DNA of 64,000 bases from an uncultured Bacteroidales bacterium (lineage in GTDB: Bacteria; Bacteroidota; Bacteroidia; Bacteroidales; P3), in NCBI GenBank assembly GCA_947165255.1, contig CAMUZR010000011.1, forward strand, positions 25,627-89,626, read 5' to 3'. The notes beneath the pieces are model-generated. The model was not told the DNA's origin. It saw only the letters and a list, made by a program, of their open reading frames with translations, and made no database searches. Made by a program: the position numbers and the translations under genes. This document shows, piece after piece, positions 1 to 64,000 of the stretch (its first letter is position 1; each line of letters opens with the position of its first letter).

Positions 1-1728
1 TTGGTTGATTTCTTTGAGGCCTTTGAGCTGTTTGTCGGTGTTGGCTGCGTCGTTCTGCAGTCTGTCCCACACTGCGTTCTGCACGGTGATGAAGGCTTCG
101 AGCTGCTGGAGGTAGATAATGAGCTCGGAGACGTGGTTGACGGTGCGCATGGTCATGTACTCGTTCTCGAGGGTGTTGTAGGCTTTGCGCAGGTTGCGGT
201 AGGGCTGTATTTTGGAGGATATTTTGTCGCCCAGTACTTTGCTTTGTTCGGCCAGGCTGATGGTGTTGATGCAGGTTAATTCCATTTCGATGCAGTCGTT
301 CAGTTGGCTGATGAACTCGCTGCCGCCGGCGGCATCAATGAAGGTGGGAGTGAGGACGAATTGTTTGCGGATGTTTTGGAAGGCGTTGTATACTTTCAGG
401 TGCGACATCCAGCCTTTGCTTATGGTGTCTTTGTAGTCGTCTATCTGCTGTCGGAAGGTGATGATGGTGTCGTATTGGCGTTGGAGGTGTTCGAAACGTT
501 CCATTTCCAAGCCGAAGCGGGCGGCGTCGTCGAGAGTCATGTAGTTGGGCGACATGGAGTTGATGCTGCTAAGTTGGCGGTAGGCTTTGGCCACGTCGTT
601 GTATCTCATGCCGCAGCGTTTGACGATGGAGTCGCCGTTGGCCTGTATTTGGGTGAGCCGGTTGTAGTCCTGTATGTAGCAGTCCTGCACTTGGGTGAAT
701 TCTTGGAGGTTTTTGATGAAGGTTTCGGCCTCGGTGATGGAGTTGAAGGCGGGCACCATGTTGACTGTGGCGGCCACTTCTTGGTAGGTTTTGGCCACGT
801 CGTGCGAGCGCGGGTAGTAGAGGCTGTTGATGCGTTTGTTGGTGGCGTTGATTTTTTCGCGCAGGTCGATGACGGCAAGGTAGCTGTTTTGGACTTCGAT
901 GATGGTTTCTAAGGAGTTGATGTAGTTGTAGTAGCTCTTGATGGAGGAGAAGTTGACGGGGGGCATGGGTTGGCGGAAGGTGCGCTGGTAGGAGCGGAGG
1001 ACGTCGACGTGGCCGTTCTCGCAACGAACTTTGAGGGTGTTGATGAAGTTGTTGATGCGGGCGGAGTAGTTGCTGTTGCTCAGGAGGTTGTCTATAAGGT
1101 GCTTTTGGAAGCGGGAGAATTCGTTGAGGCTGTTGAGGTAGTTGGTGTCGTTACGTTTCATGGAGAAGTCGTAGCGGTTGTAGACGGAGAGGTAGTTGTA
1201 GTAGATGTCGCGGAGTTCTTTCTTGCGTTCTTTGCTGCTGACGCCGATGCCTTCGCAGGTGTTGACGATGGTGCGGTGCTGGCGGTCGATGGTGTCTTTG
1301 CATTGCCGGAGGGCGTTTTGCTGGATGTTGTCTATCCGACGGTGCTCCTGCTCGATGTAGCCGTGGGCGCGGTCGAGGATGTACTGCGAAAGGGTGTTGA
1401 TGCGCTGGGTGTAGGTCTTGTAGTCTTCGATGTAGTGGGTGGCGTCGATCCAGACGGTGTCGTTGGAGTGGCGATAGTCGTAGAGCATGACGTTGGACAG
1501 GGCCATGAGTTTGGCATTGAGGGTGACGCAGGTGTCGGTGAGGGCGCTGGTGGGGCCGTCCAGGCTGTCGAGGTAGCGTGAGATGTGGACGGTGTCGTCG
1601 AGAAAAATGGGGCGGATGCCGAAGTTGGGCGCCAGTTCTTTGGTTGAGACGGGGATGCTGTTTTGGCCGAAAGCGGAAAGAGAGAGAAGGCAGGCCGAAA
1701 CAATAGTGATGAGTTGATGTTTTTTCAT
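1..1728 (-). CDS. Secreted hypothetical protein, partial (runs off left edge)
   Basis: Not in the ORF track (no stop inside the window). Reverse-strand reading from ATG at 1728 gives MKKHQLITIVSACLLSLSAFGQNSIPVSTKELAPNFG..., open to base 1. Signal peptide, helical/coiled composition. Confidence 0.8.
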   Translation of the reverse strand, partial: MKKHQLITIVSACLLSLSAFGQNSIPVSTKELAPNFGIRPIFLDDTVHISRYLDSLDGPTSALTDTCVTLNAKLMALSNVMLYDYRHSNDTVWIDATHYIEDYKTYTQRINTLSQYILDRAHGYIEQEHRRIDNIQQNALRQCKDTIDRQHRTIVNTCEGIGVSSKERKKELRDIYYNYLSVYNRYDFSMKRNDTNYLNSLNEFSRFQKHLIDNLLSNSNYSARINNFINTLKVRCENGHVDVLRSYQRTFRQPMPPVNFSSIKSYYNYINSLETIIEVQNSYLAVIDLREKINATNKRINSLYYPRSHDVAKTYQEVAATVNMVPAFNSITEAETFIKNLQEFTQVQDCYIQDYNRLTQIQANGDSIVKRCGMRYNDVAKAYRQLSSINSMSPNYMTLDDAARFGLEMERFEHLQRQYDTIITFRQQIDDYKDTISKGWMSHLKVYNAFQNIRKQFVLTPTFIDAAGGSEFISQLNDCIEMELTCINTISLAEQSKVLGDKISSKIQPYRNLRKAYNTLENEYMTMRTVNHVSELIIYLQQLEAFITVQNAVWDRLQNDAANTDKQLKGLKEINQ

Positions 1729-1745
1729 TTTCGAGGAAGGATATT

Positions 1746-3155
1746 TTATTCGCCGAAGGAGCTACCGTCGAAGCAGTGGGTGCATATCTTGCATTTGGGC
1801 AGCCCGATGGACTGGCAGATGGTTTCCAGAGTGTTGAATTTCAGTGTGTCGACCCCAACGGTGCGGCGGATGGTCTCTACCATGCGGGCGTATTGGGGGG
1901 TGGTGTCGTCTTGGTAGGCTTGGATGTTTTTTATTTGGCCGCCTTCCAGTTCCTCAATTACGCGGCGGGTGATGAGTTCCTTGTCGGTCTTGGAGGCAGA
2001 GAAGTTGAGCCATTGGCAGCCGTGGACGAGCGGGGGGCAGCTGATGCGCACGTGTATGTGCTTTACCCCGTTGGCGTAGAGCATTTTTACTTGGTCGCGC
2101 AGTTGGGTGCCGCGGACGATGCTGTCGTCGCAGAAGACCACATCTTTGCCCTGGAGCACTTTGCGGGAGGGTATGAGTTTCATCTTGGCCACGAGGCTGC
2201 GGGCTTCTTGGTTGGTGGGCATGAAGCTGCGGGCCCAGGTGGGGGTGTATTTGAGTATGCCGCGTTTGTAGGGGATTCCGCTGCCGGCGGCGTAGCCTAG
2301 GGCCATGCCAACGCCCGAGTCGGGGATGCCGGAAACATAGTCGGCCTCCACGTTGTCGCTTTTGCCCATGGCTTCGCCTAGGCGGAAGCGGACTTCCTCG
2401 ACGTTGATGTTCTCGTATTCGACGCAGGGGTAGCCGTAGTAAATCCAGAGGAAGGAGCAAATTTGCATCTTGTCGTCGGTGGGAGCGACGATTTGGCGGT
2501 AGCCGTCGTGGTTGATGAGGACTGCCTCGCCGGGCTTGAGGAAATATTCGGTTTGGAAGCCGAGGTTGACGTAGCTGTGGCTTTCGCTAGCGACGGCGTA
2601 GTCGTTGTCGCGCCGGCCGATGGTGAGAGGGGTGCGGCCGTAGCGGTCGCGGGCGGCAATGATGCCGTTGTTTGTGAGTATGAGGAAGGTGACGCTGCCG
2701 CGCACACGTTGGTAGACGTTGGCGATGCCGTCGGCGAAGTCTTTGCCTTGGGTTACCAACAGAGCCACTAGTTCGGTGGGGTTGGTCATGCCCATGCTGA
2801 GTTCGGTGAACTGCTGGTTGCGGTCCATGCAGTGCTTCTCTAACTCGTTGATGTTGTTGATTCGTGAGACAGAGCAGACGGCAAAACGGCCCAGATGGGA
2901 GTTGCAGACGATAGGTTGTGGGTCGGAGTCGCTGATGACGCCGATGCCGCGGTCGCCCAACATTTCGTTGATGTCTTCGGCAAACTTGGTTTTGAACTGT
3001 GTGTTTTCGATGTTGTGGATGTTGCGGTGGATGACGCCATTATCGATTGTACTCAAGCCTGCACGGCGGGTTCCAAGGTGGGAGTGATAGTCGGTGCCAT
3101 AAAATAGGTCGGTGGCACAGGGTTTGCTGGTGATGACTCCAAAAAGGCCGCTCAT
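1746..3155 (-). CDS. purF: Amidophosphoribosyltransferase (PurF-like)
   Basis: 469 aa; N-terminal glutamine amidotransferase-like MSGLFGVITSK, PRTase motif VVFCDDSIVRGTQLRDQV, C-terminal Cys residues. Confidence 0.85.
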   Translation of the reverse strand: MSGLFGVITSKPCATDLFYGTDYHSHLGTRRAGLSTIDNGVIHRNIHNIENTQFKTKFAEDINEMLGDRGIGVISDSDPQPIVCNSHLGRFAVCSVSRINNINELEKHCMDRNQQFTELSMGMTNPTELVALLVTQGKDFADGIANVYQRVRGSVTFLILTNNGIIAARDRYGRTPLTIGRRDNDYAVASESHSYVNLGFQTEYFLKPGEAVLINHDGYRQIVAPTDDKMQICSFLWIYYGYPCVEYENINVEEVRFRLGEAMGKSDNVEADYVSGIPDSGVGMALGYAAGSGIPYKRGILKYTPTWARSFMPTNQEARSLVAKMKLIPSRKVLQGKDVVFCDDSIVRGTQLRDQVKMLYANGVKHIHVRISCPPLVHGCQWLNFSASKTDKELITRRVIEELEGGQIKNIQAYQDDTTPQYARMVETIRRTVGVDTLKFNTLETICQSIGLPKCKICTHCFDGSSFGE

Positions 3156-3258
3156 AATTGTTGTTTTAAATGATGAATAATTTATATATTATTGTGGCAA
3201 AAAGTGTTACACCACATTGGATGTTTCCTTATAAAAGGGCAAAAATACGTATTTTTTT

Positions 3259-4563
3259 TCAATCTTCAAAAGAGATGTTTTCAACAATTGTTGAATTGGT
3301 GATGGGGAAGGGAGTGACGGTGCCGCAAAGGGCCTCATCGTAAGGACGTTGCAGGCGTATGTAGTTGTCGGTCCAGCCCTGCATGGTCGGGTTGTTGGGA
3401 TCGCCGTGGCGAGTGTGTTCCCAGAGGACTGTGCGGGTCTTGCCCATCTGGCTTTCGACGAAGGCATGTCGTTTGCGATCGGAGAGTTGGTGGAGTTCCT
3501 GGCTGCGGGCTTTACGGACGGGGATGTCTACGCGCTCGGCCATTTTCAGTGCCAGGGTGTTGGGGCGGTCGGAGTAGGGAAAGACGTGCAGGTAGGAAAT
3601 GGGCAGGCTTTCGAGGTATTGTTTGCTTCGGGCAAAGGTTTCTTGGTCCTCGCCGTTGAATCCGGTGATGACGTCGGCGGCGATGCAGGCGTCGGGCATG
3701 ACGCGACGGATGTGTTGCAGCCGGTTGGCGTAGAGGGCGGTGTCGTAATGGCGGTGCATCATCTTGAGTACTTTGTCCGACCCAGCCTGCAGGGGGATGT
3801 GGAAGTGGGGGAGGAAGGCACGGGAATGGGCTACGAAGTCGATGATTTCGTCGGTGATGAGGTTGGGCTCGATGCTGGAGATGCGGTAGCGGAGGATACC
3901 GTCGACTTGGTCGAGCGCTTTGAGCAAGTCGATGAATTGCTCGCCCTGACGGAGGCCGAAGGTGCCGGTGTTGACTCCGGTGAGTACCACTTCACGGGTG
4001 CCGGTGGCGGCAATTTCGTGTGCCACGGCCACGGTTTCGGCGATGGTGGAGCTGCGGCTGCGGCCACGGGCGAAGGGGATGGCACAGTAGGAGCAGAAAT
4101 AGTCGCAGCCGTCCTGGATTTTGAAGAAGGTGCGGGTGCGGTCGCCGCCCGAGTAGCTGAGTTGGAAGCTGCGGGGCTCGTCGGTGTTGACATAGGGAAG
4201 GGTAGGGGTGTGGCCTTCTTGCTGATCCCGTAGGGAGGTCATTATCTCCAGCAGGCGGTGTTTTTGGTCGTTGCCGAGGATGATGCTTACGCCGGGTATG
4301 GAGGCAATTTGCTGGGCGTCGTTCTGGGCGAAGCAGCCGATGACGGCCACGGTGGCGTAGGGGTTTTGGGCAATGGCCTGCCGGATGGCGTTACGGCATT
4401 TTTTTTCTGCTACCGAGGTTACGGTGCAGGTGTTTATTACGTATATGTCTGCCTTTTGGTGGAAGTCTACTATGACGAAACCAGCGGCGGCGAATTTTTT
4501 TTGCAAGTTGCTGGTTTCGGCAAAATTAAGTTTGCATCCGAGGGTGTGGGTTGCGATGTTCAT
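3259..4563 (-). CDS. mtaB: tRNA (N6-threonylcarbamoyladenosine(37)-C2)-methylthiotransferase
   Basis: 434 aa; THTLGCKLNFAET start, radical SAM CDYFCSYCAIPFARGRSRS, TRAM-like C terminus. Confidence 0.9.
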   Translation of the reverse strand: MNIATHTLGCKLNFAETSNLQKKFAAAGFVIVDFHQKADIYVINTCTVTSVAEKKCRNAIRQAIAQNPYATVAVIGCFAQNDAQQIASIPGVSIILGNDQKHRLLEIMTSLRDQQEGHTPTLPYVNTDEPRSFQLSYSGGDRTRTFFKIQDGCDYFCSYCAIPFARGRSRSSTIAETVAVAHEIAATGTREVVLTGVNTGTFGLRQGEQFIDLLKALDQVDGILRYRISSIEPNLITDEIIDFVAHSRAFLPHFHIPLQAGSDKVLKMMHRHYDTALYANRLQHIRRVMPDACIAADVITGFNGEDQETFARSKQYLESLPISYLHVFPYSDRPNTLALKMAERVDIPVRKARSQELHQLSDRKRHAFVESQMGKTRTVLWEHTRHGDPNNPTMQGWTDNYIRLQRPYDEALCGTVTPFPITNSTIVENISFED

Positions 4564-4598
4564 GCGAGTTAATAAAAGTTAAATATTCGTAGTTGCTG

Positions 4599-4628
4599 TT
4601 GTTAATTGGAAAAATGTTAGTACTTTTG
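4599..4628 (+). promoter_or_regulatory. Bacteroidetes sigma-A promoter: TTG-N19-TACTTTTG
   Basis: TTG at 4599-4601 and TACTTTTG (TAnnTTTG consensus) at 4621-4628, followed by GCAACCGC. Confidence 0.6.
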
Positions 4629-4634
4629 CAACCG

Positions 4635-4763
4635 CATTTGAAAGGGAAAAGCAGTATGTAATAACTGTAAATCAAGTGCTTAGGTTTCATAGTTTACCTA
4701 AAAAAGGATTTTGTAATAGTGTTTAATGGGAAAATGGGACATCGAAAGGTGTCCCATTTTTTT
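4635..4763 (+). ncRNA. Candidate small RNA with own promoter and intrinsic terminator
   Basis: Promoter at 4599-4628; hairpin TTAGGT(4680-4685)/ACCTAA(4696-4701); terminator hairpin 4734-4757 plus T run; no ORF on this strand. Confidence 0.45.
4734..4763 (+). terminator. Intrinsic terminator
   Basis: ATGGGACA(4734-4741)/TGTCCCAT(4750-4757) followed by TTTTTTT. Confidence 0.75.
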
Positions 4764-4772
4764 GTTCCTAAG

Positions 4773-5816
4773 TTATTTTTCGAAATCGAAAACGCCGCCG
4801 GCTTCCTGGGTTTGCTTTTGCAGTTGGAGGCTCTTGAGCATCTTCATGCAGTCCTGGTCGGGGAAGACGTCGAAGTCGGGCTTGGGGTCGAGGCTGAGAA
4901 TTTCACGGCCTTCGCGGTCGAGGGTGGTGCCGACGATGAGGTTGGTGGCCACCATGATGCGGGCTTCGCGATTGGCGAGGGTGAAATGGCTGTTGCCGAC
5001 ATGGCCGTAAAGGACTTCGGCGGGTTCTTCATCGATAAGTTTGGTGCCGTTGCTGAGGTATACGATGGCTTTTTTCTTGCCTTGTGGTGCCATGTAATAA
5101 ATGTCGTAGATGCTCACGAAACGCTCTTCGGGCAGCAGCAGGCGCACCTCACGGTCTTTAGATATGCCCATCACCCAGCGCTCCTTGACTACGAGTTGGC
5201 CGTTTTCGTAGTGCTTCCATTGGCCGTTGCGTTCGCCCTTGGTGTAGTGGCCTTCCTGCACCAGCTGGTTGTTGTCGTCGTATTCTACCAGTCGGCCCTC
5301 GATGCCGCCGTGGACATAGGTGGCGGTGATGTAGCCTTGCTTTCCAATGCGTTTCCACCAGCGGCCGTGGCGATGGTTGTCGCTCCAGTTGCACACTTCG
5401 GCGGTGTCGCCAGTGGGGGTGAAGATGACCTGTAGGCCGTGGCGCACACCCATCTTATAGTGGGTGAACTTGATGAGGTTGCCTTTCTCGGAGAAAAACT
5501 CCCATCGGCCGTCGCGGTTCTTCTGGTTGAAGTTGCCTTTGGCCAGCAGGTGGCCGTCCTTGTCGTAGACTTCGTGTTTGCAAATCTTGCCGGGGACGGT
5601 GTATTCGTTCTTAATGCGGATGGTGCCGTTGGGGTAGTAGTAGGTGAAGGTGCCGGTTTCCTGGTCGTCCACGAAGGTACCCTCGTATATTTTGGCGCCC
5701 TGCTTGTCGGTTTTTACCCAGTGGCCTTGTTTGCGGCCCTGTTTGTCCATCTGGTTCTGCGCCTGGCAGGCCATGCCCACCAACATAAGCGCCAATACTA
5801 ATAATCTGTATTTCAT
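4773..5816 (-). CDS. MORN/YwqK-like repeat secreted protein
   Basis: 347 aa; signal peptide; repeated G.W.....GxxxxxxxYxxGxxxG units (KQGHWVKTDKQG, RDGRWEFFSEKG, RNGQWKHYENG). Confidence 0.75.
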   Translation of the reverse strand: MKYRLLVLALMLVGMACQAQNQMDKQGRKQGHWVKTDKQGAKIYEGTFVDDQETGTFTYYYPNGTIRIKNEYTVPGKICKHEVYDKDGHLLAKGNFNQKNRDGRWEFFSEKGNLIKFTHYKMGVRHGLQVIFTPTGDTAEVCNWSDNHRHGRWWKRIGKQGYITATYVHGGIEGRLVEYDDNNQLVQEGHYTKGERNGQWKHYENGQLVVKERWVMGISKDREVRLLLPEERFVSIYDIYYMAPQGKKKAIVYLSNGTKLIDEEPAEVLYGHVGNSHFTLANREARIMVATNLIVGTTLDREGREILSLDPKPDFDVFPDQDCMKMLKSLQLQKQTQEAGGVFDFEK

Positions 5817-5903
5817 ATTGTGTCTGTTTTTGTTCTTACACTAAATTTTTTCTAAATGAAATAATTTGCAAAAATACAATTTTTTTTCAATTCCATCGTT
5901 TTA

Positions 5904-8378
5904 TTGCAAATAAAAATAATGAACAAGTCGCTATTTATAACTTCGCTGCTCCTGCTGCTCCAATTTTTTTCGTCCGCGATGGCGCAAGGGATATTGCAGG
6001 GGCGCGTCTCTAATACTGAGGGTCGTGCAGTGGAATTTGCCAATGTGGGTGTGGTTAGCGCCAAGACCCCCTACGGAGCTGTAACCGACACCCGTGGCTT
6101 CTATAGGCTCTCTGTAAAATCTTCCGACACTATCACCCTCCGCGTCTCCTGCACGGGCTATCAGGCGTTGGAACTGCGCCTGAAGCTGGCTCCCAAAGAG
6201 TCGCGCACACTTGACTTTACCCTCGCCCCTCTGTCTACCCAGCTTGACGAGGTGGTCGTTTCCGATGAGCACATCCGCTCTACCCCCTTCACCCAGATTG
6301 ACATAGAAAAAATAGAAAATACCGTGGGGCCTAACGACGGAGTGGAGGCGCTTATCAAAACCCTGCCCGACGTCAGCTCTGGCAACGAACTCTCGTCGCA
6401 GTATTCGGTCCGCGGCGGCTCGTTCGACGAAAACATGGTTTATATCAACGGGGTGGAAATCTATCGCCCACAGCTTATCCGTAGCGGCCAGCAGGAGGGT
6501 ATGAGCATTATCAATCCCGACCTTGTGGACCACCTGCTTTTCTCTCCCGGTGGATTCGATGCCACCTATGGCGACCGCATGTCGTCGGTTTTGGACATTA
6601 TCTACAGCCGCCCTCTCGAACGTCGTTTCCGTGCATCGCTCTCGCTGCTCGGAGGTTCACTCTCGGCGCAAGGACGCGTGGGCGAACGTTTCAGCTACAG
6701 CGTTGGTTTCCGCCAGCACAATAATAGCTATGTTTTTAAGAGCATGGACACCGAAGGCAGCTACCGTACCTCCTATACTGACCTTCAGGGTATCTTCGGC
6801 TATCGTGTGAACGATAAACTCGACCTTTCCCTCCTAACCATTTGGACTCGCAACGTCTACGGCCTCATTCCCTCTTCTCGCACTACCACCTTCGGTGGCA
6901 CTAGCACACGGTCGCTGGAGTTCGATGTCTATTTCGACGGCCGCGAGGTGGACAAGTACAATACCTTCCTAGGTTCCCTTACCCTTGACTACCATCCTTC
7001 CGATGACTTCCAATTGCGTTGGATTACCTCGGCGCAATACAACCGCGAGCAGGAACTTTACGACATTCAGGACCAGTACTGGCTCTACGAGGTGGGCATT
7101 GGCGAGCAGGTGGGTGACACCAATCGTTTTGACCGCGGCGTAGGCACCTTCCTCGAGCATGCCCGCAACTACCTCGACATGGGCATCTATGCCACCGAAT
7201 TCCGGGCCGTTCACTATGCTTCACTAGGCAATTGGAATTTCGGCATCAAGGCTCAGCTGGAACAAATACGCGACCGCATGCGCGAGTGGAAATGGGTGGA
7301 CAGCGCGGGCTACGCTTTCCCCACTGACCACCACACCCCCGGCCTCGACGACACTGCCGTCTTCAATCCCCAGCTGCAGCTCTTCTGCCATGCCGACAAC
7401 CAGATACAGACCCTCCGCGGCATCGCCTACCTGCAGCGCGAGGTCAACCTCTTCACCCGCAAGGACAACCTGGTGCGTCTCTTAGCCGGTGTGCGAGGGC
7501 AGTACTATGCCTCCTCTGTTCAGGACGGCCACCTGGGTACACAGTTCCTTCTCTCGCCCCGCCTGTCAGTGAACTACAAGCCCCACAGCCGCCACGACAT
7601 CCTCTACCGCCTGGCCGCTGGCGTCTATCAGCAGCCCTATCTCTACCGCGAGATGCGCCGTCTGGACGGCTCCCTCCACTCCGACCTCCCTGCCCAGACT
7701 TCCTATCAGGCCACCGGCACCGTCGATTGGAACATTCGCCTGTGGGACAAGCCTTTCCGCTTCACCGCCGATATTTATTATAAATATATTACCAATTTAG
7801 TTCCCTACACTATTGACAACCTCCGCATCCGCTATAATCCCGACCAGGAAGCCGTGGGCTATGCTGCCGGGGTCAGTCTGCGTGTCAATGGCGACTTCGT
7901 TCCTGGGCTGGAGTCGTGGGCCAGCCTCTCACTCATGCAAACCCAAGAAAAATTCCTAGGCGACACCCTCGGCTGGATCTCCCGTCCCACCGACCAGCGG
8001 CTCAACTTCAAGATTTTCTTCCAAGACTACCTTCCCTCCTTTCCCTGGTGGCGCATGAGCCTCAGCCTCCTATTCGGCACCCGCACCCCCGTCACCTTCC
8101 CCTATCAGAAAGACCGTGCCATCCGCAACTCCCTCCCTCCCTATTTCCGCGTCGACTGGGGCAACACGGTTCAACTCACCCGCTTCGAAAAAATCCGCAA
8201 CTCCAAGTTAGGACGTTTTTTCGACGACCTCTCCCTCGGCATCGAAGTCTTCAACCTTTTCAACTATCGCAACGTGGTGTCCTTCATCTGGGTGGCCGAC
8301 TACACCAACGAGTACTACGCAGTCCCCAACTACCTCACCGCCCGCCAAGTCAACGTCAAACTTACCGCCACCTTCTAA
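5904..8378 (+). CDS. TonB-dependent receptor with N-terminal carboxypeptidase-regulatory-like domain
   Basis: 824 aa; GILQGRVSNTEGRAVEFANVGV, plug-like YSVRGGSFDENMVYINGVEIY, C-terminal beta-barrel ending in F. First Met probably MNKSLF at about 5919. Confidence 0.88.
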   Translation: MQIKIMNKSLFITSLLLLLQFFSSAMAQGILQGRVSNTEGRAVEFANVGVVSAKTPYGAVTDTRGFYRLSVKSSDTITLRVSCTGYQALELRLKLAPKESRTLDFTLAPLSTQLDEVVVSDEHIRSTPFTQIDIEKIENTVGPNDGVEALIKTLPDVSSGNELSSQYSVRGGSFDENMVYINGVEIYRPQLIRSGQQEGMSIINPDLVDHLLFSPGGFDATYGDRMSSVLDIIYSRPLERRFRASLSLLGGSLSAQGRVGERFSYSVGFRQHNNSYVFKSMDTEGSYRTSYTDLQGIFGYRVNDKLDLSLLTIWTRNVYGLIPSSRTTTFGGTSTRSLEFDVYFDGREVDKYNTFLGSLTLDYHPSDDFQLRWITSAQYNREQELYDIQDQYWLYEVGIGEQVGDTNRFDRGVGTFLEHARNYLDMGIYATEFRAVHYASLGNWNFGIKAQLEQIRDRMREWKWVDSAGYAFPTDHHTPGLDDTAVFNPQLQLFCHADNQIQTLRGIAYLQREVNLFTRKDNLVRLLAGVRGQYYASSVQDGHLGTQFLLSPRLSVNYKPHSRHDILYRLAAGVYQQPYLYREMRRLDGSLHSDLPAQTSYQATGTVDWNIRLWDKPFRFTADIYYKYITNLVPYTIDNLRIRYNPDQEAVGYAAGVSLRVNGDFVPGLESWASLSLMQTQEKFLGDTLGWISRPTDQRLNFKIFFQDYLPSFPWWRMSLSLLFGTRTPVTFPYQKDRAIRNSLPPYFRVDWGNTVQLTRFEKIRNSKLGRFFDDLSLGIEVFNLFNYRNVVSFIWVADYTNEYYAVPNYLTARQVNVKLTATF

Positions 8379-8446
8379 ATAATTCTGAATTCTGAACCCT
8401 CATTTCCTAGAGGCTTTCGCACACCTTTTTTATTAACTTTTTAAAC

Positions 8447-9712
8447 ATGCTCACCCCTCCGTCCCTTGCCCCCCTGATTCCGCAGCAACACCGCCTACCT
8501 AACGGCAATATTTTGTATTATTTCCCCAACGACAACCTCGACCTGGTCAAACTCGACTTCACCGTTGAGGCGGGCAGTGCCTACCAGCAGTTAAAATCGC
8601 AGGCACATGCCGCCAACCAGCTTTTCGGTGAGGCCACCACACTCCACGATGCCCCCACCATTGCGGAGTTTCTCGACTTCCGTGGCATTGTCGTGGAACG
8701 CATGACCGACACTTGCCAAGGTAATATTTCCTATTACTTTCTCCGCAAGTATGCCGACGAACTCTTCCCGCTCCTGCGCGAAATGTTCGACCACCCGGAG
8801 GTAACTCCCCAGTTATTTGAGGCCTACGTGGCCCAACGTCGACAAAAGATTGCCATGGGTTTTCAGCAGACCAACTATGTGGCGCGCAACCGTTTCTATG
8901 AACTCCTATACGGTTTCGACCACCCCTTGGGATGCTATGCCACAGTGAGCGACCTCGACCTGCTCACACTCGACTCCGTTTATCAATTCCTCCGCCGCCA
9001 CTATAGTCTTGCCCACGCCCACATTGTCCTGGCCGGTCATGTCGACGAGGATTTGCTGACCCTTGCCGACCGCTATTTTTCCCCCGAAGCCCCGACGGGT
9101 GAACATCCCATAAGGCTCCAACTGCCTGCGCCTGCACCCGTGGTTTCCGCCGAGGTCAGCCCCGCGGTGCTGATGCCCTCTGCCGTCCAGTCCTCGCTGC
9201 GCATCGGGCGGGTGCTGCCCATGGCTTGGCACGACCCCCACTACGCCCAGTTCATGGTCCTCAGCACCGTCCTGGGCGGCTATTTCGGTTCCCGCCTTAT
9301 GAGTAACATCCGCGAGGACAAGGGCTACACCTACGGCATCTACAGCCAGACCCAGGTCTTCCGCGACAGCATCGTTTTCTTCATCACGGCCGAAGTGGCA
9401 GCCCACGCCACCCAACCTGCCGTGCATGAAGTCATGTGCGAAATCGACCGTCTGCAGCAGCAGCCCATCCCCGAAGAGGAATTGGAACGCGTCCGCAACG
9501 TCATGATGGGCGACTTCATCCGTTCGGTCGACGGCACCTTCGAACTCTCCGAGCGCTATCGCCAGATGCACTTTACCGACGTCACCGAGCAGCTGACCAC
9601 CCACTATTTCGATGCCGTCCAGCACGTCACTCCCGCCCAACTCCAGACCCTGGCCCAGCACCTCCTCACCGACCTCACCACCGTCACTGCCGGCCCCGCC
9701 GCCGTGCAATAA
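8447..9712 (+). CDS. M16 family (insulinase-like) peptidase, likely non-catalytic paralog
   Basis: 421 aa; M16 fold signatures (AGSAYQ, EDKGYTYGIYSQ). The HxxEH zinc motif is not apparent: the N-terminal region reads QAHAANQLFGEATT. Confidence 0.75.
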   Translation: MLTPPSLAPLIPQQHRLPNGNILYYFPNDNLDLVKLDFTVEAGSAYQQLKSQAHAANQLFGEATTLHDAPTIAEFLDFRGIVVERMTDTCQGNISYYFLRKYADELFPLLREMFDHPEVTPQLFEAYVAQRRQKIAMGFQQTNYVARNRFYELLYGFDHPLGCYATVSDLDLLTLDSVYQFLRRHYSLAHAHIVLAGHVDEDLLTLADRYFSPEAPTGEHPIRLQLPAPAPVVSAEVSPAVLMPSAVQSSLRIGRVLPMAWHDPHYAQFMVLSTVLGGYFGSRLMSNIREDKGYTYGIYSQTQVFRDSIVFFITAEVAAHATQPAVHEVMCEIDRLQQQPIPEEELERVRNVMMGDFIRSVDGTFELSERYRQMHFTDVTEQLTTHYFDAVQHVTPAQLQTLAQHLLTDLTTVTAGPAAVQ

Positions 9713-9911
9713 GCAGTATTATTCCCCCCTAAAGATCGACAACATCTGTCGGAGTAGAGTGACCTGTACACAATATCATAGGTCACTCTACTTTCGTTAT
9801 TTTTTATGCCTTTCCTTAGAGGAAATGCAAAAAGCCATGACATATCCGAGAATCAATTAATGGTAAAATTGTGATAATTTGCGTTTTGTATTTTTTTTTT
9901 ATGTATCTAGC

Positions 9912-9940
9912 TTGAGATTGAATTTTTTTATGTAAATTTG
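9912..9940 (+). promoter_or_regulatory. Bacteroidetes promoter TTG-N18-TAAATTTG
   Basis: TTG at 9912-9914, TAAATTTG at 9933-9940, followed by CAACCGC as at the 4.6 kb RNA promoter. Confidence 0.6.
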
Positions 9941-9945
9941 CAACC

Positions 9946-10187
9946 GCTTTCGAGAGATAGAAAGCAGTGAATCAAGAAAAAGCATTGCTAAAAGTCCTAA
10001 TCTGAAATTTCGCCAAAATTCATATGGGCAGACGGAGCAATTCTGCTTTCGCTTGTAGTGTATGCTTTAGGCTAAGTCCTTCGGCATATTCTCAGGCGTG
10101 AGATATGTTCCAGAGGCTCCGTTGCCCATAAAGGTGTTTGGCGATACCTCAGATTAACGGACATGAGCATATACCTCATGCCTTTTC
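9946..10187 (+). ncRNA. Structured stable RNA, 6S-like architecture
   Basis: Nested long stem: GTCC+TAATCTGA (9994-10005) with TCAGATTA+AC+GGAC (10149-10162); CGCCAAA (10011-10017) with TTTGGCG (10137-10143); ATGGGCA (10024-10030) with TGCCCAT (10123-10129); ACGGAGC (10032-10038) with GCTCCGT (10116-10122). Own promoter and 3' terminator. Confidence 0.65.
10162..10187 (+). terminator. Intrinsic terminator of the structured RNA
   Basis: CATGAG(10162-10167)/CTCATG(10175-10180) followed by CCTTTTCTTATTTT. Confidence 0.55.
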
Positions 10188-10355
10188 TTATTTTGGGTAC
10201 TTGACTTGTTCTGTAGTCTTAATATAATACAATTTGGTTTAAACTTTTTGCTATGATTGTTGACTACAAGAAAAACCACAAGATAAGGATGTATCTAAAT
10301 AAGGAAGAGAAAGCCTGAAAAATATTCTGCTAAAAAGAAACTGTAATAGAACTCA

Positions 10356-13300
10356 TTGAAAGAGTACATAATGACATATAGTGAACAAATACAAAACCTA
10401 ACGGACATCTCATTTAGCAAGATTATTGAGATTAACAAAGCTCTTGCTCCCGAGTATGGGCAAAATCGTCAATTATATAATAGTCTCAATCATGGTGTTT
10501 CCATATTAGAAGAAGAAGACCAGCTATTAGCATATATCGCTAATTATGGTGAAATGCATCAGAAAAAAATAGGTGAAATTCTTCCTAGGATTAACATCGA
10601 GGAACTGAGAAATACAGATATCCAGATAATCGATTGGGGGTGCGGGCAAGGATTGGCGACCTGCTGCCTTTTTGACTACTTGAAGGAGAAGAATGACAAT
10701 CTTGATATGGTCAAAAAAGTGGTTTTGATAGAGCCCTCTACAGCAGCTTCGAATAGAGCCCAGTTGCACGTAAATGCTTATTTGAAAGGTGACGAGAGGA
10801 TAGTTGTCATAAACAAACTTCTTAACGAGGTAACCGATACAGATATATCATCCACCACGCCTATCACCATCCATCTTTTCTCAAACATCTTGGACATCGC
10901 AACAATAGACTTGCTCCAACTTTCAAACACTATCAAAAAAGGCATACAGGACAAACATATATTCATCTGTATTGGGCCACTCAATTATGGCAATAATAGG
11001 ATTGACACCTTTTGGGGCTACTTTAATGAAGCGACAAATGTTTTTAGTCATTCCCATGGACGTCAGGAGTATAATAAAAGAGGAGAATTAGAACAGTCGT
11101 ACAATTATACGGCAAAGAGTCGCATTTTTGAGATAGATGGCGGTATTAGCAGACTGATATTTGTCGACTACTATCTTCCAAAACAATTCCATGCTGCATA
11201 TCAGTTGGATGCAGTCCGGAATGCACTGAAAGATGTAGACAAAGCCAAAGTGGATGGGCTATATCGGATGCTGTCTGATTTTGAGATACAGACTCCATTT
11301 GACATTGGTGCAAGCATATATGAGGATGTGCATCCGCTTCTGGCTGTATTAAGCAATATAATTGTAAGGGGATTGCCAACAAAGGCAAGTCCTTTTATAG
11401 AGAAAGCATTTGCCTCATTCGGAAACAGGCTTATCAAGGATGAATTAGGCGGCATCAACTTCAATATAGAAGGTCTTGAGCCGTCAGATCTATTCACAGC
11501 TCTGCATATAATAGATTCCCGATGGGAGCTCAACGCCGACAACTATAATGGTGAAGTATTGGATAGCGATTTGGAAAAGACATTTATCACTCAAACCTCT
11601 TCACAAATACTGCGACAGATACTGCAGCCTCAGCGAAGTATGGAGAGCATCACAACAAAGTCGGAGCATTATGCGCAGCGAGTTGATTTCGCATTTGAAT
11701 TCCCATATACTACAAAGGATAGCGCAGGTTTTGACAGAAAAGGACATGTTATCGAATTGGATGGGGATAAATACCATAGTGATACTAGTCAAATTCTATT
11801 CGACCAACAGCGTGAATATGAATTAATCTCATCAATGTGGTATTGCATAAGGCTTGGTGAGAATGATATTAATAAGGACGAGAGGGATTTATATTACCTT
11901 GGGAGCGAATACGTTCAAAAAATTCATGAGGCATACCTCCGTACTTATGACAAGACTTGGACAGATGCGCTCCAACTGACACTTTCGCCGATAGCCATAG
12001 CACGACTAGAGAAGACCGTCGTGGAAGCTTTAATGACTGGCAAGCTCAGCCTCAACGAAAAACAATGGAAGATTCTGGTCATTGAACGTGATGTACCTTG
12101 TGCGGCATTGGCATTTGAAGATTTGAAAAGGATGTTCAATCATTTAGCGAGGTTGAGTGAAGATCATTCAAATCTGCATTTCCCCGATGTGGAGTTGAAG
12201 ATTGTTAGCACCAGAGAATTTGCTTCATCGCCCCTGCACCGCAGAGTAAAAGTTGTAATGGACGAGTACCACTCGAACGAAGAGTACGACATGGTGATTG
12301 ATTGCTCCATGCTCCGTCGAGCTGGTTTGGAGAACTTGGACTTTAGCGAGTTTAAATGTAAAAATAAGTGCTATTTTATCATTAGGTCGTCACATTACCA
12401 TCGGAACGAGCGACAAATATATACCTCCGACAGGATTGTGTACAAGCCCTTGGTAAATATTGACAATCAGGGCAGATATATTGATATACCATACAACGTA
12501 TACGACTTAAAGCACTTCCTGCAATTGCTCTTTAGAAAGCGAGATTTCCGACCGGGGCAGACCCCGATATTGAGCCGTGCGCTGCAGTACAAGTCTGTAA
12601 TTGGGCTGTTGCCAACTGGCGGAGGAAAGTCTCTCACATACCAAATAGCAGCATTTCTGCAGCCAGGAGTAACTCTTGTAATTGACCCCCTACGCTCTCT
12701 GATGAAAGACCAGTACGATGGGTTGCTTAATGCAAAGATAGACGTATGTACCTATATTAATTCATCTATTGATGTCCCTGACACAATTGTAGATCCAGAC
12801 GAAAGAAAACAGTATCAGATTGAAGAACGAGAACGCCGCTCAAAACGTATGGAGAAATCAGAGCTTCTGTTTGTTTTCATGTCTCCCGAAAGACTGTCCA
12901 TCCTCAATTTCAGGCAACGACTAAAGAATATGTGCGACACAGGTGTTTATTTCTCATACGGTGTGATAGATGAAGTTCATTGCGTATCTGAGTGGGGACA
13001 TGATTTCCGCTTCACATATCTTCATCTGGGCAGAAATTTGTATCAGTATGTCTTACCCAAGCAACGAGAAGAGAAGAAAAACCACATTGCCCTATTTGGC
13101 CTAACCGCAACAGCATCATTTGACGTATTGGCAGATGTCGAACGAGAACTATCGGGAAACGGCGCATTCCCGTTAGACTCAGAAACCATCGTTCGTAATG
13201 GCAACACAAACAGATTCGAGCTTCAATATAAAATAGAACCCATTCCAGTTGAGTTTCCAACAAATAATGCTGGCGTAGCAAACATGAAAGAAGCCAAGTG

Positions 13301-15455
13301 GAGCATTTATGATACCAAAAAAGCCGCTCTCGATGGTTTGATCTCGAATATGCCCGATTATTTGAACCAGTTGTTAACAGACGACTCCTTACACAAAATA
13401 AAAGAAAACTATGGCAAAAAGAAACCGAGAGCAGACAGCACTATAGAAGCCATATCTCTTCAGGTGGAAATACCAGATAGCTTCATAGGCAAGGCCGATT
13501 CGTATGATTATGGAGGTATAGTGTTCTGTCCTCACAAAAGTAGCAAAAAGAAATTATTAAAGACAGGTTTATCTGTTTATGGCAATGAAGAAAATTTAAT
13601 AAATAAACATCCAAACATTTATATTGGGACATTTGTGGGCAGCAGTAATAGCGCAAATATTACCACCAATTCACCTATCGACTCTGACGAAGACTCTATT
13701 TCTGTCGATGAAGATAAACTATCGATGAAAAACCTCGAGTTATTCAGGGATAACAAGATTCCATTGATGATTGCCACAAAGGCCTTCGGAATGGGTATTG
13801 ACAAACCAAATGTGCGGTATACCATTAATATGAACCATTCCAGTTCTCTGGAAAGCTTTGTACAAGAAGCCGGTAGAGCGGGACGTGATAGAAAAATGGC
13901 TTTGGCCGTGATAATGTTCTCTAAATATGAGATTGCCCGTGTTAATCCATTTTCTACTTATTATACACCAGCAGAGAATGGGAAGTGGTATAACATCAAA
14001 GAACTTGAGACAATAGCTGGACGGAAACAAATACCATTATCGGAATTTGAAAAATGTGACGAATCGGATGACCTTGTAAAATTAAGATGCAAGCAGTGTG
14101 GGGAAGGTTGTAAACGGTTTGAGAAAAACTGTTGTGAGTGGGGCTGTAGCCATTTCGACTTCTGTAATCATGCAAGTGACAAATGCAAGAAAGCATGTGA
14201 ATATTTGAACTCTTGCGGGAAAATGAGTTCGATTCCTTCAGGGGATAGATGGGGAAATGTGGATCATTTAAAAAGCTACAAAGACAAGTATGGTTTCTTA
14301 ACTCCTGAGAATTATGAATACTTAAATGCCGACTATGAAACTGTAATGTTCTTTTACAACCAGAACTTCAAAGGAGAGCTAATTGAGAAGCAATACATGC
14401 ATCAGCTTTTGAGCAAAAAAAAGATGACGATATCAGACAACGACGATGGAGATATTAATAATGGTCAAACGGTATCAGGTTTTCTGGCTTCATTACAATC
14501 CGCCAATATAAAAGATGCGATAGTATCGTACATTCATTATGATGAGCCAGAATACGAAGACATCGCTAAAGCCATTTATCGAATGTGTTGTATTGAACTC
14601 ATTGACGACTTCACACAGGATTTTAACACGAATCAATTCAGAATTGTGACAACAAAAAAAGCAGATGGAGAATACTATAATGCTCTAGAAAGATATCTAA
14701 GGCGCTATTACTCCGAAGAACGTGCTAAAGAGTTGATTGAAGAAGTTCCAGATTACAAAGGAGACAATGAGATACATAAGTGTCTTGGTTTTTTAACCCA
14801 CTTCATATATGACAAGATTGCGGTAAAGAGAAAAAGAGCTATTGATGATATAAGAAATTTTTGTCTGCGTGGAATCCGAAAAGAATCGGACTGGAAAGAT
14901 GTAAATGAGGATTTGAAGGATGAGTTGTATTTCTATTTCAACTCAAAATATGCCCGTCGGGGTTATACAACAGAAAGCGGTTTGCCTTATTCTTTGACTG
15001 ACGAAACATATGAGGGAAAGACATCATCAGAGGATACTGTGTTCAAATATATGGAAGTGGTGGATGACAACTGGATTTCCAAGCATTCTGAAGTCGGCTC
15101 AGCACAAATTGACAATGCAAAACATCTGTACGGTGCAGTACGTTTGATTAAACGCAATTTGACAGACGATAACCCGGCCATTTATTTACTAAACGCTTTT
15201 TGTTTAATGTTTCTTGGCACGAATGACAACAAGACACTAGAAGAAGAATTAGGGGAAATGTATGAAAAGGGAATGGTCGGTTTTTTTGAAAGGACAGAAT
15301 CAGAGGGGCATTTCTGGAATGACATTTTTAACAGGTTCAATAGCAATCCATATGTAGCCAATTACATTGCAGACAAAACTCTTTTGAAAGCATATATCAT
15401 TTTAAAAATACACGAAATAGAAACCCACCAGATTAATAATAATTATTCCGCATAG
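10356..15455 (+). CDS. SAM-methyltransferase-like / DUF559-Vsr-like PD-(D/E)XK / RecQ-type helicase fusion, putative defence protein
   Basis: 1699 aa; IIDWGCGQG (SAM motif I) with VVLIEPS; VIELDGDKYHSD...DQQREYELISSMWYCIRLGE (DUF559/Vsr-like); LLPTGGGKSLTYQ (Walker A); IDEVHCVSEWGHDFR; LTATAS; AFGMGIDKPNVRYTINMNHSSSLESFVQEAGRAGRD; Cys cluster CKQCGEGC...CCEWGCSHFDFC. Confidence 0.85.
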   Translation: MKEYIMTYSEQIQNLTDISFSKIIEINKALAPEYGQNRQLYNSLNHGVSILEEEDQLLAYIANYGEMHQKKIGEILPRINIEELRNTDIQIIDWGCGQGLATCCLFDYLKEKNDNLDMVKKVVLIEPSTAASNRAQLHVNAYLKGDERIVVINKLLNEVTDTDISSTTPITIHLFSNILDIATIDLLQLSNTIKKGIQDKHIFICIGPLNYGNNRIDTFWGYFNEATNVFSHSHGRQEYNKRGELEQSYNYTAKSRIFEIDGGISRLIFVDYYLPKQFHAAYQLDAVRNALKDVDKAKVDGLYRMLSDFEIQTPFDIGASIYEDVHPLLAVLSNIIVRGLPTKASPFIEKAFASFGNRLIKDELGGINFNIEGLEPSDLFTALHIIDSRWELNADNYNGEVLDSDLEKTFITQTSSQILRQILQPQRSMESITTKSEHYAQRVDFAFEFPYTTKDSAGFDRKGHVIELDGDKYHSDTSQILFDQQREYELISSMWYCIRLGENDINKDERDLYYLGSEYVQKIHEAYLRTYDKTWTDALQLTLSPIAIARLEKTVVEALMTGKLSLNEKQWKILVIERDVPCAALAFEDLKRMFNHLARLSEDHSNLHFPDVELKIVSTREFASSPLHRRVKVVMDEYHSNEEYDMVIDCSMLRRAGLENLDFSEFKCKNKCYFIIRSSHYHRNERQIYTSDRIVYKPLVNIDNQGRYIDIPYNVYDLKHFLQLLFRKRDFRPGQTPILSRALQYKSVIGLLPTGGGKSLTYQIAAFLQPGVTLVIDPLRSLMKDQYDGLLNAKIDVCTYINSSIDVPDTIVDPDERKQYQIEERERRSKRMEKSELLFVFMSPERLSILNFRQRLKNMCDTGVYFSYGVIDEVHCVSEWGHDFRFTYLHLGRNLYQYVLPKQREEKKNHIALFGLTATASFDVLADVERELSGNGAFPLDSETIVRNGNTNRFELQYKIEPIPVEFPTNNAGVANMKEAKWSIYDTKKAALDGLISNMPDYLNQLLTDDSLHKIKENYGKKKPRADSTIEAISLQVEIPDSFIGKADSYDYGGIVFCPHKSSKKKLLKTGLSVYGNEENLINKHPNIYIGTFVGSSNSANITTNSPIDSDEDSISVDEDKLSMKNLELFRDNKIPLMIATKAFGMGIDKPNVRYTINMNHSSSLESFVQEAGRAGRDRKMALAVIMFSKYEIARVNPFSTYYTPAENGKWYNIKELETIAGRKQIPLSEFEKCDESDDLVKLRCKQCGEGCKRFEKNCCEWGCSHFDFCNHASDKCKKACEYLNSCGKMSSIPSGDRWGNVDHLKSYKDKYGFLTPENYEYLNADYETVMFFYNQNFKGELIEKQYMHQLLSKKKMTISDNDDGDINNGQTVSGFLASLQSANIKDAIVSYIHYDEPEYEDIAKAIYRMCCIELIDDFTQDFNTNQFRIVTTKKADGEYYNALERYLRRYYSEERAKELIEEVPDYKGDNEIHKCLGFLTHFIYDKIAVKRKRAIDDIRNFCLRGIRKESDWKDVNEDLKDELYFYFNSKYARRGYTTESGLPYSLTDETYEGKTSSEDTVFKYMEVVDDNWISKHSEVGSAQIDNAKHLYGAVRLIKRNLTDDNPAIYLLNAFCLMFLGTNDNKTLEEELGEMYEKGMVGFFERTESEGHFWNDIFNRFNSNPYVANYIADKTLLKAYIILKIHEIETHQINNNYSA

Positions 15456-15457
15456 CT

Positions 15458-16489
15458 ATGATAGACAAAATCAACCAATCTTTACTCCAATTGGAAGAAG
15501 ATCTTAAGGGAATCGAATCTGCCAAAAAACAGGTGGAGGAAGTTTTGAAATCCCACAAAGATTTGCAGAACACTGTTTCTGACTATATCCGAGCGTTGGG
15601 GATTCTACAGACAAACACCCTATCACTTATTGAGGTCATCAAGAATCAGAATGAAAGCGACCTATCCATCTTAAAGAATAATGTTGAGCAGATAAAGAAA
15701 AATTGCGATGAAATCTTATCCACATTCAGCACAAATGTCGAGAGTGTATTTTCAACTTTTAAGGATAGGATTGACCAATCAGTTGACCACTTGAAAGATG
15801 GTTGCAATAGTGTAGCATCAGCATTCGCGAAAGGTGTTGATGAAGCACTTGCCTCATTACAGTCGAGAGTGGACGAGTCTGTAAAAAAAATTGATGATAA
15901 GGTATCAGTATTGAATACATCCATCAAAACGTTAGGTGAGATTGAATCTTCATTTAGAGAGTCTGTCAAAAAAGTGGATGCGATTAAAAATGCCATAGAC
16001 AAAATATTGGACGAGTTGATTTCATCGCAAAAGAGCCAGGATGAGTGTCTTGAATCCATAAAAAAAGACATCTTATCTGTTGCTACCAAACTTGATGAAT
16101 CGGAATCAAAACTAGAAAAGCTAAACAGCGACTTATCTGCCCAGATAAAAGCCATTGACACCTACTTACACTCGTCATTTAGTATTGTGACCAATGCAAT
16201 ACAAGATTGCGCTAATAATATTCAGCAGATACAGAACGTCCAAAATCAACAATTAAACATACTGACAGGAGCTGTCAATGCGATAAATAACATTTCAAAT
16301 GGAGTTTCTAAAATCGATTCGAATGTTCTTTCTATAATCAGTACACAGCAATCATTATTGATCCAAATATCGAAGGACAAAAAAGATATAGTAGGAGAAC
16401 TGAGCAAACAGAGAAAGACGACTTCCATACTATTGGTCATCTGCATTTTATCGTTACTGGCAGCTGTGGCATCATTATTATTAAGATAA
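15458..16489 (+). CDS. Coiled-coil protein with C-terminal transmembrane anchor
   Basis: 343 aa; long heptad-rich helical sequence; C-terminal SILLVICILSLLAAVASLLLR. Starts 2 nt after the helicase stop. Confidence 0.85.
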   Translation: MIDKINQSLLQLEEDLKGIESAKKQVEEVLKSHKDLQNTVSDYIRALGILQTNTLSLIEVIKNQNESDLSILKNNVEQIKKNCDEILSTFSTNVESVFSTFKDRIDQSVDHLKDGCNSVASAFAKGVDEALASLQSRVDESVKKIDDKVSVLNTSIKTLGEIESSFRESVKKVDAIKNAIDKILDELISSQKSQDECLESIKKDILSVATKLDESESKLEKLNSDLSAQIKAIDTYLHSSFSIVTNAIQDCANNIQQIQNVQNQQLNILTGAVNAINNISNGVSKIDSNVLSIISTQQSLLIQISKDKKDIVGELSKQRKTTSILLVICILSLLAAVASLLLR

Positions 16490-16705
16490 TTCACATGTAG
16501 TATGAACATGATGAATGAAACCCTTAATAATAGGGATTATTGACATACGGGTAGAGACAGTTTTGTTGTATAGTAATAATACGTAAAAATGGTTTTTCGA
16601 CAGAGATAGGTGGAAAAAGGTTTACACGATAATCCAAAAGTGGAAGATGGAACAGGATTCGACCAATAATGGCAATAATAACACTTGATGTAATTGTGAG
16701 GAATC

Positions 16706-17761
16706 ATGAACGACAAGGTAAGAATTACGCTTGACGATGGGAGCGTGGTGGAGACCACGATGCACCCGGTGATTGTGTCGGCGAGCCGGGCGACGGATAT
16801 TCCGGCCTTTTATGCCGACTGGTTTTTCTATCGGTTGCAACGGGGGTATTCGGCTTGGATTAACCCTTTCAACAATAGGAAGGGGTATGTGTCGTACCGG
16901 GACACGCGTTTTATTGTATTTTGGTCGAAAAACCCGAAACCGCTTCTGGAACACTTAGACGAGCTGGACCGGCGGGGTATTGGCTGTTATGTCCAATATA
17001 CGCTGAACGACTATGAAGGGGACGGTCTGGAAAAGAACGTTCCTTCCTTGGGTGAGCGCATCGACACGTTCCGACGGCTGGTGGACAGGCTTGGCAAAGG
17101 ACATATGATTTGGCGGTTTGACCCCTTGGTGCTGACTGACCGCATCGATGAGGAGGCGCTTTTGGAGAAGATAGCCCGCGTGGGTGAGCAGCTGAGGGGC
17201 TATACCGAGAAATTGGTATTCAGTTTCGCCGATATTGCTAGTTACCGTAAAGTGAAACACAACCTGCAGGAGGCCAATATTTGCTGTAAAGAATGGGACG
17301 AACCTAGAATGCGTGCATTTGCCGCACGCTTGGTTGACCTGAACAGGAGTTGGGGCTATACCTTGGCCACGTGTGGCGAACAGGTCCAACTACCGGGGGT
17401 GGAACACAACCACTGTGTGGACCACGACCTGATTATCCGTCTGGCTTATCGCGATGAACAGCTGATGAAATATCTAGGCGTAACAAAAATTCCAGTGCAA
17501 CGCGATATGTTTGGCAATGCCGAGTTGCTGGAAGGTGGCATTCTATTGGACAACGGTATGGTGGCCATACAACGGAAAAAAATGCCCGACAAGGGACAGC
17601 GAAAGGCTTGCGGCTGCATGGTGAGCAAGGACATAGGACAATATAATACTTGTTTGCACCAATGCGAATACTGTTATGCTACTGCCAGCAAGGAGATTGC
17701 GCAGCGCAACTGGAGTCTGCATCAAGCCAATCCACAAGGGGAGACCATTTCAGGGAAATAG
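16706..17761 (+). CDS. DUF1848 family protein (radical-SAM-like)
   Basis: 351 aa; VIVSASRATDIPAFYADWFFYRLQRGYSAWINPFN...FIVFWSKNPKP, C-terminal CGCMVSKDIGQYNTCLHQCEYCYA. Confidence 0.85.
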   Translation: MNDKVRITLDDGSVVETTMHPVIVSASRATDIPAFYADWFFYRLQRGYSAWINPFNNRKGYVSYRDTRFIVFWSKNPKPLLEHLDELDRRGIGCYVQYTLNDYEGDGLEKNVPSLGERIDTFRRLVDRLGKGHMIWRFDPLVLTDRIDEEALLEKIARVGEQLRGYTEKLVFSFADIASYRKVKHNLQEANICCKEWDEPRMRAFAARLVDLNRSWGYTLATCGEQVQLPGVEHNHCVDHDLIIRLAYRDEQLMKYLGVTKIPVQRDMFGNAELLEGGILLDNGMVAIQRKKMPDKGQRKACGCMVSKDIGQYNTCLHQCEYCYATASKEIAQRNWSLHQANPQGETISGK

Positions 17762-17770
17762 CTCGTGGGC

Positions 17771-18003
17771 TTATGGCTGAGCTTGGTGGGCGGTTTTGAG
17801 GAGGCCAAGTTCGATTAATAACTCATCAGTGAGGTAATCATCGCTCATGCAGTGCATGTCGGCGATGCCGTTGCTTATGAGTTCGAAAGTTTTGGAATCG
17901 TAGAATTTGTTTGCGCTTCTTCGTATGAAAGTCCTGCTCGTTCGGCAAAGGATTTCACGATACGGGCATATTTCATCTGTAGTATTGCAGGGATTGCTTC
18001 CAT
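17771..18003 (-). pseudogene. DUF3791-like gene with 1-nt frameshift
   Basis: Reverse strand: MEAIPAILQMKYARIVKSFAERAGLSYEEAQT then, after a -1 slip near 17906-17908, FYDSKTFELISNGIADMHCMSDDYLTDELLIELGLLKTAHQAQP*. The span is 233 nt, one short of a multiple of three. Confidence 0.75.
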
Positions 18004-18006
18004 GGC

Positions 18007-19148
18007 TATGCGTGAGTTCGGGATAACTTTGTTAATAACTTTATCAGAAAAAGAGAAGGTAATCACAAGAAAATTCGTATCTTTGTAGTTGTAAATCAAA
18101 ATAATAATAAAGATACAATCCTTATGATTACCGACGACAAAATTACTGAAATTTTCTGTACCGTGGACGAATTCAGCAAAAATTTCGATTCCGAGCTTGA
18201 GAAAAACCTTCTCTCGGCCTCTGGCAAGCAGCGTCGCCGCCGCAAGGCGACCATGTCCGACAGCGAGATAATGACCGTGCAGCTGATGTTCCACCTCGGA
18301 GGGTACAAGTGCTTCAAACATTTCTACATCCACTACATTCTCTGCAGCTGCAAGGACCTCTTCCCCACGGCAGTCTCTTACAACCGCTTCGTGGAGTTGG
18401 AGAGCCGTGTGTTCTTCGTCATGATGTTCTTTCTGAGGATGAGCGCTTTCGGCCGATGCAACGGCGTGAGCTACGTGGACTCCACCATGATACCCGTCTG
18501 CCACAACGTCAGGCGATACATGAACAAGGTGTTCAAAGGGTTTGCCGGCGACGGGAAGGGGACGATGGGCTGGTGCCACGGCTTCAAGCTGCACTTCGTC
18601 TGCAACGACCAAGCGGAAATCATCACCTTCTGCCTCACCACCGCCAATACCGACTACCGCGACCCCAAGGTGTGGAAGGTGCTGGCGAAGGACCTGTACG
18701 GCAGGGTGTTCGCCGACCGCGGATATATCTCGCAAAGGCTCTTCGACGACCTCTTCGACGACGGCATACACCTCGTCACAGGCATAAAGTCCAACATGAA
18801 GAACAAGCTCATGCCGCTGTGGGACAAGATAATGCTGCGCAAACGCTATGTCATCGAGTGCATCAACGACACGCTGAAGAACACCGAGACGCTCGTCCAC
18901 TCGCGTCACCGCTCCATCAACAACTTCATCATGAACCTTGTGTCCGCACTCGGTGCCTATTGCTTCTACGACAACAAGCCTCGCGCCCTTTCCGGTTTCG
19001 AGGTAGTCACGACAAGCCAGCTCTCTCTTTTCTAGGCCTTAGCCTCATCGACGGCTCCATCTGTCAAACCCCTCTCAGCAGACGGGTCTTCCTATTGCAC
19101 CCCGCTTTTGAACATTTCTGTAATAATTATATCCCGAACTCACGCATA
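18007..19148. mobile_element. IS982-family insertion sequence with terminal inverted repeats
   Basis: TATGCGTGAGTTCGGGATA at 18007-18025 and its exact reverse complement TATCCCGAACTCACGCATA at 19130-19148 flank the transposase. Confidence 0.88.
18124..19035 (+). CDS. IS982 family transposase
   Basis: 303 aa; SDSEIMTVQLMFHLGGYKCFKHFYIHY, VDSTMIPVCHNVRRYMNKVFKGFAGDGKGTMGWCHGFKLH, ERYVIE-like KRYVIECINDTLKN. Confidence 0.9.
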   Translation: MITDDKITEIFCTVDEFSKNFDSELEKNLLSASGKQRRRRKATMSDSEIMTVQLMFHLGGYKCFKHFYIHYILCSCKDLFPTAVSYNRFVELESRVFFVMMFFLRMSAFGRCNGVSYVDSTMIPVCHNVRRYMNKVFKGFAGDGKGTMGWCHGFKLHFVCNDQAEIITFCLTTANTDYRDPKVWKVLAKDLYGRVFADRGYISQRLFDDLFDDGIHLVTGIKSNMKNKLMPLWDKIMLRKRYVIECINDTLKNTETLVHSRHRSINNFIMNLVSALGAYCFYDNKPRALSGFEVVTTSQLSLF

Positions 19149-19513
19149 ATAATAACAAGCTCGCTTGTCCATTCTTTCCATCCTGGGTGGTCATTATTAA
19201 TAGAAAAGATTTCAGTTCTCGCGGGCATATTAGAATAATCTTATCAATTATGAATAATACACCAATAACCCTTTTTAGAAAAAAATGCGCCGTTAAAGTC
19301 AGCGATTATGAATAATTAGGTAAAAAGGCGACAGGCTATTTCTTTTGCATAGGTTAAGCCTTTATTTTTATTAAAAAAGAAAACAAAACGTGGCTTTCTG
19401 ACACTTTGTGCAACCGACTGTCGTTCAGTCAGAAAATGCGACTCAAAGTAGGAAATGCGGCGCAAAGCCAAAAAAAAGAAGCACAAAAAAGCAAAATAAT
19501 GAAAAAAAATACG

Positions 19514-19521
19514 TAACTTTG
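19514..19521 (+). promoter_or_regulatory. -7 box TAACTTTG upstream of secreted protein gene
   Basis: TAnnTTTG match 27 bp before the ATG at 19548; -33 element not clear. Confidence 0.4.
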
Positions 19522-19547
19522 CAGCCAAAATTCTAAAACCAATTGTC

Positions 19548-20957
19548 ATGAAAGAAAAACTATTATTTTCCATCCTGCTTCTGTCAGGCCCATTCCTATC
19601 ATTCGGGCAGAGCATCCTGTGGGAGATGCCGTCAACAGCCGCAGACACCACCATCGTGCGCCATTGGCGAGGTGACGAGTACTTCGTCTACACAGTCGCC
19701 GGCAGCGGTCCCGCAACGGTGTCCTACCACGACAACGCCGCACCCAGCACCGTCAGCATGAGCCTTCCCAGTAATATCCGCGTCAGAGATTTCCGCATTG
19801 CCCACGACTCCGTCTTTGCCGGCGGAACCGACGGTGCCAGAGGTTTCCTGGCCTGTTTCGACATCAGCGATTTTCTATCTGGGAATGTGTACGTCCAATA
19901 TCTGGTTCTGCCAAAGGGATCCATGGATGGTATAGAATGCCGCCTCATCCCTAACGGGCATCGTGTAACCATCACCGGAGTGGACCGGATTGCCCTGTAC
20001 GAATATGGCAGTTCAGTCCGTATCGCCTATACGGCGTACTGTACAATCACCCACCAAGACGCCCCGTCTAATGTTTTATTCCGTTCCGTCGGGTATGGCG
20101 ACGCCGCCTTTCTGGCAGGCCTTGGCCAGTGGGACATCTGCGACTTCCATTTCAACAAAGACGCCGTCGAGGTTTACACCGACATCTGCACCACAGACAA
20201 CAAGATAGTCATCGCCGCCCGCTCCGACGAACCCACCCTTGAGCACTATGTGCGCTACCAAGTTTTCGACAAGGTCAGGAACTACGCCCAGACCCCCCCG
20301 ACGAGCATCTACACCGACCGATTTGGTTTTTCAGACCATTTTGTGTTGGGGAGGGTGATGGTGACCCATCTGAAACAGGACCAAGTGGCCTTGGCCTACC
20401 ACTATGCCGACATGGTGGAAGGGGGTCTGGCCGTAAAGGCGGTCGATGTGGGCAGCCCGGTGCCCACCCTGGTCAACAGCCTGGATATAAAAGAAGACAT
20501 GTCGACCAACGCCGCCTGGCACATGAACGACATCCGGTACGACGTCCGTACAGACGTATTGCATGTGCTGAACTACATCTTCCACCCATCCAACGGACTG
20601 GGGAGCTACATATACCAAATCCAATCGCCCTTTGTCCCCGGAGCGTCATACCGAGCGACCTTCTGCCCGGTCATGAAGGAGATGCATTCCTTGGACAACT
20701 TCGATTCCCAACGGTTCATAGCCTCAGGCAATACCCCGTTCGCCGACACCGAAGTGTTTATCGAAACCACCAACACGGGCAATTCCTGCGGCAACTACGA
20801 CATAAGCAGTTGCGTCGGGACCACTCCTTCTCCCCTTCCCGTCCTCCCACGGCATCACTGCACTATCTGGAATCCCCCTGTATCACCTGTTTCTTCTCCA
20901 CCCTATCTATTTGGCACATACCAACGGCCGATTTACCAAAATTGCGAAAAACCCTAA
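19548..20957 (+). CDS. Secreted hypothetical protein
   Basis: 469 aa; signal peptide MKEKLLFSILLLSGPFLSFGQ; no recognised domain. Confidence 0.7.
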   Translation: MKEKLLFSILLLSGPFLSFGQSILWEMPSTAADTTIVRHWRGDEYFVYTVAGSGPATVSYHDNAAPSTVSMSLPSNIRVRDFRIAHDSVFAGGTDGARGFLACFDISDFLSGNVYVQYLVLPKGSMDGIECRLIPNGHRVTITGVDRIALYEYGSSVRIAYTAYCTITHQDAPSNVLFRSVGYGDAAFLAGLGQWDICDFHFNKDAVEVYTDICTTDNKIVIAARSDEPTLEHYVRYQVFDKVRNYAQTPPTSIYTDRFGFSDHFVLGRVMVTHLKQDQVALAYHYADMVEGGLAVKAVDVGSPVPTLVNSLDIKEDMSTNAAWHMNDIRYDVRTDVLHVLNYIFHPSNGLGSYIYQIQSPFVPGASYRATFCPVMKEMHSLDNFDSQRFIASGNTPFADTEVFIETTNTGNSCGNYDISSCVGTTPSPLPVLPRHHCTIWNPPVSPVSSPPYLFGTYQRPIYQNCEKP

Positions 20958-20975
20958 ATGAAAGGAGTCAGCCCC

Positions 20976-22520
20976 ATGAAAAAGTTTTTGTTTCTTACCG
21001 TTATGGCCCTGCTGTCCCTCGCTGAGGCACCGGGGCAGGACATCGTGCGGATCGACACGGTGATAGAGCCCTATTTTGAGTTCGACTACAGGCAGTGGTT
21101 CGAGTCAGATACCAGCCATCCTATTGCCTATTATAGTACATATTTCAGAACATTTGGTGGTATCCCCCAGGTTCCATTTACACATTTACACGATAGCGTG
21201 CTGCATAGTGTGAGATACGGAAGAGACTACGTTAAAGAACTCTCAGGCGAACAGGTCCAGTACAACTATATTGAGGGCGGGGCCACCATCCATGGCATCG
21301 TAGCCTGGACTTTGCCTCAGATCATTCCGGAAGAACACGAGTGGTATCCCATGGACGACCTTCTGCTCTACGATGCCATGCCCGACACCCTTATACTGTT
21401 AGAGCAGGTGCCCCTGTCCCGCTATTCTCCTTCCTACACGCATCCAAGTTTTCCTTGGCGTCTTCTCGTTTCCAACTCCTGCGATAGTGCTGTACGCTAT
21501 GTTGAGAATTATCACTGGTCGGGGGACCAATATGTACTTTTCGACAAGCCCGTGCGCGTGGCCGACTCGTTCTATGTGGGTGCCACGCAAAAGCGCCTTG
21601 AGGCACTGGCGGCGCGCAATTGGGCAGTTGCCGTGTCCCGCGGGGCGGGCAGCGAGATTCCGCCGTTTCCAGACAATGATAGGCGTTGGGATTATATAGC
21701 GATGTCAGATTTTGGCACTTCTCACGATTCCACCTGCTGGCCTCCACCCATTAAGATGAAGCAGCGCTGGACCCTGCCGGAAAGTCTTACCACGTTTTTC
21801 GATACCTGCTCTTTTTGGACGAATATTTATTATCGATACCAGCCACCGGTCGGCTACACCGTGAACCAGTGGATCGACCGTTACGAATTGGACTTCTTTA
21901 TGATAGTGCCCCTCATCGAAGCCTACGACACCCTATGGGACTACGAGCTGCCCGCCTGCCCACGGGTGGAGTGGTTCAACGTCACCGACCAGCGGGGCGA
22001 CACCACCGTCCTGCGCTGGCAGAGTGCCGACGCCACCCACCGGGAGTGGCAGCTCTCCTACGGCCCCCGCGGCAGCGAACCCGACGACGGCACCTTCGTC
22101 ACCTGCCGTGGCACGTCATGGCGCCACATCGACTCGCTCCACACGGGCGACAGCATGTCGGCGTGGGTGCGCACCGTCTGCCGCGACGAGGACTACCTCC
22201 GCTACGGCGACTGGAGCCACGAGGTGACCTGGGGCGGCCAGCCGGCCCCCCTCTGGACCGGGCAGCCGTTCGGCAACGTCCGCCTCGACGGCCTCGTCCG
22301 CCTCAGCCCCAACCCCGCCCACGGCCGGGTGGAGGTGGCATCGGCCTACCGCCTGACGGGCGTGGAGGTCTACTCCATGGACGGCCGCCAGCGCTACCGC
22401 GCCGACGCGCAGGGCCTGGCCTGCACCTTCTCGGTGGAAGGATGGCCGCAGGGCACCTACATAGTGCTGGTGCAGACCGCCTCCGGCACCTCCACCAAGA
22501 AACTCCTCGTCCGCCCCTGA
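20976..22520 (+). CDS. Secreted protein with T9SS type A sorting domain
   Basis: Likely start MKKFLFLTVMALLSLAEAPGQ; C terminus VRLSPNPAHGRVEVASAYRLTGVEVYSMDGRQRYRA...GTYIVLVQTASGTSTKKLLVRP. Confidence 0.85.
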   Translation: MKKFLFLTVMALLSLAEAPGQDIVRIDTVIEPYFEFDYRQWFESDTSHPIAYYSTYFRTFGGIPQVPFTHLHDSVLHSVRYGRDYVKELSGEQVQYNYIEGGATIHGIVAWTLPQIIPEEHEWYPMDDLLLYDAMPDTLILLEQVPLSRYSPSYTHPSFPWRLLVSNSCDSAVRYVENYHWSGDQYVLFDKPVRVADSFYVGATQKRLEALAARNWAVAVSRGAGSEIPPFPDNDRRWDYIAMSDFGTSHDSTCWPPPIKMKQRWTLPESLTTFFDTCSFWTNIYYRYQPPVGYTVNQWIDRYELDFFMIVPLIEAYDTLWDYELPACPRVEWFNVTDQRGDTTVLRWQSADATHREWQLSYGPRGSEPDDGTFVTCRGTSWRHIDSLHTGDSMSAWVRTVCRDEDYLRYGDWSHEVTWGGQPAPLWTGQPFGNVRLDGLVRLSPNPAHGRVEVASAYRLTGVEVYSMDGRQRYRADAQGLACTFSVEGWPQGTYIVLVQTASGTSTKKLLVRP

Positions 22521-22608
22521 CCCGCCGGACGCCCGGCCTTCCATACGCCCCTGACGGTCGGTCATGCGGTCAGGAAGTGAGACCCCGCCACGCCATGTCA
22601 GAGACGTT

Positions 22609-22651
22609 CTCCCCGCCCCACACGGAACAAAGAGCCGTGTGGGGCGGGGAG
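22609..22651. repeat. Perfect 17-bp GC-rich inverted repeat
   Basis: CTCCCCGCCCCACACGG (22609-22625), 9-nt loop, CCGTGTGGGGCGGGGAG (22635-22651); no T tract. Confidence 0.85.
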
Positions 22652-22953
22652 GAATAGCCTGAACGCTGCAGACCAGTGTGGGCAGGGGAGGGCGGAGTGC
22701 CACACGGTGCGCCATACGGTTAAGAGAGGCAGCGGCGTCCGCATTTGGATCCAAACAGCGCCTTTGATGGCAAAGGGGTCGGTCAGCTGAAGCTCCGCCC
22801 GATGCCCTATGGTTCCTCTATATATGTTCTATAGCTCTTCTATATGCGATAGAACAACAGTTGGCCAAAGGGTGGAGGATGGGGGAGGAGGGAGCGTGCG
22901 GACACTTGGGTCTGACAGGCGTATATGCCTTGCGGATGTACGCTGCTGGACTA

Positions 22954-23131
22954 TCATACAATCATCTTAACCGTGCCTTGCCTGTTGGGTGTGCGGGCGT
23001 TGATGTAATTCATGCCGCTGCCAAAGTCTGAGGAACTAATATGCACCTCGCTGCCCTACAGCCACTGGCACTCGTTTCACCGTCCGACCTAGTACGTTCA
23101 CCACATCAATCAGAATAGTCTTTCGGAAAAA
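22954..23131 (-). pseudogene. Relic of a T9SS type A sorting domain
   Basis: Reverse strand: FFRKTILIDVVNVLGRTVKRVPVAVGQR, frameshift, SEVHISSSDFGSGMNYINARTPNRQGTVKMIV*. Confidence 0.7.
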
Positions 23132-23336
23132 TGGTAGTTCTCAAATGTATGTGAATGTGAAATGGATGGCGGTGAAGCCACCCAATTCATGTATGCTTTT
23201 GATAGTCTTGGAAAGTACTTTCTTTGGGTTCTTGTTAGGCATTTTTCTTTTTATTTATAAAAAATTCGTATCTTTGCACTTTCCTCTCCGTGTGATAGGG
23301 ATTTGTAATTGGCTATAAACTAATAATATAAATTAA

Positions 23337-24272
23337 ATGAGAAAATTAGCAGTGGTGGCTTTTGGCGGCAATGCGCTCCTGCGCGGCGGCCAAAAAGGCA
23401 CTTACCAAGAACAGATTGAGAACGTTGAACAGACCTGCGAGTCGCTCTGCAATCTTCTGAAACGCAACTATAATATCGTCATCGGACACGGCAACGGTCC
23501 TCAGGTGGGCAACGTGATGCTCCAGCACGAGGAGGGCAAACGCGCCGGTATTGAGGCCATGCCTATGGATTTCTGCGTGGCCGAGACACAGGGATCTATT
23601 GCCTACCTTATCGAGATGGGTCTGCGCAATGTGATGGCCCGCCACGACATTCAACGCGATGTGGTGACGCTGGTCACTCAGGTGGCGGTGAACAAGATTG
23701 ACCCCATGTTCCAAAACCCCACAAAGCCCGTAGGTCCCTATTACACCAAGGAGCAGGCGGACGAATTGGCAGCTAAGACGGGTGCCGTCTACAAAGAGGA
23801 CCCGAAGGGTCGCGGTTGGCGCAAGGTGGTGCCTTCGCCCACTCCTCAGCGCATCAACAATATCAAGATTGTGAAGCAACTGGCCAAGGCTGGCAACATC
23901 GTTGTCACTGTAGGCGGTGGCGGCATTCCCGTGGTGGAGGAGAGCGACTATGTGCGCGGAGTGGAAGCAGTTATCGACAAGGACCTGGCCAGCGCCCTCT
24001 GCGCTATTGAGATTGGTGCCGACGAGTTCTATATCCTCACCGATGTGCCCAAGGTTTATATTAATTTCCGCAAGGAGAACGAAAAAGCCCTCGACACCAT
24101 CACTGTGGCCGAGGCTAAGCAGTACCTGCAGGAAGGCCACTTTGCCGAAGGCAGCATGGCACCGAAGATTCGCGCTGCCATTATCTTTGTGGAGAACGGC
24201 GGCAAGGAGTGCATCATCACCGAGGCCGGCCAACTGGACAATCCCAACTGCGGCACTCGCATCGTGAGATAG
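23337..24272 (+). CDS. arcC: Carbamate kinase
   Basis: 311 aa; VAFGGNALL, GHGNGPQVGNV, VTVGGGGIPVVEE, DKDLASALCA. Confidence 0.92.
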   Translation: MRKLAVVAFGGNALLRGGQKGTYQEQIENVEQTCESLCNLLKRNYNIVIGHGNGPQVGNVMLQHEEGKRAGIEAMPMDFCVAETQGSIAYLIEMGLRNVMARHDIQRDVVTLVTQVAVNKIDPMFQNPTKPVGPYYTKEQADELAAKTGAVYKEDPKGRGWRKVVPSPTPQRINNIKIVKQLAKAGNIVVTVGGGGIPVVEESDYVRGVEAVIDKDLASALCAIEIGADEFYILTDVPKVYINFRKENEKALDTITVAEAKQYLQEGHFAEGSMAPKIRAAIIFVENGGKECIITEAGQLDNPNCGTRIVR

Positions 24273-24326
24273 TCGTTGCATGTGAAACAATGTTTTTTTT
24301 GATACAGAAATAAAGGTAGCTAAGAA

Positions 24327-24746
24327 ATGGAAGATTTTACTACTTCACCTCTTTTCCGCACAGGAATGACCGTTTTAGCCGTGTTGGGCTTGGTCGTTCT
24401 AGCGGGAGGTGTTGTGTTGAAACATTTGGGATGGGGCGACTATGAGTTGGTTATCATGGCTGGCAGCGGGTTGCTGATTATCTTTTCGGCTTTCCTTTAT
24501 GCCCTCTTCCCATACCATGCCAAGAACGACAACATGGCCAAGAATATGCGCCTGGAGCCCATTTGGGATTTTTCGATGAAGGTGACGGGTTGGTCGCTCG
24601 CGGTTGTGCTGTTGAGCGTGCTTTTCTTGATAGAAGGTTGGCCTGGCTCGTCTACGCTGTTGCTGTTGACGGGTATAGTCTTGGTGGTAGCCGGTGGCTG
24701 CTGGTTGTATTATCATGTTCAAAAGAAGCAGTTCGGAAATCGCTAA
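24327..24746 (+). CDS. Small multi-TM membrane protein
   Basis: 139 aa, about four hydrophobic segments; similar to the next ORF. Confidence 0.7.
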   Translation: MEDFTTSPLFRTGMTVLAVLGLVVLAGGVVLKHLGWGDYELVIMAGSGLLIIFSAFLYALFPYHAKNDNMAKNMRLEPIWDFSMKVTGWSLAVVLLSVLFLIEGWPGSSTLLLLTGIVLVVAGGCWLYYHVQKKQFGNR

Positions 24747-24772
24747 GATCGTCACACTCATCCATATCGGAG

Positions 24773-25201
24773 ATGCGCAGTAGTTTCTGGTTTGACAAGC
24801 TCGCAGACAACCCCAACTTTAAAGCATTCATGAAGAAGTTGGCCATGATAGGTCTTATACTTACCTCTGTGGGTGGTCTGCTGAAGTATGTGCACCATGA
24901 GGATTACGGCTTGCTTGTGATGGGGGTAGGGTCGTTGGCTATTGTGGCTTTTTTGCTGCCTAGGATTTATCCACAACGCAATGAGAGCGAGCTGGAACTA
25001 GCCATCAGAACATGGTGGCTCCTTGCTATCCGATTGACAGGGTGGGGGCTTGCCGTGCTGCTGATGGGGCTGCTGTTTGCTGTTTTCCATTGGCCGGGCG
25101 GCAGTAGTCTGCTTGTCGTGGGTGGCAGTACGTTGGCAATAAGCGTATTGGCGTGGCTCTGGCATTTGAAGAGACGCAAAAAGTGTAAGGAGTTTTTTTA
25201 A
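24773..25201 (+). CDS. Small multi-TM membrane protein, paralog of upstream gene
   Basis: Start MRSSFWFDKLADNPNFKAFMKKLAMIGL; shares VGGLLKYVHHEDYGLLVMG...LTGWGLAVLLMGLLF..WPGGSSLL with the upstream ORF. Confidence 0.65.
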   Translation: MRSSFWFDKLADNPNFKAFMKKLAMIGLILTSVGGLLKYVHHEDYGLLVMGVGSLAIVAFLLPRIYPQRNESELELAIRTWWLLAIRLTGWGLAVLLMGLLFAVFHWPGGSSLLVVGGSTLAISVLAWLWHLKRRKKCKEFF

Positions 25202-25304
25202 TGGTTGATGGTTTAAATATACTTTAAGCTAGATGCTTTAGACCGACTCGAAACACTAAACTAGAATAAAAAATACATTTAAAAAATAATTAAATCAACA
25301 CAAC

Positions 25305-26306
25305 ATGGCTTACAATTTAAGAAACCGTAATTTTCTGAAGATTTTAGACTTCAGCCCGAAGGAACTGAACTATTTGCTGGACCTGGCTCGTGATCTGAAA
25401 CGTGCCAAATATACTGGTACCGAGCAGCCCAAACTGAAGGGCAAGAACATTGCTCTGATTTTTGAGAAGACCTCGACCCGTACCCGTTGCGCCTTTGAGG
25501 TTGGTGCAAAAGACCAGGGCGCCCATGTGACTTATCTGGGTCCCACTGGCAGCCAGATTGGCGTGAAAGAGAGCATGAAGGACACTGCCCGCGTGTTGGG
25601 CCGCATGTTTGACGGTATTGAGTACCGTGGCTTTACCCAGGAGACCGTTGAGGAGCTGGCTAAATATGCCGGTGTTCCTGTATGGAACGGTCTGACCAAT
25701 GAGAGCCACCCCACCCAGATCCTGGCCGACTTCCTCACTATGCAAGAGCATGTTAACAAGCCCCTTAGCGAGGTGACTTTTGCTTACGTTGGCGATGCCC
25801 GTTTCAACATGGGCAACAGTCTGATGGTTGGCGGTGCCAAGATGGGCATGGATGTGCGCATCATTGCTCCGAAAAAACTTCAGCCGGACGCCAAGCTGGT
25901 GAAGACCTGCAAAGAGATTGCTAAGGAAACCGGCGCTACCGTGACGGTGACCGACGACCCCGTGAAAGGCGTGAAGGGCTGCGACTTTATCTATACCGAC
26001 GTGTGGGTTTCCATGGGTGAACCCGACGAGGTTTGGAAAGAGCGCATCGACATGCTGATGCCCTATCAGGTGAACGCACAGATGATGAAGAACACTGGCA
26101 ACCCCAACTGCAAATTCATGCACTGCCTGCCCGCTTACCACAATCTGGAAACCAAGGTTGGCCGCGATGTGAACGCCAAGTTTGGCTTGGACGGCATTGA
26201 GGTGACCGAAGAGGTGTTTGAAAGCGAAAACAGCATTGTTTTCGACGAGGCCGAGAACCGTATGCACACCATCAAGGCCGTTATGGTTGCCACTTTGGGT
26301 GACTAA
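25305..26306 (+). CDS. argF: Ornithine carbamoyltransferase (catabolic/ArcB-like)
   Basis: 333 aa; [50 protein letters not shown]. Confidence 0.9.
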
Positions 26307-26334
26307 TCAGGACCTTTTTTCCGATTTGATTTAT

Positions 26335-26373
26335 AACCGCCCCCTTTTTTTATTTCCAGGGGGCGGTTTCTTT
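26335..26373 (+). terminator. Intrinsic terminator after argF
   Basis: AACCGCCCCCT (26335-26345)/AGGGGGCGGTT (26358-26368) followed by TCTTTTT. Confidence 0.8.
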
Positions 26374-26646
26374 TTGCTCCGTCTTCCTTTCTAGTAGTAT
26401 ACCGATTGTTTTCGGTGTCCAATCACATGCTTGCCGTTTGTTGAGATTAAGCGCGGATAGGGATATTTTGTGAAGTCAGATTATTGCGCTGGCGGCAAGG
26501 TTGGTGTCGTTTCCTCGAAAAGTATTTTTTTTATTTTATATATAATAAAGACAAATTTTATTCGTTACAATATTCACTAATTGCGCTAAACTGGAGAAAA
26601 AGAGTAAAAAATGCTTCGCCTAGAGGCGAGACCAAAATATTATATA

Positions 26647-27702
26647 ATGAAGCTTTCTTATTACAATTTCTACCTTCCGAAGGAACTTATTGCAGAAAAA
26701 CCAGCCAAGCAACGAGACGAGGCTCGTATGATGGTTCTCCATCGTGACACGAGAACAATTGAGCACCGTATTTTTAAGGACTTGATTGAGTATCTGAACC
26801 CTGGCGATGCTGTGGTGGCTAACAATACCAAGGTATTTCCTGCCTTGCTCTATGGCGAGAAAGAAAAGACAGGTGCCAGCATTACCGTGTTTCTGCAGCG
26901 AGAATTGAATCGCGATATGCGCCTTTGGGATGTGATTGTGGACCCCGCACGAAAGATTCGTATCGGAAATAAACTCTATTTTGGCCCCAATGAGTCGCTT
27001 GTGGCGGAGGTTATCGACAACACAACGTCGCGTGGCCGCACGGTTCGTTTCCTTTTCGATGGTACCCACGAAGAGTTCATAAAGCACATACGCAGTTTAG
27101 GACACACGCCGCTGCCCGATGAGCTACGTGCGCTGCGCAATATTGAAAATTTTGATGCTGAGCGCTACCAGACTATCTACGCAAAGCACGAAGGAGCTGT
27201 GGCAGCCCCCATTGCCGGGTTCCATTTCAGTCGCGAGCTGCTCAAGCGTTTTGAAATTAACGACGTGCAGTGGTTAGAAATGACTTTGCACTGCGGTATG
27301 GGCAATTTCAAGAGTATAGAGGTGGAAGACCTTTCGAAACACCGTATGGATGCCGAAGAGATGAGTATCTCACAGGAGGTGTGCGATGCCATTATGGCCA
27401 CCAAGGCTGCCGGACACAAGGTGTGTGCTGTGGGTACTGACGTCATGCGCGCTCTGGAGAGCGCGGTGACTATCGTTGGTAAGGTGAGTGCATACGAGGG
27501 ATGGACCAATAAGTTCATCTTTCCGCCGTATAATTTCTCCATAGCCGATATGATGGTGACTAATTTCCATCACCCCAAGTCGTCCCAGTACATCATGGTG
27601 AGTGCTTTCGGCGACCCAGACTTCGTTCGCCAGGCATACGAAGTCGCCATTCGAGAGAAATATAAGTTTTCCACCTACGGCGATGCGATGCTGATTGTCT
27701 AG
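26647..27702 (+). CDS. queA: S-adenosylmethionine:tRNA ribosyltransferase-isomerase
   Basis: [51 protein letters not shown]...MVSAFGD. Confidence 0.92.
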
Positions 27703-27713
27703 TTTACACTGAT

Positions 27714-28967
27714 ATGAGTCCATTGGCAGAGGTTTTAAGGCCTACGAGTCTTGATAATTATATTGGACAACAGCACTTGGTGGGACCAGGTGCTGTTTTG
27801 CGCACACTTATTGAGAGTGGCAATATTCCTTCGATGATATTCTGGGGTCCCCCAGGTATTGGCAAGACTACTTTGGCTATGGTGATTAGCCAGACGCTGA
27901 ATAGGCCTTTCCACACGCTTAGCGCCATTAGCAGCGGAGTGAAGGAGGTGCGCGAGGTGATAGAAAAGGCTAAGAATGAGGAGGGCGCCATCCTCTTTAT
28001 AGATGAGATTCATCGTTTTTCGAAAAGTCAGCAGGACTCACTTTTGGGCGCTGTGGAGAGAGGCACGGTCACCCTGATAGGTGCCACTACAGAAAACCCT
28101 TCATTTGAGGTTATTTCGGCATTGCTTTCACGTTGTCAGGTGTATGTGTTGAAAGAGTTTGGTGAGACAGAAATGCGACAGTTGCTGGACAGTGCCCTGC
28201 GTTACTATGCTTCACATGGGCGTGAAGTGACGGCGACTGAGGTGGAAGCTTTGTTTCGAATTTCTGGAGGTGACGCTCGTAAATTACTCAATGCCATAGA
28301 ACTGGTGGTTAACAACAGCCCTGCCGGCCCAGTGGTGATAGATAATGCACGCACCCTTCAAGTTATTCAGCAGAACCTAGCTCTCTACGATAAGAAGGGC
28401 GAGATGCACTACGATATTATCAGTGCTTTCATCAAGTCGATGCGTGGGAGCGACCCCAATGCTGCTGTTTATTGGCTGGCCCGTATGATTGAGGGGGGAG
28501 AAGACCCGGTTTTCATTGCCCGCAGGATGCTCATCTTTGCGTCGGAGGATATTGGGAATAGCAACCCTAATGCCTTGCTGCTGGCTAATGCATGCTTTGA
28601 TGCCGTGACTAAGATTGGCTATCCCGAATGCCGCATTACTTTGTCACAATGCTGCGTCTATCTGGCTTCTTCGGTGAAAAGTAATAGCACCTATATGGCT
28701 CTTGCCAATGCGCAGCAAGTGGTTAAGCAGACTGGCGACTTGCCGGTGCCACTTCATATTCGCAACGCACCAACAAAACTGATGAAACAGATGGGCTATG
28801 GCGACGGATATAAGTATGCGCATGATTATCAAGGTAATTTCGTTGAACAGGAATTCCTTCCAGATGCGTTGCGGGGTATGAAATTTTATGAGCCCGGACA
28901 GAACCCACGAGAAGAGGAAACCCGTCGCCAGTTGCGCGCCCACTGGCAGGAGAAATATGGGTATTGA
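27714..28967 (+). CDS. rarA: Replication-associated recombination protein A (MgsA/RarA AAA ATPase)
   Basis: 417 aa; RPTSLDNYIGQQHLVGPGAVLR, WGPPGIGKTTLA, FIDEIHRFSKSQQDSLL, IGATTENPSFEV. Confidence 0.92.
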   Translation: MSPLAEVLRPTSLDNYIGQQHLVGPGAVLRTLIESGNIPSMIFWGPPGIGKTTLAMVISQTLNRPFHTLSAISSGVKEVREVIEKAKNEEGAILFIDEIHRFSKSQQDSLLGAVERGTVTLIGATTENPSFEVISALLSRCQVYVLKEFGETEMRQLLDSALRYYASHGREVTATEVEALFRISGGDARKLLNAIELVVNNSPAGPVVIDNARTLQVIQQNLALYDKKGEMHYDIISAFIKSMRGSDPNAAVYWLARMIEGGEDPVFIARRMLIFASEDIGNSNPNALLLANACFDAVTKIGYPECRITLSQCCVYLASSVKSNSTYMALANAQQVVKQTGDLPVPLHIRNAPTKLMKQMGYGDGYKYAHDYQGNFVEQEFLPDALRGMKFYEPGQNPREEETRRQLRAHWQEKYGY

Positions 28968-29021
28968 AATACGATGAAAAGACTTCTATTCATCTACAGA
29001 TACTAACGAAATTCTATTTTT

Positions 29022-30815
29022 ATGGCAGATGCGCTACTTACGGTTGAGAACCTGACTAAGTCTTTTGGCGACAAGATGCTGTTCGACAATATCTCTTTCG
29101 GCATTAATGCTGGACAGAAAACCGCCCTTATTGCCCGCAATGGTTATGGTAAGTCGACGCTCCTCAATATTCTTACGGGTAAGACGTTGCAAGACAGCGG
29201 CAAGGTGACTTTCAGAGGTGATGTGCGGATGGCCTATCTTCCTCAACAGCCTGAATTATTGCCCCACCAGACGGTTCGAAGTTTCGTCTATTCGGCTCAG
29301 CGTCCTGAACATGAGGACGAATGGACTTTTGAGCAGCGTATAGAGGAAATCCTTAGTCGCCTCAAACTGGACGACAAATTAGACCAACAGATGCAGCTCC
29401 TCAGCGGTGGCGAGCAGAAAAAGGTGGCCCTCAGCCGGATATTGATAGATGACACAAATCTTCTTCTTCTCGATGAGCCTACCAACCACCTCGACATCCA
29501 GATGATTGAATGGCTTGAAGAGTTCCTCTCGCGGCAGAAACTGGCCATCTTAATGGTTACCCACGATAGATATTTTCTCGACCACGTGTGCCAGGATATA
29601 TACGAGATTGACAATAGCCGCCTCTATCACTACCGTGGCAACTATGACTATTATCTGCGCAAGAAAGCCGAAAGGGAGTATAATGAGCGTGTGGAAGTGG
29701 AGAAGGCTAAGAGTCTATACCGTACCGAGCTGGACTGGATGCGGCGTATGCCGCAGGCTCGAGGGACAAAGGCACAGGCGCGTATAGATGCTTTCTACGA
29801 GTTGGAAGAGAAGGCGCATACCCGATTTGACGATACCAGACCTCAGCTTACGGTCAAGACCGAACGTATCGGAGGCAAAATATTGGAAATGTACAATGTC
29901 ACCAAGAGTTACGACGGCGTGAAAATGGTGGACGACTTCAGCTACGTTTTTAAAAAAGGAGAGAAAATAGGTATTGTGGGACCAAATGGAATTGGTAAGT
30001 CTACTTTTTTAAATCTCCTAACGGAACAGCTCCGCCCCGATAGTGGTCGTGTGATTGTGGGTCAGACTATTCAGTTCGGATTCTATACTCAAGGAGGTAT
30101 GACAGCGCGGCCAGACATGCGGGTGATAGACATAGTGAAAGAGGTGGCTGAACGTATAGAACTGGACAACGGAAAGGATATGTCTGCTCATCAGTTTCTT
30201 AGCTATTTCGGATTCGACGACATGACTCAGTATAATTATTTTGAAAATCTGAGTGGTGGAGAAAGAAGACGACTGTACCTGCTCAAGGTACTGATGGCCA
30301 ACCCCAACTTCCTTATTCTGGACGAGCCCACTAACGATTTGGACATCTACACCTTGGAAATCTTAGAGCAGTTTTTAAAAGACTACAAAGGCTGTTTAGT
30401 TATCGTAAGCCACGACCGCTGTTTTATGGATCATATTGTTGACCATATCTTTGTGTTCGAAGGTGAGGGCAAAATACGCGATTACCACAGTAATTACACC
30501 GATTATCTTGCCGCTCGCAATGCCCAGCGCCGCTCGGAATCCCTGCAGAAACGTGAAGAAAAACCTAAATATGAGCGCACCCGCACCGACAAGCCCCGAG
30601 CCACATATAAACAGCAGAAAGAATACGAGGCACTCACTACGGAAATTGATGCACTCAATCAAGAGAAGCAGCAGCTTGAGTCATTGCTGAGTAGCGGAGC
30701 AGAGACCGATGTGGATAAACTTACCACTGCATCCCATCGCATAGGAGAAATCATTGCAGCCCTCGACGAGAAAGAACTTCGCTGGCTGGAGTTGGACGAG
30801 GTGGTCAACGGCTGA
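29022..30815 (+). CDS. ABC-F family ATP-binding protein (Uup-like)
   Basis: 597 aa; two ABC domains (LLSGGEQKKVALSRILIDDTNLLLLDEPTNHLD; NLSGGERRRLYLLKVLMANPNFLILDEPTNDLD), C-terminal coiled coil. Confidence 0.92.
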   Translation: MADALLTVENLTKSFGDKMLFDNISFGINAGQKTALIARNGYGKSTLLNILTGKTLQDSGKVTFRGDVRMAYLPQQPELLPHQTVRSFVYSAQRPEHEDEWTFEQRIEEILSRLKLDDKLDQQMQLLSGGEQKKVALSRILIDDTNLLLLDEPTNHLDIQMIEWLEEFLSRQKLAILMVTHDRYFLDHVCQDIYEIDNSRLYHYRGNYDYYLRKKAEREYNERVEVEKAKSLYRTELDWMRRMPQARGTKAQARIDAFYELEEKAHTRFDDTRPQLTVKTERIGGKILEMYNVTKSYDGVKMVDDFSYVFKKGEKIGIVGPNGIGKSTFLNLLTEQLRPDSGRVIVGQTIQFGFYTQGGMTARPDMRVIDIVKEVAERIELDNGKDMSAHQFLSYFGFDDMTQYNYFENLSGGERRRLYLLKVLMANPNFLILDEPTNDLDIYTLEILEQFLKDYKGCLVIVSHDRCFMDHIVDHIFVFEGEGKIRDYHSNYTDYLAARNAQRRSESLQKREEKPKYERTRTDKPRATYKQQKEYEALTTEIDALNQEKQQLESLLSSGAETDVDKLTTASHRIGEIIAALDEKELRWLELDEVVNG

Positions 30816-30825
30816 GAACCTCTTA

Positions 30826-31638
30826 TTATTTTGCAAGATAATCCTGAATACTTTCGAGGGATATGGCATCGTTGATGCTGTAGTCCCCAATTTTTTCACG
30901 CCTAAGTGATGCAAGAAATGCACCGCTATCCAGCGCTAAACCAATGTCGCGGGCTAGACTTCGAATGTATGTGCCTTTGCCACAGCATATTCGAAAATCA
31001 ATTTGAGGCAAATGCTCTGGTATAATACCCTGCGGGTGATTATAGAGGTGACTTTGGCATCTGGTATTCTCTATTGCCTCTGTGTGCGCTATCAAATCTA
31101 AAGGTTCAATCTTTTCTCCCTGGCGGAAGTCTGTTATTGCAATTTCTTTTACGAGTACTTTTTTTGGGGTAGGGGAGGGGATTTCATCTCCCATTTTAGC
31201 TTCACGTGCGTATACGTATGCGCGCTGTCCGTCTATTTTAACCGCACTAAAAATCGGTGGAACTTGTTCGATCGGGCCCGTAAAATGCGAGAGTTTTTCT
31301 TGTATTAATTCTAGGGTAATGTGCTGGTAGGGGTAGTAGTGGTCTATAGCGCGTTCAAGGTCGTAGCATGGAGTGGTGGCACCCAGAACCATCGTTCCTG
31401 TATATACTTTCTCACCACTCTGTAATTCATCAATTCGTTTGGTGGCTTTGCCCACACAAACCAGTAAAAGCCCGGTTGCCAAAGGATCTAGAGTTCCCGC
31501 ATGGCCTATTTTGAATTTCTTGATACCGTATGTCTGCCTGATGACCGACTTGACTTTGTTCACTACCTGAAAAGAAGTCCACTGCCGAGGTTTGTCAATG
31601 GCAATAACCGTTCCTTCTAAAAGCTGCTCTAGCGTCAT
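30826..31638 (-). CDS. truB: tRNA pseudouridine(55) synthase
   Basis: 270 aa; GHAGTLDPLATGLLLVCVGKATK. Confidence 0.92.
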   Translation of the reverse strand: MTLEQLLEGTVIAIDKPRQWTSFQVVNKVKSVIRQTYGIKKFKIGHAGTLDPLATGLLLVCVGKATKRIDELQSGEKVYTGTMVLGATTPCYDLERAIDHYYPYQHITLELIQEKLSHFTGPIEQVPPIFSAVKIDGQRAYVYAREAKMGDEIPSPTPKKVLVKEIAITDFRQGEKIEPLDLIAHTEAIENTRCQSHLYNHPQGIIPEHLPQIDFRICCGKGTYIRSLARDIGLALDSGAFLASLRREKIGDYSINDAISLESIQDYLAK

Positions 31639-31653
31639 TTTGTCAAGTAGATA

Positions 31654-31684
31654 TGAAAAGGGCTAGCAACTTACGGCTAGCCCT
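31654..31684 (-). terminator. Terminator-like hairpin between uppP and truB
   Basis: AGGGCTAGC (31659-31667)/GCTAGCCCT (31676-31684) followed by TTTT on the minus strand, about 18 nt before the truB ATG. Confidence 0.6.
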
Positions 31685-31696
31685 AATTAGGTATAT

Positions 31697-32500
31697 TTAT
31701 AATAAAGGCAGAACGATAGCCAGGATACCCACAATCGCGCAGTAGAGTGCGAACCATATTAGTTTGCCCTTCTTTACGATATTAATCATCCATTTGCAGG
31801 CGATGCATCCGCTGACAAATGCGGCCAAGAAACCGATAATGAGCGACGAGGTAGAGAGACCGCCCATGGCGACGCTGACTCCCTGCTCGGCCATATCTTT
31901 CACGTCCAAAAGGGCTTCGCCAAGAATGGGTGGTATGACCATGAGAAAAGAGAACTGTGCCAGTTTCTGTTTGCTGTTACCTAACAGGAGGCCTGTAGCT
32001 ATGGTGCTGCCCGAACGGGAAAGCCCAGGCAGTACAGCCACGGCTTGTGCTATGCCGATGACAAATGCATGCCAAGGAGAGATATTCTCGCGCTGACGCG
32101 GTTTTGCCCAGTAGGAGAATGCCAATAGTGATGCCGTCACTAACAGACAGATTCCCACTACGAGAAGCCCGCTTCCAAAGATGGCTTCGACCTTGTCTTT
32201 AAAAAAGAAACCGACGATGGCCACGGGTATCATGGAAATAAGGATATTGACAACATATTTTGTACCCTCATTCCATTTGAATTTAAATAAGTCCTTAAAA
32301 AGCCAAACGATCTCTTTCCATAAAATGACACAGGTGCTCAGCACGGTGGCCACGTGAACGGTAATGGTGAAAGCCAAGTTCTCTTCACCACTAAGGCCAA
32401 AAAGATTAGCACCAATTGTAAGGTGTCCGCTACTGCTAACGGGCAGGTATTCTGTGAGTCCTTGGACAATACCGAGGATTAATGATTCTAGCCAATCCAT
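31697..32500 (-). CDS. uppP: Undecaprenyl-diphosphatase
   Basis: 267 aa; [36 protein letters not shown]. Confidence 0.92.
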
Positions 32501-32555
32501 ATTATTACTATTCTATGAGTATTGTAACTCTTTATGAGGTGGGAATTACTCGTTG

Positions 32556-32825
32556 TTACTCAGATTCTTTCTTGCCTTTATACATAATAGCCACTATTTC
32601 TGCTACCAGTCCGAGTATAATTAATATAGGAGCCAGATATAGTCTGCGGCCGTTGAACATGGCCTCGTTAAATACGTTCGGGTCATCGCTGCCGCCTCCC
32701 ATAAGGAAGATATAGCCGAGAGCCAACAATACGATGCCGGCAATCATGATGATATAGTTGATTTTGTCAAAAACAAAAGCGAACTGACTTTTGTTCTCTA
32801 CGGTGTTTTTATTTTCTTTTGACAT
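32556..32825 (-). CDS. DUF3098-like two-TM membrane protein
   Basis: MSKENKNTVENKSQFAFVFDKINYIIMIAGIVLLALGYIFLMGGGSDDPNVFNEAMFNGRRLYLAPILIILG. Confidence 0.75.
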   Translation of the reverse strand: MSKENKNTVENKSQFAFVFDKINYIIMIAGIVLLALGYIFLMGGGSDDPNVFNEAMFNGRRLYLAPILIILGLVAEIVAIMYKGKKESE

Positions 32826-32875
32826 GATAGTTTTTTTTGTTTGGCGTAATACGCCTGGTTTATTATTTCTGTGGA

Positions 32876-33751
32876 TTATCTGATGGTATGACGAAGATGA
32901 CGGCTTACTGCAAAAAGCGTGGAAAGATAGGAAAGCAGTATGCCAAGAAGTAAAATGACTACAGCTATGCCAACATACCAAAACAGGTGTGAAGAATCGA
33001 GCAAATTAAGCCCAGAGAACGACTGGTTGACAGCTCCAATGGCAATGGCCAATATGGCAATTGCTATCAATCCTCCCAACAGGCCGAACCAAATGCTTCT
33101 GCCAATAAATGGCCGGGCGATAAACCCACTCTTGGCTCCTACTAATTGCATCGTGCGTATGGTTTCGCGTTGGGCATACAGGGCAATTCGTATGGTACTG
33201 CTAATAAGAAGGATGCTCACAAGGATAAGCAGTGCCATAAAAATGATGAGAAACCAAGTGATTTTGTAGAAAACATCATTCAGTTCGTTCACCACGGTTT
33301 CCTGATACGTAACCCCTGTAACATATTCCATACTGCTCACTTTGGATGTGAAGTCTGCAATGCTCTCAGAACGACCTTCTTGACGGACTTCTGGCAGGTA
33401 GTTGACCTTGAGGTTCACCATCATGGAAGGGTAGAGAGGGTTGTATCCGATAAAAGAGACGAAATCGTCGTTGAGGTCCTCAGAGAATATTTCTGCAGCT
33501 TTCTCCTTGGAAATGTAATCGATGTGCTTCACCTCCGGCATGGCTTCAATCTGTAGTTTCAGCAGACTAGCCATCTCGTCTGTGATTTCCGGTTCCAAAT
33601 CCACTTTCAGTGTGATGCGCTCCTGCATGTCGTGTGTAATGCGGTAGGAATGGTATTCCACCAAAAGGCACATGCCCAGTAGGAACAGCACCAACGTGAT
33701 ACTGAGGACTGTTGATGAATGGGTTTCCCAAAGATTAACTTTAGATTTCAA
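32876..33751 (-). CDS. ftsX: Cell division protein FtsX-like permease
   Basis: 291 aa; N-terminal TM, extracellular domain with YISKEKAAEIFSEDLNDDFVSFIGYNPLYPS, C-terminal TMs, RETIRTMQLVGA. Confidence 0.85.
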   Translation of the reverse strand: MKSKVNLWETHSSTVLSITLVLFLLGMCLLVEYHSYRITHDMQERITLKVDLEPEITDEMASLLKLQIEAMPEVKHIDYISKEKAAEIFSEDLNDDFVSFIGYNPLYPSMMVNLKVNYLPEVRQEGRSESIADFTSKVSSMEYVTGVTYQETVVNELNDVFYKITWFLIIFMALLILVSILLISSTIRIALYAQRETIRTMQLVGAKSGFIARPFIGRSIWFGLLGGLIAIAILAIAIGAVNQSFSGLNLLDSSHLFWYVGIAVVILLLGILLSYLSTLFAVSRHLRHTIR

Positions 33752-33780
33752 AGCAATAATGTGCTAGTTAGTCTTGAATA

Positions 33781-34920
33781 TTAGTTGGCCAGCATCACAG
33801 GCATCACAAGCATAAGGATGTTCTCAGGGCTGTTCTCTTCCTCGGTAATGGGGAAGATGATTCCGGCACGGCTGGGATGCGACATTTCGATGAGTATCTG
33901 CTCGGTCTCAATATTGGAAACCATCTCAGTGAGGAATTTGGCGTTGAAGCCTATCTCCATAGGCTCGCCCTCATACTGGCAAGGCAGTTTCTCGCTGGCG
34001 TCGTTGGAAAATTCCAAGTCTTCCGCGCTGACCACCAATTCGCGCTCCTGGATAGAAAGACGCACCTGGTGCGAGGCTTGATTGGCAAAAAGACCTACGC
34101 GGCGCAGGGTGTTCAAGAAGGAATTGCGATCGACTGTCAGCTTGTTAGGATTATCCTTTGGAATAGCAGCGTCGTAATTGGGGTACTTACCATCTACCAG
34201 GCGGCAGATGATGTAGAAGTTCTCAAATGTGAAGAATGCATTTGTGTTGTTATACTCCACCGTGACGTCCATTTCCTCTTTCTGTGCGGCTAGGATATTG
34301 CGCAGCATCGTTATTGGCTTGCGGGGAAGGATAAAACTGGTGGGATTGTCAGAATGGATGTCGGTGCGGCGATAGCGCACAAGTTTGTGGGCATCGGTAG
34401 CTACAAAAGTAGTGTTTTCGGGAGTAATGTCGCAGTAAATGCCGCCCATCTGCGGACGCATCTCATCGGTGGAAGCAGCAAAGGAGGTTTTGCTAATGGC
34501 GTTGATCAAAGCACCGCTGGGCACCGTCAGGACTTCGGTCTCACGCACTTCAGGCATATTAGGGAAGGTTTCAGGATTCTTACCGGCCAGACGGTATTTT
34601 CCTTCTCCCGAAGTGATGTTAATTCCATAGGTGGCATCGTCCACGCTGAACGTCAACGGAACGTCATCCAAAGACTTAAGAATATCAATCAGCAGTTTGG
34701 AAGGAACGGCTATGTCGGACAGGCCTTCCAATCGACCAGACTCCACCTCTATCTTGGTAACCAGTGTGGTCTCGAGGTCGGTGGCACGGATTGTAAGGAG
34801 ATTCTCGTCTAAGTGGAACAGGAAGCAGTTGATAATAGGCACGGTGTTGTTATTGGTGATAACACCGCTGATGGACTGGATTTGCTTGGAAAACAGCAGG
34901 CTGTTAATGATGAACTTCAT
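33781..34920 (-). CDS. dnaN: DNA polymerase III subunit beta
   Basis: 379 aa; MKFIINSLLFSKQIQSISGVI, FVATDAHKLVRYRR, LVMPVMLAN. Confidence 0.92.
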   Translation of the reverse strand: MKFIINSLLFSKQIQSISGVITNNNTVPIINCFLFHLDENLLTIRATDLETTLVTKIEVESGRLEGLSDIAVPSKLLIDILKSLDDVPLTFSVDDATYGINITSGEGKYRLAGKNPETFPNMPEVRETEVLTVPSGALINAISKTSFAASTDEMRPQMGGIYCDITPENTTFVATDAHKLVRYRRTDIHSDNPTSFILPRKPITMLRNILAAQKEEMDVTVEYNNTNAFFTFENFYIICRLVDGKYPNYDAAIPKDNPNKLTVDRNSFLNTLRRVGLFANQASHQVRLSIQERELVVSAEDLEFSNDASEKLPCQYEGEPMEIGFNAKFLTEMVSNIETEQILIEMSHPSRAGIIFPITEEENSPENILMLVMPVMLAN

Positions 34921-35098
34921 ATAGTTGTCGCTTTTTTATTCTTAATGTTATCTTATATTTACAAATTGCAAAAGTAATAACTATTTTTTAAATATAAAGA
35001 GTATTGTCGATTTTTTTATCAACAATTTATTGTTACGCAAGCCTGCAAACAGCCTCGCACAATCTCCTCAAACAACCATTCGATCGAATGCCTTGGCC

Positions 35099-35470
35099 TT
35101 AGTCCAGTGTGTAACAAACACCTTCGGGTATTCCGAGGTTGAAGTGGTACTGGCAGTATGCGCGGGAATAATTGTCGTCCAGGTACATTGTGCCGCTAAT
35201 TTTCTCGCCGCTGCCGTAGCGAGCCTTAGTGCGATAAAGCAGTATGGCATTCTTGTAAGTGACGCCGTCTGAAACATACTCTCCTCCGATAGAATCGGGC
35301 GTGTCAAGATTCACCACATAGCCAAAATCCATTTCTGACACGCTGGCACTGTTCAGTGTGCAGCTGTAGTAGTCAATGACTTTGCCCGAAAAAGCAAATG
35401 TGTCGGTCCTCTTGCCGCATGATACCATCAAAATCGCCAGAGCGACCAATAGCAAAGAATACTTTTTCAT
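35099..35470 (-). CDS. Hypothetical lipoprotein
   Basis: 123 aa; MKKYSLLLVALAILMVSCGKR lipobox. Confidence 0.7.
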   Translation of the reverse strand: MKKYSLLLVALAILMVSCGKRTDTFAFSGKVIDYYSCTLNSASVSEMDFGYVVNLDTPDSIGGEYVSDGVTYKNAILLYRTKARYGSGEKISGTMYLDDNYSRAYCQYHFNLGIPEGVCYTLD

Positions 35471-35505
35471 CTTATCTTATTGTTTATTTTTTCAATTTCT
35501 AAACT

Positions 35506-36324
35506 TCAAACGCTCACGCCATAGTCGCGTAGTGCATCGTTCAGAGAAGTTTTTTTATCAGTGGACTGGCTGCGGCGTCCAATAATGAGGGCGCAGCTCA
35601 CCTGATAGTCGCCGGCCGGATAGTGGCGTGTATAGCTACCAGGGATTACGATGCTTCGTGCCGGTACGCGCCCCTTGTAGGTAACGGGCTCTGCCTGTGT
35701 GACATCGATAATGTGTGTGCTGGCCGTTATGACAGTGTTGGCTCCTATCACGGCCTCCTCCTCTACCAAAGCGCCTTCAACAATAATGCTGCGGCTGCCA
35801 ATGAAGCAATGGTCTTCAATAATCACAGGGGCAGCCTGCACAGGCTCCAGCACACCGCCGATGCCCACTCCGCCGCTCAGGTGTACGTTCTTGCCAATCT
35901 GGGCACAACTGCCCACCGTGGCCCAAGTGTCAACCATCGTGCCGCTGTCCACATAAGCCCCTATATTAACATACGACGGCATCATCACTACTCCGGGTGC
36001 CAGATAGGCTCCGTGGCGCGCTATGGCATGAGGCACCACTCTCACCTGTTGTTCGGCGTAATTGTGCTTCAGGGGAATCTTATCGTGAAATTCAAATGGG
36101 CCGGTCTCTACGGTTTCCATACTATTAATAGGAAAGTAAAGAATGACCGCCTTTTTAAGCCATTCGTTCACCATCCATTGTCCGTCGTTCTTCTCGGCAA
36201 TACGCATTTCGCCGTGGTCCAGATTGTCCACCACCGAGCGAATAACATCCTGCACTGTGGGGTCTTTCAGCATCTCGCGGTTGTCCCACGCGCGTTCTAT
36301 GATTTCTTTCCTTTCGTCTTGCAT
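35506..36324 (-). CDS. dapD: 2,3,4,5-tetrahydropyridine-2,6-dicarboxylate N-succinyltransferase
   Basis: Start MQDERKEIIERAWDNREML; left-handed beta-helix VNIGAYVDSGTMVDTWATVGSCAQIGKNVHLSGGVGIGGVLEP. Confidence 0.9.
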   Translation of the reverse strand: MQDERKEIIERAWDNREMLKDPTVQDVIRSVVDNLDHGEMRIAEKNDGQWMVNEWLKKAVILYFPINSMETVETGPFEFHDKIPLKHNYAEQQVRVVPHAIARHGAYLAPGVVMMPSYVNIGAYVDSGTMVDTWATVGSCAQIGKNVHLSGGVGIGGVLEPVQAAPVIIEDHCFIGSRSIIVEGALVEEEAVIGANTVITASTHIIDVTQAEPVTYKGRVPARSIVIPGSYTRHYPAGDYQVSCALIIGRRSQSTDKKTSLNDALRDYGVSV

Positions 36325-36374
36325 AATGTGTTCTAAACGTCGAAGTATTATTTTTATTGCCCCATTCCTCAAGT

Positions 36375-39300
36375 TTACCTCACCAGCACCACTGTGCCGG
36401 TCTTCCTCATGATACCCCCGGGGGTGATGGCATCTCTGTAGGTGCAGGTGTACACATAAGCTCCCTGCACACAGGGGCGTCCTTCGTGTGTGCCGTCCCA
36501 CCCGCTAGAGAGGTCAGTGGAATGGTAGACCAGGTCCCCTCGGCGGTCGTATATCCATATTTCGTAGTCGTTTATCTTCGTGTAGTAGGCTCGGAAGAGG
36601 TTATTACTCTCCAGGTTGGGCGTAAATACGTTCGGGAAGAAGAGTTCCGACTGTATAATCGGTATCGCCACCGAGTCAGCGTCGAAACAGGTTTGGTTGC
36701 TCGCCGTCACGGTAATGCTCAGGCTGTCCACGTAGGCAGGCACTTCCACCGTTATCTCGGCAGAAGTGTCGTAAAGAAACGGTGGGTTCTGATTATACCA
36801 CAAGTACCACTCATACCGGTCTGCCCTTCCGTGTGTACGGCAGATGGCCGTCAGTGACCTCTCCGCGTTCATCAGCCGGGTGGGATTCACTTCTATCCAT
36901 GCCGTCAACGCCTCGATTGGGTATAGCTCAATGCTGTCGTAGGATGGGCATTTGGGGTCATCCGCATACTCGGTACGTACATAATAAGTAGTGGTCTGTA
37001 AGGGATTGACGCTTATCACCGAGTCATCCTCCATCCCCGCAATATCAGGATCGGCTGGGGTGGAGTACCAATAATAGAAAGGCAGTGAGGAATGGGCCTC
37101 TAACGTGTAGTGCGGATTGTCCAGGCAAGTGTGTGAACTCTCTATGTCAATCCGTGGTTGGGATTTCACCGTAAGGGTCAGATTCCATAAGGTGTCAGGG
37201 ACAGATAAGTCCTCCGTGTGCGAAAACCTATTGTAAACCCCAGTGGTCGTCAACAGCGTATCGATAAAAAGATACTCCGTCCCCTCGCAAATGATGGCAG
37301 ACAGGCTGTCCAACACCAGCGCTTTCTGCTCCAGATGCAGAGTCCGCGTCGAGTCGCACCCGCTCCGGGTCGTCAAATGGAAGACATAGACACCGGGAGA
37401 GTGGTATTCCGTTCCTTCAAACATTATGGTGTCGTCCAGGTATATGGTATCATAAAAGTGAATGTCGTAAGAAGAATCAATAGTAAGATGCAGCGACACA
37501 ATGCTATCGCAACCCACAGCGTTCGTAAGTGTGTCGGCGTATAGGCCCGACTCGGTATAGGTTTGCGAAGACTCTGTCCAGAAGTAGCTGTCGCATTCCG
37601 CTATCCATAGTTCTGAACTTGATGTGTTGAGCGTGGTCAGATAGAGTGTGCGGGTGATAGCGCTGTCGCCTTCAATAATGCTATCCAATTGGTATGTGCC
37701 GGCCATAGTCAGCACACTGTCGAACATCCACAGCGTTTCGCCCTCGCACATAGTGCGGTAAGCCGTGTCGTACCTTACGCAGTTATTGATATGGGTATAC
37801 TGCAGTTCGGCTGAATCCGTGCAGGCTCCGTCGGCCAGCATGGCATACAGCTTTATAGTGTAGGTGCCGGGTCTGAAGACGTGTGTGGGATTCCTTTCCG
37901 TCGAGGTCGTCCCGTCGCCGAAGTCCCAAAGGTAGCTCTCGCATCCGTTGGCAATTGAGTCATGGTGTGCTGCGTCGCTCGTGATAATGCTTGTGTTCTT
38001 CATCTTCAGGCTGGCGTGGTAGCATGGATTGGCATCGGTACTATCAATAGAAAATCTGGCGTAAGGGTGGCGTAGGCTTGCAATTGCCGATAGGGTGAAG
38101 TGGCAATCGGCGTGGATGCTGTCGTTCGGGGCGCCCACAAACGACAGGTCGCAATAGTATTTGCCTGCGTTGATCACGTGCAATGTGTCTGAATCAGATA
38201 GGGTAGTGGTGTCCGTCTCAGAGTACCAGCGGTAGGAGAATCCTGCCGGAGCGCGGAATACGTTCTCCACCGTGCTGCAGTTTCGGGAGACTATCTTTTT
38301 ATTGTCCAAGTCCATGACAAAATAGGCATATCCGAAATGTCCTCCTCCTGCGCAGTCGTATGTGGTCAGGTTGACCTTTATGGTCCAGCCTTGTAACGGC
38401 ACCAGGTCGATGCCTACCGTGGTCCAATCTTTCCATAGGATACTAGGAGCATAGAGATTCCATCCCAAGGAACTGTTGGCAATGAAGTCGGCCGAATAGC
38501 AGTTGCTAATGAGGTTGCCCTCCATGTCGGTAATGTCGAAGGTGAAGCGTGGCTGATACTTATCAGGATGATTTGGGTTCTCCATCACAGCGGCATACTT
38601 TAACAGCAGCAAGTCGTATTCGCTTGTGTCAATATCGAGTATATAGGTAATACTTTCGGCCATGGCATCTACGTCATAATTGCCCAAGCGCACCGAAGAA
38701 CAGTAGCCTTCAGGCACCGTATGCAGTTGACCACCGGTTCTTGGGTCTGTCTCATCGATGTCTATGTGCACCGTGTGTCTTGAACTCATAGCGGCAGGCC
38801 CATCGTTCACAACGCCCATATTGCTTCTTGGGTCAGAGAAAATCCCATAGTAGCAAATGACATTATCGGCGTACAGGTCGTCGTAGATGAGCGGATGCTC
38901 CTTGCAAATCGTCTTCGCCTTGGCCTGTCCTGCCGCAGTGCCCGAATCGCACACTGCCGTTACTCGAAATAAATACGTCGTGCTGGGTCTAAGCTGGGTG
39001 AAGCGGTACTCATGCCCCGTATAGTTAGTCTGTACCGTGTGCCATACGCTGTCCCTCTGGCTGTGGTAGGCTATGTCCCACGAATTCACGTTGCTGTCTA
39101 TCGACCAAAACAGGGTGGCCTCGGTGGTTCCCACCTCTCTCACCATCACCAGTGGCGTCTGGCAATCTGAGGGGGTGGCGCAAGAATAGAGCTTTATGCA
39201 TGGTTGGTATGAGCACGGTACTAACGTCAGAGAAGATAATTGGTCAATACTAAAGGCTTGGTTATCACGTCCGTACCACATGGTGACCACACTATCTCTT

Positions 39301-41195
39301 TCGTGGCTCTCGCCTCCAAAATTGCTGCTCGAGTGGTTTTCCCCTGAAGGTTGGTTCATGAGTGTGGTCACCACCAAATTGCTGGCGCCGTCCCAGTAGT
39401 AAGGGGTGCTGAAGGTGTAGGTCTGCGAACCGAAAGTATTCGGTGGATGGGTGCCGCTGTAAACAAGGGTATGTCCTTCGGTGATAGGGGTGAAATTAGC
39501 CTCTATGTAATCATTTATTTCTGTGGTGGTAAGGTAAATACTGAACTCTTTCTCCATCGATCCGTTGGTGCTCCAAGAGTAGGTGATCTCATTAATCGGT
39601 CCCGAGTGCAGCCCCATCTCCCTCAGATGCTCGGCAGTGTATATGCTCTGGCAGACCGAGTTGCCGGCCAAATTGTACACGGGCACCTGCTGGTTGGGCA
39701 TGCAATACACATCCGATGCTGACGATTGCCCGGGGCAGAGGTCGTGCGTGTGTCCCACTGTGCTCACCCAGTTACCGCGGCCCCCCGTCCAACAGACCGA
39801 GCGTACCTCAATCGTGTAGCTTTGGGCAGGTGCCAACCCAGAAAGGATGTAGGGACTTTCAGTGGCAGTCACCACCATGGGTGTTCCGCCTTCTTCGGGC
39901 GTAACCCTAACCTCATAGCTGGACACCCGACTTTCGTCGCCGGCTATATCCCATGCCACTGCTAGGCTGGAGAAATTAGCCTGGTCTATGTGTAGTTCTG
40001 TCACCTCCGGGCATGCCGATGCCAGCACCAACCTTACGTCGTCCACCAGATGCTGCTGCGATGGGCCTTGGTGTGTTCGCAGCACTATATAATGTCCCGA
40101 ACCGCTATACCCGCGCATCGACACTTGTTTGTGCCCATAGTCCTGCCCGACGGTTCTCACACTGCCCACAAGTTCAAATGTTTCCATTTCGTATGGATTG
40201 TCCATCACACCCACTTCAATAGGGATATTGCTAGAACTAAATAACCAAAAGTCCAGCATCGTCTCGTTCACATTGCCCTCGTAGTAAGGCAGTGCGGCAA
40301 TGGCGTATCCATTTGGGTCCGAGCTCTCTAAAACTAGGGCATAAGAGCCCATGCGGGCCTGGCTCGTGGGATATGCTTTACTTAGCAAACCGTTATCAGT
40401 CGTCCAGCAGCTGCTGATGTGCTGGCTCTCGCCCTCGCCGGAGGCATCCTCAAAACCATAGTGGTAGGGCAGGTCGTTGCGGGTGATGCGGCCGCAAGTG
40501 GTCTTCACCCGCTTTATCAGAGAGCAACATGGGCTCAGGCTGTCTATCAGCGAACTCACCCATACCGTGTGGGACTGTCCCGGAGATAGTCCGGTCTTCA
40601 GCTTCGTGGTGGACGTCCATTGCTCGTTTACCCCATCCCACATGAACCAAAAGGGACCCGTCGACAAGACCGATCTCCAGCGGAGCATTATCGAAGAGTC
40701 GTTGGGGTAAGAAATTTCCAGGTCGGTAGGCCTCTGATGGCACTCGTTGGAGTCCGTCCCCACCAGTTGGTAATGTAGCTGGAAGCCCCAAAAATATGCA
40801 GCTGATGCAACTGATGGAATATGACTATGCAGGCCGATTGTAAGACTGCTGGTGGCAGATGTGCAGCTTATAGAACCCTCATCCCGGAATATCTGTAGGT
40901 TGAGGCTGTCGTCGCCATCGTATATGTATAGGGTGTCATAATAACTTATGCGATAGCCTCCAGAAATCGCCACACGCATTCCTTCCGGAGCAGTAATGAC
41001 CACTTGTCCAATCATCGGGTCGTAGCCGTTTAATGGCCCCCCGTTGTCGAAAATAGTGCCCGTTGGATGAATGCAGCCGTTTACAGTTGTGGTGCCCGGA
41101 GTTATCAATATGCTGTATTGCGCATGTGACAATCCTATGCACATTAGGCATAGGAGTATGGAAACCAGTGATTTGTAGTGTGTTTTCCTTTCCAT
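36375..41195 (-). CDS. Giant secreted multidomain protein (CUB-like, FN3-like, PKD) with T9SS type B sorting domain
   Basis: 1606 aa; CUB-like YDTLYIYDGDD; PKD-like YLWDFGDGTTSTERNPTHVFRPGTYTIKLYA; C-terminal FFPNVFTPNLESNNLFRAYY..YEIWIYDRRGDLVYHSTDLSSGWDGTHEG. Confidence 0.88.
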   Translation of the reverse strand: MERKTHYKSLVSILLCLMCIGLSHAQYSILITPGTTTVNGCIHPTGTIFDNGGPLNGYDPMIGQVVITAPEGMRVAISGGYRISYYDTLYIYDGDDSLNLQIFRDEGSISCTSATSSLTIGLHSHIPSVASAAYFWGFQLHYQLVGTDSNECHQRPTDLEISYPNDSSIMLRWRSVLSTGPFWFMWDGVNEQWTSTTKLKTGLSPGQSHTVWVSSLIDSLSPCCSLIKRVKTTCGRITRNDLPYHYGFEDASGEGESQHISSCWTTDNGLLSKAYPTSQARMGSYALVLESSDPNGYAIAALPYYEGNVNETMLDFWLFSSSNIPIEVGVMDNPYEMETFELVGSVRTVGQDYGHKQVSMRGYSGSGHYIVLRTHQGPSQQHLVDDVRLVLASACPEVTELHIDQANFSSLAVAWDIAGDESRVSSYEVRVTPEEGGTPMVVTATESPYILSGLAPAQSYTIEVRSVCWTGGRGNWVSTVGHTHDLCPGQSSASDVYCMPNQQVPVYNLAGNSVCQSIYTAEHLREMGLHSGPINEITYSWSTNGSMEKEFSIYLTTTEINDYIEANFTPITEGHTLVYSGTHPPNTFGSQTYTFSTPYYWDGASNLVVTTLMNQPSGENHSSSNFGGESHERDSVVTMWYGRDNQAFSIDQLSSLTLVPCSYQPCIKLYSCATPSDCQTPLVMVREVGTTEATLFWSIDSNVNSWDIAYHSQRDSVWHTVQTNYTGHEYRFTQLRPSTTYLFRVTAVCDSGTAAGQAKAKTICKEHPLIYDDLYADNVICYYGIFSDPRSNMGVVNDGPAAMSSRHTVHIDIDETDPRTGGQLHTVPEGYCSSVRLGNYDVDAMAESITYILDIDTSEYDLLLLKYAAVMENPNHPDKYQPRFTFDITDMEGNLISNCYSADFIANSSLGWNLYAPSILWKDWTTVGIDLVPLQGWTIKVNLTTYDCAGGGHFGYAYFVMDLDNKKIVSRNCSTVENVFRAPAGFSYRWYSETDTTTLSDSDTLHVINAGKYYCDLSFVGAPNDSIHADCHFTLSAIASLRHPYARFSIDSTDANPCYHASLKMKNTSIITSDAAHHDSIANGCESYLWDFGDGTTSTERNPTHVFRPGTYTIKLYAMLADGACTDSAELQYTHINNCVRYDTAYRTMCEGETLWMFDSVLTMAGTYQLDSIIEGDSAITRTLYLTTLNTSSSELWIAECDSYFWTESSQTYTESGLYADTLTNAVGCDSIVSLHLTIDSSYDIHFYDTIYLDDTIMFEGTEYHSPGVYVFHLTTRSGCDSTRTLHLEQKALVLDSLSAIICEGTEYLFIDTLLTTTGVYNRFSHTEDLSVPDTLWNLTLTVKSQPRIDIESSHTCLDNPHYTLEAHSSLPFYYWYSTPADPDIAGMEDDSVISVNPLQTTTYYVRTEYADDPKCPSYDSIELYPIEALTAWIEVNPTRLMNAERSLTAICRTHGRADRYEWYLWYNQNPPFLYDTSAEITVEVPAYVDSLSITVTASNQTCFDADSVAIPIIQSELFFPNVFTPNLESNNLFRAYYTKINDYEIWIYDRRGDLVYHSTDLSSGWDGTHEGRPCVQGAYVYTCTYRDAITPGGIMRKTGTVVLVR

Positions 41196-41506
41196 GGAGC
41201 ATCAGCTTTTACCATTGCAAAGATATAAAATAAATATTGTTTTCAAAAATATTTAACTTTTGCCAAATCATTATTTAACTTTTTTTACATTTTGATACCC
41301 CTTCATTGCCATTTTTTAGTTGTATATTTGCCCACAGAAAAACCTTCGAGACAATCCTCGCACACCCCTCTTACTTCTCTCTTTGTTCGCATGTTGTCTT
41401 ACATTTGACTTACATTTGTATTGTGTTTTGTTTTTCGCCAATAAACAAAATGCAAACTAAATGCAAATAAAATACAAACCAAACATTAACTAAAACTTGA
41501 TAGAAT

Positions 41507-42391
41507 ATGGCACAGACACAAAAAAAATCGTTTATGGTGAAAGGCCGTGTTGCAGGCCTTGGCATTACTTGCTATGAGCGCGGGGGCAGGACGTACCTGC
41601 GCACCAGCACCAGAAAGGCTCCCTCCCGGCAGTCGGTAGGACAGTTTAAGACCCGCAGCAAGATGCGCCAATCCATTGCCTTGTGGGGCGCTTTCGGCAT
41701 CGACCATAAGCCCTTGATGGACACATCGGACGGGCTGATGGCATACACCGCTTTTCTCAAGGCCAACGCGGGCCTGCCCACCACCTACCTCACCAAAAAC
41801 ATGTACTGCCGAGGGGGCGTGCTGTTGCAGCCCGAGACGGTGGTCTCTTCGGGGCGCATGCCCCAAGTGGCATATAGGTTCGACTTGCTGGCCGACGGTC
41901 GCCGTGTGGTGCTTACCAGTTTGGCAACCGGTATTGACCCCGACGAGCTGCGCCAGCTGGACCTGCGCACAAATGCCGACGTCAGCAACCTGCTGCGGCT
42001 TACCTCGCGCAACCCCCAGCTGCAGCCGGGCGATATGCTCCGTTTCTACCGTCTGCAGCAGCAGGTGGAAGACGGCTGCCCCGGGCTGAGGGTTGAGTGT
42101 TGCGACTGCTTCTTAGACGACGACATGAGGCGCAATGTGAACCTTGAGTCGTGGCGTTTCCTCTCGGTCCGGGGATTTCTGGCCATTGCCGATGCCGACT
42201 CGGACGACCAGGGCTGGGCCGTGGTGCACTACTCGAAAAAGAAGCAGACCGCTTCGCCACAGAAGGTGCTCACCGCCTGCCAGACTTTTAGGCAGTACAC
42301 TACCGACAAGGCCTTTGTCGCTGCCGCCAAAAGCTACGGCAATGTGGCCAGGTTGGACACCCTCATTCCCAATGACTCCAACCGCGAGTAA
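41507..42391 (+). CDS. Uncharacterised protein, possibly DUF6266-like
   Basis: 294 aa; MAQTQKKSFMVKGRVAGLGITCYERGGRTYLRTSTRKAPSRQSVGQFKTRSKM resembles the N-terminal pattern of Bacteroidetes DUF6266-type proteins. Confidence 0.5.
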   Translation: MAQTQKKSFMVKGRVAGLGITCYERGGRTYLRTSTRKAPSRQSVGQFKTRSKMRQSIALWGAFGIDHKPLMDTSDGLMAYTAFLKANAGLPTTYLTKNMYCRGGVLLQPETVVSSGRMPQVAYRFDLLADGRRVVLTSLATGIDPDELRQLDLRTNADVSNLLRLTSRNPQLQPGDMLRFYRLQQQVEDGCPGLRVECCDCFLDDDMRRNVNLESWRFLSVRGFLAIADADSDDQGWAVVHYSKKKQTASPQKVLTACQTFRQYTTDKAFVAAAKSYGNVARLDTLIPNDSNRE

Positions 42392-42587
42392 TGGAGAACA
42401 GCTTCCGCCGGCTGCTTCTTGCCAAGCAACAGGCGCTGAGTTTAGGAATGCGTGAGTTAGGGCTGCCTTTGGGCGGCCCTTTTTCTTAGGTGGCAACTGT
42501 CGGTGGGCCAGCCTGCGCAAAGTTTTTTTTGCAGTTGGAATAATAAACGAATGATAGTTGCGTTAAATATAAATAAACTAATGTGAA

Positions 42588-43679
42588 ATGCGCAAAATAT
42601 TCGTCATATTGTCTGTCATGACGGTGTTGGTTCCCAAGGTTTTGTCTCAGGATAAAGCCCTCATGGCCGACTATCAGTCGCAGCTGCAGGCTCTTTTTGA
42701 GGAGGTCTACACTGCCCCAACCGACAACCAGCGCTATCATGCCAACGAGTCGGCCATGCAGCTCCTTGCCGAGGCCCTCGACCAAGAGAACTCCATAAAG
42801 TGGCAGTGGGATTTTGGCAGCCGCGTGTCGGTGTTGACCGCGCCAGACAAGAAGTTCCGCATTTTCACTTGGCCCGTGGTCAACGACGACGGTGAGTATG
42901 AGTGCTTTGGTTTTGTGCAGTCGTTGGACGAGAAGAAGGACGAGTATGACGTTTACCCGCTGTACGACAAGTCGCAGGAGATTGTCAACCGACAAGAGGA
43001 CCTGCTGACGCACGATAACTGGTTCGGCACTGTCTATCAGGAGCTCATCACCACCACTTACGAGGGCAAGACGTACTACACGCTGTTGGGTTCGTGCGTG
43101 GTGGATGCCCTTACCCAGCGCAAGATTATCGAGCCCATCTGTTTCAAATCGACCCACAGCCAGCCGCAGTTTGGCCAGAACCTTTTCCGAAAGGAGCGCA
43201 ACATACGCCGCGTAGTGCTCGAGTATACCACCAATGCCATGGTGTCGCTCCGCTATGAGGAGCAGTTTATCCGCACCGTGGAACGCATCCGGGCCAAACG
43301 TACCGGCACCGGCAGCAGGGGCAACTATGCGCGCAGCCGCCGCCCGGGCAAACGTGGCAAGGGGCGGCTCAGCCGGGTGAAAGCCACGGCCGCACGAACG
43401 GCCGCGGCCCAATCGGAACGCGTCACTTCAGGGCCTTCGATTAAAACTACCGATAAGAAGTACCGGATGATTATTTTTGACGAGGTGGCGCCGCAAATCG
43501 CTGGCATGGAGGGCTTGTTTCAATATTACGTCCCTTCGGGCGTTGAGTTGGCCTATGTGTTTGTCAATGGCCGTTGGGAGCTACGCGAGGGTGCCCAGGG
43601 CAGAGTGAATAATAAGAGGCTGAACCAGGATTTTGACAAGCCTATGGAAAAGAAGGCTCCGGCCTACATGGTGGAATAA
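42588..43679 (+). CDS. Secreted hypothetical protein with basic low-complexity segment
   Basis: 363 aa; signal peptide MRKIFVILSVMTVLVPKVLS; segment RAKRTGTGSRGNYARSRRPGKRGKGRLSRVKATAARTAAA. Confidence 0.65.
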   Translation: MRKIFVILSVMTVLVPKVLSQDKALMADYQSQLQALFEEVYTAPTDNQRYHANESAMQLLAEALDQENSIKWQWDFGSRVSVLTAPDKKFRIFTWPVVNDDGEYECFGFVQSLDEKKDEYDVYPLYDKSQEIVNRQEDLLTHDNWFGTVYQELITTTYEGKTYYTLLGSCVVDALTQRKIIEPICFKSTHSQPQFGQNLFRKERNIRRVVLEYTTNAMVSLRYEEQFIRTVERIRAKRTGTGSRGNYARSRRPGKRGKGRLSRVKATAARTAAAQSERVTSGPSIKTTDKKYRMIIFDEVAPQIAGMEGLFQYYVPSGVELAYVFVNGRWELREGAQGRVNNKRLNQDFDKPMEKKAPAYMVE

Positions 43680-43754
43680 TCTGTCGTAATAGTATTAACT
43701 CCAATCACTTTAGTATCTGTTAAAACTCCATTGCCGACTAAACAATCAAAGCAC

Positions 43755-45650
43755 ATGACGGGCGTTATATTAGATAGCATCAACAGCATAGAGGACTTGC
43801 GCAAGCTTGGGATTGAAGATTTGAAGCAGTTGGCCATTGAACTGCGGCACTATATCATTGACACCCTTTCGCAACATCCTGGACATCTGGCCTCGAGTTT
43901 GGGGACGGTGGAGTTGACGCTGGCCCTGCATTATGTCTTTAATACACCCGACGACAAGCTGATATGGGACGTGGGGCACCAGGCCTACGCCCACAAAATC
44001 ATCACTGGCCGACGTGACCAATTCCCCACCATTCGCACTTACGGCGGTCTGAGCGGCTTTCCCCGCATGGACGAGTCGCCCTTCGATGCCTTTGGCACGG
44101 GGCATAGCTCGACTTCTATCAGTGCGGCACTGGGCATGGCGACCGCCTCCAGCCTGCAGAACAATTCCAAGCGACAGCATATTGCCGTGATAGGCGACGG
44201 CGCCATGACGGGCGGAGAGGCTTTTGAGGCCTTGAATAATGCAGGGGTTTCGAAGGCTAATATCTTGGTGGTGCTCAACGATAACGGCATCAGCATTGAC
44301 AAGGCGGTGGGTGGGCTGAATAAATACCTTACCCGCATTACGGCTTCGCCCAAGTATAACAAGCTGAAGGAGAAGGTGTGGACAAAACTGGGCGGCAACG
44401 CTGAGAAGCGCGATAAGTATGCCGAGCATTCGCTGGATTTCTTTCAACACCTCACTTTCCTGGCCAAGACAGCCGCGCTGGGCGCCCCCAACCTGTTTGA
44501 GTCGTTGGGGTTCCGATACTTTGGCCCAATCGACGGCCATGATGTGGGCGAACTAGTGGAGGTGCTCTCGCAACTGAAGCAAATCAAGGGACCAAAGCTG
44601 CTCCATGTGGTTACCAAAAAGGGCAAGGGTCTGCGCTCTGCCGAGCGGCATCCGGTTGAATATCATGCCCCAGGCAAGTTCAATGCCGAAACGGGCGACC
44701 AGATAAAAAACAGCACAAGCGGCAAGCCCCTGAAATATCAGGAAGTTTTCGGCCGCACGATTATCGAGTTGGCAGAGAAAAATCCTGCCATTGTGGGCAT
44801 TACACCTGCTATGGCTACGGGCAGCTCGCTTAACTTGATGATGGCCCAGATGCCTTCGAGGGCTTTCGATGTGGGCATTGCCGAGCAGCATGCCGTCACC
44901 TTTGCCGCTGGACTGGCCGCGCAGGGCATGTTGCCCTTTTGCAACATATACTCTTCTTTTATGCAGCGCGCCTACGACCAGATTATCCACGATGTGGCAC
45001 TTCAGCGGCTGCCAGTGGTTCTCTGTCTGGACCGCGCCGGACTGGTTGGCGACGACGGACCTACGCACCATGGTGCTTTCGACCTCGCCTGTCTTCGCCC
45101 CATTCCGCAGCTCACCATCTGTGCCCCGATGGACGAGCATGAACTGCGCCACATGATGTACACTGCCCAGCTGCCCGACCAAGGGGCGGTGGTCATTCGT
45201 TACCCACGCGGGCTTAGTGTCCATGCCGACTGGCGCTGCCAGTTACAGAAGATGGAAGTGGGCAGAGGCCGCTGTGTGCGCGAAGGCTCCGACGTGGCCA
45301 TTCTCTCGCTGGGCCATATTGGTAATGCCGCTTTGGCTGCGGCCGAACGATTGCATGACGAAGGGGTGAGCACGGCCGTGTACGACATGCGTTATCTAAA
45401 ACCGCTTGACACAAAGCTGCTTGACGAGGTGGCTGCCCGTGGTTTCCACCGCATAGTCACCCTCGAAGACGGTGTGAAGAAAGGCGGTTTCGGCAGTGCC
45501 GTGCTGGAGTATTACGCCTCTGTCGGCATAATGATGCCCATCACTCTCCTCGGCCTCCCCGACACCTTTGTCACCCATGGCCCCGTTCCCCAACTCCATA
45601 AAGACTGCGGCATCGACGTGGACGGGATTGTTAGTGCCTGTCGCTTGTAG
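43755..45650 (+). CDS. dxs: 1-deoxy-D-xylulose-5-phosphate synthase
   Basis: LGTVELTLALHYVFNTPDDKLIWDVGHQAYAHKIITGRR; GDGAMTGGEAFEALNNAG; THHGAFDLACLRPIP. Confidence 0.93.
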   Translation: MTGVILDSINSIEDLRKLGIEDLKQLAIELRHYIIDTLSQHPGHLASSLGTVELTLALHYVFNTPDDKLIWDVGHQAYAHKIITGRRDQFPTIRTYGGLSGFPRMDESPFDAFGTGHSSTSISAALGMATASSLQNNSKRQHIAVIGDGAMTGGEAFEALNNAGVSKANILVVLNDNGISIDKAVGGLNKYLTRITASPKYNKLKEKVWTKLGGNAEKRDKYAEHSLDFFQHLTFLAKTAALGAPNLFESLGFRYFGPIDGHDVGELVEVLSQLKQIKGPKLLHVVTKKGKGLRSAERHPVEYHAPGKFNAETGDQIKNSTSGKPLKYQEVFGRTIIELAEKNPAIVGITPAMATGSSLNLMMAQMPSRAFDVGIAEQHAVTFAAGLAAQGMLPFCNIYSSFMQRAYDQIIHDVALQRLPVVLCLDRAGLVGDDGPTHHGAFDLACLRPIPQLTICAPMDEHELRHMMYTAQLPDQGAVVIRYPRGLSVHADWRCQLQKMEVGRGRCVREGSDVAILSLGHIGNAALAAAERLHDEGVSTAVYDMRYLKPLDTKLLDEVAARGFHRIVTLEDGVKKGGFGSAVLEYYASVGIMMPITLLGLPDTFVTHGPVPQLHKDCGIDVDGIVSACRL

Positions 45651-45888
45651 TGTAAGACTTTTCTTCCTTTTTGCATCTGACCATAACTGCCACAGTGCTT
45701 GTGCTTTAATGTCATTTCCAAAGGCACTGCTTGCTTTTTTATATTGCTGGTTGTTAACTTTTTTTTCTATATTATTTTTTTTTTGTATTTTTGTATTTTA
45801 CGAGTAAAATATTTTTTCGCTGAAATTCAATACTTTAAAGGATAATAATAGTAAAATTATAGTATAAACAATTAAAAATTTTTACAAA

Positions 45889-46296
45889 ATGACACCTTCG
45901 CATATTGAACACATTGCTATTGCAGTGACTGACCTTGACGAAGCCCTCCAGTACTGGGAGAATGTCATGGGTCTGAAATGCTACGCCATTGAAGAAGTTA
46001 CTGACCAGAAAGTTAAGACCGCTTTTCTGAAATGCGGCGAGACCAAAATCGAGCTGTTGCTCCCCACTTGCCCTGAAAGCACCGTGGCCAAGTTTATCGA
46101 GAAGAATGGCGGTCGTGGCGGTATGCACCACATTGCCTTCGCAGTTGAAGATACCGACCAGGCACTGAACGATGCCAAGGCAAAGGGATGCCGTCTGATT
46201 GACGAGCACAGCCGCCTGGGTGCCGAGCAGCTGCACATTGGTTTTCTACACCCCAAGAGCACGTTGGGCGTACTCACCGAATTCTGCTGCAAGTAA
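45889..46296 (+). CDS. mce: Methylmalonyl-CoA epimerase
   Basis: 135 aa; IEHIAIAVTDLDEALQYWENVMGL, GGMHHIAFAVEDTDQAL. Confidence 0.9.
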   Translation: MTPSHIEHIAIAVTDLDEALQYWENVMGLKCYAIEEVTDQKVKTAFLKCGETKIELLLPTCPESTVAKFIEKNGGRGGMHHIAFAVEDTDQALNDAKAKGCRLIDEHSRLGAEQLHIGFLHPKSTLGVLTEFCCK

Positions 46297-46423
46297 TAAC
46301 AGACCTTTCTATGCAGACCTGGTGCATTCCAGGTCCGCATTGCAAAATGAATTTTTCGGGATTAGGAATTGGCCGCTAAGGCCATGACCGACCCCCACAA
46401 TACTAACCAAAAAACTCTCAAAT

Positions 46424-47983
46424 ATGGCATTTGAAGAAAAGATAAAAGAGCTTCTTGACAAAAGAAGTGAAGCCAAAATGGGCGGTGGCCAAAAGCGCAT
46501 TGACAAACAGCACGAGCAGGGCAAACTGACCGCCCGCGAGCGTATCGCCCTTCTCCTCGACGAGGGTTCGTTCGAAGAGTTCGACATGTTCCTCACCCAC
46601 CGTTGCACCAATTTCGACATGCAGAAGCAGTCATTCTTGGGCGACGGCGTGGTCACCGGTTACGGTACCATCGAGGGTCGTCCGGTGTACGTTTTTGCTC
46701 AGGATTTCACCGTTTTTGCAGGTAGCTTGAGCGAGACTATGTCGCTGAAGATTTGCAAGATTATGGACCAGGCTATGAAGACGGGTGCCCCCGTTATCGG
46801 CATGAACGACTCCGGCGGAGCCCGTATTCAGGAAGGCTGCAACGCCCTGGCCGGCTATGCCGAGATTTTCGAGCGCAACATTCTTGCCAGCGGTGTGGTG
46901 CCTCAGATTAGCGCCATCTTCGGTCCCTGCGCCGGTGGTGCTGTGTATAGCCCCGCCCTCACCGACTTCATCCTCATGACCAAACAGAACAGCTATATGT
47001 TCCTCACTGGTCCCAAGGTGGTGAAGACCGTTACAGGTGAAGATGTGACTGTCGACAAGCTAGGCGGTGCCATGGTGCATGCTTCGAAGAGTGGTGTGGC
47101 CCATTTCGTCGGCGAGACGGAAGAAGCTACTATCGCTTTGATTCGCGACCTTATTAGTTACATTCCTTCCAATAATTTTGAGGAGGCTCCCTACATGGAG
47201 ACCCAGGACCCCGTAGACCGCTTGGAAGACAGCCTCAACGAGATTATCCCCGAGAACCCCAACGAGCCTTACGATGTGAAGGAAATCATCCATGCCATCG
47301 TGGACGACGGCAAATTCCTCGAGGTGCATGAGAAATTCGCTCCCAATCTGGTTGTCGGCTTTGCCCGCATGGGCGGCATGAGCGTGGGCGTGGTGGCCAA
47401 CCAGCCGAAGGCTATGGCCGGTGTGCTGGACTGCAACGCATCCCGTAAGGGTGGCCGGTTTGTCCGCTTCTGCGATGCCTTTAATATTCCTTTGGTCACT
47501 TTGGTTGACGTTCCTGGCTTCCTGCCCGGCACCGGTCAGGAGTATGCCGGCGTTATCGCCCACGGCGCAAAGTTCCTTTATGCATACGGTGAGGCCACAG
47601 TGCCCAAGGTGACTGTCACCCTGCGTAAGTCCTACGGCGGCGCACATATCGTCATGAGCTGCAAACAGCTGCGCAGTGACATGAACTATGCATGGCCTAC
47701 GGCTCAGATTGCCGTGATGGGTGCCAGCGGTGCTACCGAGGTGCTCCACGGCCGTGCGCTGAAGGAAATCACCGACCCCGAGGAGAAGGCTAAATTCATT
47801 GCTGAGAAAGAGAAAGAGTATAACGATCAGTTTGCTAACCCATACAATGCTGCTAAGTACGGCTACATCGACGACGTTATCGAGCCCCGCAACACTCGTT
47901 TCCGCGTCATCCGTGCCCTCCAGGTCCTGCAGACCAAGAAGGACAGCCTGCCTATTAAGAAGCATGGTAACATCCCGCTGTAA
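46424..47983 (+). CDS. mmdA: Acyl-CoA carboxylase / methylmalonyl-CoA decarboxylase alpha (carboxyltransferase)
   Basis: 519 aa; ARERIALLLDEGSFEEFDMFLTHRC, FGPCAGGAVYSPALTDFI, DVPGFLPGTGQEYAGVIAHGAK. Confidence 0.92.
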   Translation: MAFEEKIKELLDKRSEAKMGGGQKRIDKQHEQGKLTARERIALLLDEGSFEEFDMFLTHRCTNFDMQKQSFLGDGVVTGYGTIEGRPVYVFAQDFTVFAGSLSETMSLKICKIMDQAMKTGAPVIGMNDSGGARIQEGCNALAGYAEIFERNILASGVVPQISAIFGPCAGGAVYSPALTDFILMTKQNSYMFLTGPKVVKTVTGEDVTVDKLGGAMVHASKSGVAHFVGETEEATIALIRDLISYIPSNNFEEAPYMETQDPVDRLEDSLNEIIPENPNEPYDVKEIIHAIVDDGKFLEVHEKFAPNLVVGFARMGGMSVGVVANQPKAMAGVLDCNASRKGGRFVRFCDAFNIPLVTLVDVPGFLPGTGQEYAGVIAHGAKFLYAYGEATVPKVTVTLRKSYGGAHIVMSCKQLRSDMNYAWPTAQIAVMGASGATEVLHGRALKEITDPEEKAKFIAEKEKEYNDQFANPYNAAKYGYIDDVIEPRNTRFRVIRALQVLQTKKDSLPIKKHGNIPL

Positions 47984-48077
47984 TAATCTGGTGTTAGGTT
48001 AAATTGTCTGACACCCAATTGTTTATTTTATTAATTATTAACCCGGGGTTCTTCACCCCACAAAATTCAACTACAAA

Positions 48078-48365
48078 ATGAAGAAAGTTTTCTTAACTGC
48101 TTTCATCGCCGCTGCCTTCGCTTTCGGTATGGCTTCTTGCAACAACAACGCTACTGAAGAAGTTTGCGACTCCACTCCCGCAGAGACCACTGAATGCTGC
48201 GAGCATCAGCACGTTTGCACTTGCGCCGATACCACCTGCGCAATGAACAACTGCGAGAATTGCACCGACACTACCTGCTGCAAGAAAGAGTGCTGCAAGA
48301 AGGATGGTGCCTGCTGCAAGAAGGATGGCGCCAAGGAAGGCGAGTGCTGCCAAAAGGCTGAGTAA
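48078..48365 (+). CDS. Cys-rich small lipoprotein
   Basis: 95 aa; lipobox MASC; 17 Cys in the mature part including CCKKECCKKDGACCKKDGAKEGECC. Confidence 0.8.
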   Translation: MKKVFLTAFIAAAFAFGMASCNNNATEEVCDSTPAETTECCEHQHVCTCADTTCAMNNCENCTDTTCCKKECCKKDGACCKKDGAKEGECCQKAE

Positions 48366-48456
48366 GCACTAAGAACGGGGCCTTTGGGGGTGAGTCTTGA
48401 CCCATCCCCTTCGGCTCTATCCAAACTAACATTTTGATCGTTATATTTGAAATAAA

Positions 48457-49449
48457 ATGAATAAAATAGCAAAACAATTAGTTGCAATATTCGTTGGCGT
48501 ACTATTCTTTGCCGGCAGTGTTGTGGCTCAGCCAGGCCAACCTGGTTCCGTTCCCGAGGGTCCCGCGCCTGAGGGGCAAACCGGAGTGCCTGTTGGATGC
48601 CCTTTCAGCGCCACCTCTTTGGACATTACGGCTACCGATGTTTGCTACCTGCCTGCGCTGGAGGCCTTCGTGGTTATCGACAGCATCGACTGTGCCGTCG
48701 ACCTGTTGATTCGCGATGCCGACTCCATGTGCCGAATTGGCCGCTTTACCACTGATGTCTATCAGGGTCGTCATGACCTTCAGAACATCATCCGTCCTAA
48801 GTCGGTATCCGTCATGGACGGTAAAATCATTGTGTTGGCAAGTTCTCAGAGAGACACCGCTTATCTGGCTGTGTTGGACCTCAATCCTGCCGAGGATGGT
48901 ACACTCCCAGTCCTCAATAAGGTGGGTTTGAATAGCACCGCCTATGCTTTCTCGGCCAACCATATTGCCGATGAGATAATTGTGGTCGACAAGAATTCTG
49001 TTGGCTACAACATTCACATTCTTGACATTCATGAGGGTCTGGAGAAGGCCGTTGAGAAGTCCAACTACCATTACCATGTGCCCAAGCAGTCCGAACGTAT
49101 CTTGGCTTCTGACCCACATGGCTTTGGCCTTGCCATCGTTGCCATCTTGGTTGTGTTCATCGCGCTTGTCTGCATCATGCTCCTGATGATGCTTTTCAGT
49201 GCTATTGTCCGCAGGTCTACTGAAAAGAAGGCCGGCAGGCCCGCTGAGGCCAAAGGTCCTTCTATCGGTGCCATTGCCAGCGGCGTTGACGGCGAGGTTT
49301 ATGCCGCCATTGCTGCTGCTATCTACGCCTACGAGCAAGACCTCCACGATGAGGAAGATACCATCATCACCATACAGAAAGTGGAACGGGCCTGGACTCC
49401 CTGGAATGCTAAGTTCTACAACATGAATCACTACTTCTCCAACAGATAA
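48457..49449 (+). CDS. OadG-family gamma subunit with N-terminal extracytoplasmic extension
   Basis: 330 aa; signal peptide, about 190-aa extension, single TM FGLAIVAILVVFIALVCIMLLMMLF, C-terminal VDGEVYAAIAAAIYAYEQDLHDEEDTIITIQKVERAWTPWNAKFY. Confidence 0.75.
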   Translation: MNKIAKQLVAIFVGVLFFAGSVVAQPGQPGSVPEGPAPEGQTGVPVGCPFSATSLDITATDVCYLPALEAFVVIDSIDCAVDLLIRDADSMCRIGRFTTDVYQGRHDLQNIIRPKSVSVMDGKIIVLASSQRDTAYLAVLDLNPAEDGTLPVLNKVGLNSTAYAFSANHIADEIIVVDKNSVGYNIHILDIHEGLEKAVEKSNYHYHVPKQSERILASDPHGFGLAIVAILVVFIALVCIMLLMMLFSAIVRRSTEKKAGRPAEAKGPSIGAIASGVDGEVYAAIAAAIYAYEQDLHDEEDTIITIQKVERAWTPWNAKFYNMNHYFSNR

Positions 49450-49494
49450 GCATGGTTTTCAACGGAAATACCCTTTATTAAAAGAACAAACACA

Positions 49495-49935
49495 ATGAAA
49501 GAATATAAATTCAAAATCAACGGCGCTGAGTACAAAGTTAACATTAACGAAGTCGAAGGCCAAGAAATCAAATTGGATGTCAACGGTACTTCTTACACTG
49601 TAACTGTTGACAAGGAGATGCGCGCACAGAAACCGCGCACAAGTGTTGTCCAAACCAAGGCTGCTCCCCGTGTGGCCGCCGCTGCCTCTGGCAATGTCCA
49701 GCGCGCTTCGGCTCCCTCCAGCGGCTCCAAAGTCACTACCCCTCTGCCTGGCACCATTCTCGACGTTTTCGTCAATGTGGGTGACCAGGTGAAGGCTGGT
49801 CAGCGTGTAGTGCTGCTAGAGGCTATGAAGATGGAAAACAACATCGAGGCCGATGCCGACGGTACTGTCACTGCTGTCGAAGTGCGCAAGGGTGACTCCG
49901 TCCTCGAAGGACAGACACTTATTGTCATTGGTTAA
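49495..49935 (+). CDS. mmdC: Biotin carboxyl carrier protein (decarboxylase biotin subunit)
   Basis: 146 aa; Ala/Pro linker, LLEAMKMENNIEADADGTV. Confidence 0.9.
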   Translation: MKEYKFKINGAEYKVNINEVEGQEIKLDVNGTSYTVTVDKEMRAQKPRTSVVQTKAAPRVAAAASGNVQRASAPSSGSKVTTPLPGTILDVFVNVGDQVKAGQRVVLLEAMKMENNIEADADGTVTAVEVRKGDSVLEGQTLIVIG

Positions 49936-49995
49936 TTAATGTTGAATTGAGAGTGCGGCCGCAGCCGCATTCCTTAAAAGAAAAACGTATAAACA

Positions 49996-51168
49996 ATGTT
50001 TAGCTTATTAGCAACAGGTGGTTTCGCAGACTTCTTGTCGACCCAGATGGTCCAGTTTTTGGAGTACACGGGTTACGCCAATGTCACGCTCGGCCACTTC
50101 ATCATGATCCTTGTCGGCTTGGTGTTCATCTTCTTGGGCATCAAGTTCGAGTTCGAGCCTCTGCTTCTCGTTCCCATTGGATTCGGTATGCTGGTGGGTA
50201 ACATCCCCTTCTATCCGGGTCTAAAGATAGGTATTTATGAGCAGAACTCGGTGTTGAATATTCTCTATCACGGCGTACAAAACGGTTGGTATCCGCCGCT
50301 AATCTTCCTAGGCATAGGTGCCATGACAGACTTTTCGGCGCTGCTGTCCAATCCCAAGCTCTTCTTGATTGGCGCAGCAGCTCAATTTGGTATCTTTGCC
50401 GCCTATATGTTGGCTCTTCTGCTGGGCTTTGCTCCCAATGAGGCTGGTGCCATCGGTATCATTGGTGGTGCTGATGGTCCTACTGCCATCTTCATCTCCT
50501 CGCAGTTGGCTCCTGACCTGATGGGTGCCATCGCCGTGTCGGCCTACTCCTACATGGCACTTGTCCCCGTCATCCAGCCGCCTATCATGCGTCTTTGCAC
50601 CACTGATAAAGAACGCCGCATCCGTATGAAACCTCCACGCCAGGTGTCTAAGGTTGAGAAGATTATCTTCCCCATCATTGGTTTCCTCTTCTGTGCCTTC
50701 GTAGTGCCGTCGGGTCTGCCCCTGCTGGGTATGCTTTTCTTTGGTAACCTACTGAAGGAGAGCGGTGTTACAAAACGTCTGAGTGACGTGGCCAGCAATG
50801 CCATTGTCAACATCTGCACCCTCCTCATCGGTCTCACCGTGGGCGCTTCCACTCAAGCCACCTCGTTCCTCACCGGTCGTTCGCTATTGATTTTCGGCTT
50901 GGGTGCTTTGTCGTTCATTGTCGCTACTTTCAGCGGTGTTCTGTTCGTCAAGTTCTTCAACCTCTTCCTCAAGGAAGGTAACAAAATCAATCCTCTCATC
51001 GGCAACTCCGGTGTCAGCGCCGTGCCCGATGCCGCCCGTGTTTCCAACAACGTGGGTCTCGAATACGACAAGACAAACTATCTGCTGCAACATGCCATGG
51101 GCCCCAATGTGGCCGGCGTGGTCGGCTCAGCCGTAGCAGCAGGTATCCTGCTGGCTTTCTTGCACTAA
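49996..51168 (+). CDS. oadB: Sodium ion-translocating decarboxylase beta subunit
   Basis: 390 aa; IGIIGGADGPTAIFISSQLAPDLMGAIAVSAYSYMALVPVIQPPIMR. Confidence 0.93.
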   Translation: MFSLLATGGFADFLSTQMVQFLEYTGYANVTLGHFIMILVGLVFIFLGIKFEFEPLLLVPIGFGMLVGNIPFYPGLKIGIYEQNSVLNILYHGVQNGWYPPLIFLGIGAMTDFSALLSNPKLFLIGAAAQFGIFAAYMLALLLGFAPNEAGAIGIIGGADGPTAIFISSQLAPDLMGAIAVSAYSYMALVPVIQPPIMRLCTTDKERRIRMKPPRQVSKVEKIIFPIIGFLFCAFVVPSGLPLLGMLFFGNLLKESGVTKRLSDVASNAIVNICTLLIGLTVGASTQATSFLTGRSLLIFGLGALSFIVATFSGVLFVKFFNLFLKEGNKINPLIGNSGVSAVPDAARVSNNVGLEYDKTNYLLQHAMGPNVAGVVGSAVAAGILLAFLH

Positions 51169-51192
51169 TTGCCAGATTGCCGCATAACCCCG

Positions 51193-51227
51193 AAAGAGGG
51201 TGCTTCCTGGTGGGAGTACCCTCTTTT
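51193..51227 (+). terminator. Intrinsic terminator after oadB
   Basis: AAAGAGGGT (51193-51201)/ACCCTCTTTT (51218-51227). Confidence 0.7.
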
Positions 51228-51309
51228 GACTTTATTTCTGAAATAGTTGTCGATTTTTATGGTATACAATAAAAAGCATCTTTTTGCGTTTTTTTAAAAA
51301 AGAAACTAT

Positions 51310-53277
51310 ATGCGATACTGTCACACCTTTCTGCTACTGCTCATGCTTCTATTCCCTGTCGTGGCCGGGGCTCAGATTTCGCCGCGCTGTTCCATTTCTT
51401 TCACTGTGGAGGACACTCTCTTGCTGCCGGGAGCCACACCTGATGCCGACTCGGTACGATTCCATCTTCGGGCTTCGACAGAGGCTGACAGCCTCTTTTG
51501 GTCGCCCGCATCCCTCTTTCCTGACCTGAGCGCCGCTGAGCAGTGGGTGACTCTTGGATGTGGCGACACCCTCATGGTGTACCTCACTGGTTATTTCAGC
51601 AATGTCAACCTTTTCCATTGGCAGCAACCAGGCTTTGTCCATTCCCACACTGGTTACAACTATATTTCTACGCCTGGTGATGGCACCCTCTGCCAACCGC
51701 GCAGCATTACCACAGAGACTAACCTGCAACAGCTATGCCCCGATCTGACGATGAACAACTATCAAAACGCCATCGTCCTGCGCACCGATACCCTCCGCTG
51801 CTATGGCGATTCGGTTCCAGTCTTTTTCGACTACGACTCAAACCATCGAACCGAGACTCTCACTGCATTGACGAACAGCCTGAGACGAATACCCTTCGAC
51901 AGCAACTATGTCCCCTTCTATGTCGACACCATTGAGATGTGGAATCCTATGCGCAGCCACACTTTTGTGCTCAATATCAACCATTATCGCTTTCAAGAGA
52001 CAGGTGATACCTTAGCCGCGCTGCCCTCCCTTTGCTACTCATGGGAAATTGACGACACGGCTCGCATCTTCTTTTCGGTCGGCCACAATGTCCGTATGTG
52101 CGACACTACTTTCTTCTTTTCCAATCCAGAGTTGCCCCGTTCTGGTGTCCGCCCCTCGCAGAGCAATATCCATACTCATCACTTCAACTCCACACCACGC
52201 CCCCACGGCACCGCCATTTTTCGCTTCTACGAGACCCCCACCCCCTATTACCGAACCACGCCTTATCTCTGCATCAACCGACTGGAAATGTTAGGTGACT
52301 GCTGGGCATCTGACAGCCTCTTGCTGTCTGTGCCTCCATGCGGCTGTCAAGTGCGCGACACGATGACACGTTCGATTTGCCGTTCGCAATTCCCCTATAC
52401 ATGGCAAGGCATCATTTTTGACCAACCCGGAACCGACTCTCTGCTTATCCAATCCACACTCTGCGACACCTTGCGCTTTTTGCGGCTTTCCTTGCTCCCT
52501 GACGACACACTCTCCCTCTCCGACACAGTCGTGGAGAACTCGCTTCCTTGGACCTATCACGGCCACTCATATCAGACCTCTGGCCTCGACACCCTATTGC
52601 TTACAGGAGTGTTGCCCGCCTGTGACACGTTGCTCTATTACAGCCTGACCGTCATCCCCAATGTTTATGACACCACCTACACTTATATCTGTCCTAGCCA
52701 GTTGCCATACACCCTGGCCGGCCAAACGGTCACAGGCGACACCATTCTCAGCCTCACCCTTCAAGGTAGTTTGGGACAGGACAGCACCGTAAGCTACTTC
52801 CTTTTTGTCAATGCCGATAGCGACACAACTATCTTTGACACCATTACTGAGGATCAGCTGCCATGGGAGTTCCAGGGAACCGTCTTCACCGACTCTGCTA
52901 GCAACTACCCCATCCTCCTTACAAACGAAGTGGGATGCGACAGCACCATTTTTTACAACCTATATATCTTCTGGAACGGCGACCACTGCGACAGCCTGCT
53001 GCAGTTTCCCAACCTCGTTACGCCCAATGGCGATGGCAACAACGACCGCTTTGTTATTGTGGGACTGGTCGAAAACCAGTGCTATCCATACAATTCACTT
53101 ATCATTTATGACCGAACTGGTCGTGTTGTCTTTCGAGCCTACAACATCAGTCGCGACGACCAGTTCTGGGATCCCTCCGTCCGCCATATTCCTTCGGGCA
53201 CCTATTTCTACCGTTTTGAGGGGCGTGGCATTAGCCATGCCACTCAGCACCAAGGCTGCATTGAACTACTGAAATGA
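51310..53277 (+). CDS. Secreted protein with T9SS type B (gliding-motility-associated) C-terminal domain
   Basis: 655 aa; signal peptide; FPNLVTPNGDGNNDRFVIVGLVENQCYPYNSLIIYDRTGRVVFRAYNISRDDQFWD. Confidence 0.88.
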   Translation: MRYCHTFLLLLMLLFPVVAGAQISPRCSISFTVEDTLLLPGATPDADSVRFHLRASTEADSLFWSPASLFPDLSAAEQWVTLGCGDTLMVYLTGYFSNVNLFHWQQPGFVHSHTGYNYISTPGDGTLCQPRSITTETNLQQLCPDLTMNNYQNAIVLRTDTLRCYGDSVPVFFDYDSNHRTETLTALTNSLRRIPFDSNYVPFYVDTIEMWNPMRSHTFVLNINHYRFQETGDTLAALPSLCYSWEIDDTARIFFSVGHNVRMCDTTFFFSNPELPRSGVRPSQSNIHTHHFNSTPRPHGTAIFRFYETPTPYYRTTPYLCINRLEMLGDCWASDSLLLSVPPCGCQVRDTMTRSICRSQFPYTWQGIIFDQPGTDSLLIQSTLCDTLRFLRLSLLPDDTLSLSDTVVENSLPWTYHGHSYQTSGLDTLLLTGVLPACDTLLYYSLTVIPNVYDTTYTYICPSQLPYTLAGQTVTGDTILSLTLQGSLGQDSTVSYFLFVNADSDTTIFDTITEDQLPWEFQGTVFTDSASNYPILLTNEVGCDSTIFYNLYIFWNGDHCDSLLQFPNLVTPNGDGNNDRFVIVGLVENQCYPYNSLIIYDRTGRVVFRAYNISRDDQFWDPSVRHIPSGTYFYRFEGRGISHATQHQGCIELLK

Positions 53278-54446
53278 AAACACTAGTCAACATATTTGAC
53301 CCCGACGAGCCATCCGCCGCCTACCTCTTTTTGAAACAATATTATAAAGCAGGCGACCGTCTTCTCTTTATCTCCACCCGCGACCAACGTGAAGATGTCG
53401 CCCCATACGCTGCTCTTTTTCACCTCCCCGAGGAGCAAATTTCCATCATCTCCTTTCGACGCAGCGAGGATAGTTATATCTACGAGCGCATCTGCCGCCG
53501 TTTACGTTCTCAGTTGGACAATGCAATGGAATATTGGGTTAACTTGGCAGGTGGTTCTCGTTATTCGGCCTTGGCCATTCAGCATGTCTTTGAACAGTTT
53601 CACGCACGTTTCTTTTATGTGCAGACGCGGGAGAACCTCATAGTGAGTTCCGTTTTCGACGACAGCATTTATGACAATGACGACACTATTGAGCCCATTC
53701 AGTACCGCATGACCATTGGCGAATATTTGCAACTACAGGGTCTCCGACACGATGTAGACACCCGTCGTCACACCCCAATCCGCAGCTTTGACGATTGTTG
53801 CCGCATTTTCGAGTGCTTTAAGGCACGGCGGCTGACTGATGCCGCCTACCATACATTGGAGTTGCTGCGCATCCACTATCGCGGCTCGCGCCACGCTGTG
53901 ACACTTGCTGCCATTGCCAAAGGTGCTTCCCGCAGCAAAGAACCTGCCCCCGGCATCACCGCCCTTCTCCAACAACTGGGCTTTGTGCCTCGCGATCCCG
54001 ACCGTCTCTCTCCAGACGAGCTCGACTACCTCACCGGTGGCTGGTTCGAAGAGTATGTCTACTACATCATCGTTCGCCATGTCCACCCACAGCAAGCCGC
54101 CATTGGAGTGCGCATATCCCGCCCCGGCAGCCATCAGCACAACAACGAACTCGACGTGGTATTCATCAAGGCCAATACCCTCTTCGTGGTGGAGTGTAAG
54201 ACTGGCGTGGCTACAGACCACCTTTTCAATGAGATTGTCTACAAAGCCTGTGCACTCAAGGAAACCTTCCTTGGACTATCCTGTCGTTCCTATATCTTCA
54301 CCCTCAAGAACGACCATGACCATCATTTGGCTCAGGTAGCCGACATCATGGGTGTCACCCTCTGTCCCAAAGGCATCCTCACCGACCCTGGCAAGATGCA
54401 TAAAGTCTTCGATGCAATTATCCGCCAATCCCACGAGTTTAAATAA
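53274..54446 (+). CDS. Card1/Can2-like DUF1887 family protein (CARF-like domain + PD-(D/E)XK nuclease)
   Basis: 390 aa; CARF-like YWVNLAGGSRYSALAIQHVFEQF; GGWFEEYVYYII; nuclease motif NELDVVFIKANTLFVVECKTG. ATGA overlap with the upstream gene. Confidence 0.8.
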   Translation: MKTLVNIFDPDEPSAAYLFLKQYYKAGDRLLFISTRDQREDVAPYAALFHLPEEQISIISFRRSEDSYIYERICRRLRSQLDNAMEYWVNLAGGSRYSALAIQHVFEQFHARFFYVQTRENLIVSSVFDDSIYDNDDTIEPIQYRMTIGEYLQLQGLRHDVDTRRHTPIRSFDDCCRIFECFKARRLTDAAYHTLELLRIHYRGSRHAVTLAAIAKGASRSKEPAPGITALLQQLGFVPRDPDRLSPDELDYLTGGWFEEYVYYIIVRHVHPQQAAIGVRISRPGSHQHNNELDVVFIKANTLFVVECKTGVATDHLFNEIVYKACALKETFLGLSCRSYIFTLKNDHDHHLAQVADIMGVTLCPKGILTDPGKMHKVFDAIIRQSHEFK

Positions 54447-54469
54447 ACCAATCAATTAATATCTGCCTT

Positions 54470-55621
54470 ATGAAAAAACATTTATTACTATTCCCTTTAC
54501 TCTGTCTACTCTTCTTGCCGGTGTTGGCCAACGATGGTGTTTACTACACTTCGGGCAACCAGTTGGTGCCCATGCAGGAAACCGACATTAGTGTACGCAA
54601 GGAAATCCTCACTATCACCCTGCTGGACAGCTCTGTGACCTTGGTGGACGTCTATTATGAGTTCTTTAACCCCAACTCCACCGCCAAGACAGTCCTTATG
54701 GGATTTGAGGCTGACCCTCCGTCGGGTGGCTTTCCCTCCTTCAGTTGGAGTGGAGGACATCCTTTCGTCGGCAATTTCACAGTCGAGATGAATGGACGCA
54801 CCCTCAGTTTTCGAAATGGCCTCTGCCTGCTCGGCAGTCAGAGGCTTGACACCCTCACCTTGGGTGGTAAATACGAAATCGACGAAGAAGGTTGGATCTG
54901 GGACAAAACCACCGAAAGATACCCCGAAGTTGCCTTTGTTTATTATTTCGATGCCACTTTCCAACCCGGGACGAACCGTGTGCACCACACCTACTCCTTC
55001 CGCACTGCCAACAGCAATTCCAGTAGCTTCTCCGTCCAGTACAAGCTGACGCCAGCTGCACGCTGGGCCAATGGACAGATAGACGACTTTACCCTCGTGG
55101 TGAGGGCAGAGCGCACCGCCAAGCATTTCGTCATTGCTGACACTGTCTTTCCTAATCCTCAGTTCACCCTCACCGAAGGCATCGGCAAGCACCGCCACAC
55201 GGCCACTTGCTATTGGAACCAGCCTGGCCATGAGTTCTCTCTCCGTGATGGCTCATATACCCTTCATCTCAACAACTTCAAACCGCAGAAAGAGTTGGAT
55301 ATCGTTTCCGCCGACAACTGCCTTGCCTACCAAAACTTCTTTGCCGACCACATCAACCTGCCCTTTGGCTTCTTCTACGATCGCTCCAGTACTTTAGGCC
55401 TCTGGTATCAGGCATCTATGCTTCCTCGCGAGGAATCTTTCCGCCGACGTATTGCCCGCAACCTACCCTACGCCCATCGTGGCCGAATGTTCAAGTCCCC
55501 CGAACTTCAAAAATATTTCGAGTCGCTCTGGTGGTACATGCCCGACCCCAACTACGTCGATGACCCCTCCGATTTCACAGAATACGACCGCGAATACATT
55601 AAGTGGGGCAAGGGGGAATAA
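54470..55621 (+). CDS. Secreted DUF4424-like protein
   Basis: 383 aa; signal peptide, ANDGVYYTSGNQLVPMQETDISVRKEILTITL. Confidence 0.6.
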   Translation: MKKHLLLFPLLCLLFLPVLANDGVYYTSGNQLVPMQETDISVRKEILTITLLDSSVTLVDVYYEFFNPNSTAKTVLMGFEADPPSGGFPSFSWSGGHPFVGNFTVEMNGRTLSFRNGLCLLGSQRLDTLTLGGKYEIDEEGWIWDKTTERYPEVAFVYYFDATFQPGTNRVHHTYSFRTANSNSSSFSVQYKLTPAARWANGQIDDFTLVVRAERTAKHFVIADTVFPNPQFTLTEGIGKHRHTATCYWNQPGHEFSLRDGSYTLHLNNFKPQKELDIVSADNCLAYQNFFADHINLPFGFFYDRSSTLGLWYQASMLPREESFRRRIARNLPYAHRGRMFKSPELQKYFESLWWYMPDPNYVDDPSDFTEYDREYIKWGKGE

Positions 55622-55865
55622 TCTTCTCCCAACCATTTTTTAGGCGTATGGGTAAATTTTTTGGATGGATTTGGGTGTTTGTTGCAAATGGGGCATTTTT
55701 TAGGATTGCCGATTCGAAATTTTTTTTCCCCGCGCAGTTTGAAGTATAGAGGTTCAATACTGGTCAGTCACTCAATGGTAAATTGTATTTTATGATGTGC
55801 GAGTATTCACATGCCGTACATTTCATCTTGAACATTTATTAACTTTTAATGTAATTTGAGCATCT

Positions 55866-55968
55866 GCAAGGCAGTTTATCATAGGAGTCCAGCCGATTTT
55901 ATCCTGTAACAAAAGCGATAGACCTAAAGAGCGCACTCCGTCATTGAGGGATGCGCTCTTTTATTTTG
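55866..55968 (+). ncRNA. Candidate small RNA
   Basis: TTG(55828-55830)-N21-TAATTTG upstream; hairpin AAGAGCGCA (55927-55935)/TGCGCTCTT (55952-55960) plus TTTTATTTT; no ORF. Confidence 0.35.
55927..55967 (+). terminator. Intrinsic terminator
   Basis: 9-bp stem with T-rich tail. Confidence 0.7.
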
Positions 55969-56023
55969 CTGTATGTGGGGTTGTTGGGGTGCTGCTTTTC
56001 GCAGCGTAAGATAGGAGTGGCGT

Positions 56024-56662
56024 TCAGATGGTGGGTTGTTGTTTCAGCCAGCGGTTGACTTCTTTGATGCGCTCACGGGCTTGTTGGCTGAATTCGTCAT
56101 CCGGGGCAAGGATGGGAGCGAGGTAGTTTTGCCATTCGGGTGATTGGAAGTATTGGCGCTGGCGCTGGATATACTCTTTCAGTTTGATTTTGGTGCCGTC
56201 GAAGTCGGCTATGACCCACTGGCCGTCCAGTCTTATCAAGCTGAGTTTGTGCTCTCGGCTTTCTCCGTAGTTGGTGAGCATGAATATGGCTTCGGCTCCG
56301 TCGCCTTGGGCGTTAATGTCTTCAACGTTAACGGTACGGTTGGGGTCGCGGCCGCCATTTCCGCTGACGAGGGTATAGAGCCACTCGTCGGAGCCTATCT
56401 CCCCTATGCCGTCGCTGGGTACTGCCCAGGCTTGTTGAAGCAGATCGTAATATTCAGGCGCAAAGGCTGAGTCGCTTCCGGAAATGATTTCATGGTCGGG
56501 AAGGAATTCAATCAGTTGGGCAACACGTTCTTGGGTGGGCGGTTCGTTGCCGACATTTTCGAATGGTAGGGATTCGTCAGTGTTGCAGCCGCCCTTTCCG
56601 GCACAGGATATTAGGCCGAGGGCGATGAACGAGGCGAGGACGAGGAAAACTATTTTTTTCAT
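56024..56662 (-). CDS. Hypothetical lipoprotein
   Basis: 212 aa; MKKIVFLVLASFIALGLISCAGKGG lipobox. Confidence 0.75.
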   Translation of the reverse strand: MKKIVFLVLASFIALGLISCAGKGGCNTDESLPFENVGNEPPTQERVAQLIEFLPDHEIISGSDSAFAPEYYDLLQQAWAVPSDGIGEIGSDEWLYTLVSGNGGRDPNRTVNVEDINAQGDGAEAIFMLTNYGESREHKLSLIRLDGQWVIADFDGTKIKLKEYIQRQRQYFQSPEWQNYLAPILAPDDEFSQQARERIKEVNRWLKQQPTI

Positions 56663-57303
56663 TGTTTAGTTTGCGTTAGGATTTGGCAAAGGGATTGGTA
56701 GTTGACGCCTTGGAAAGAGTCTAGCACATGGCTGCAACGGGACTCTATGGCGGCGCGCGGATGGGTGGTGGCCATGCCGAAGGTGAACATGCCTGCCGCC
56801 ATGCCTGCGTCAAGTCCGCTGAAGGCGTCTTCGAATACAATACATTCGGTAGGCGGCTGGCCAAGCATCTCTGCAGCCCGCAGATAGCAGTCGGGGTGGG
56901 GTTTAGATGCAATGAAGTCTTCGGCGGTGAGGATGCGGTCGAAGAGTTGCGGGAAAGCGGGCATTTGCGATTGGACGTGCAGCATCTTGTCGCAGTTGGA
57001 GCTGGTAACCAAGGCCAGTAGGATGCCGTGTCGGTGTAAGTCGTGCAGCAGTTCTTCTGCTCCCGGAAAGAAGCGGTAGCGCATGGTTCGCTCTGACTGG
57101 TATAGTTGGCGGATGAGGTCTTGCTGCATTTCTTCCTGTGGAAAGTAACGCTGCATGATATCGGTTAGGGTAGTGCCTTTGATTTGTTGGGCGAAATCAG
57201 CAATTTCGGGATGATATTGCCGACCTACGGCACTCCAAAATTGGGTGTAATGTCCTTCGGTGTCGAAGAGGGTTCCGTCCAGGTCAAAGAGGGCTGCTTT
57301 CAT
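56659..57303 (-). CDS. HAD superfamily hydrolase (beta-phosphoglucomutase-like)
   Basis: 214 aa; LFDLDGTLFDTEG, LVTSSNCDKM, KPHPDCYLRAAEMLG, VFEDAFSGLDAGMAAGM. Confidence 0.88.
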   Translation of the reverse strand: MKAALFDLDGTLFDTEGHYTQFWSAVGRQYHPEIADFAQQIKGTTLTDIMQRYFPQEEMQQDLIRQLYQSERTMRYRFFPGAEELLHDLHRHGILLALVTSSNCDKMLHVQSQMPAFPQLFDRILTAEDFIASKPHPDCYLRAAEMLGQPPTECIVFEDAFSGLDAGMAAGMFTFGMATTHPRAAIESRCSHVLDSFQGVNYQSLCQILTQTKQ

Positions 57304-57357
57304 ATTTAATGCCGAGTTCAGAATTCTTGGAGGGGCAATGACAGAATGAATTTAGGG

Positions 57358-57927
57358 CTAGTCTGTGGGGATTTGTTTAATTATTTTGGCAGGTACACCG
57401 CCGACTATGGTGTTGTCAGGCACGTCTTTGGAAACTACGGCTCCTGCGGCCACGACGGCTCCGGCGCCAATGGTGACTCCCTGCAGGATGGTGGCATGGG
57501 CTCCTATCCATACGTTGGGACCTACATGGATGGGCTTGTGGTAAAGGCTCTGCCGGTCTGAAGGAGCAAGGCCGTGGTTAAGTGTGGCGAAGACCACTTG
57601 TGGGCCGATGAGGCATCCTTCGCCAATCCAGATGCCGCCCTGGTCTTGAAACTGGCAGCCGGCATTGATAAAAACGTTGGGGGCAATGTGTAGGTTGCGG
57701 CCGAAGTCGGTGCTGAATGGCGGGTTGATGTTCACCGTCTCGTCCAAGGGGTATCCGAAGAGCTGACTCAGCAGCTGGCAGCGCTCTTCGGGTGTGTGGA
57801 AGCCGGTGTTGTACTGGCAGGTGATGCGCTGGGCTTCAAGGGTCTGCTGCCGCATGAAGGCAACGATGTCGGGACGGTTAAGCGGCTGGCCGTCGGCAAT
57901 GAGTTGTTGAAATTCTGCAAGAGTCAT
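57358..57927 (-). CDS. Maltose/galactoside O-acetyltransferase family (left-handed beta-helix)
   Basis: 189 aa; FINAGCQFQDQGGIWIGEGCLIGPQVVFATLNHGL, VWIGAHATILQGVTIGAGAVVAAGAVVSKDVP. Confidence 0.88.
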   Translation of the reverse strand: MTLAEFQQLIADGQPLNRPDIVAFMRQQTLEAQRITCQYNTGFHTPEERCQLLSQLFGYPLDETVNINPPFSTDFGRNLHIAPNVFINAGCQFQDQGGIWIGEGCLIGPQVVFATLNHGLAPSDRQSLYHKPIHVGPNVWIGAHATILQGVTIGAGAVVAAGAVVSKDVPDNTIVGGVPAKIIKQIPTD

Positions 57928-57955
57928 GTTGTAATGGAATTAGTATAAAAAACAT

Positions 57956-58017
57956 GAATTCAAAATTCTGAATTCAGAGTGGCTGTATCTCCACTTAGAA
58001 TTCAGAATCTTGAATTC
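57956..58017. repeat. Imperfect 27-bp palindrome
   Basis: GAATTCAAAATTCTGAATTCAGAGTGG (57956-57982) and CCACTTAGAATTCAGAATCTTGAATTC (57991-58017), 24/27 paired, 8-nt loop. Confidence 0.85.
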
Positions 58018-58028
58018 GTAACCAGGTG

Positions 58029-58823
58029 TTATTTTCTTTTGGCTTTGACTTCTTTGTACTCGTTGTTGAGGCCTTCGATTATCTCGTCGGTGATGTCCAT
58101 GGCGGGGTTCATGTAGAGCGAAGGACTGTCGTTGAAGGTCTTGCGGAGGATGATGTCGAACTGCTGGTTGTCGGCATTGTACTCGCGAACGAAGGCGAAG
58201 ATGCGGTTGAGAAGCTCAATATTGGAGTCCATCTGCTTCTGCATGACTTTGGCTGCCAGTTCTTGCTCAAGGGTGGCCAGTTTGTCGGCGCGCTGTTTGA
58301 GCTCTGCTTCGGTGGCCTGCTGCTGACTGAGGGTCATGTTCTCGCCAGTCTTGAGATAGTTCTGGTAGTCGTTCTGGAACTTGGTCATCTGCTGCTGGTA
58401 GCTCTTTTCCTGAGCGTCTTTATATTTGTTCAGTTCTTCCTGCAGGTCGATGGCATACTGGTATTTGGCCAGTAGGGAGTCGCTGTCGACAAAGGCTATC
58501 TTGAGCTGTCCGTCTTCGGCAATCACGGGCATTGAGGCGTTGGGGTTGACGCGGTTGGGGTTCTTAGCACCAATGCCGGTGAAGTGGAAAATGTATATCA
58601 GGACCAAGCCGATAAGAAGCACAAGATTGCAGAAAAGCAATCCTTTGTTAGCCTTGCAGGCGGGTTGCGGGGCAGGCATCTGCGGAGCGGCCATGGTAGG
58701 CTGTGCCTGGGGCTGTGGAGGCTCGGAGTTGGCGGGACGCTGCTCTTGGTTTTCTTGTTCCATCTTGATGGTGTCGAGGCTGTTGTCGTCGACGGGTTTG
58801 TTCAAATCTTGTTTTATTTCCAT
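58029..58823 (-). CDS. OmpH/Skp-family periplasmic chaperone-like, membrane anchored
   Basis: 264 aa; Pro/Gln-rich cytoplasmic tail, one TM, LKIAFVDSDSLLAKYQYAIDLQEELNKYKDAQEKSYQQQMTKFQNDYQNYL. Confidence 0.82.
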   Translation of the reverse strand: MEIKQDLNKPVDDNSLDTIKMEQENQEQRPANSEPPQPQAQPTMAAPQMPAPQPACKANKGLLFCNLVLLIGLVLIYIFHFTGIGAKNPNRVNPNASMPVIAEDGQLKIAFVDSDSLLAKYQYAIDLQEELNKYKDAQEKSYQQQMTKFQNDYQNYLKTGENMTLSQQQATEAELKQRADKLATLEQELAAKVMQKQMDSNIELLNRIFAFVREYNADNQQFDIILRKTFNDSPSLYMNPAMDITDEIIEGLNNEYKEVKAKRK

Positions 58824-58861
58824 GATGTGTTTTTTTATTCAAAGTTGATATGATTCTTTTT

Positions 58862-60394
58862 TTATTCTGCTACTTCGCCTATGACGTCGATTGCGCGCTG
58901 CACACGGGCGATGGTTTCGTCTTTGCCAATGGTCATGACCAAGGTGAGCATGTCGGGGCCAACGGTGGTGCCGACCACGGCCAGGCGCAGCGAGTTCATG
59001 ATTTGTCCCATATTGAGCTCATTGCCTTTGATGTAGTCCTCCAGCAGGGCTTTATGGATGGCATCGTATTCAAAGGGCACGGTGTTGAGGATTTCGATAA
59101 CCTTAGCCATGTGGCGAGTCATGCCGGGCTTCCAACGCTTGCTGACAGCCTTTGGGTCGTACTGGGTGGGGGCGACAAAGAAATAGTGGGTTTGGTCCCA
59201 AAGCTCTTGGGGAAAGTTGAGACGCTCTTTCATCATGCCAACCACGCGGACCACATAGTCGCGGGGGGCATCCACGCCGTGTTCTTTCAGCTGAGGCTGG
59301 AACATATCGGCCAGGCGCTCGTCGCTGCATTTCTGCAGGTACTCGTGGTTGAACCATTTGGCTTTTTCGACATTGAATTTGGCACCGCTCTTGCTAATGT
59401 GCTCGATACTAAAGAGGCGAATCAGTTCGTCCATCGTCATGAGTTCCTGGTCGTTTCCAGGGTTCCATCCGAGGAGGGCGAGCATGTTGACCACAGCCTC
59501 GGGCAGGTAGCCCTGCTCGCGATAGCCGCTGGCGGTTTCGCCGGTCTGCGGGTTCTTCCAGTCGAGTGGAAAGACGGGGAAACCGAGTCGGTCGCCGTCG
59601 CGCTTGCTGAGTTTGCCGTTTCCGTCGGGTTTTAGCAGCAGGGGCAGATGGGCAAACTGTGGCATGGTGTCCTCCCAGCCAAACGCCTTGTAGAGCATGA
59701 CGTGAAGAGGTGCCGAGGGCAGCCATTCTTCACCACGGATGACATGCGAGACCTCCATGAGGTGGTCGTCGACGATGTTGGCAAGGTGATAGGTGGGCAT
59801 GCCGTCCGATTTAAAGAGCACTTTGTCGTCGAGCAGGCGGCTGTTCATAGTGACGTCGCCACGGATAAGGTCGTGAACGGTGATGTCGATATTGTCGGGG
59901 AATTTGAAGCGGACAACATAGGGTTCGCCGCTGTCGAGACGCTGCTGCACCTCTTCGGCCGAGAGTGAGAGGCTGTTCTCCATGCCGCTGCGGGTGTTGC
60001 AGTCGTATTGGAAAGTCTTCTTCTGGGCTTCGTATTCCTTGCGTTTGGCATCGAGGGCTTCGGGCTTGTCGAAGGCGTAGTATGCCCAGCCGTCGCGCAA
60101 GAGTTGGTCGGCATATTGACGGTAGAGGGGCTTGCGGTCGCTCTGGCGGTAGGGACCATAGTTTCCGCCGATGTGGACGCCCTCGTCGAACTTTATGCCC
60201 AGCCATTCGAGTGCCTCAATGATATATTCCTCGGCACCGGGGACGAAACGGGTTTGGTCCGTGTCTTCAATGCGGAGAATCATATCGCCGCCATTCTGCC
60301 GGGCGAAGAGATAGTTGTACAAAGCGGTGCGGACTCCGCCGATGTGGAGCGGACCGGTGGGACTAGGTGCGAAACGAACGCGGATTTTTTTCAT
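58862..60394 (-). CDS. gltX: Glutamyl-tRNA synthetase
   Basis: 510 aa; [40 protein letters not shown]. Confidence 0.94.
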
Positions 60395-60434
60395 ATATGA
60401 TAGTCTTTTTTAAAATCGATAGATTAGGTGATAA

Positions 60435-61457
60435 TTATTGATTAGACAGATTAGACGTTTCAAGGGTGGAGAAATGTTTTTTGCCACGGAGGTAGAAGTC
60501 GAGGAGAAGGTGGCCGCGATAGATGCAGGAAACCTGGCGAGGACGGAGTGCCTCGCGTTTCAGCCGGAGGCCGGGTTTGCGACGGCGGTAGTCGCGGTGG
60601 GCTTGGAAGACGGCCTGAAACTCCTTGGGCTTTCGTTCCAGAAGGAATTTCAGCGCGGCCACGTAGTCAAGCACCAAACGTAGCAGAAGCACCCTGTTAA
60701 GGCGTCCGTCGGGCAGGTTTTTATAGAGCATGCTCAGGTTGTTGCGGAAGTTCAGATAGGTCTTGCGTGGGTTAGACTTTGGCAGGGTGCCGCCGCCTAC
60801 ATGATAAATAACAGACTGGGGGCAGTATTCCACGCGGTAGCCTTTGTTCTTAGCCCTCCAGCAGAAGTCAATTTCCTCCATGTGGGCGAAGAAGTCGCCG
60901 TCCAGGCCGCCCAGCTGGTGCCAGACGTCGGCACGGACGAACATGGCGGCTCCTGAGGCCCAAAAAATCTCGCGGGGGTCGTCGTATTGGCCATGGTCCT
61001 GTTCCACAACGTCGAAGAGTCGGCCACGGCAGAAGGGGTAGCCGTAAGAGTCGATAAAACCGCCGGCAGCACCGGCATATTCAAAAGTGTCGCGCCGGTC
61101 GTACATAAGCAGTTTTGGCTGGCAGATGGCGGTCTGCGGGTTCTGCTGCATCTGCGCTATGACGGGCTCTATCCAATGGGGTGTGACCTCGACATCGTCG
61201 TTCAAAAGCACATAGTAGTCGGCCTCGACCTGTGCAAGGGCGCGGTTATAGCCTTCGGCAAAGCCGTAGTTCTGGTCTAACTGTATAATACGGAGAGAGG
61301 GATAGTGGGAGTGGAGAAACTCAATGGAATCGTCGGTGGAGCCATTGTCGGCAATGATAACCTCGGCATCGCCAGTGGTGTTGGCGATGACCGAAGGCAG
61401 GAATTTCTCCATCATGTGGCGGCCGTTCCAGTTGAGTATGACTACTGCGGTTTGCAT
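60435..61457 (-). CDS. Glycosyltransferase family 2 protein
   Basis: 340 aa; VVILNWNGRHMMEKFLPSV, IIADNGSTDDSIEFL, YYVLLNDDVEV. Confidence 0.9.
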   Translation of the reverse strand: MQTAVVILNWNGRHMMEKFLPSVIANTTGDAEVIIADNGSTDDSIEFLHSHYPSLRIIQLDQNYGFAEGYNRALAQVEADYYVLLNDDVEVTPHWIEPVIAQMQQNPQTAICQPKLLMYDRRDTFEYAGAAGGFIDSYGYPFCRGRLFDVVEQDHGQYDDPREIFWASGAAMFVRADVWHQLGGLDGDFFAHMEEIDFCWRAKNKGYRVEYCPQSVIYHVGGGTLPKSNPRKTYLNFRNNLSMLYKNLPDGRLNRVLLLRLVLDYVAALKFLLERKPKEFQAVFQAHRDYRRRKPGLRLKREALRPRQVSCIYRGHLLLDFYLRGKKHFSTLETSNLSNQ

Positions 61458-61491
61458 TTTCTGATAATTACTGTTAGTTCTTTCGTATCGT

Positions 61492-62382
61492 TTATACTTC
61501 GGCCTCCATCAGCGGCATGTCGGCCGGACGTTTGCGTTTCCACCGCTTATGCGACCAAAGCCAGTATTGCGGAGCCTGCCCAATGGTTTTGGCAAGCATC
61601 TGCACGTAGCGGGCGGTGATGGTGTATTGCGGCACCTCGTCAGGTCGCTCGCAGAGGGGGTAGAACCGCACCTCGTAGTGTCCGCGGCTCACCTTGGCCA
61701 CGTCGTAGTAGAGGACGGGGAGGTTGTATTTCCGGGCAAAGTATTCGGCACCATACAGGAAAGGGGTTTCCTGATGGAGGAAACGCGTCCAGTATGACTT
61801 GTGCTCGTTGCTGGGCGACTGGTCGCTCAGCATCATATAGGCGCAGGGAACATGGTGCTGCTCATAATAGGCCATGGTTTGTCGCACGGTGGTGTGGTCG
61901 ACAATCTCGGTGCCGAAACGGGCGCGCCGACGGGTGATATATCCTGCCACCGACTTGTCGTTGAGCGGCTTGCCCACGCCGATGGCCAAAAGGTGTATTT
62001 GGAAGTTAAGCGAGGTTATCATGTACTCCCAATTGTTAAAATGGGAAGACATGAGAATGACGCTTTGCCCCTTTTCGTAGTATGCGTTGACCAACTCGCG
62101 GTTGACAAATCGGTAGCGCCTCAGAATGCTTTGGGGCGAGGCGTAGAGGTTGTGCAGCCCCTCCACCAGGAGGTCGCTGATGTGGCGGTAGTAGGCTTTC
62201 TCAATCTGGAGCCGTTCTTGTGCAGTGCGCTCGGGAAAGGCATTGAGCAAGTTGGTACGCGTCACCTTGCGGCGATAGCGTACCAGATAATAGACTATGT
62301 AGTAAATTATGTCGGCTAGAAGTCTCAAGGCAAGGGTGTTAGTATCCACGCTCAAATTGTTCACCCACTTGGCCAACCACAT
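61492..62382 (-). CDS. Lysophospholipid acyltransferase (LpxL/HtrB-like)
   Basis: 296 aa; VILMSSHFNNWEYMI (HxxxxD/E-like), LSDQSPSNEHKSYWTRFLHQETPFLYGAEYFARK. The start overlaps the upstream gene and may be downstream. Confidence 0.85.
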   Translation of the reverse strand: MWLAKWVNNLSVDTNTLALRLLADIIYYIVYYLVRYRRKVTRTNLLNAFPERTAQERLQIEKAYYRHISDLLVEGLHNLYASPQSILRRYRFVNRELVNAYYEKGQSVILMSSHFNNWEYMITSLNFQIHLLAIGVGKPLNDKSVAGYITRRRARFGTEIVDHTTVRQTMAYYEQHHVPCAYMMLSDQSPSNEHKSYWTRFLHQETPFLYGAEYFARKYNLPVLYYDVAKVSRGHYEVRFYPLCERPDEVPQYTITARYVQMLAKTIGQAPQYWLWSHKRWKRKRPADMPLMEAEV

Positions 62383-63865
62383 CTTCGTCCAGCTGCTTCT
62401 GACTCAGGTCGCGTTCCCATTGTGGGGTGCGTACCTCGCCGCGGGCATTGGAGTTCAGAAGCTTGTAGTATCCGCTACGGAACTGGTCCCAGAAGAGGAA
62501 CACGCGGTTGTCGTAGTCGTTAGGCAACTGGTTGTACCGCCAAAGTTGGTAGGGGAGGTAGTGGACGATGCCCTGTGTACGGTCCTGTTCGGCGGTGAAG
62601 AAAGTGTTGTTTTCGTTCTTATTAAGCTCGGCCGAACCCATGTGGCGGGCGCCGACGAAATTCTTCTCGTCGCGCACGTGGTCAGGAGGACCGTACTGCA
62701 GATAGACGCGGCCGCGGTCGGTGCGGTAGCCAGGCGTTTTGGGATAGGTGAAGTATTTGGTCACGTAGTCCAAGCGGCTGCGGTAGTCGGTCCACTCGCC
62801 TTCGGGGTCGATGGGGCTGCGGCGGTGCCAGAAGAAGTAGAAATAGGACTGCTTGGCGGAAAGGCTGGAGTCGTTTATGACATTCTTGCCTATGGCAATT
62901 TCCTGGTCGGTGGAGATGGGGTAGAGGGCGTCGATGTAGAAGTTGAGCTGTTCCTTGTCGGTGAGGTGTGAGGCAAAGGAGAGGGCCACGTCCTCCTCGG
63001 TGGCATTGTAGTCGACCTCCACGTTGGGGTTGGAGCGCATGAAGGAGAGCTCGCGGCGCAGCAGCACCTGGCTGTCGTCGCCCATGACTTCGGCCACCAA
63101 ATTGTAGTTACCCGAAGGAAGTTTCTCAATGTCGAGGGTGGTGTAGATGGGCACGTTGGCGTTGGCCTGCTTGCGGACGATGGAGTGTCTGAAGCCGGGG
63201 ATGCGTCGGCGGGTTTCCTTCTTTTCTATAGAAAGGTTGACGGTGTATTCTTTGTTGCCCACCTCGCGGTCGAGGTTGTATATTTCGAAATAGGGGTGGA
63301 GCTTGGTGACGGAGGCGGGAATGAAGTCGTCGATGTAGGGCACCATGTCGTATCCGTTGCGCGAGAGCATGTTCTCGGTAGTGGTGGGGGTGGCCGAGCT
63401 CATAAGCTGAAGATTAGACATGGTGGTCTTCTGGTTCTCGAAGAATACCACCAGCTTGTCGTTGTAGACGAAAGGCATGTCGGACGAAGCCTTGTCGCGC
63501 AGGGTGAGCTGCAGGTCGTAGATGCCGTTGGGCAGCGAGAAGCGGTGGAGGTCCATGAAGGTGAAGTTGGTGGCCTCCTGGCTGGCGGTGGAGGGGCTCA
63601 GCAGGTCGCGCTTATTGAGGTATACCACCGAGTCGCCGCTCCTGACCACGATGGTCACCTCCACGGTGGCGCGATATTGGTCGTCGCTGGTTTTGACGAA
63701 GTTAAGGCTCCAGGCCCTGAAGTCGAGATAGGTTTCGACATAGGGCTGGTTGCTGCTGGGAATGTAGAAGGCGCTGTAGCCAAACAGGGCCGAAAGGTGT
63801 TTCTCGGCAGCAAAAGTCGAAGTGGCCAATAGAGCCAAGACAAAGAGGGATAGTATTTTCTTCAT
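62339..63865 (-). CDS. GWxTD domain-containing protein
   Basis: 508 aa; signal peptide; EWTDYRSRLDYVTKYFTYPKTPGYRTDRGRVYLQYGPPDHVRDE. Confidence 0.85.
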   Translation of the reverse strand: MKKILSLFVLALLATSTFAAEKHLSALFGYSAFYIPSSNQPYVETYLDFRAWSLNFVKTSDDQYRATVEVTIVVRSGDSVVYLNKRDLLSPSTASQEATNFTFMDLHRFSLPNGIYDLQLTLRDKASSDMPFVYNDKLVVFFENQKTTMSNLQLMSSATPTTTENMLSRNGYDMVPYIDDFIPASVTKLHPYFEIYNLDREVGNKEYTVNLSIEKKETRRRIPGFRHSIVRKQANANVPIYTTLDIEKLPSGNYNLVAEVMGDDSQVLLRRELSFMRSNPNVEVDYNATEEDVALSFASHLTDKEQLNFYIDALYPISTDQEIAIGKNVINDSSLSAKQSYFYFFWHRRSPIDPEGEWTDYRSRLDYVTKYFTYPKTPGYRTDRGRVYLQYGPPDHVRDEKNFVGARHMGSAELNKNENNTFFTAEQDRTQGIVHYLPYQLWRYNQLPNDYDNRVFLFWDQFRSGYYKLLNSNARGEVRTPQWERDLSQKQLDEDVVGQVGEQFERGY

Positions 63866-64000
63866 AATGTGTTGATGTTTAGAAAATATTTATCTTATAA
63901 CGGAGTTTTGCTTTTGTTATTGTGTGTTCTCCGCAATTAATTATTCTATAGATTCAACCTCGAAGTGCAACGCTGTTGTGCAAAGATAGCAAGAATTTTT

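Follow-up and report, generated by a model that had tools for sequence, protein, structure and literature searches.

What is the structured RNA encoded just upstream of a candidate defence operon in an uncultured Bacteroidales bacterium, and does it act on its own or on the gene that follows? The window analysed here is a 64,000-nt stretch of that genome, and the original prediction, made from the sequence, placed at positions 9946-10187 a 6S-like RNA gene with its own promoter and terminator, directly ahead of the operon. The location was borne out, and the proposed coordinates proved nearly exact, as the block conserved in relatives spans about 9931-10192.

We began from the fold. Every named arm of the proposed rod at 9994-10162 was found in the sequence, nested in the claimed order. 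The minimum free energy (MFE) of 9946-10187 was -95.6 kcal/mol, compared with a shuffle mean of -59.35 (sd 4.62; z -7.85), and 0 of 200 shuffles matched it. Together with the covarying rod described below, this z score supports the claim of a strongly structured RNA. The predicted promoter (TTG-N18-TAAATTTG) is present, and its -7 box is kept in relatives. A terminator scan likewise recovered a terminator-like hairpin with a U-rich tail at 10162-10180, where 0.3 such hairpins were expected in shuffles. No tRNA or tmRNA overlapped 9946-10187. The features of the locus are as follows, each with its basis in brackets.

9912-9940, + strand: Bacteroidota-type promoter, with TTG at 9912-9914, 18 nt, then TAAATTTG at 9933-9940 (sequence and upstream conservation)
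9946-9965, + strand: 5' hairpin 1, GCTTTC..GAAAGC, at the expected transcript start (pairing in genus copies)
9974-9988, + strand: A-rich 5' closing strand AAGAAAAAGCATTGC, which can pair with the 3' end ATGCCTTTTCTT (MFE structure)
9994-10163, + strand: rod (state A), 5' half paired with 3' half (51 pairs, covariation)
9994-9997 and 10160-10163, + strand: rod arm pair GTCC / GGAC (sequence)
9998-10005 and 10150-10157, + strand: rod arm pair TAATCTGA / TCAGATTA (sequence)
10012-10018 and 10138-10144, + strand: rod arm pair CGCCAAA / TTTGGCG (sequence)
10025-10031 and 10124-10130, + strand: rod arm pair ATGGGCA / TGCCCAT (sequence)
10033-10039 and 10117-10123, + strand: rod arm pair ACGGAGC / GCTCCGT (sequence)
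10095-10102, + strand: internal switch arm GGCGTGAG (near-invariant in the genus)
10162-10189, + strand: 3' tail CATGAG..CTCATGCC, then a U-rich tract, the terminator (terminator scan, invariance)
10253-10318, + strand: 21-codon ORF at the usual leader-to-start distance (sequence)
10371-15455, + strand: 1694-aa DEAD/Helicase_C protein (DpdF-like by PADLOC), the first large gene behind the leader (188 nt away)

The RNA belongs to a family. A nucleotide search gave matches in 34 of 37 genus genomes, most with one to several full-length copies that were 70-82% identical. A profile search of genus contigs yielded 62 full-length copies, conserved from the promoter to just past the terminator. A covariance model built from 61 copies (R1) matched 100 of 120 genus genomes, with up to 10 copies per genome, and 43 of 294 genomes across the order (29 genera). 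The small yield of a class-wide R1 search (5 of 289) indicates that the family is mainly Bacteroidales, at the sensitivity of R1. A 17-base core, GGTGTTTGGCGATACCT, occurs in at least 119 contigs of GTDB genomes, carriers among the matches listed being Phocaeicola massiliensis, Butyricimonas synergistica, Coprobacter secundus, and Bacteroides timonensis. The core was also present in 17 viral contigs, 16 of which R1 confirmed, as it did nearly all core-bearing contigs that were read. Nucleotide searches gave no match among plasmids and one partial match among annotated phages. Carriers of the family are many gut and rumen bacteria and some viral contigs.

Known families did not account for these copies. 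With Rfam 15, the window and 20 related loci gave nothing above the gathering threshold except one unrelated tRNA, and relaxed E-values revealed nothing relevant in the window region or in distant homologs. No published description was found in open-access text. The family is apparently an undescribed, many-copy RNA, an unnamed fragment of which may be contained in a motif screen (PMC8040213).

Covariation had been named in the original prediction as a check on the fold, and the helices do covary among relatives. In the genus alignment, 94.0% of cells across the 51 rod pairs were paired, and 21 pairs had changed on both sides. The rod covariation score was 0.263, compared with 0.115 for shuffled alignments and 0.04-0.07 with slid partners. 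Hairpin 1 was paired in 94-97% of the 62 genus copies and included a U-A/A-U swap. An alignment-free test on 40 dissimilar homologs gave mean energies of -11.1 (cognate) vs -4.9 kcal/mol (permuted) for the outer rod duplex (z ~-18) and -19.1 vs -10.9 kcal/mol for the inner (z ~-17), while reversed controls were weak or null. Distant homologs also carry a counterpart of the closing strand (AAAAGCGU/ACGCUUUU).

A second fold is conserved alongside the rod. In distant homologs, the segment immediately 5' of the U-tract is complementary to the internal arm (e.g. AAGGCGUGGAUUGUUUG with CAAACGGUUCCGCCUU in locus L244, and AGGCGUGAGUUGUUUCG with CGAAAUGGCUUACGCUU in L259). The duplex of internal arm and U-tract tail had a cognate mean of -17.46 kcal/mol vs -14.25 when permuted (0 of 1000), and the effect was gone when the tail was reversed (-11.47 vs -11.72). 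Most positions of this helix showed several standard pair types (e.g. G-C, U-A, and C-G). Each half of the RNA also pairs with itself across homologs, the 5' half through UAUCCUU/AAGGAUA (z -10.5) and the 3' half through CUGUUUAU/AUAAACUG (z -9.4), and the 3' domain of this alternative fold ends in a helix of 10-17 bp followed by the U-tract. In the genus, the arm/tail helix corresponds to GGCGUGAG (window 10095-10102) with CUCAUGCC (10175-10182), and CTCATGCCTTT within the tail was invariant across 61 aligned copies. The switch arm GGCGTGAG would have two partners, TTTCGCTTG upstream in the rod and CTCATGCC downstream in the terminator state. The conserved core is likewise paired in both folds (UUUGGCGA with UCGCCAA in the rod, GGUGU with AUACC in the separate domain).

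The separate-domain helices are mutually exclusive with the rod, and both folds covary across genera. As the four segments are partly palindromic, covariation of one fold partly carries to the other by transitivity, and the two signals are not fully independent. In computed stability the rod was favored in every case tested: for the window it reached -98.7, against -72.8 for the terminator fold, and in six distant examples, those of eight in which the intended helix was enforced, it was more stable by 2 to 17 kcal/mol. A switch would thus have to be kinetic or partner-aided, and the choice of fold is probably made during RNA synthesis.

Where the copies sit points to what they act on. A same-strand start codon follows the terminator at a measured 47-118 nt in 47 of the 62 genus copies, mostly at 53-63 or 77-98 nt. 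Nine more are open from within the terminator, so that their start must be near, bringing the total with a closely following start codon to 56 of 62. For three genus copies (c14, c49, and c56) the next gene is 418-1232 nt away. Across the order, a start codon was found within 90 nt in 47 of 59 homologs, compared with 37% from random positions; the other 12 had none within that distance. Nearly all named and viral copies have one close downstream. The motif TAnnTTTG occurs 15-115 nt upstream of the rod in 51 of 75 named or viral homologs and in 46 of 58 distant ones, at 45-101 nt in the latter; shuffles gave 5-7%, the 7% applying to the distant set. The short stretch between terminator and start offers scant space, if any, for a second promoter. 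On the simplest reading, transcription of the gene begins at the leader promoter and passes through the terminator. Placement between promoter and start codon makes these copies 5' leaders, not free-standing 6S RNAs.

Several further elements accompany the leader. A G-rich motif occupies the terminator-to-start gap in 57 of 62 genus copies, mostly as a small hairpin such as CCGTTGGAGGGTCGG. This second hairpin, with a GGAGG/GGGGA-like loop in most genus copies (e.g. L061 and L044), is possibly a translation element; it also occurs in ~40% of distant copies (e.g. L338, about 2520-2540). An extra conserved block like GTTGCGCCCGACACGTATNAGGG precedes the ATG of lipoprotein or surface genes at six loci (L058, L048, L069, L073, L076, and L055). 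At the other end, many genus tRNA operons begin with the same promoter and CNNGCTTTCGAGAG as the leader (L121-L147, solo promoter matches), and CNNGCTTTCGAGAG appears to be a stable-RNA-type initial transcribed sequence common to both.

The genes behind family copies are accessory and changeable. Within the genus they encode surface-type products (BspA-type LRR, DUF285 surface, and fibronectin-type proteins, and lipoproteins) and others including Zorya ZorA, SspC, a type III methyltransferase, an Mrr nuclease, and tubulin-like and CD225/Sel1 proteins. Among 40 random first genes from other genera and viral contigs, 11 had LRR repeats; the remainder included BACON, laminin-G/sorting-tail, HSDR_N, HTH_26, RNase_T, and GIY-YIG proteins, and many had no Pfam match. 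No pathway was common to the downstream genes. On three viral contigs (L388, L390, and L391) the leader stands directly ahead of an HSDR_N-type protein (domain tested on L388). In many copies, a 60-85 aa protein of the form MKxxYxSPVVEVLNARVExG is encoded between the leader and a DUF285 LRR gene (L059, L064, L049:15125-15337, L087, L047, and L075); the one tested had no Pfam match. Another copy (L049, about 8000-8300) lies 418 nt upstream of the housekeeping nusA and infB operon, with no accessory gene between.

Our data suggest that the RNA is a cis-acting 5' leader working as a transcription attenuator, a reading to which we assign a probability of roughly 0.7. Members of the family lie behind a promoter and just ahead of a start codon (188 nt ahead of the gene in the window copy) and have two conserved, mutually exclusive folds, with one helix abutting the U-tract as a predicted intrinsic terminator. 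Such a device is defined, in its geometry, by a helix just before the U-tract that excludes a second conserved helix. RNA polymerase would start just behind the TAAATTTG box and transcribe the 5' hairpin, then the four segments. Pairing of segments 1 with 4 and 2 with 3 would form the rod; pairing of 1 with 2 and 3 with 4 would form the terminator, from the 3' helix of 10-17 bp and the U-tract. The fold formed would decide whether polymerase continues into the gene, which typically begins about 60 nt further on. We infer that the predicted terminator is functional in vivo, that read-through goes with the rod, and that the balance between folds is set by a signal (a ligand, a protein, or another RNA). 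The family would then control accessory genes in Bacteroidales, from LRR surface proteins and lipoproteins to defence systems and phage genes.

A wider proposal is evenly balanced in our judgment: that this is a new Bacteroidales-wide class of two-state leader RNA, an on/off gate shared by accessory genes of the LRR surface-protein and anti-phage kinds, which moves with those genes, also in phages, and answers to one shared signal. If gating is true, one RNA element would couple the expression of surface-variation and phage-defence genes in gut and rumen bacteria. Few regulatory RNAs are understood in this major bacterial group. Provided that the leader gates transcription, its copies would also mark many accessory genes annotated without function as one candidate regulon, and the trigger can be sought in cultured species (e.g. 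P. massiliensis and B. synergistica).

A special case of the attenuator reading is a riboswitch, in which the switch would be set when the conserved TCGCCAA / GGTGTTTGGCGATACC core binds a small ligand. Across genera, no other part is as conserved as this core, and the expression platform resembles a terminator switch. However, pairing in both folds accounts for the core (TCGCCAA/TTGGCGA and GGTGT/ATACC), and the downstream genes have no pathway in common, which leaves the riboswitch a doubtful, though not negligible, candidate.

We consider improbable the idea of a free-standing small RNA (a 6S-like polymerase mimic or trans regulator) whose transcript stops at its own terminator and which only happens to precede mobile genes. 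It would suit a long rod with internal loops, an own promoter and terminator, and the rod as the most stable fold, and the promoter and first nucleotides resemble those of genus tRNA operons, as for a stable RNA. Against it, the 6S model RF00013 matched in 5 control genomes but in none of 21 genomes from the genus and order. A search with RF01685 (6S-Flavo), run without a positive control, gave no match in the window's own genome, and cmscan of the region found no better match to another Rfam family. Rather than one or two free-standing genes, there are up to 10 copies per genome, mostly before same-strand genes, each a different gene at a near-fixed distance, as a rule some 50-90 nt ahead of its start codon. 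Covariation also backs the competing terminator helix, which a 6S RNA would not need. Of the original prediction, the structured RNA with its promoter and terminator therefore stands, but the 6S identity is not supported, given the absence of a model match, the copy number, and the position.

The window's own copy is atypical, with 188 nt to the helicase gene and the usual second hairpin lost; a sigma-70-like promoter match lies behind it at 10201-10228. Its control of the helicase gene is therefore uncertain. The 21-codon ORF may be what is left of a former cargo gene, or it may have arisen by chance. The window leader may have lost its first cargo, and the claim of attenuation is stronger for the family than for the helicase gene.

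The orthologous locus of another species (G030) has the same upstream DNA and a leader, but Zorya in place of the helicase. The two are near-identical through the end of hairpin 1 and ~75% identical thereafter, and their cargo differs. Two pairs of copies (c30/c31 and c57/c58) show the reverse pattern, differing upstream and near-identical from hairpin 1 onward. The sharp identity break at the junction of hairpin 1 and rod was seen at window 9946-9970, at G030:C163 (L032), and in L041/L050 and L084/L085. Copies at the same site with different cargo are alike only in the upstream part; those with the same cargo at different sites are alike only from the rod onward. The leader may thus be a place where cassettes recombine. 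In the window, 10188-17410 has 40% GC, compared with 51-55% around it, and includes the genes for a coiled-coil-like protein of 343 aa and the DpdF-like helicase. The variable segment has its right edge at roughly 17414, from where the sequence is again 96% identical to G030.

These breakpoints are what would favor a module acting at the DNA level: a conserved block at the cassette edge for landing or recombination, with the RNA fold as a secondary matter. We hold this to be very improbable, since the covariation is of RNA pairing and in register only, neither a shared repeat at the right end nor a dedicated recombinase was found, and ordinary homologous recombination within a conserved leader accounts for the breakpoints. 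Other candidates were rejected: an integron-like cassette with an attachment site (most solo promoter-plus-hairpin matches proved to be leaders of tRNA operons instead of empty sites); a right-end element conserved downstream of the cargo (seen at some loci only, and accounted for by terminators, shared flanks, and the C-termini of genes); a retron, DRT, or type III toxin-antitoxin RNA (the copies do not adjoin any one partner protein); and trp-type leader-peptide attenuation (no conserved ORF, and an ATG in the first 60 nt of only 23 of 62 genus copies).

Among known RNAs, 6S RNA (RF00013 and RF01685), which has been detected experimentally in Bacteroides thetaiotaomicron (PMC7366714), resembles the family in its rod of ~170-200 nt with internal loops, a closing stem, and its own promoter. 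The family differs in having no model match, many copies, a fixed place before genes, and a competing terminator fold. The Bacteroidales-1, Bacteroides-1, and Bacteroid-trp motifs, known RNA motifs of the Bacteroidota (PMC2864571), have the phylum in common with it; all three are Rfam families, and none matched the window or distant homologs.

Parallels are also found in trp-type, TRAP-type, and ribosomal-protein attenuators, which alternate 1:2/3:4 with 2:3 pairing. Like the family, these are promoter-proximal leaders with exclusive helices, a 3' helix followed by a U-tract, and a gene start just downstream. In contrast, the family has no conserved leader peptide and no single target pathway; all four of its segments pair in the alternative fold as a full rod, and its targets are many unrelated accessory genes per genome.

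Accessory operons are also governed by RfaH and ops, by UpxY-type antitermination in Bacteroides capsule loci, and by EAR and LoaP leaders. These systems share with the family a promoter-proximal element that governs surface or other accessory operons gained by horizontal transfer. No linked antiterminator gene was seen beside family copies, and here it is the leader RNA itself that is conserved and covaries. The family is a new one built on a known kind of device, and it is unusual in its full-length rod, the breadth of its targets, and its presence in viral contigs.
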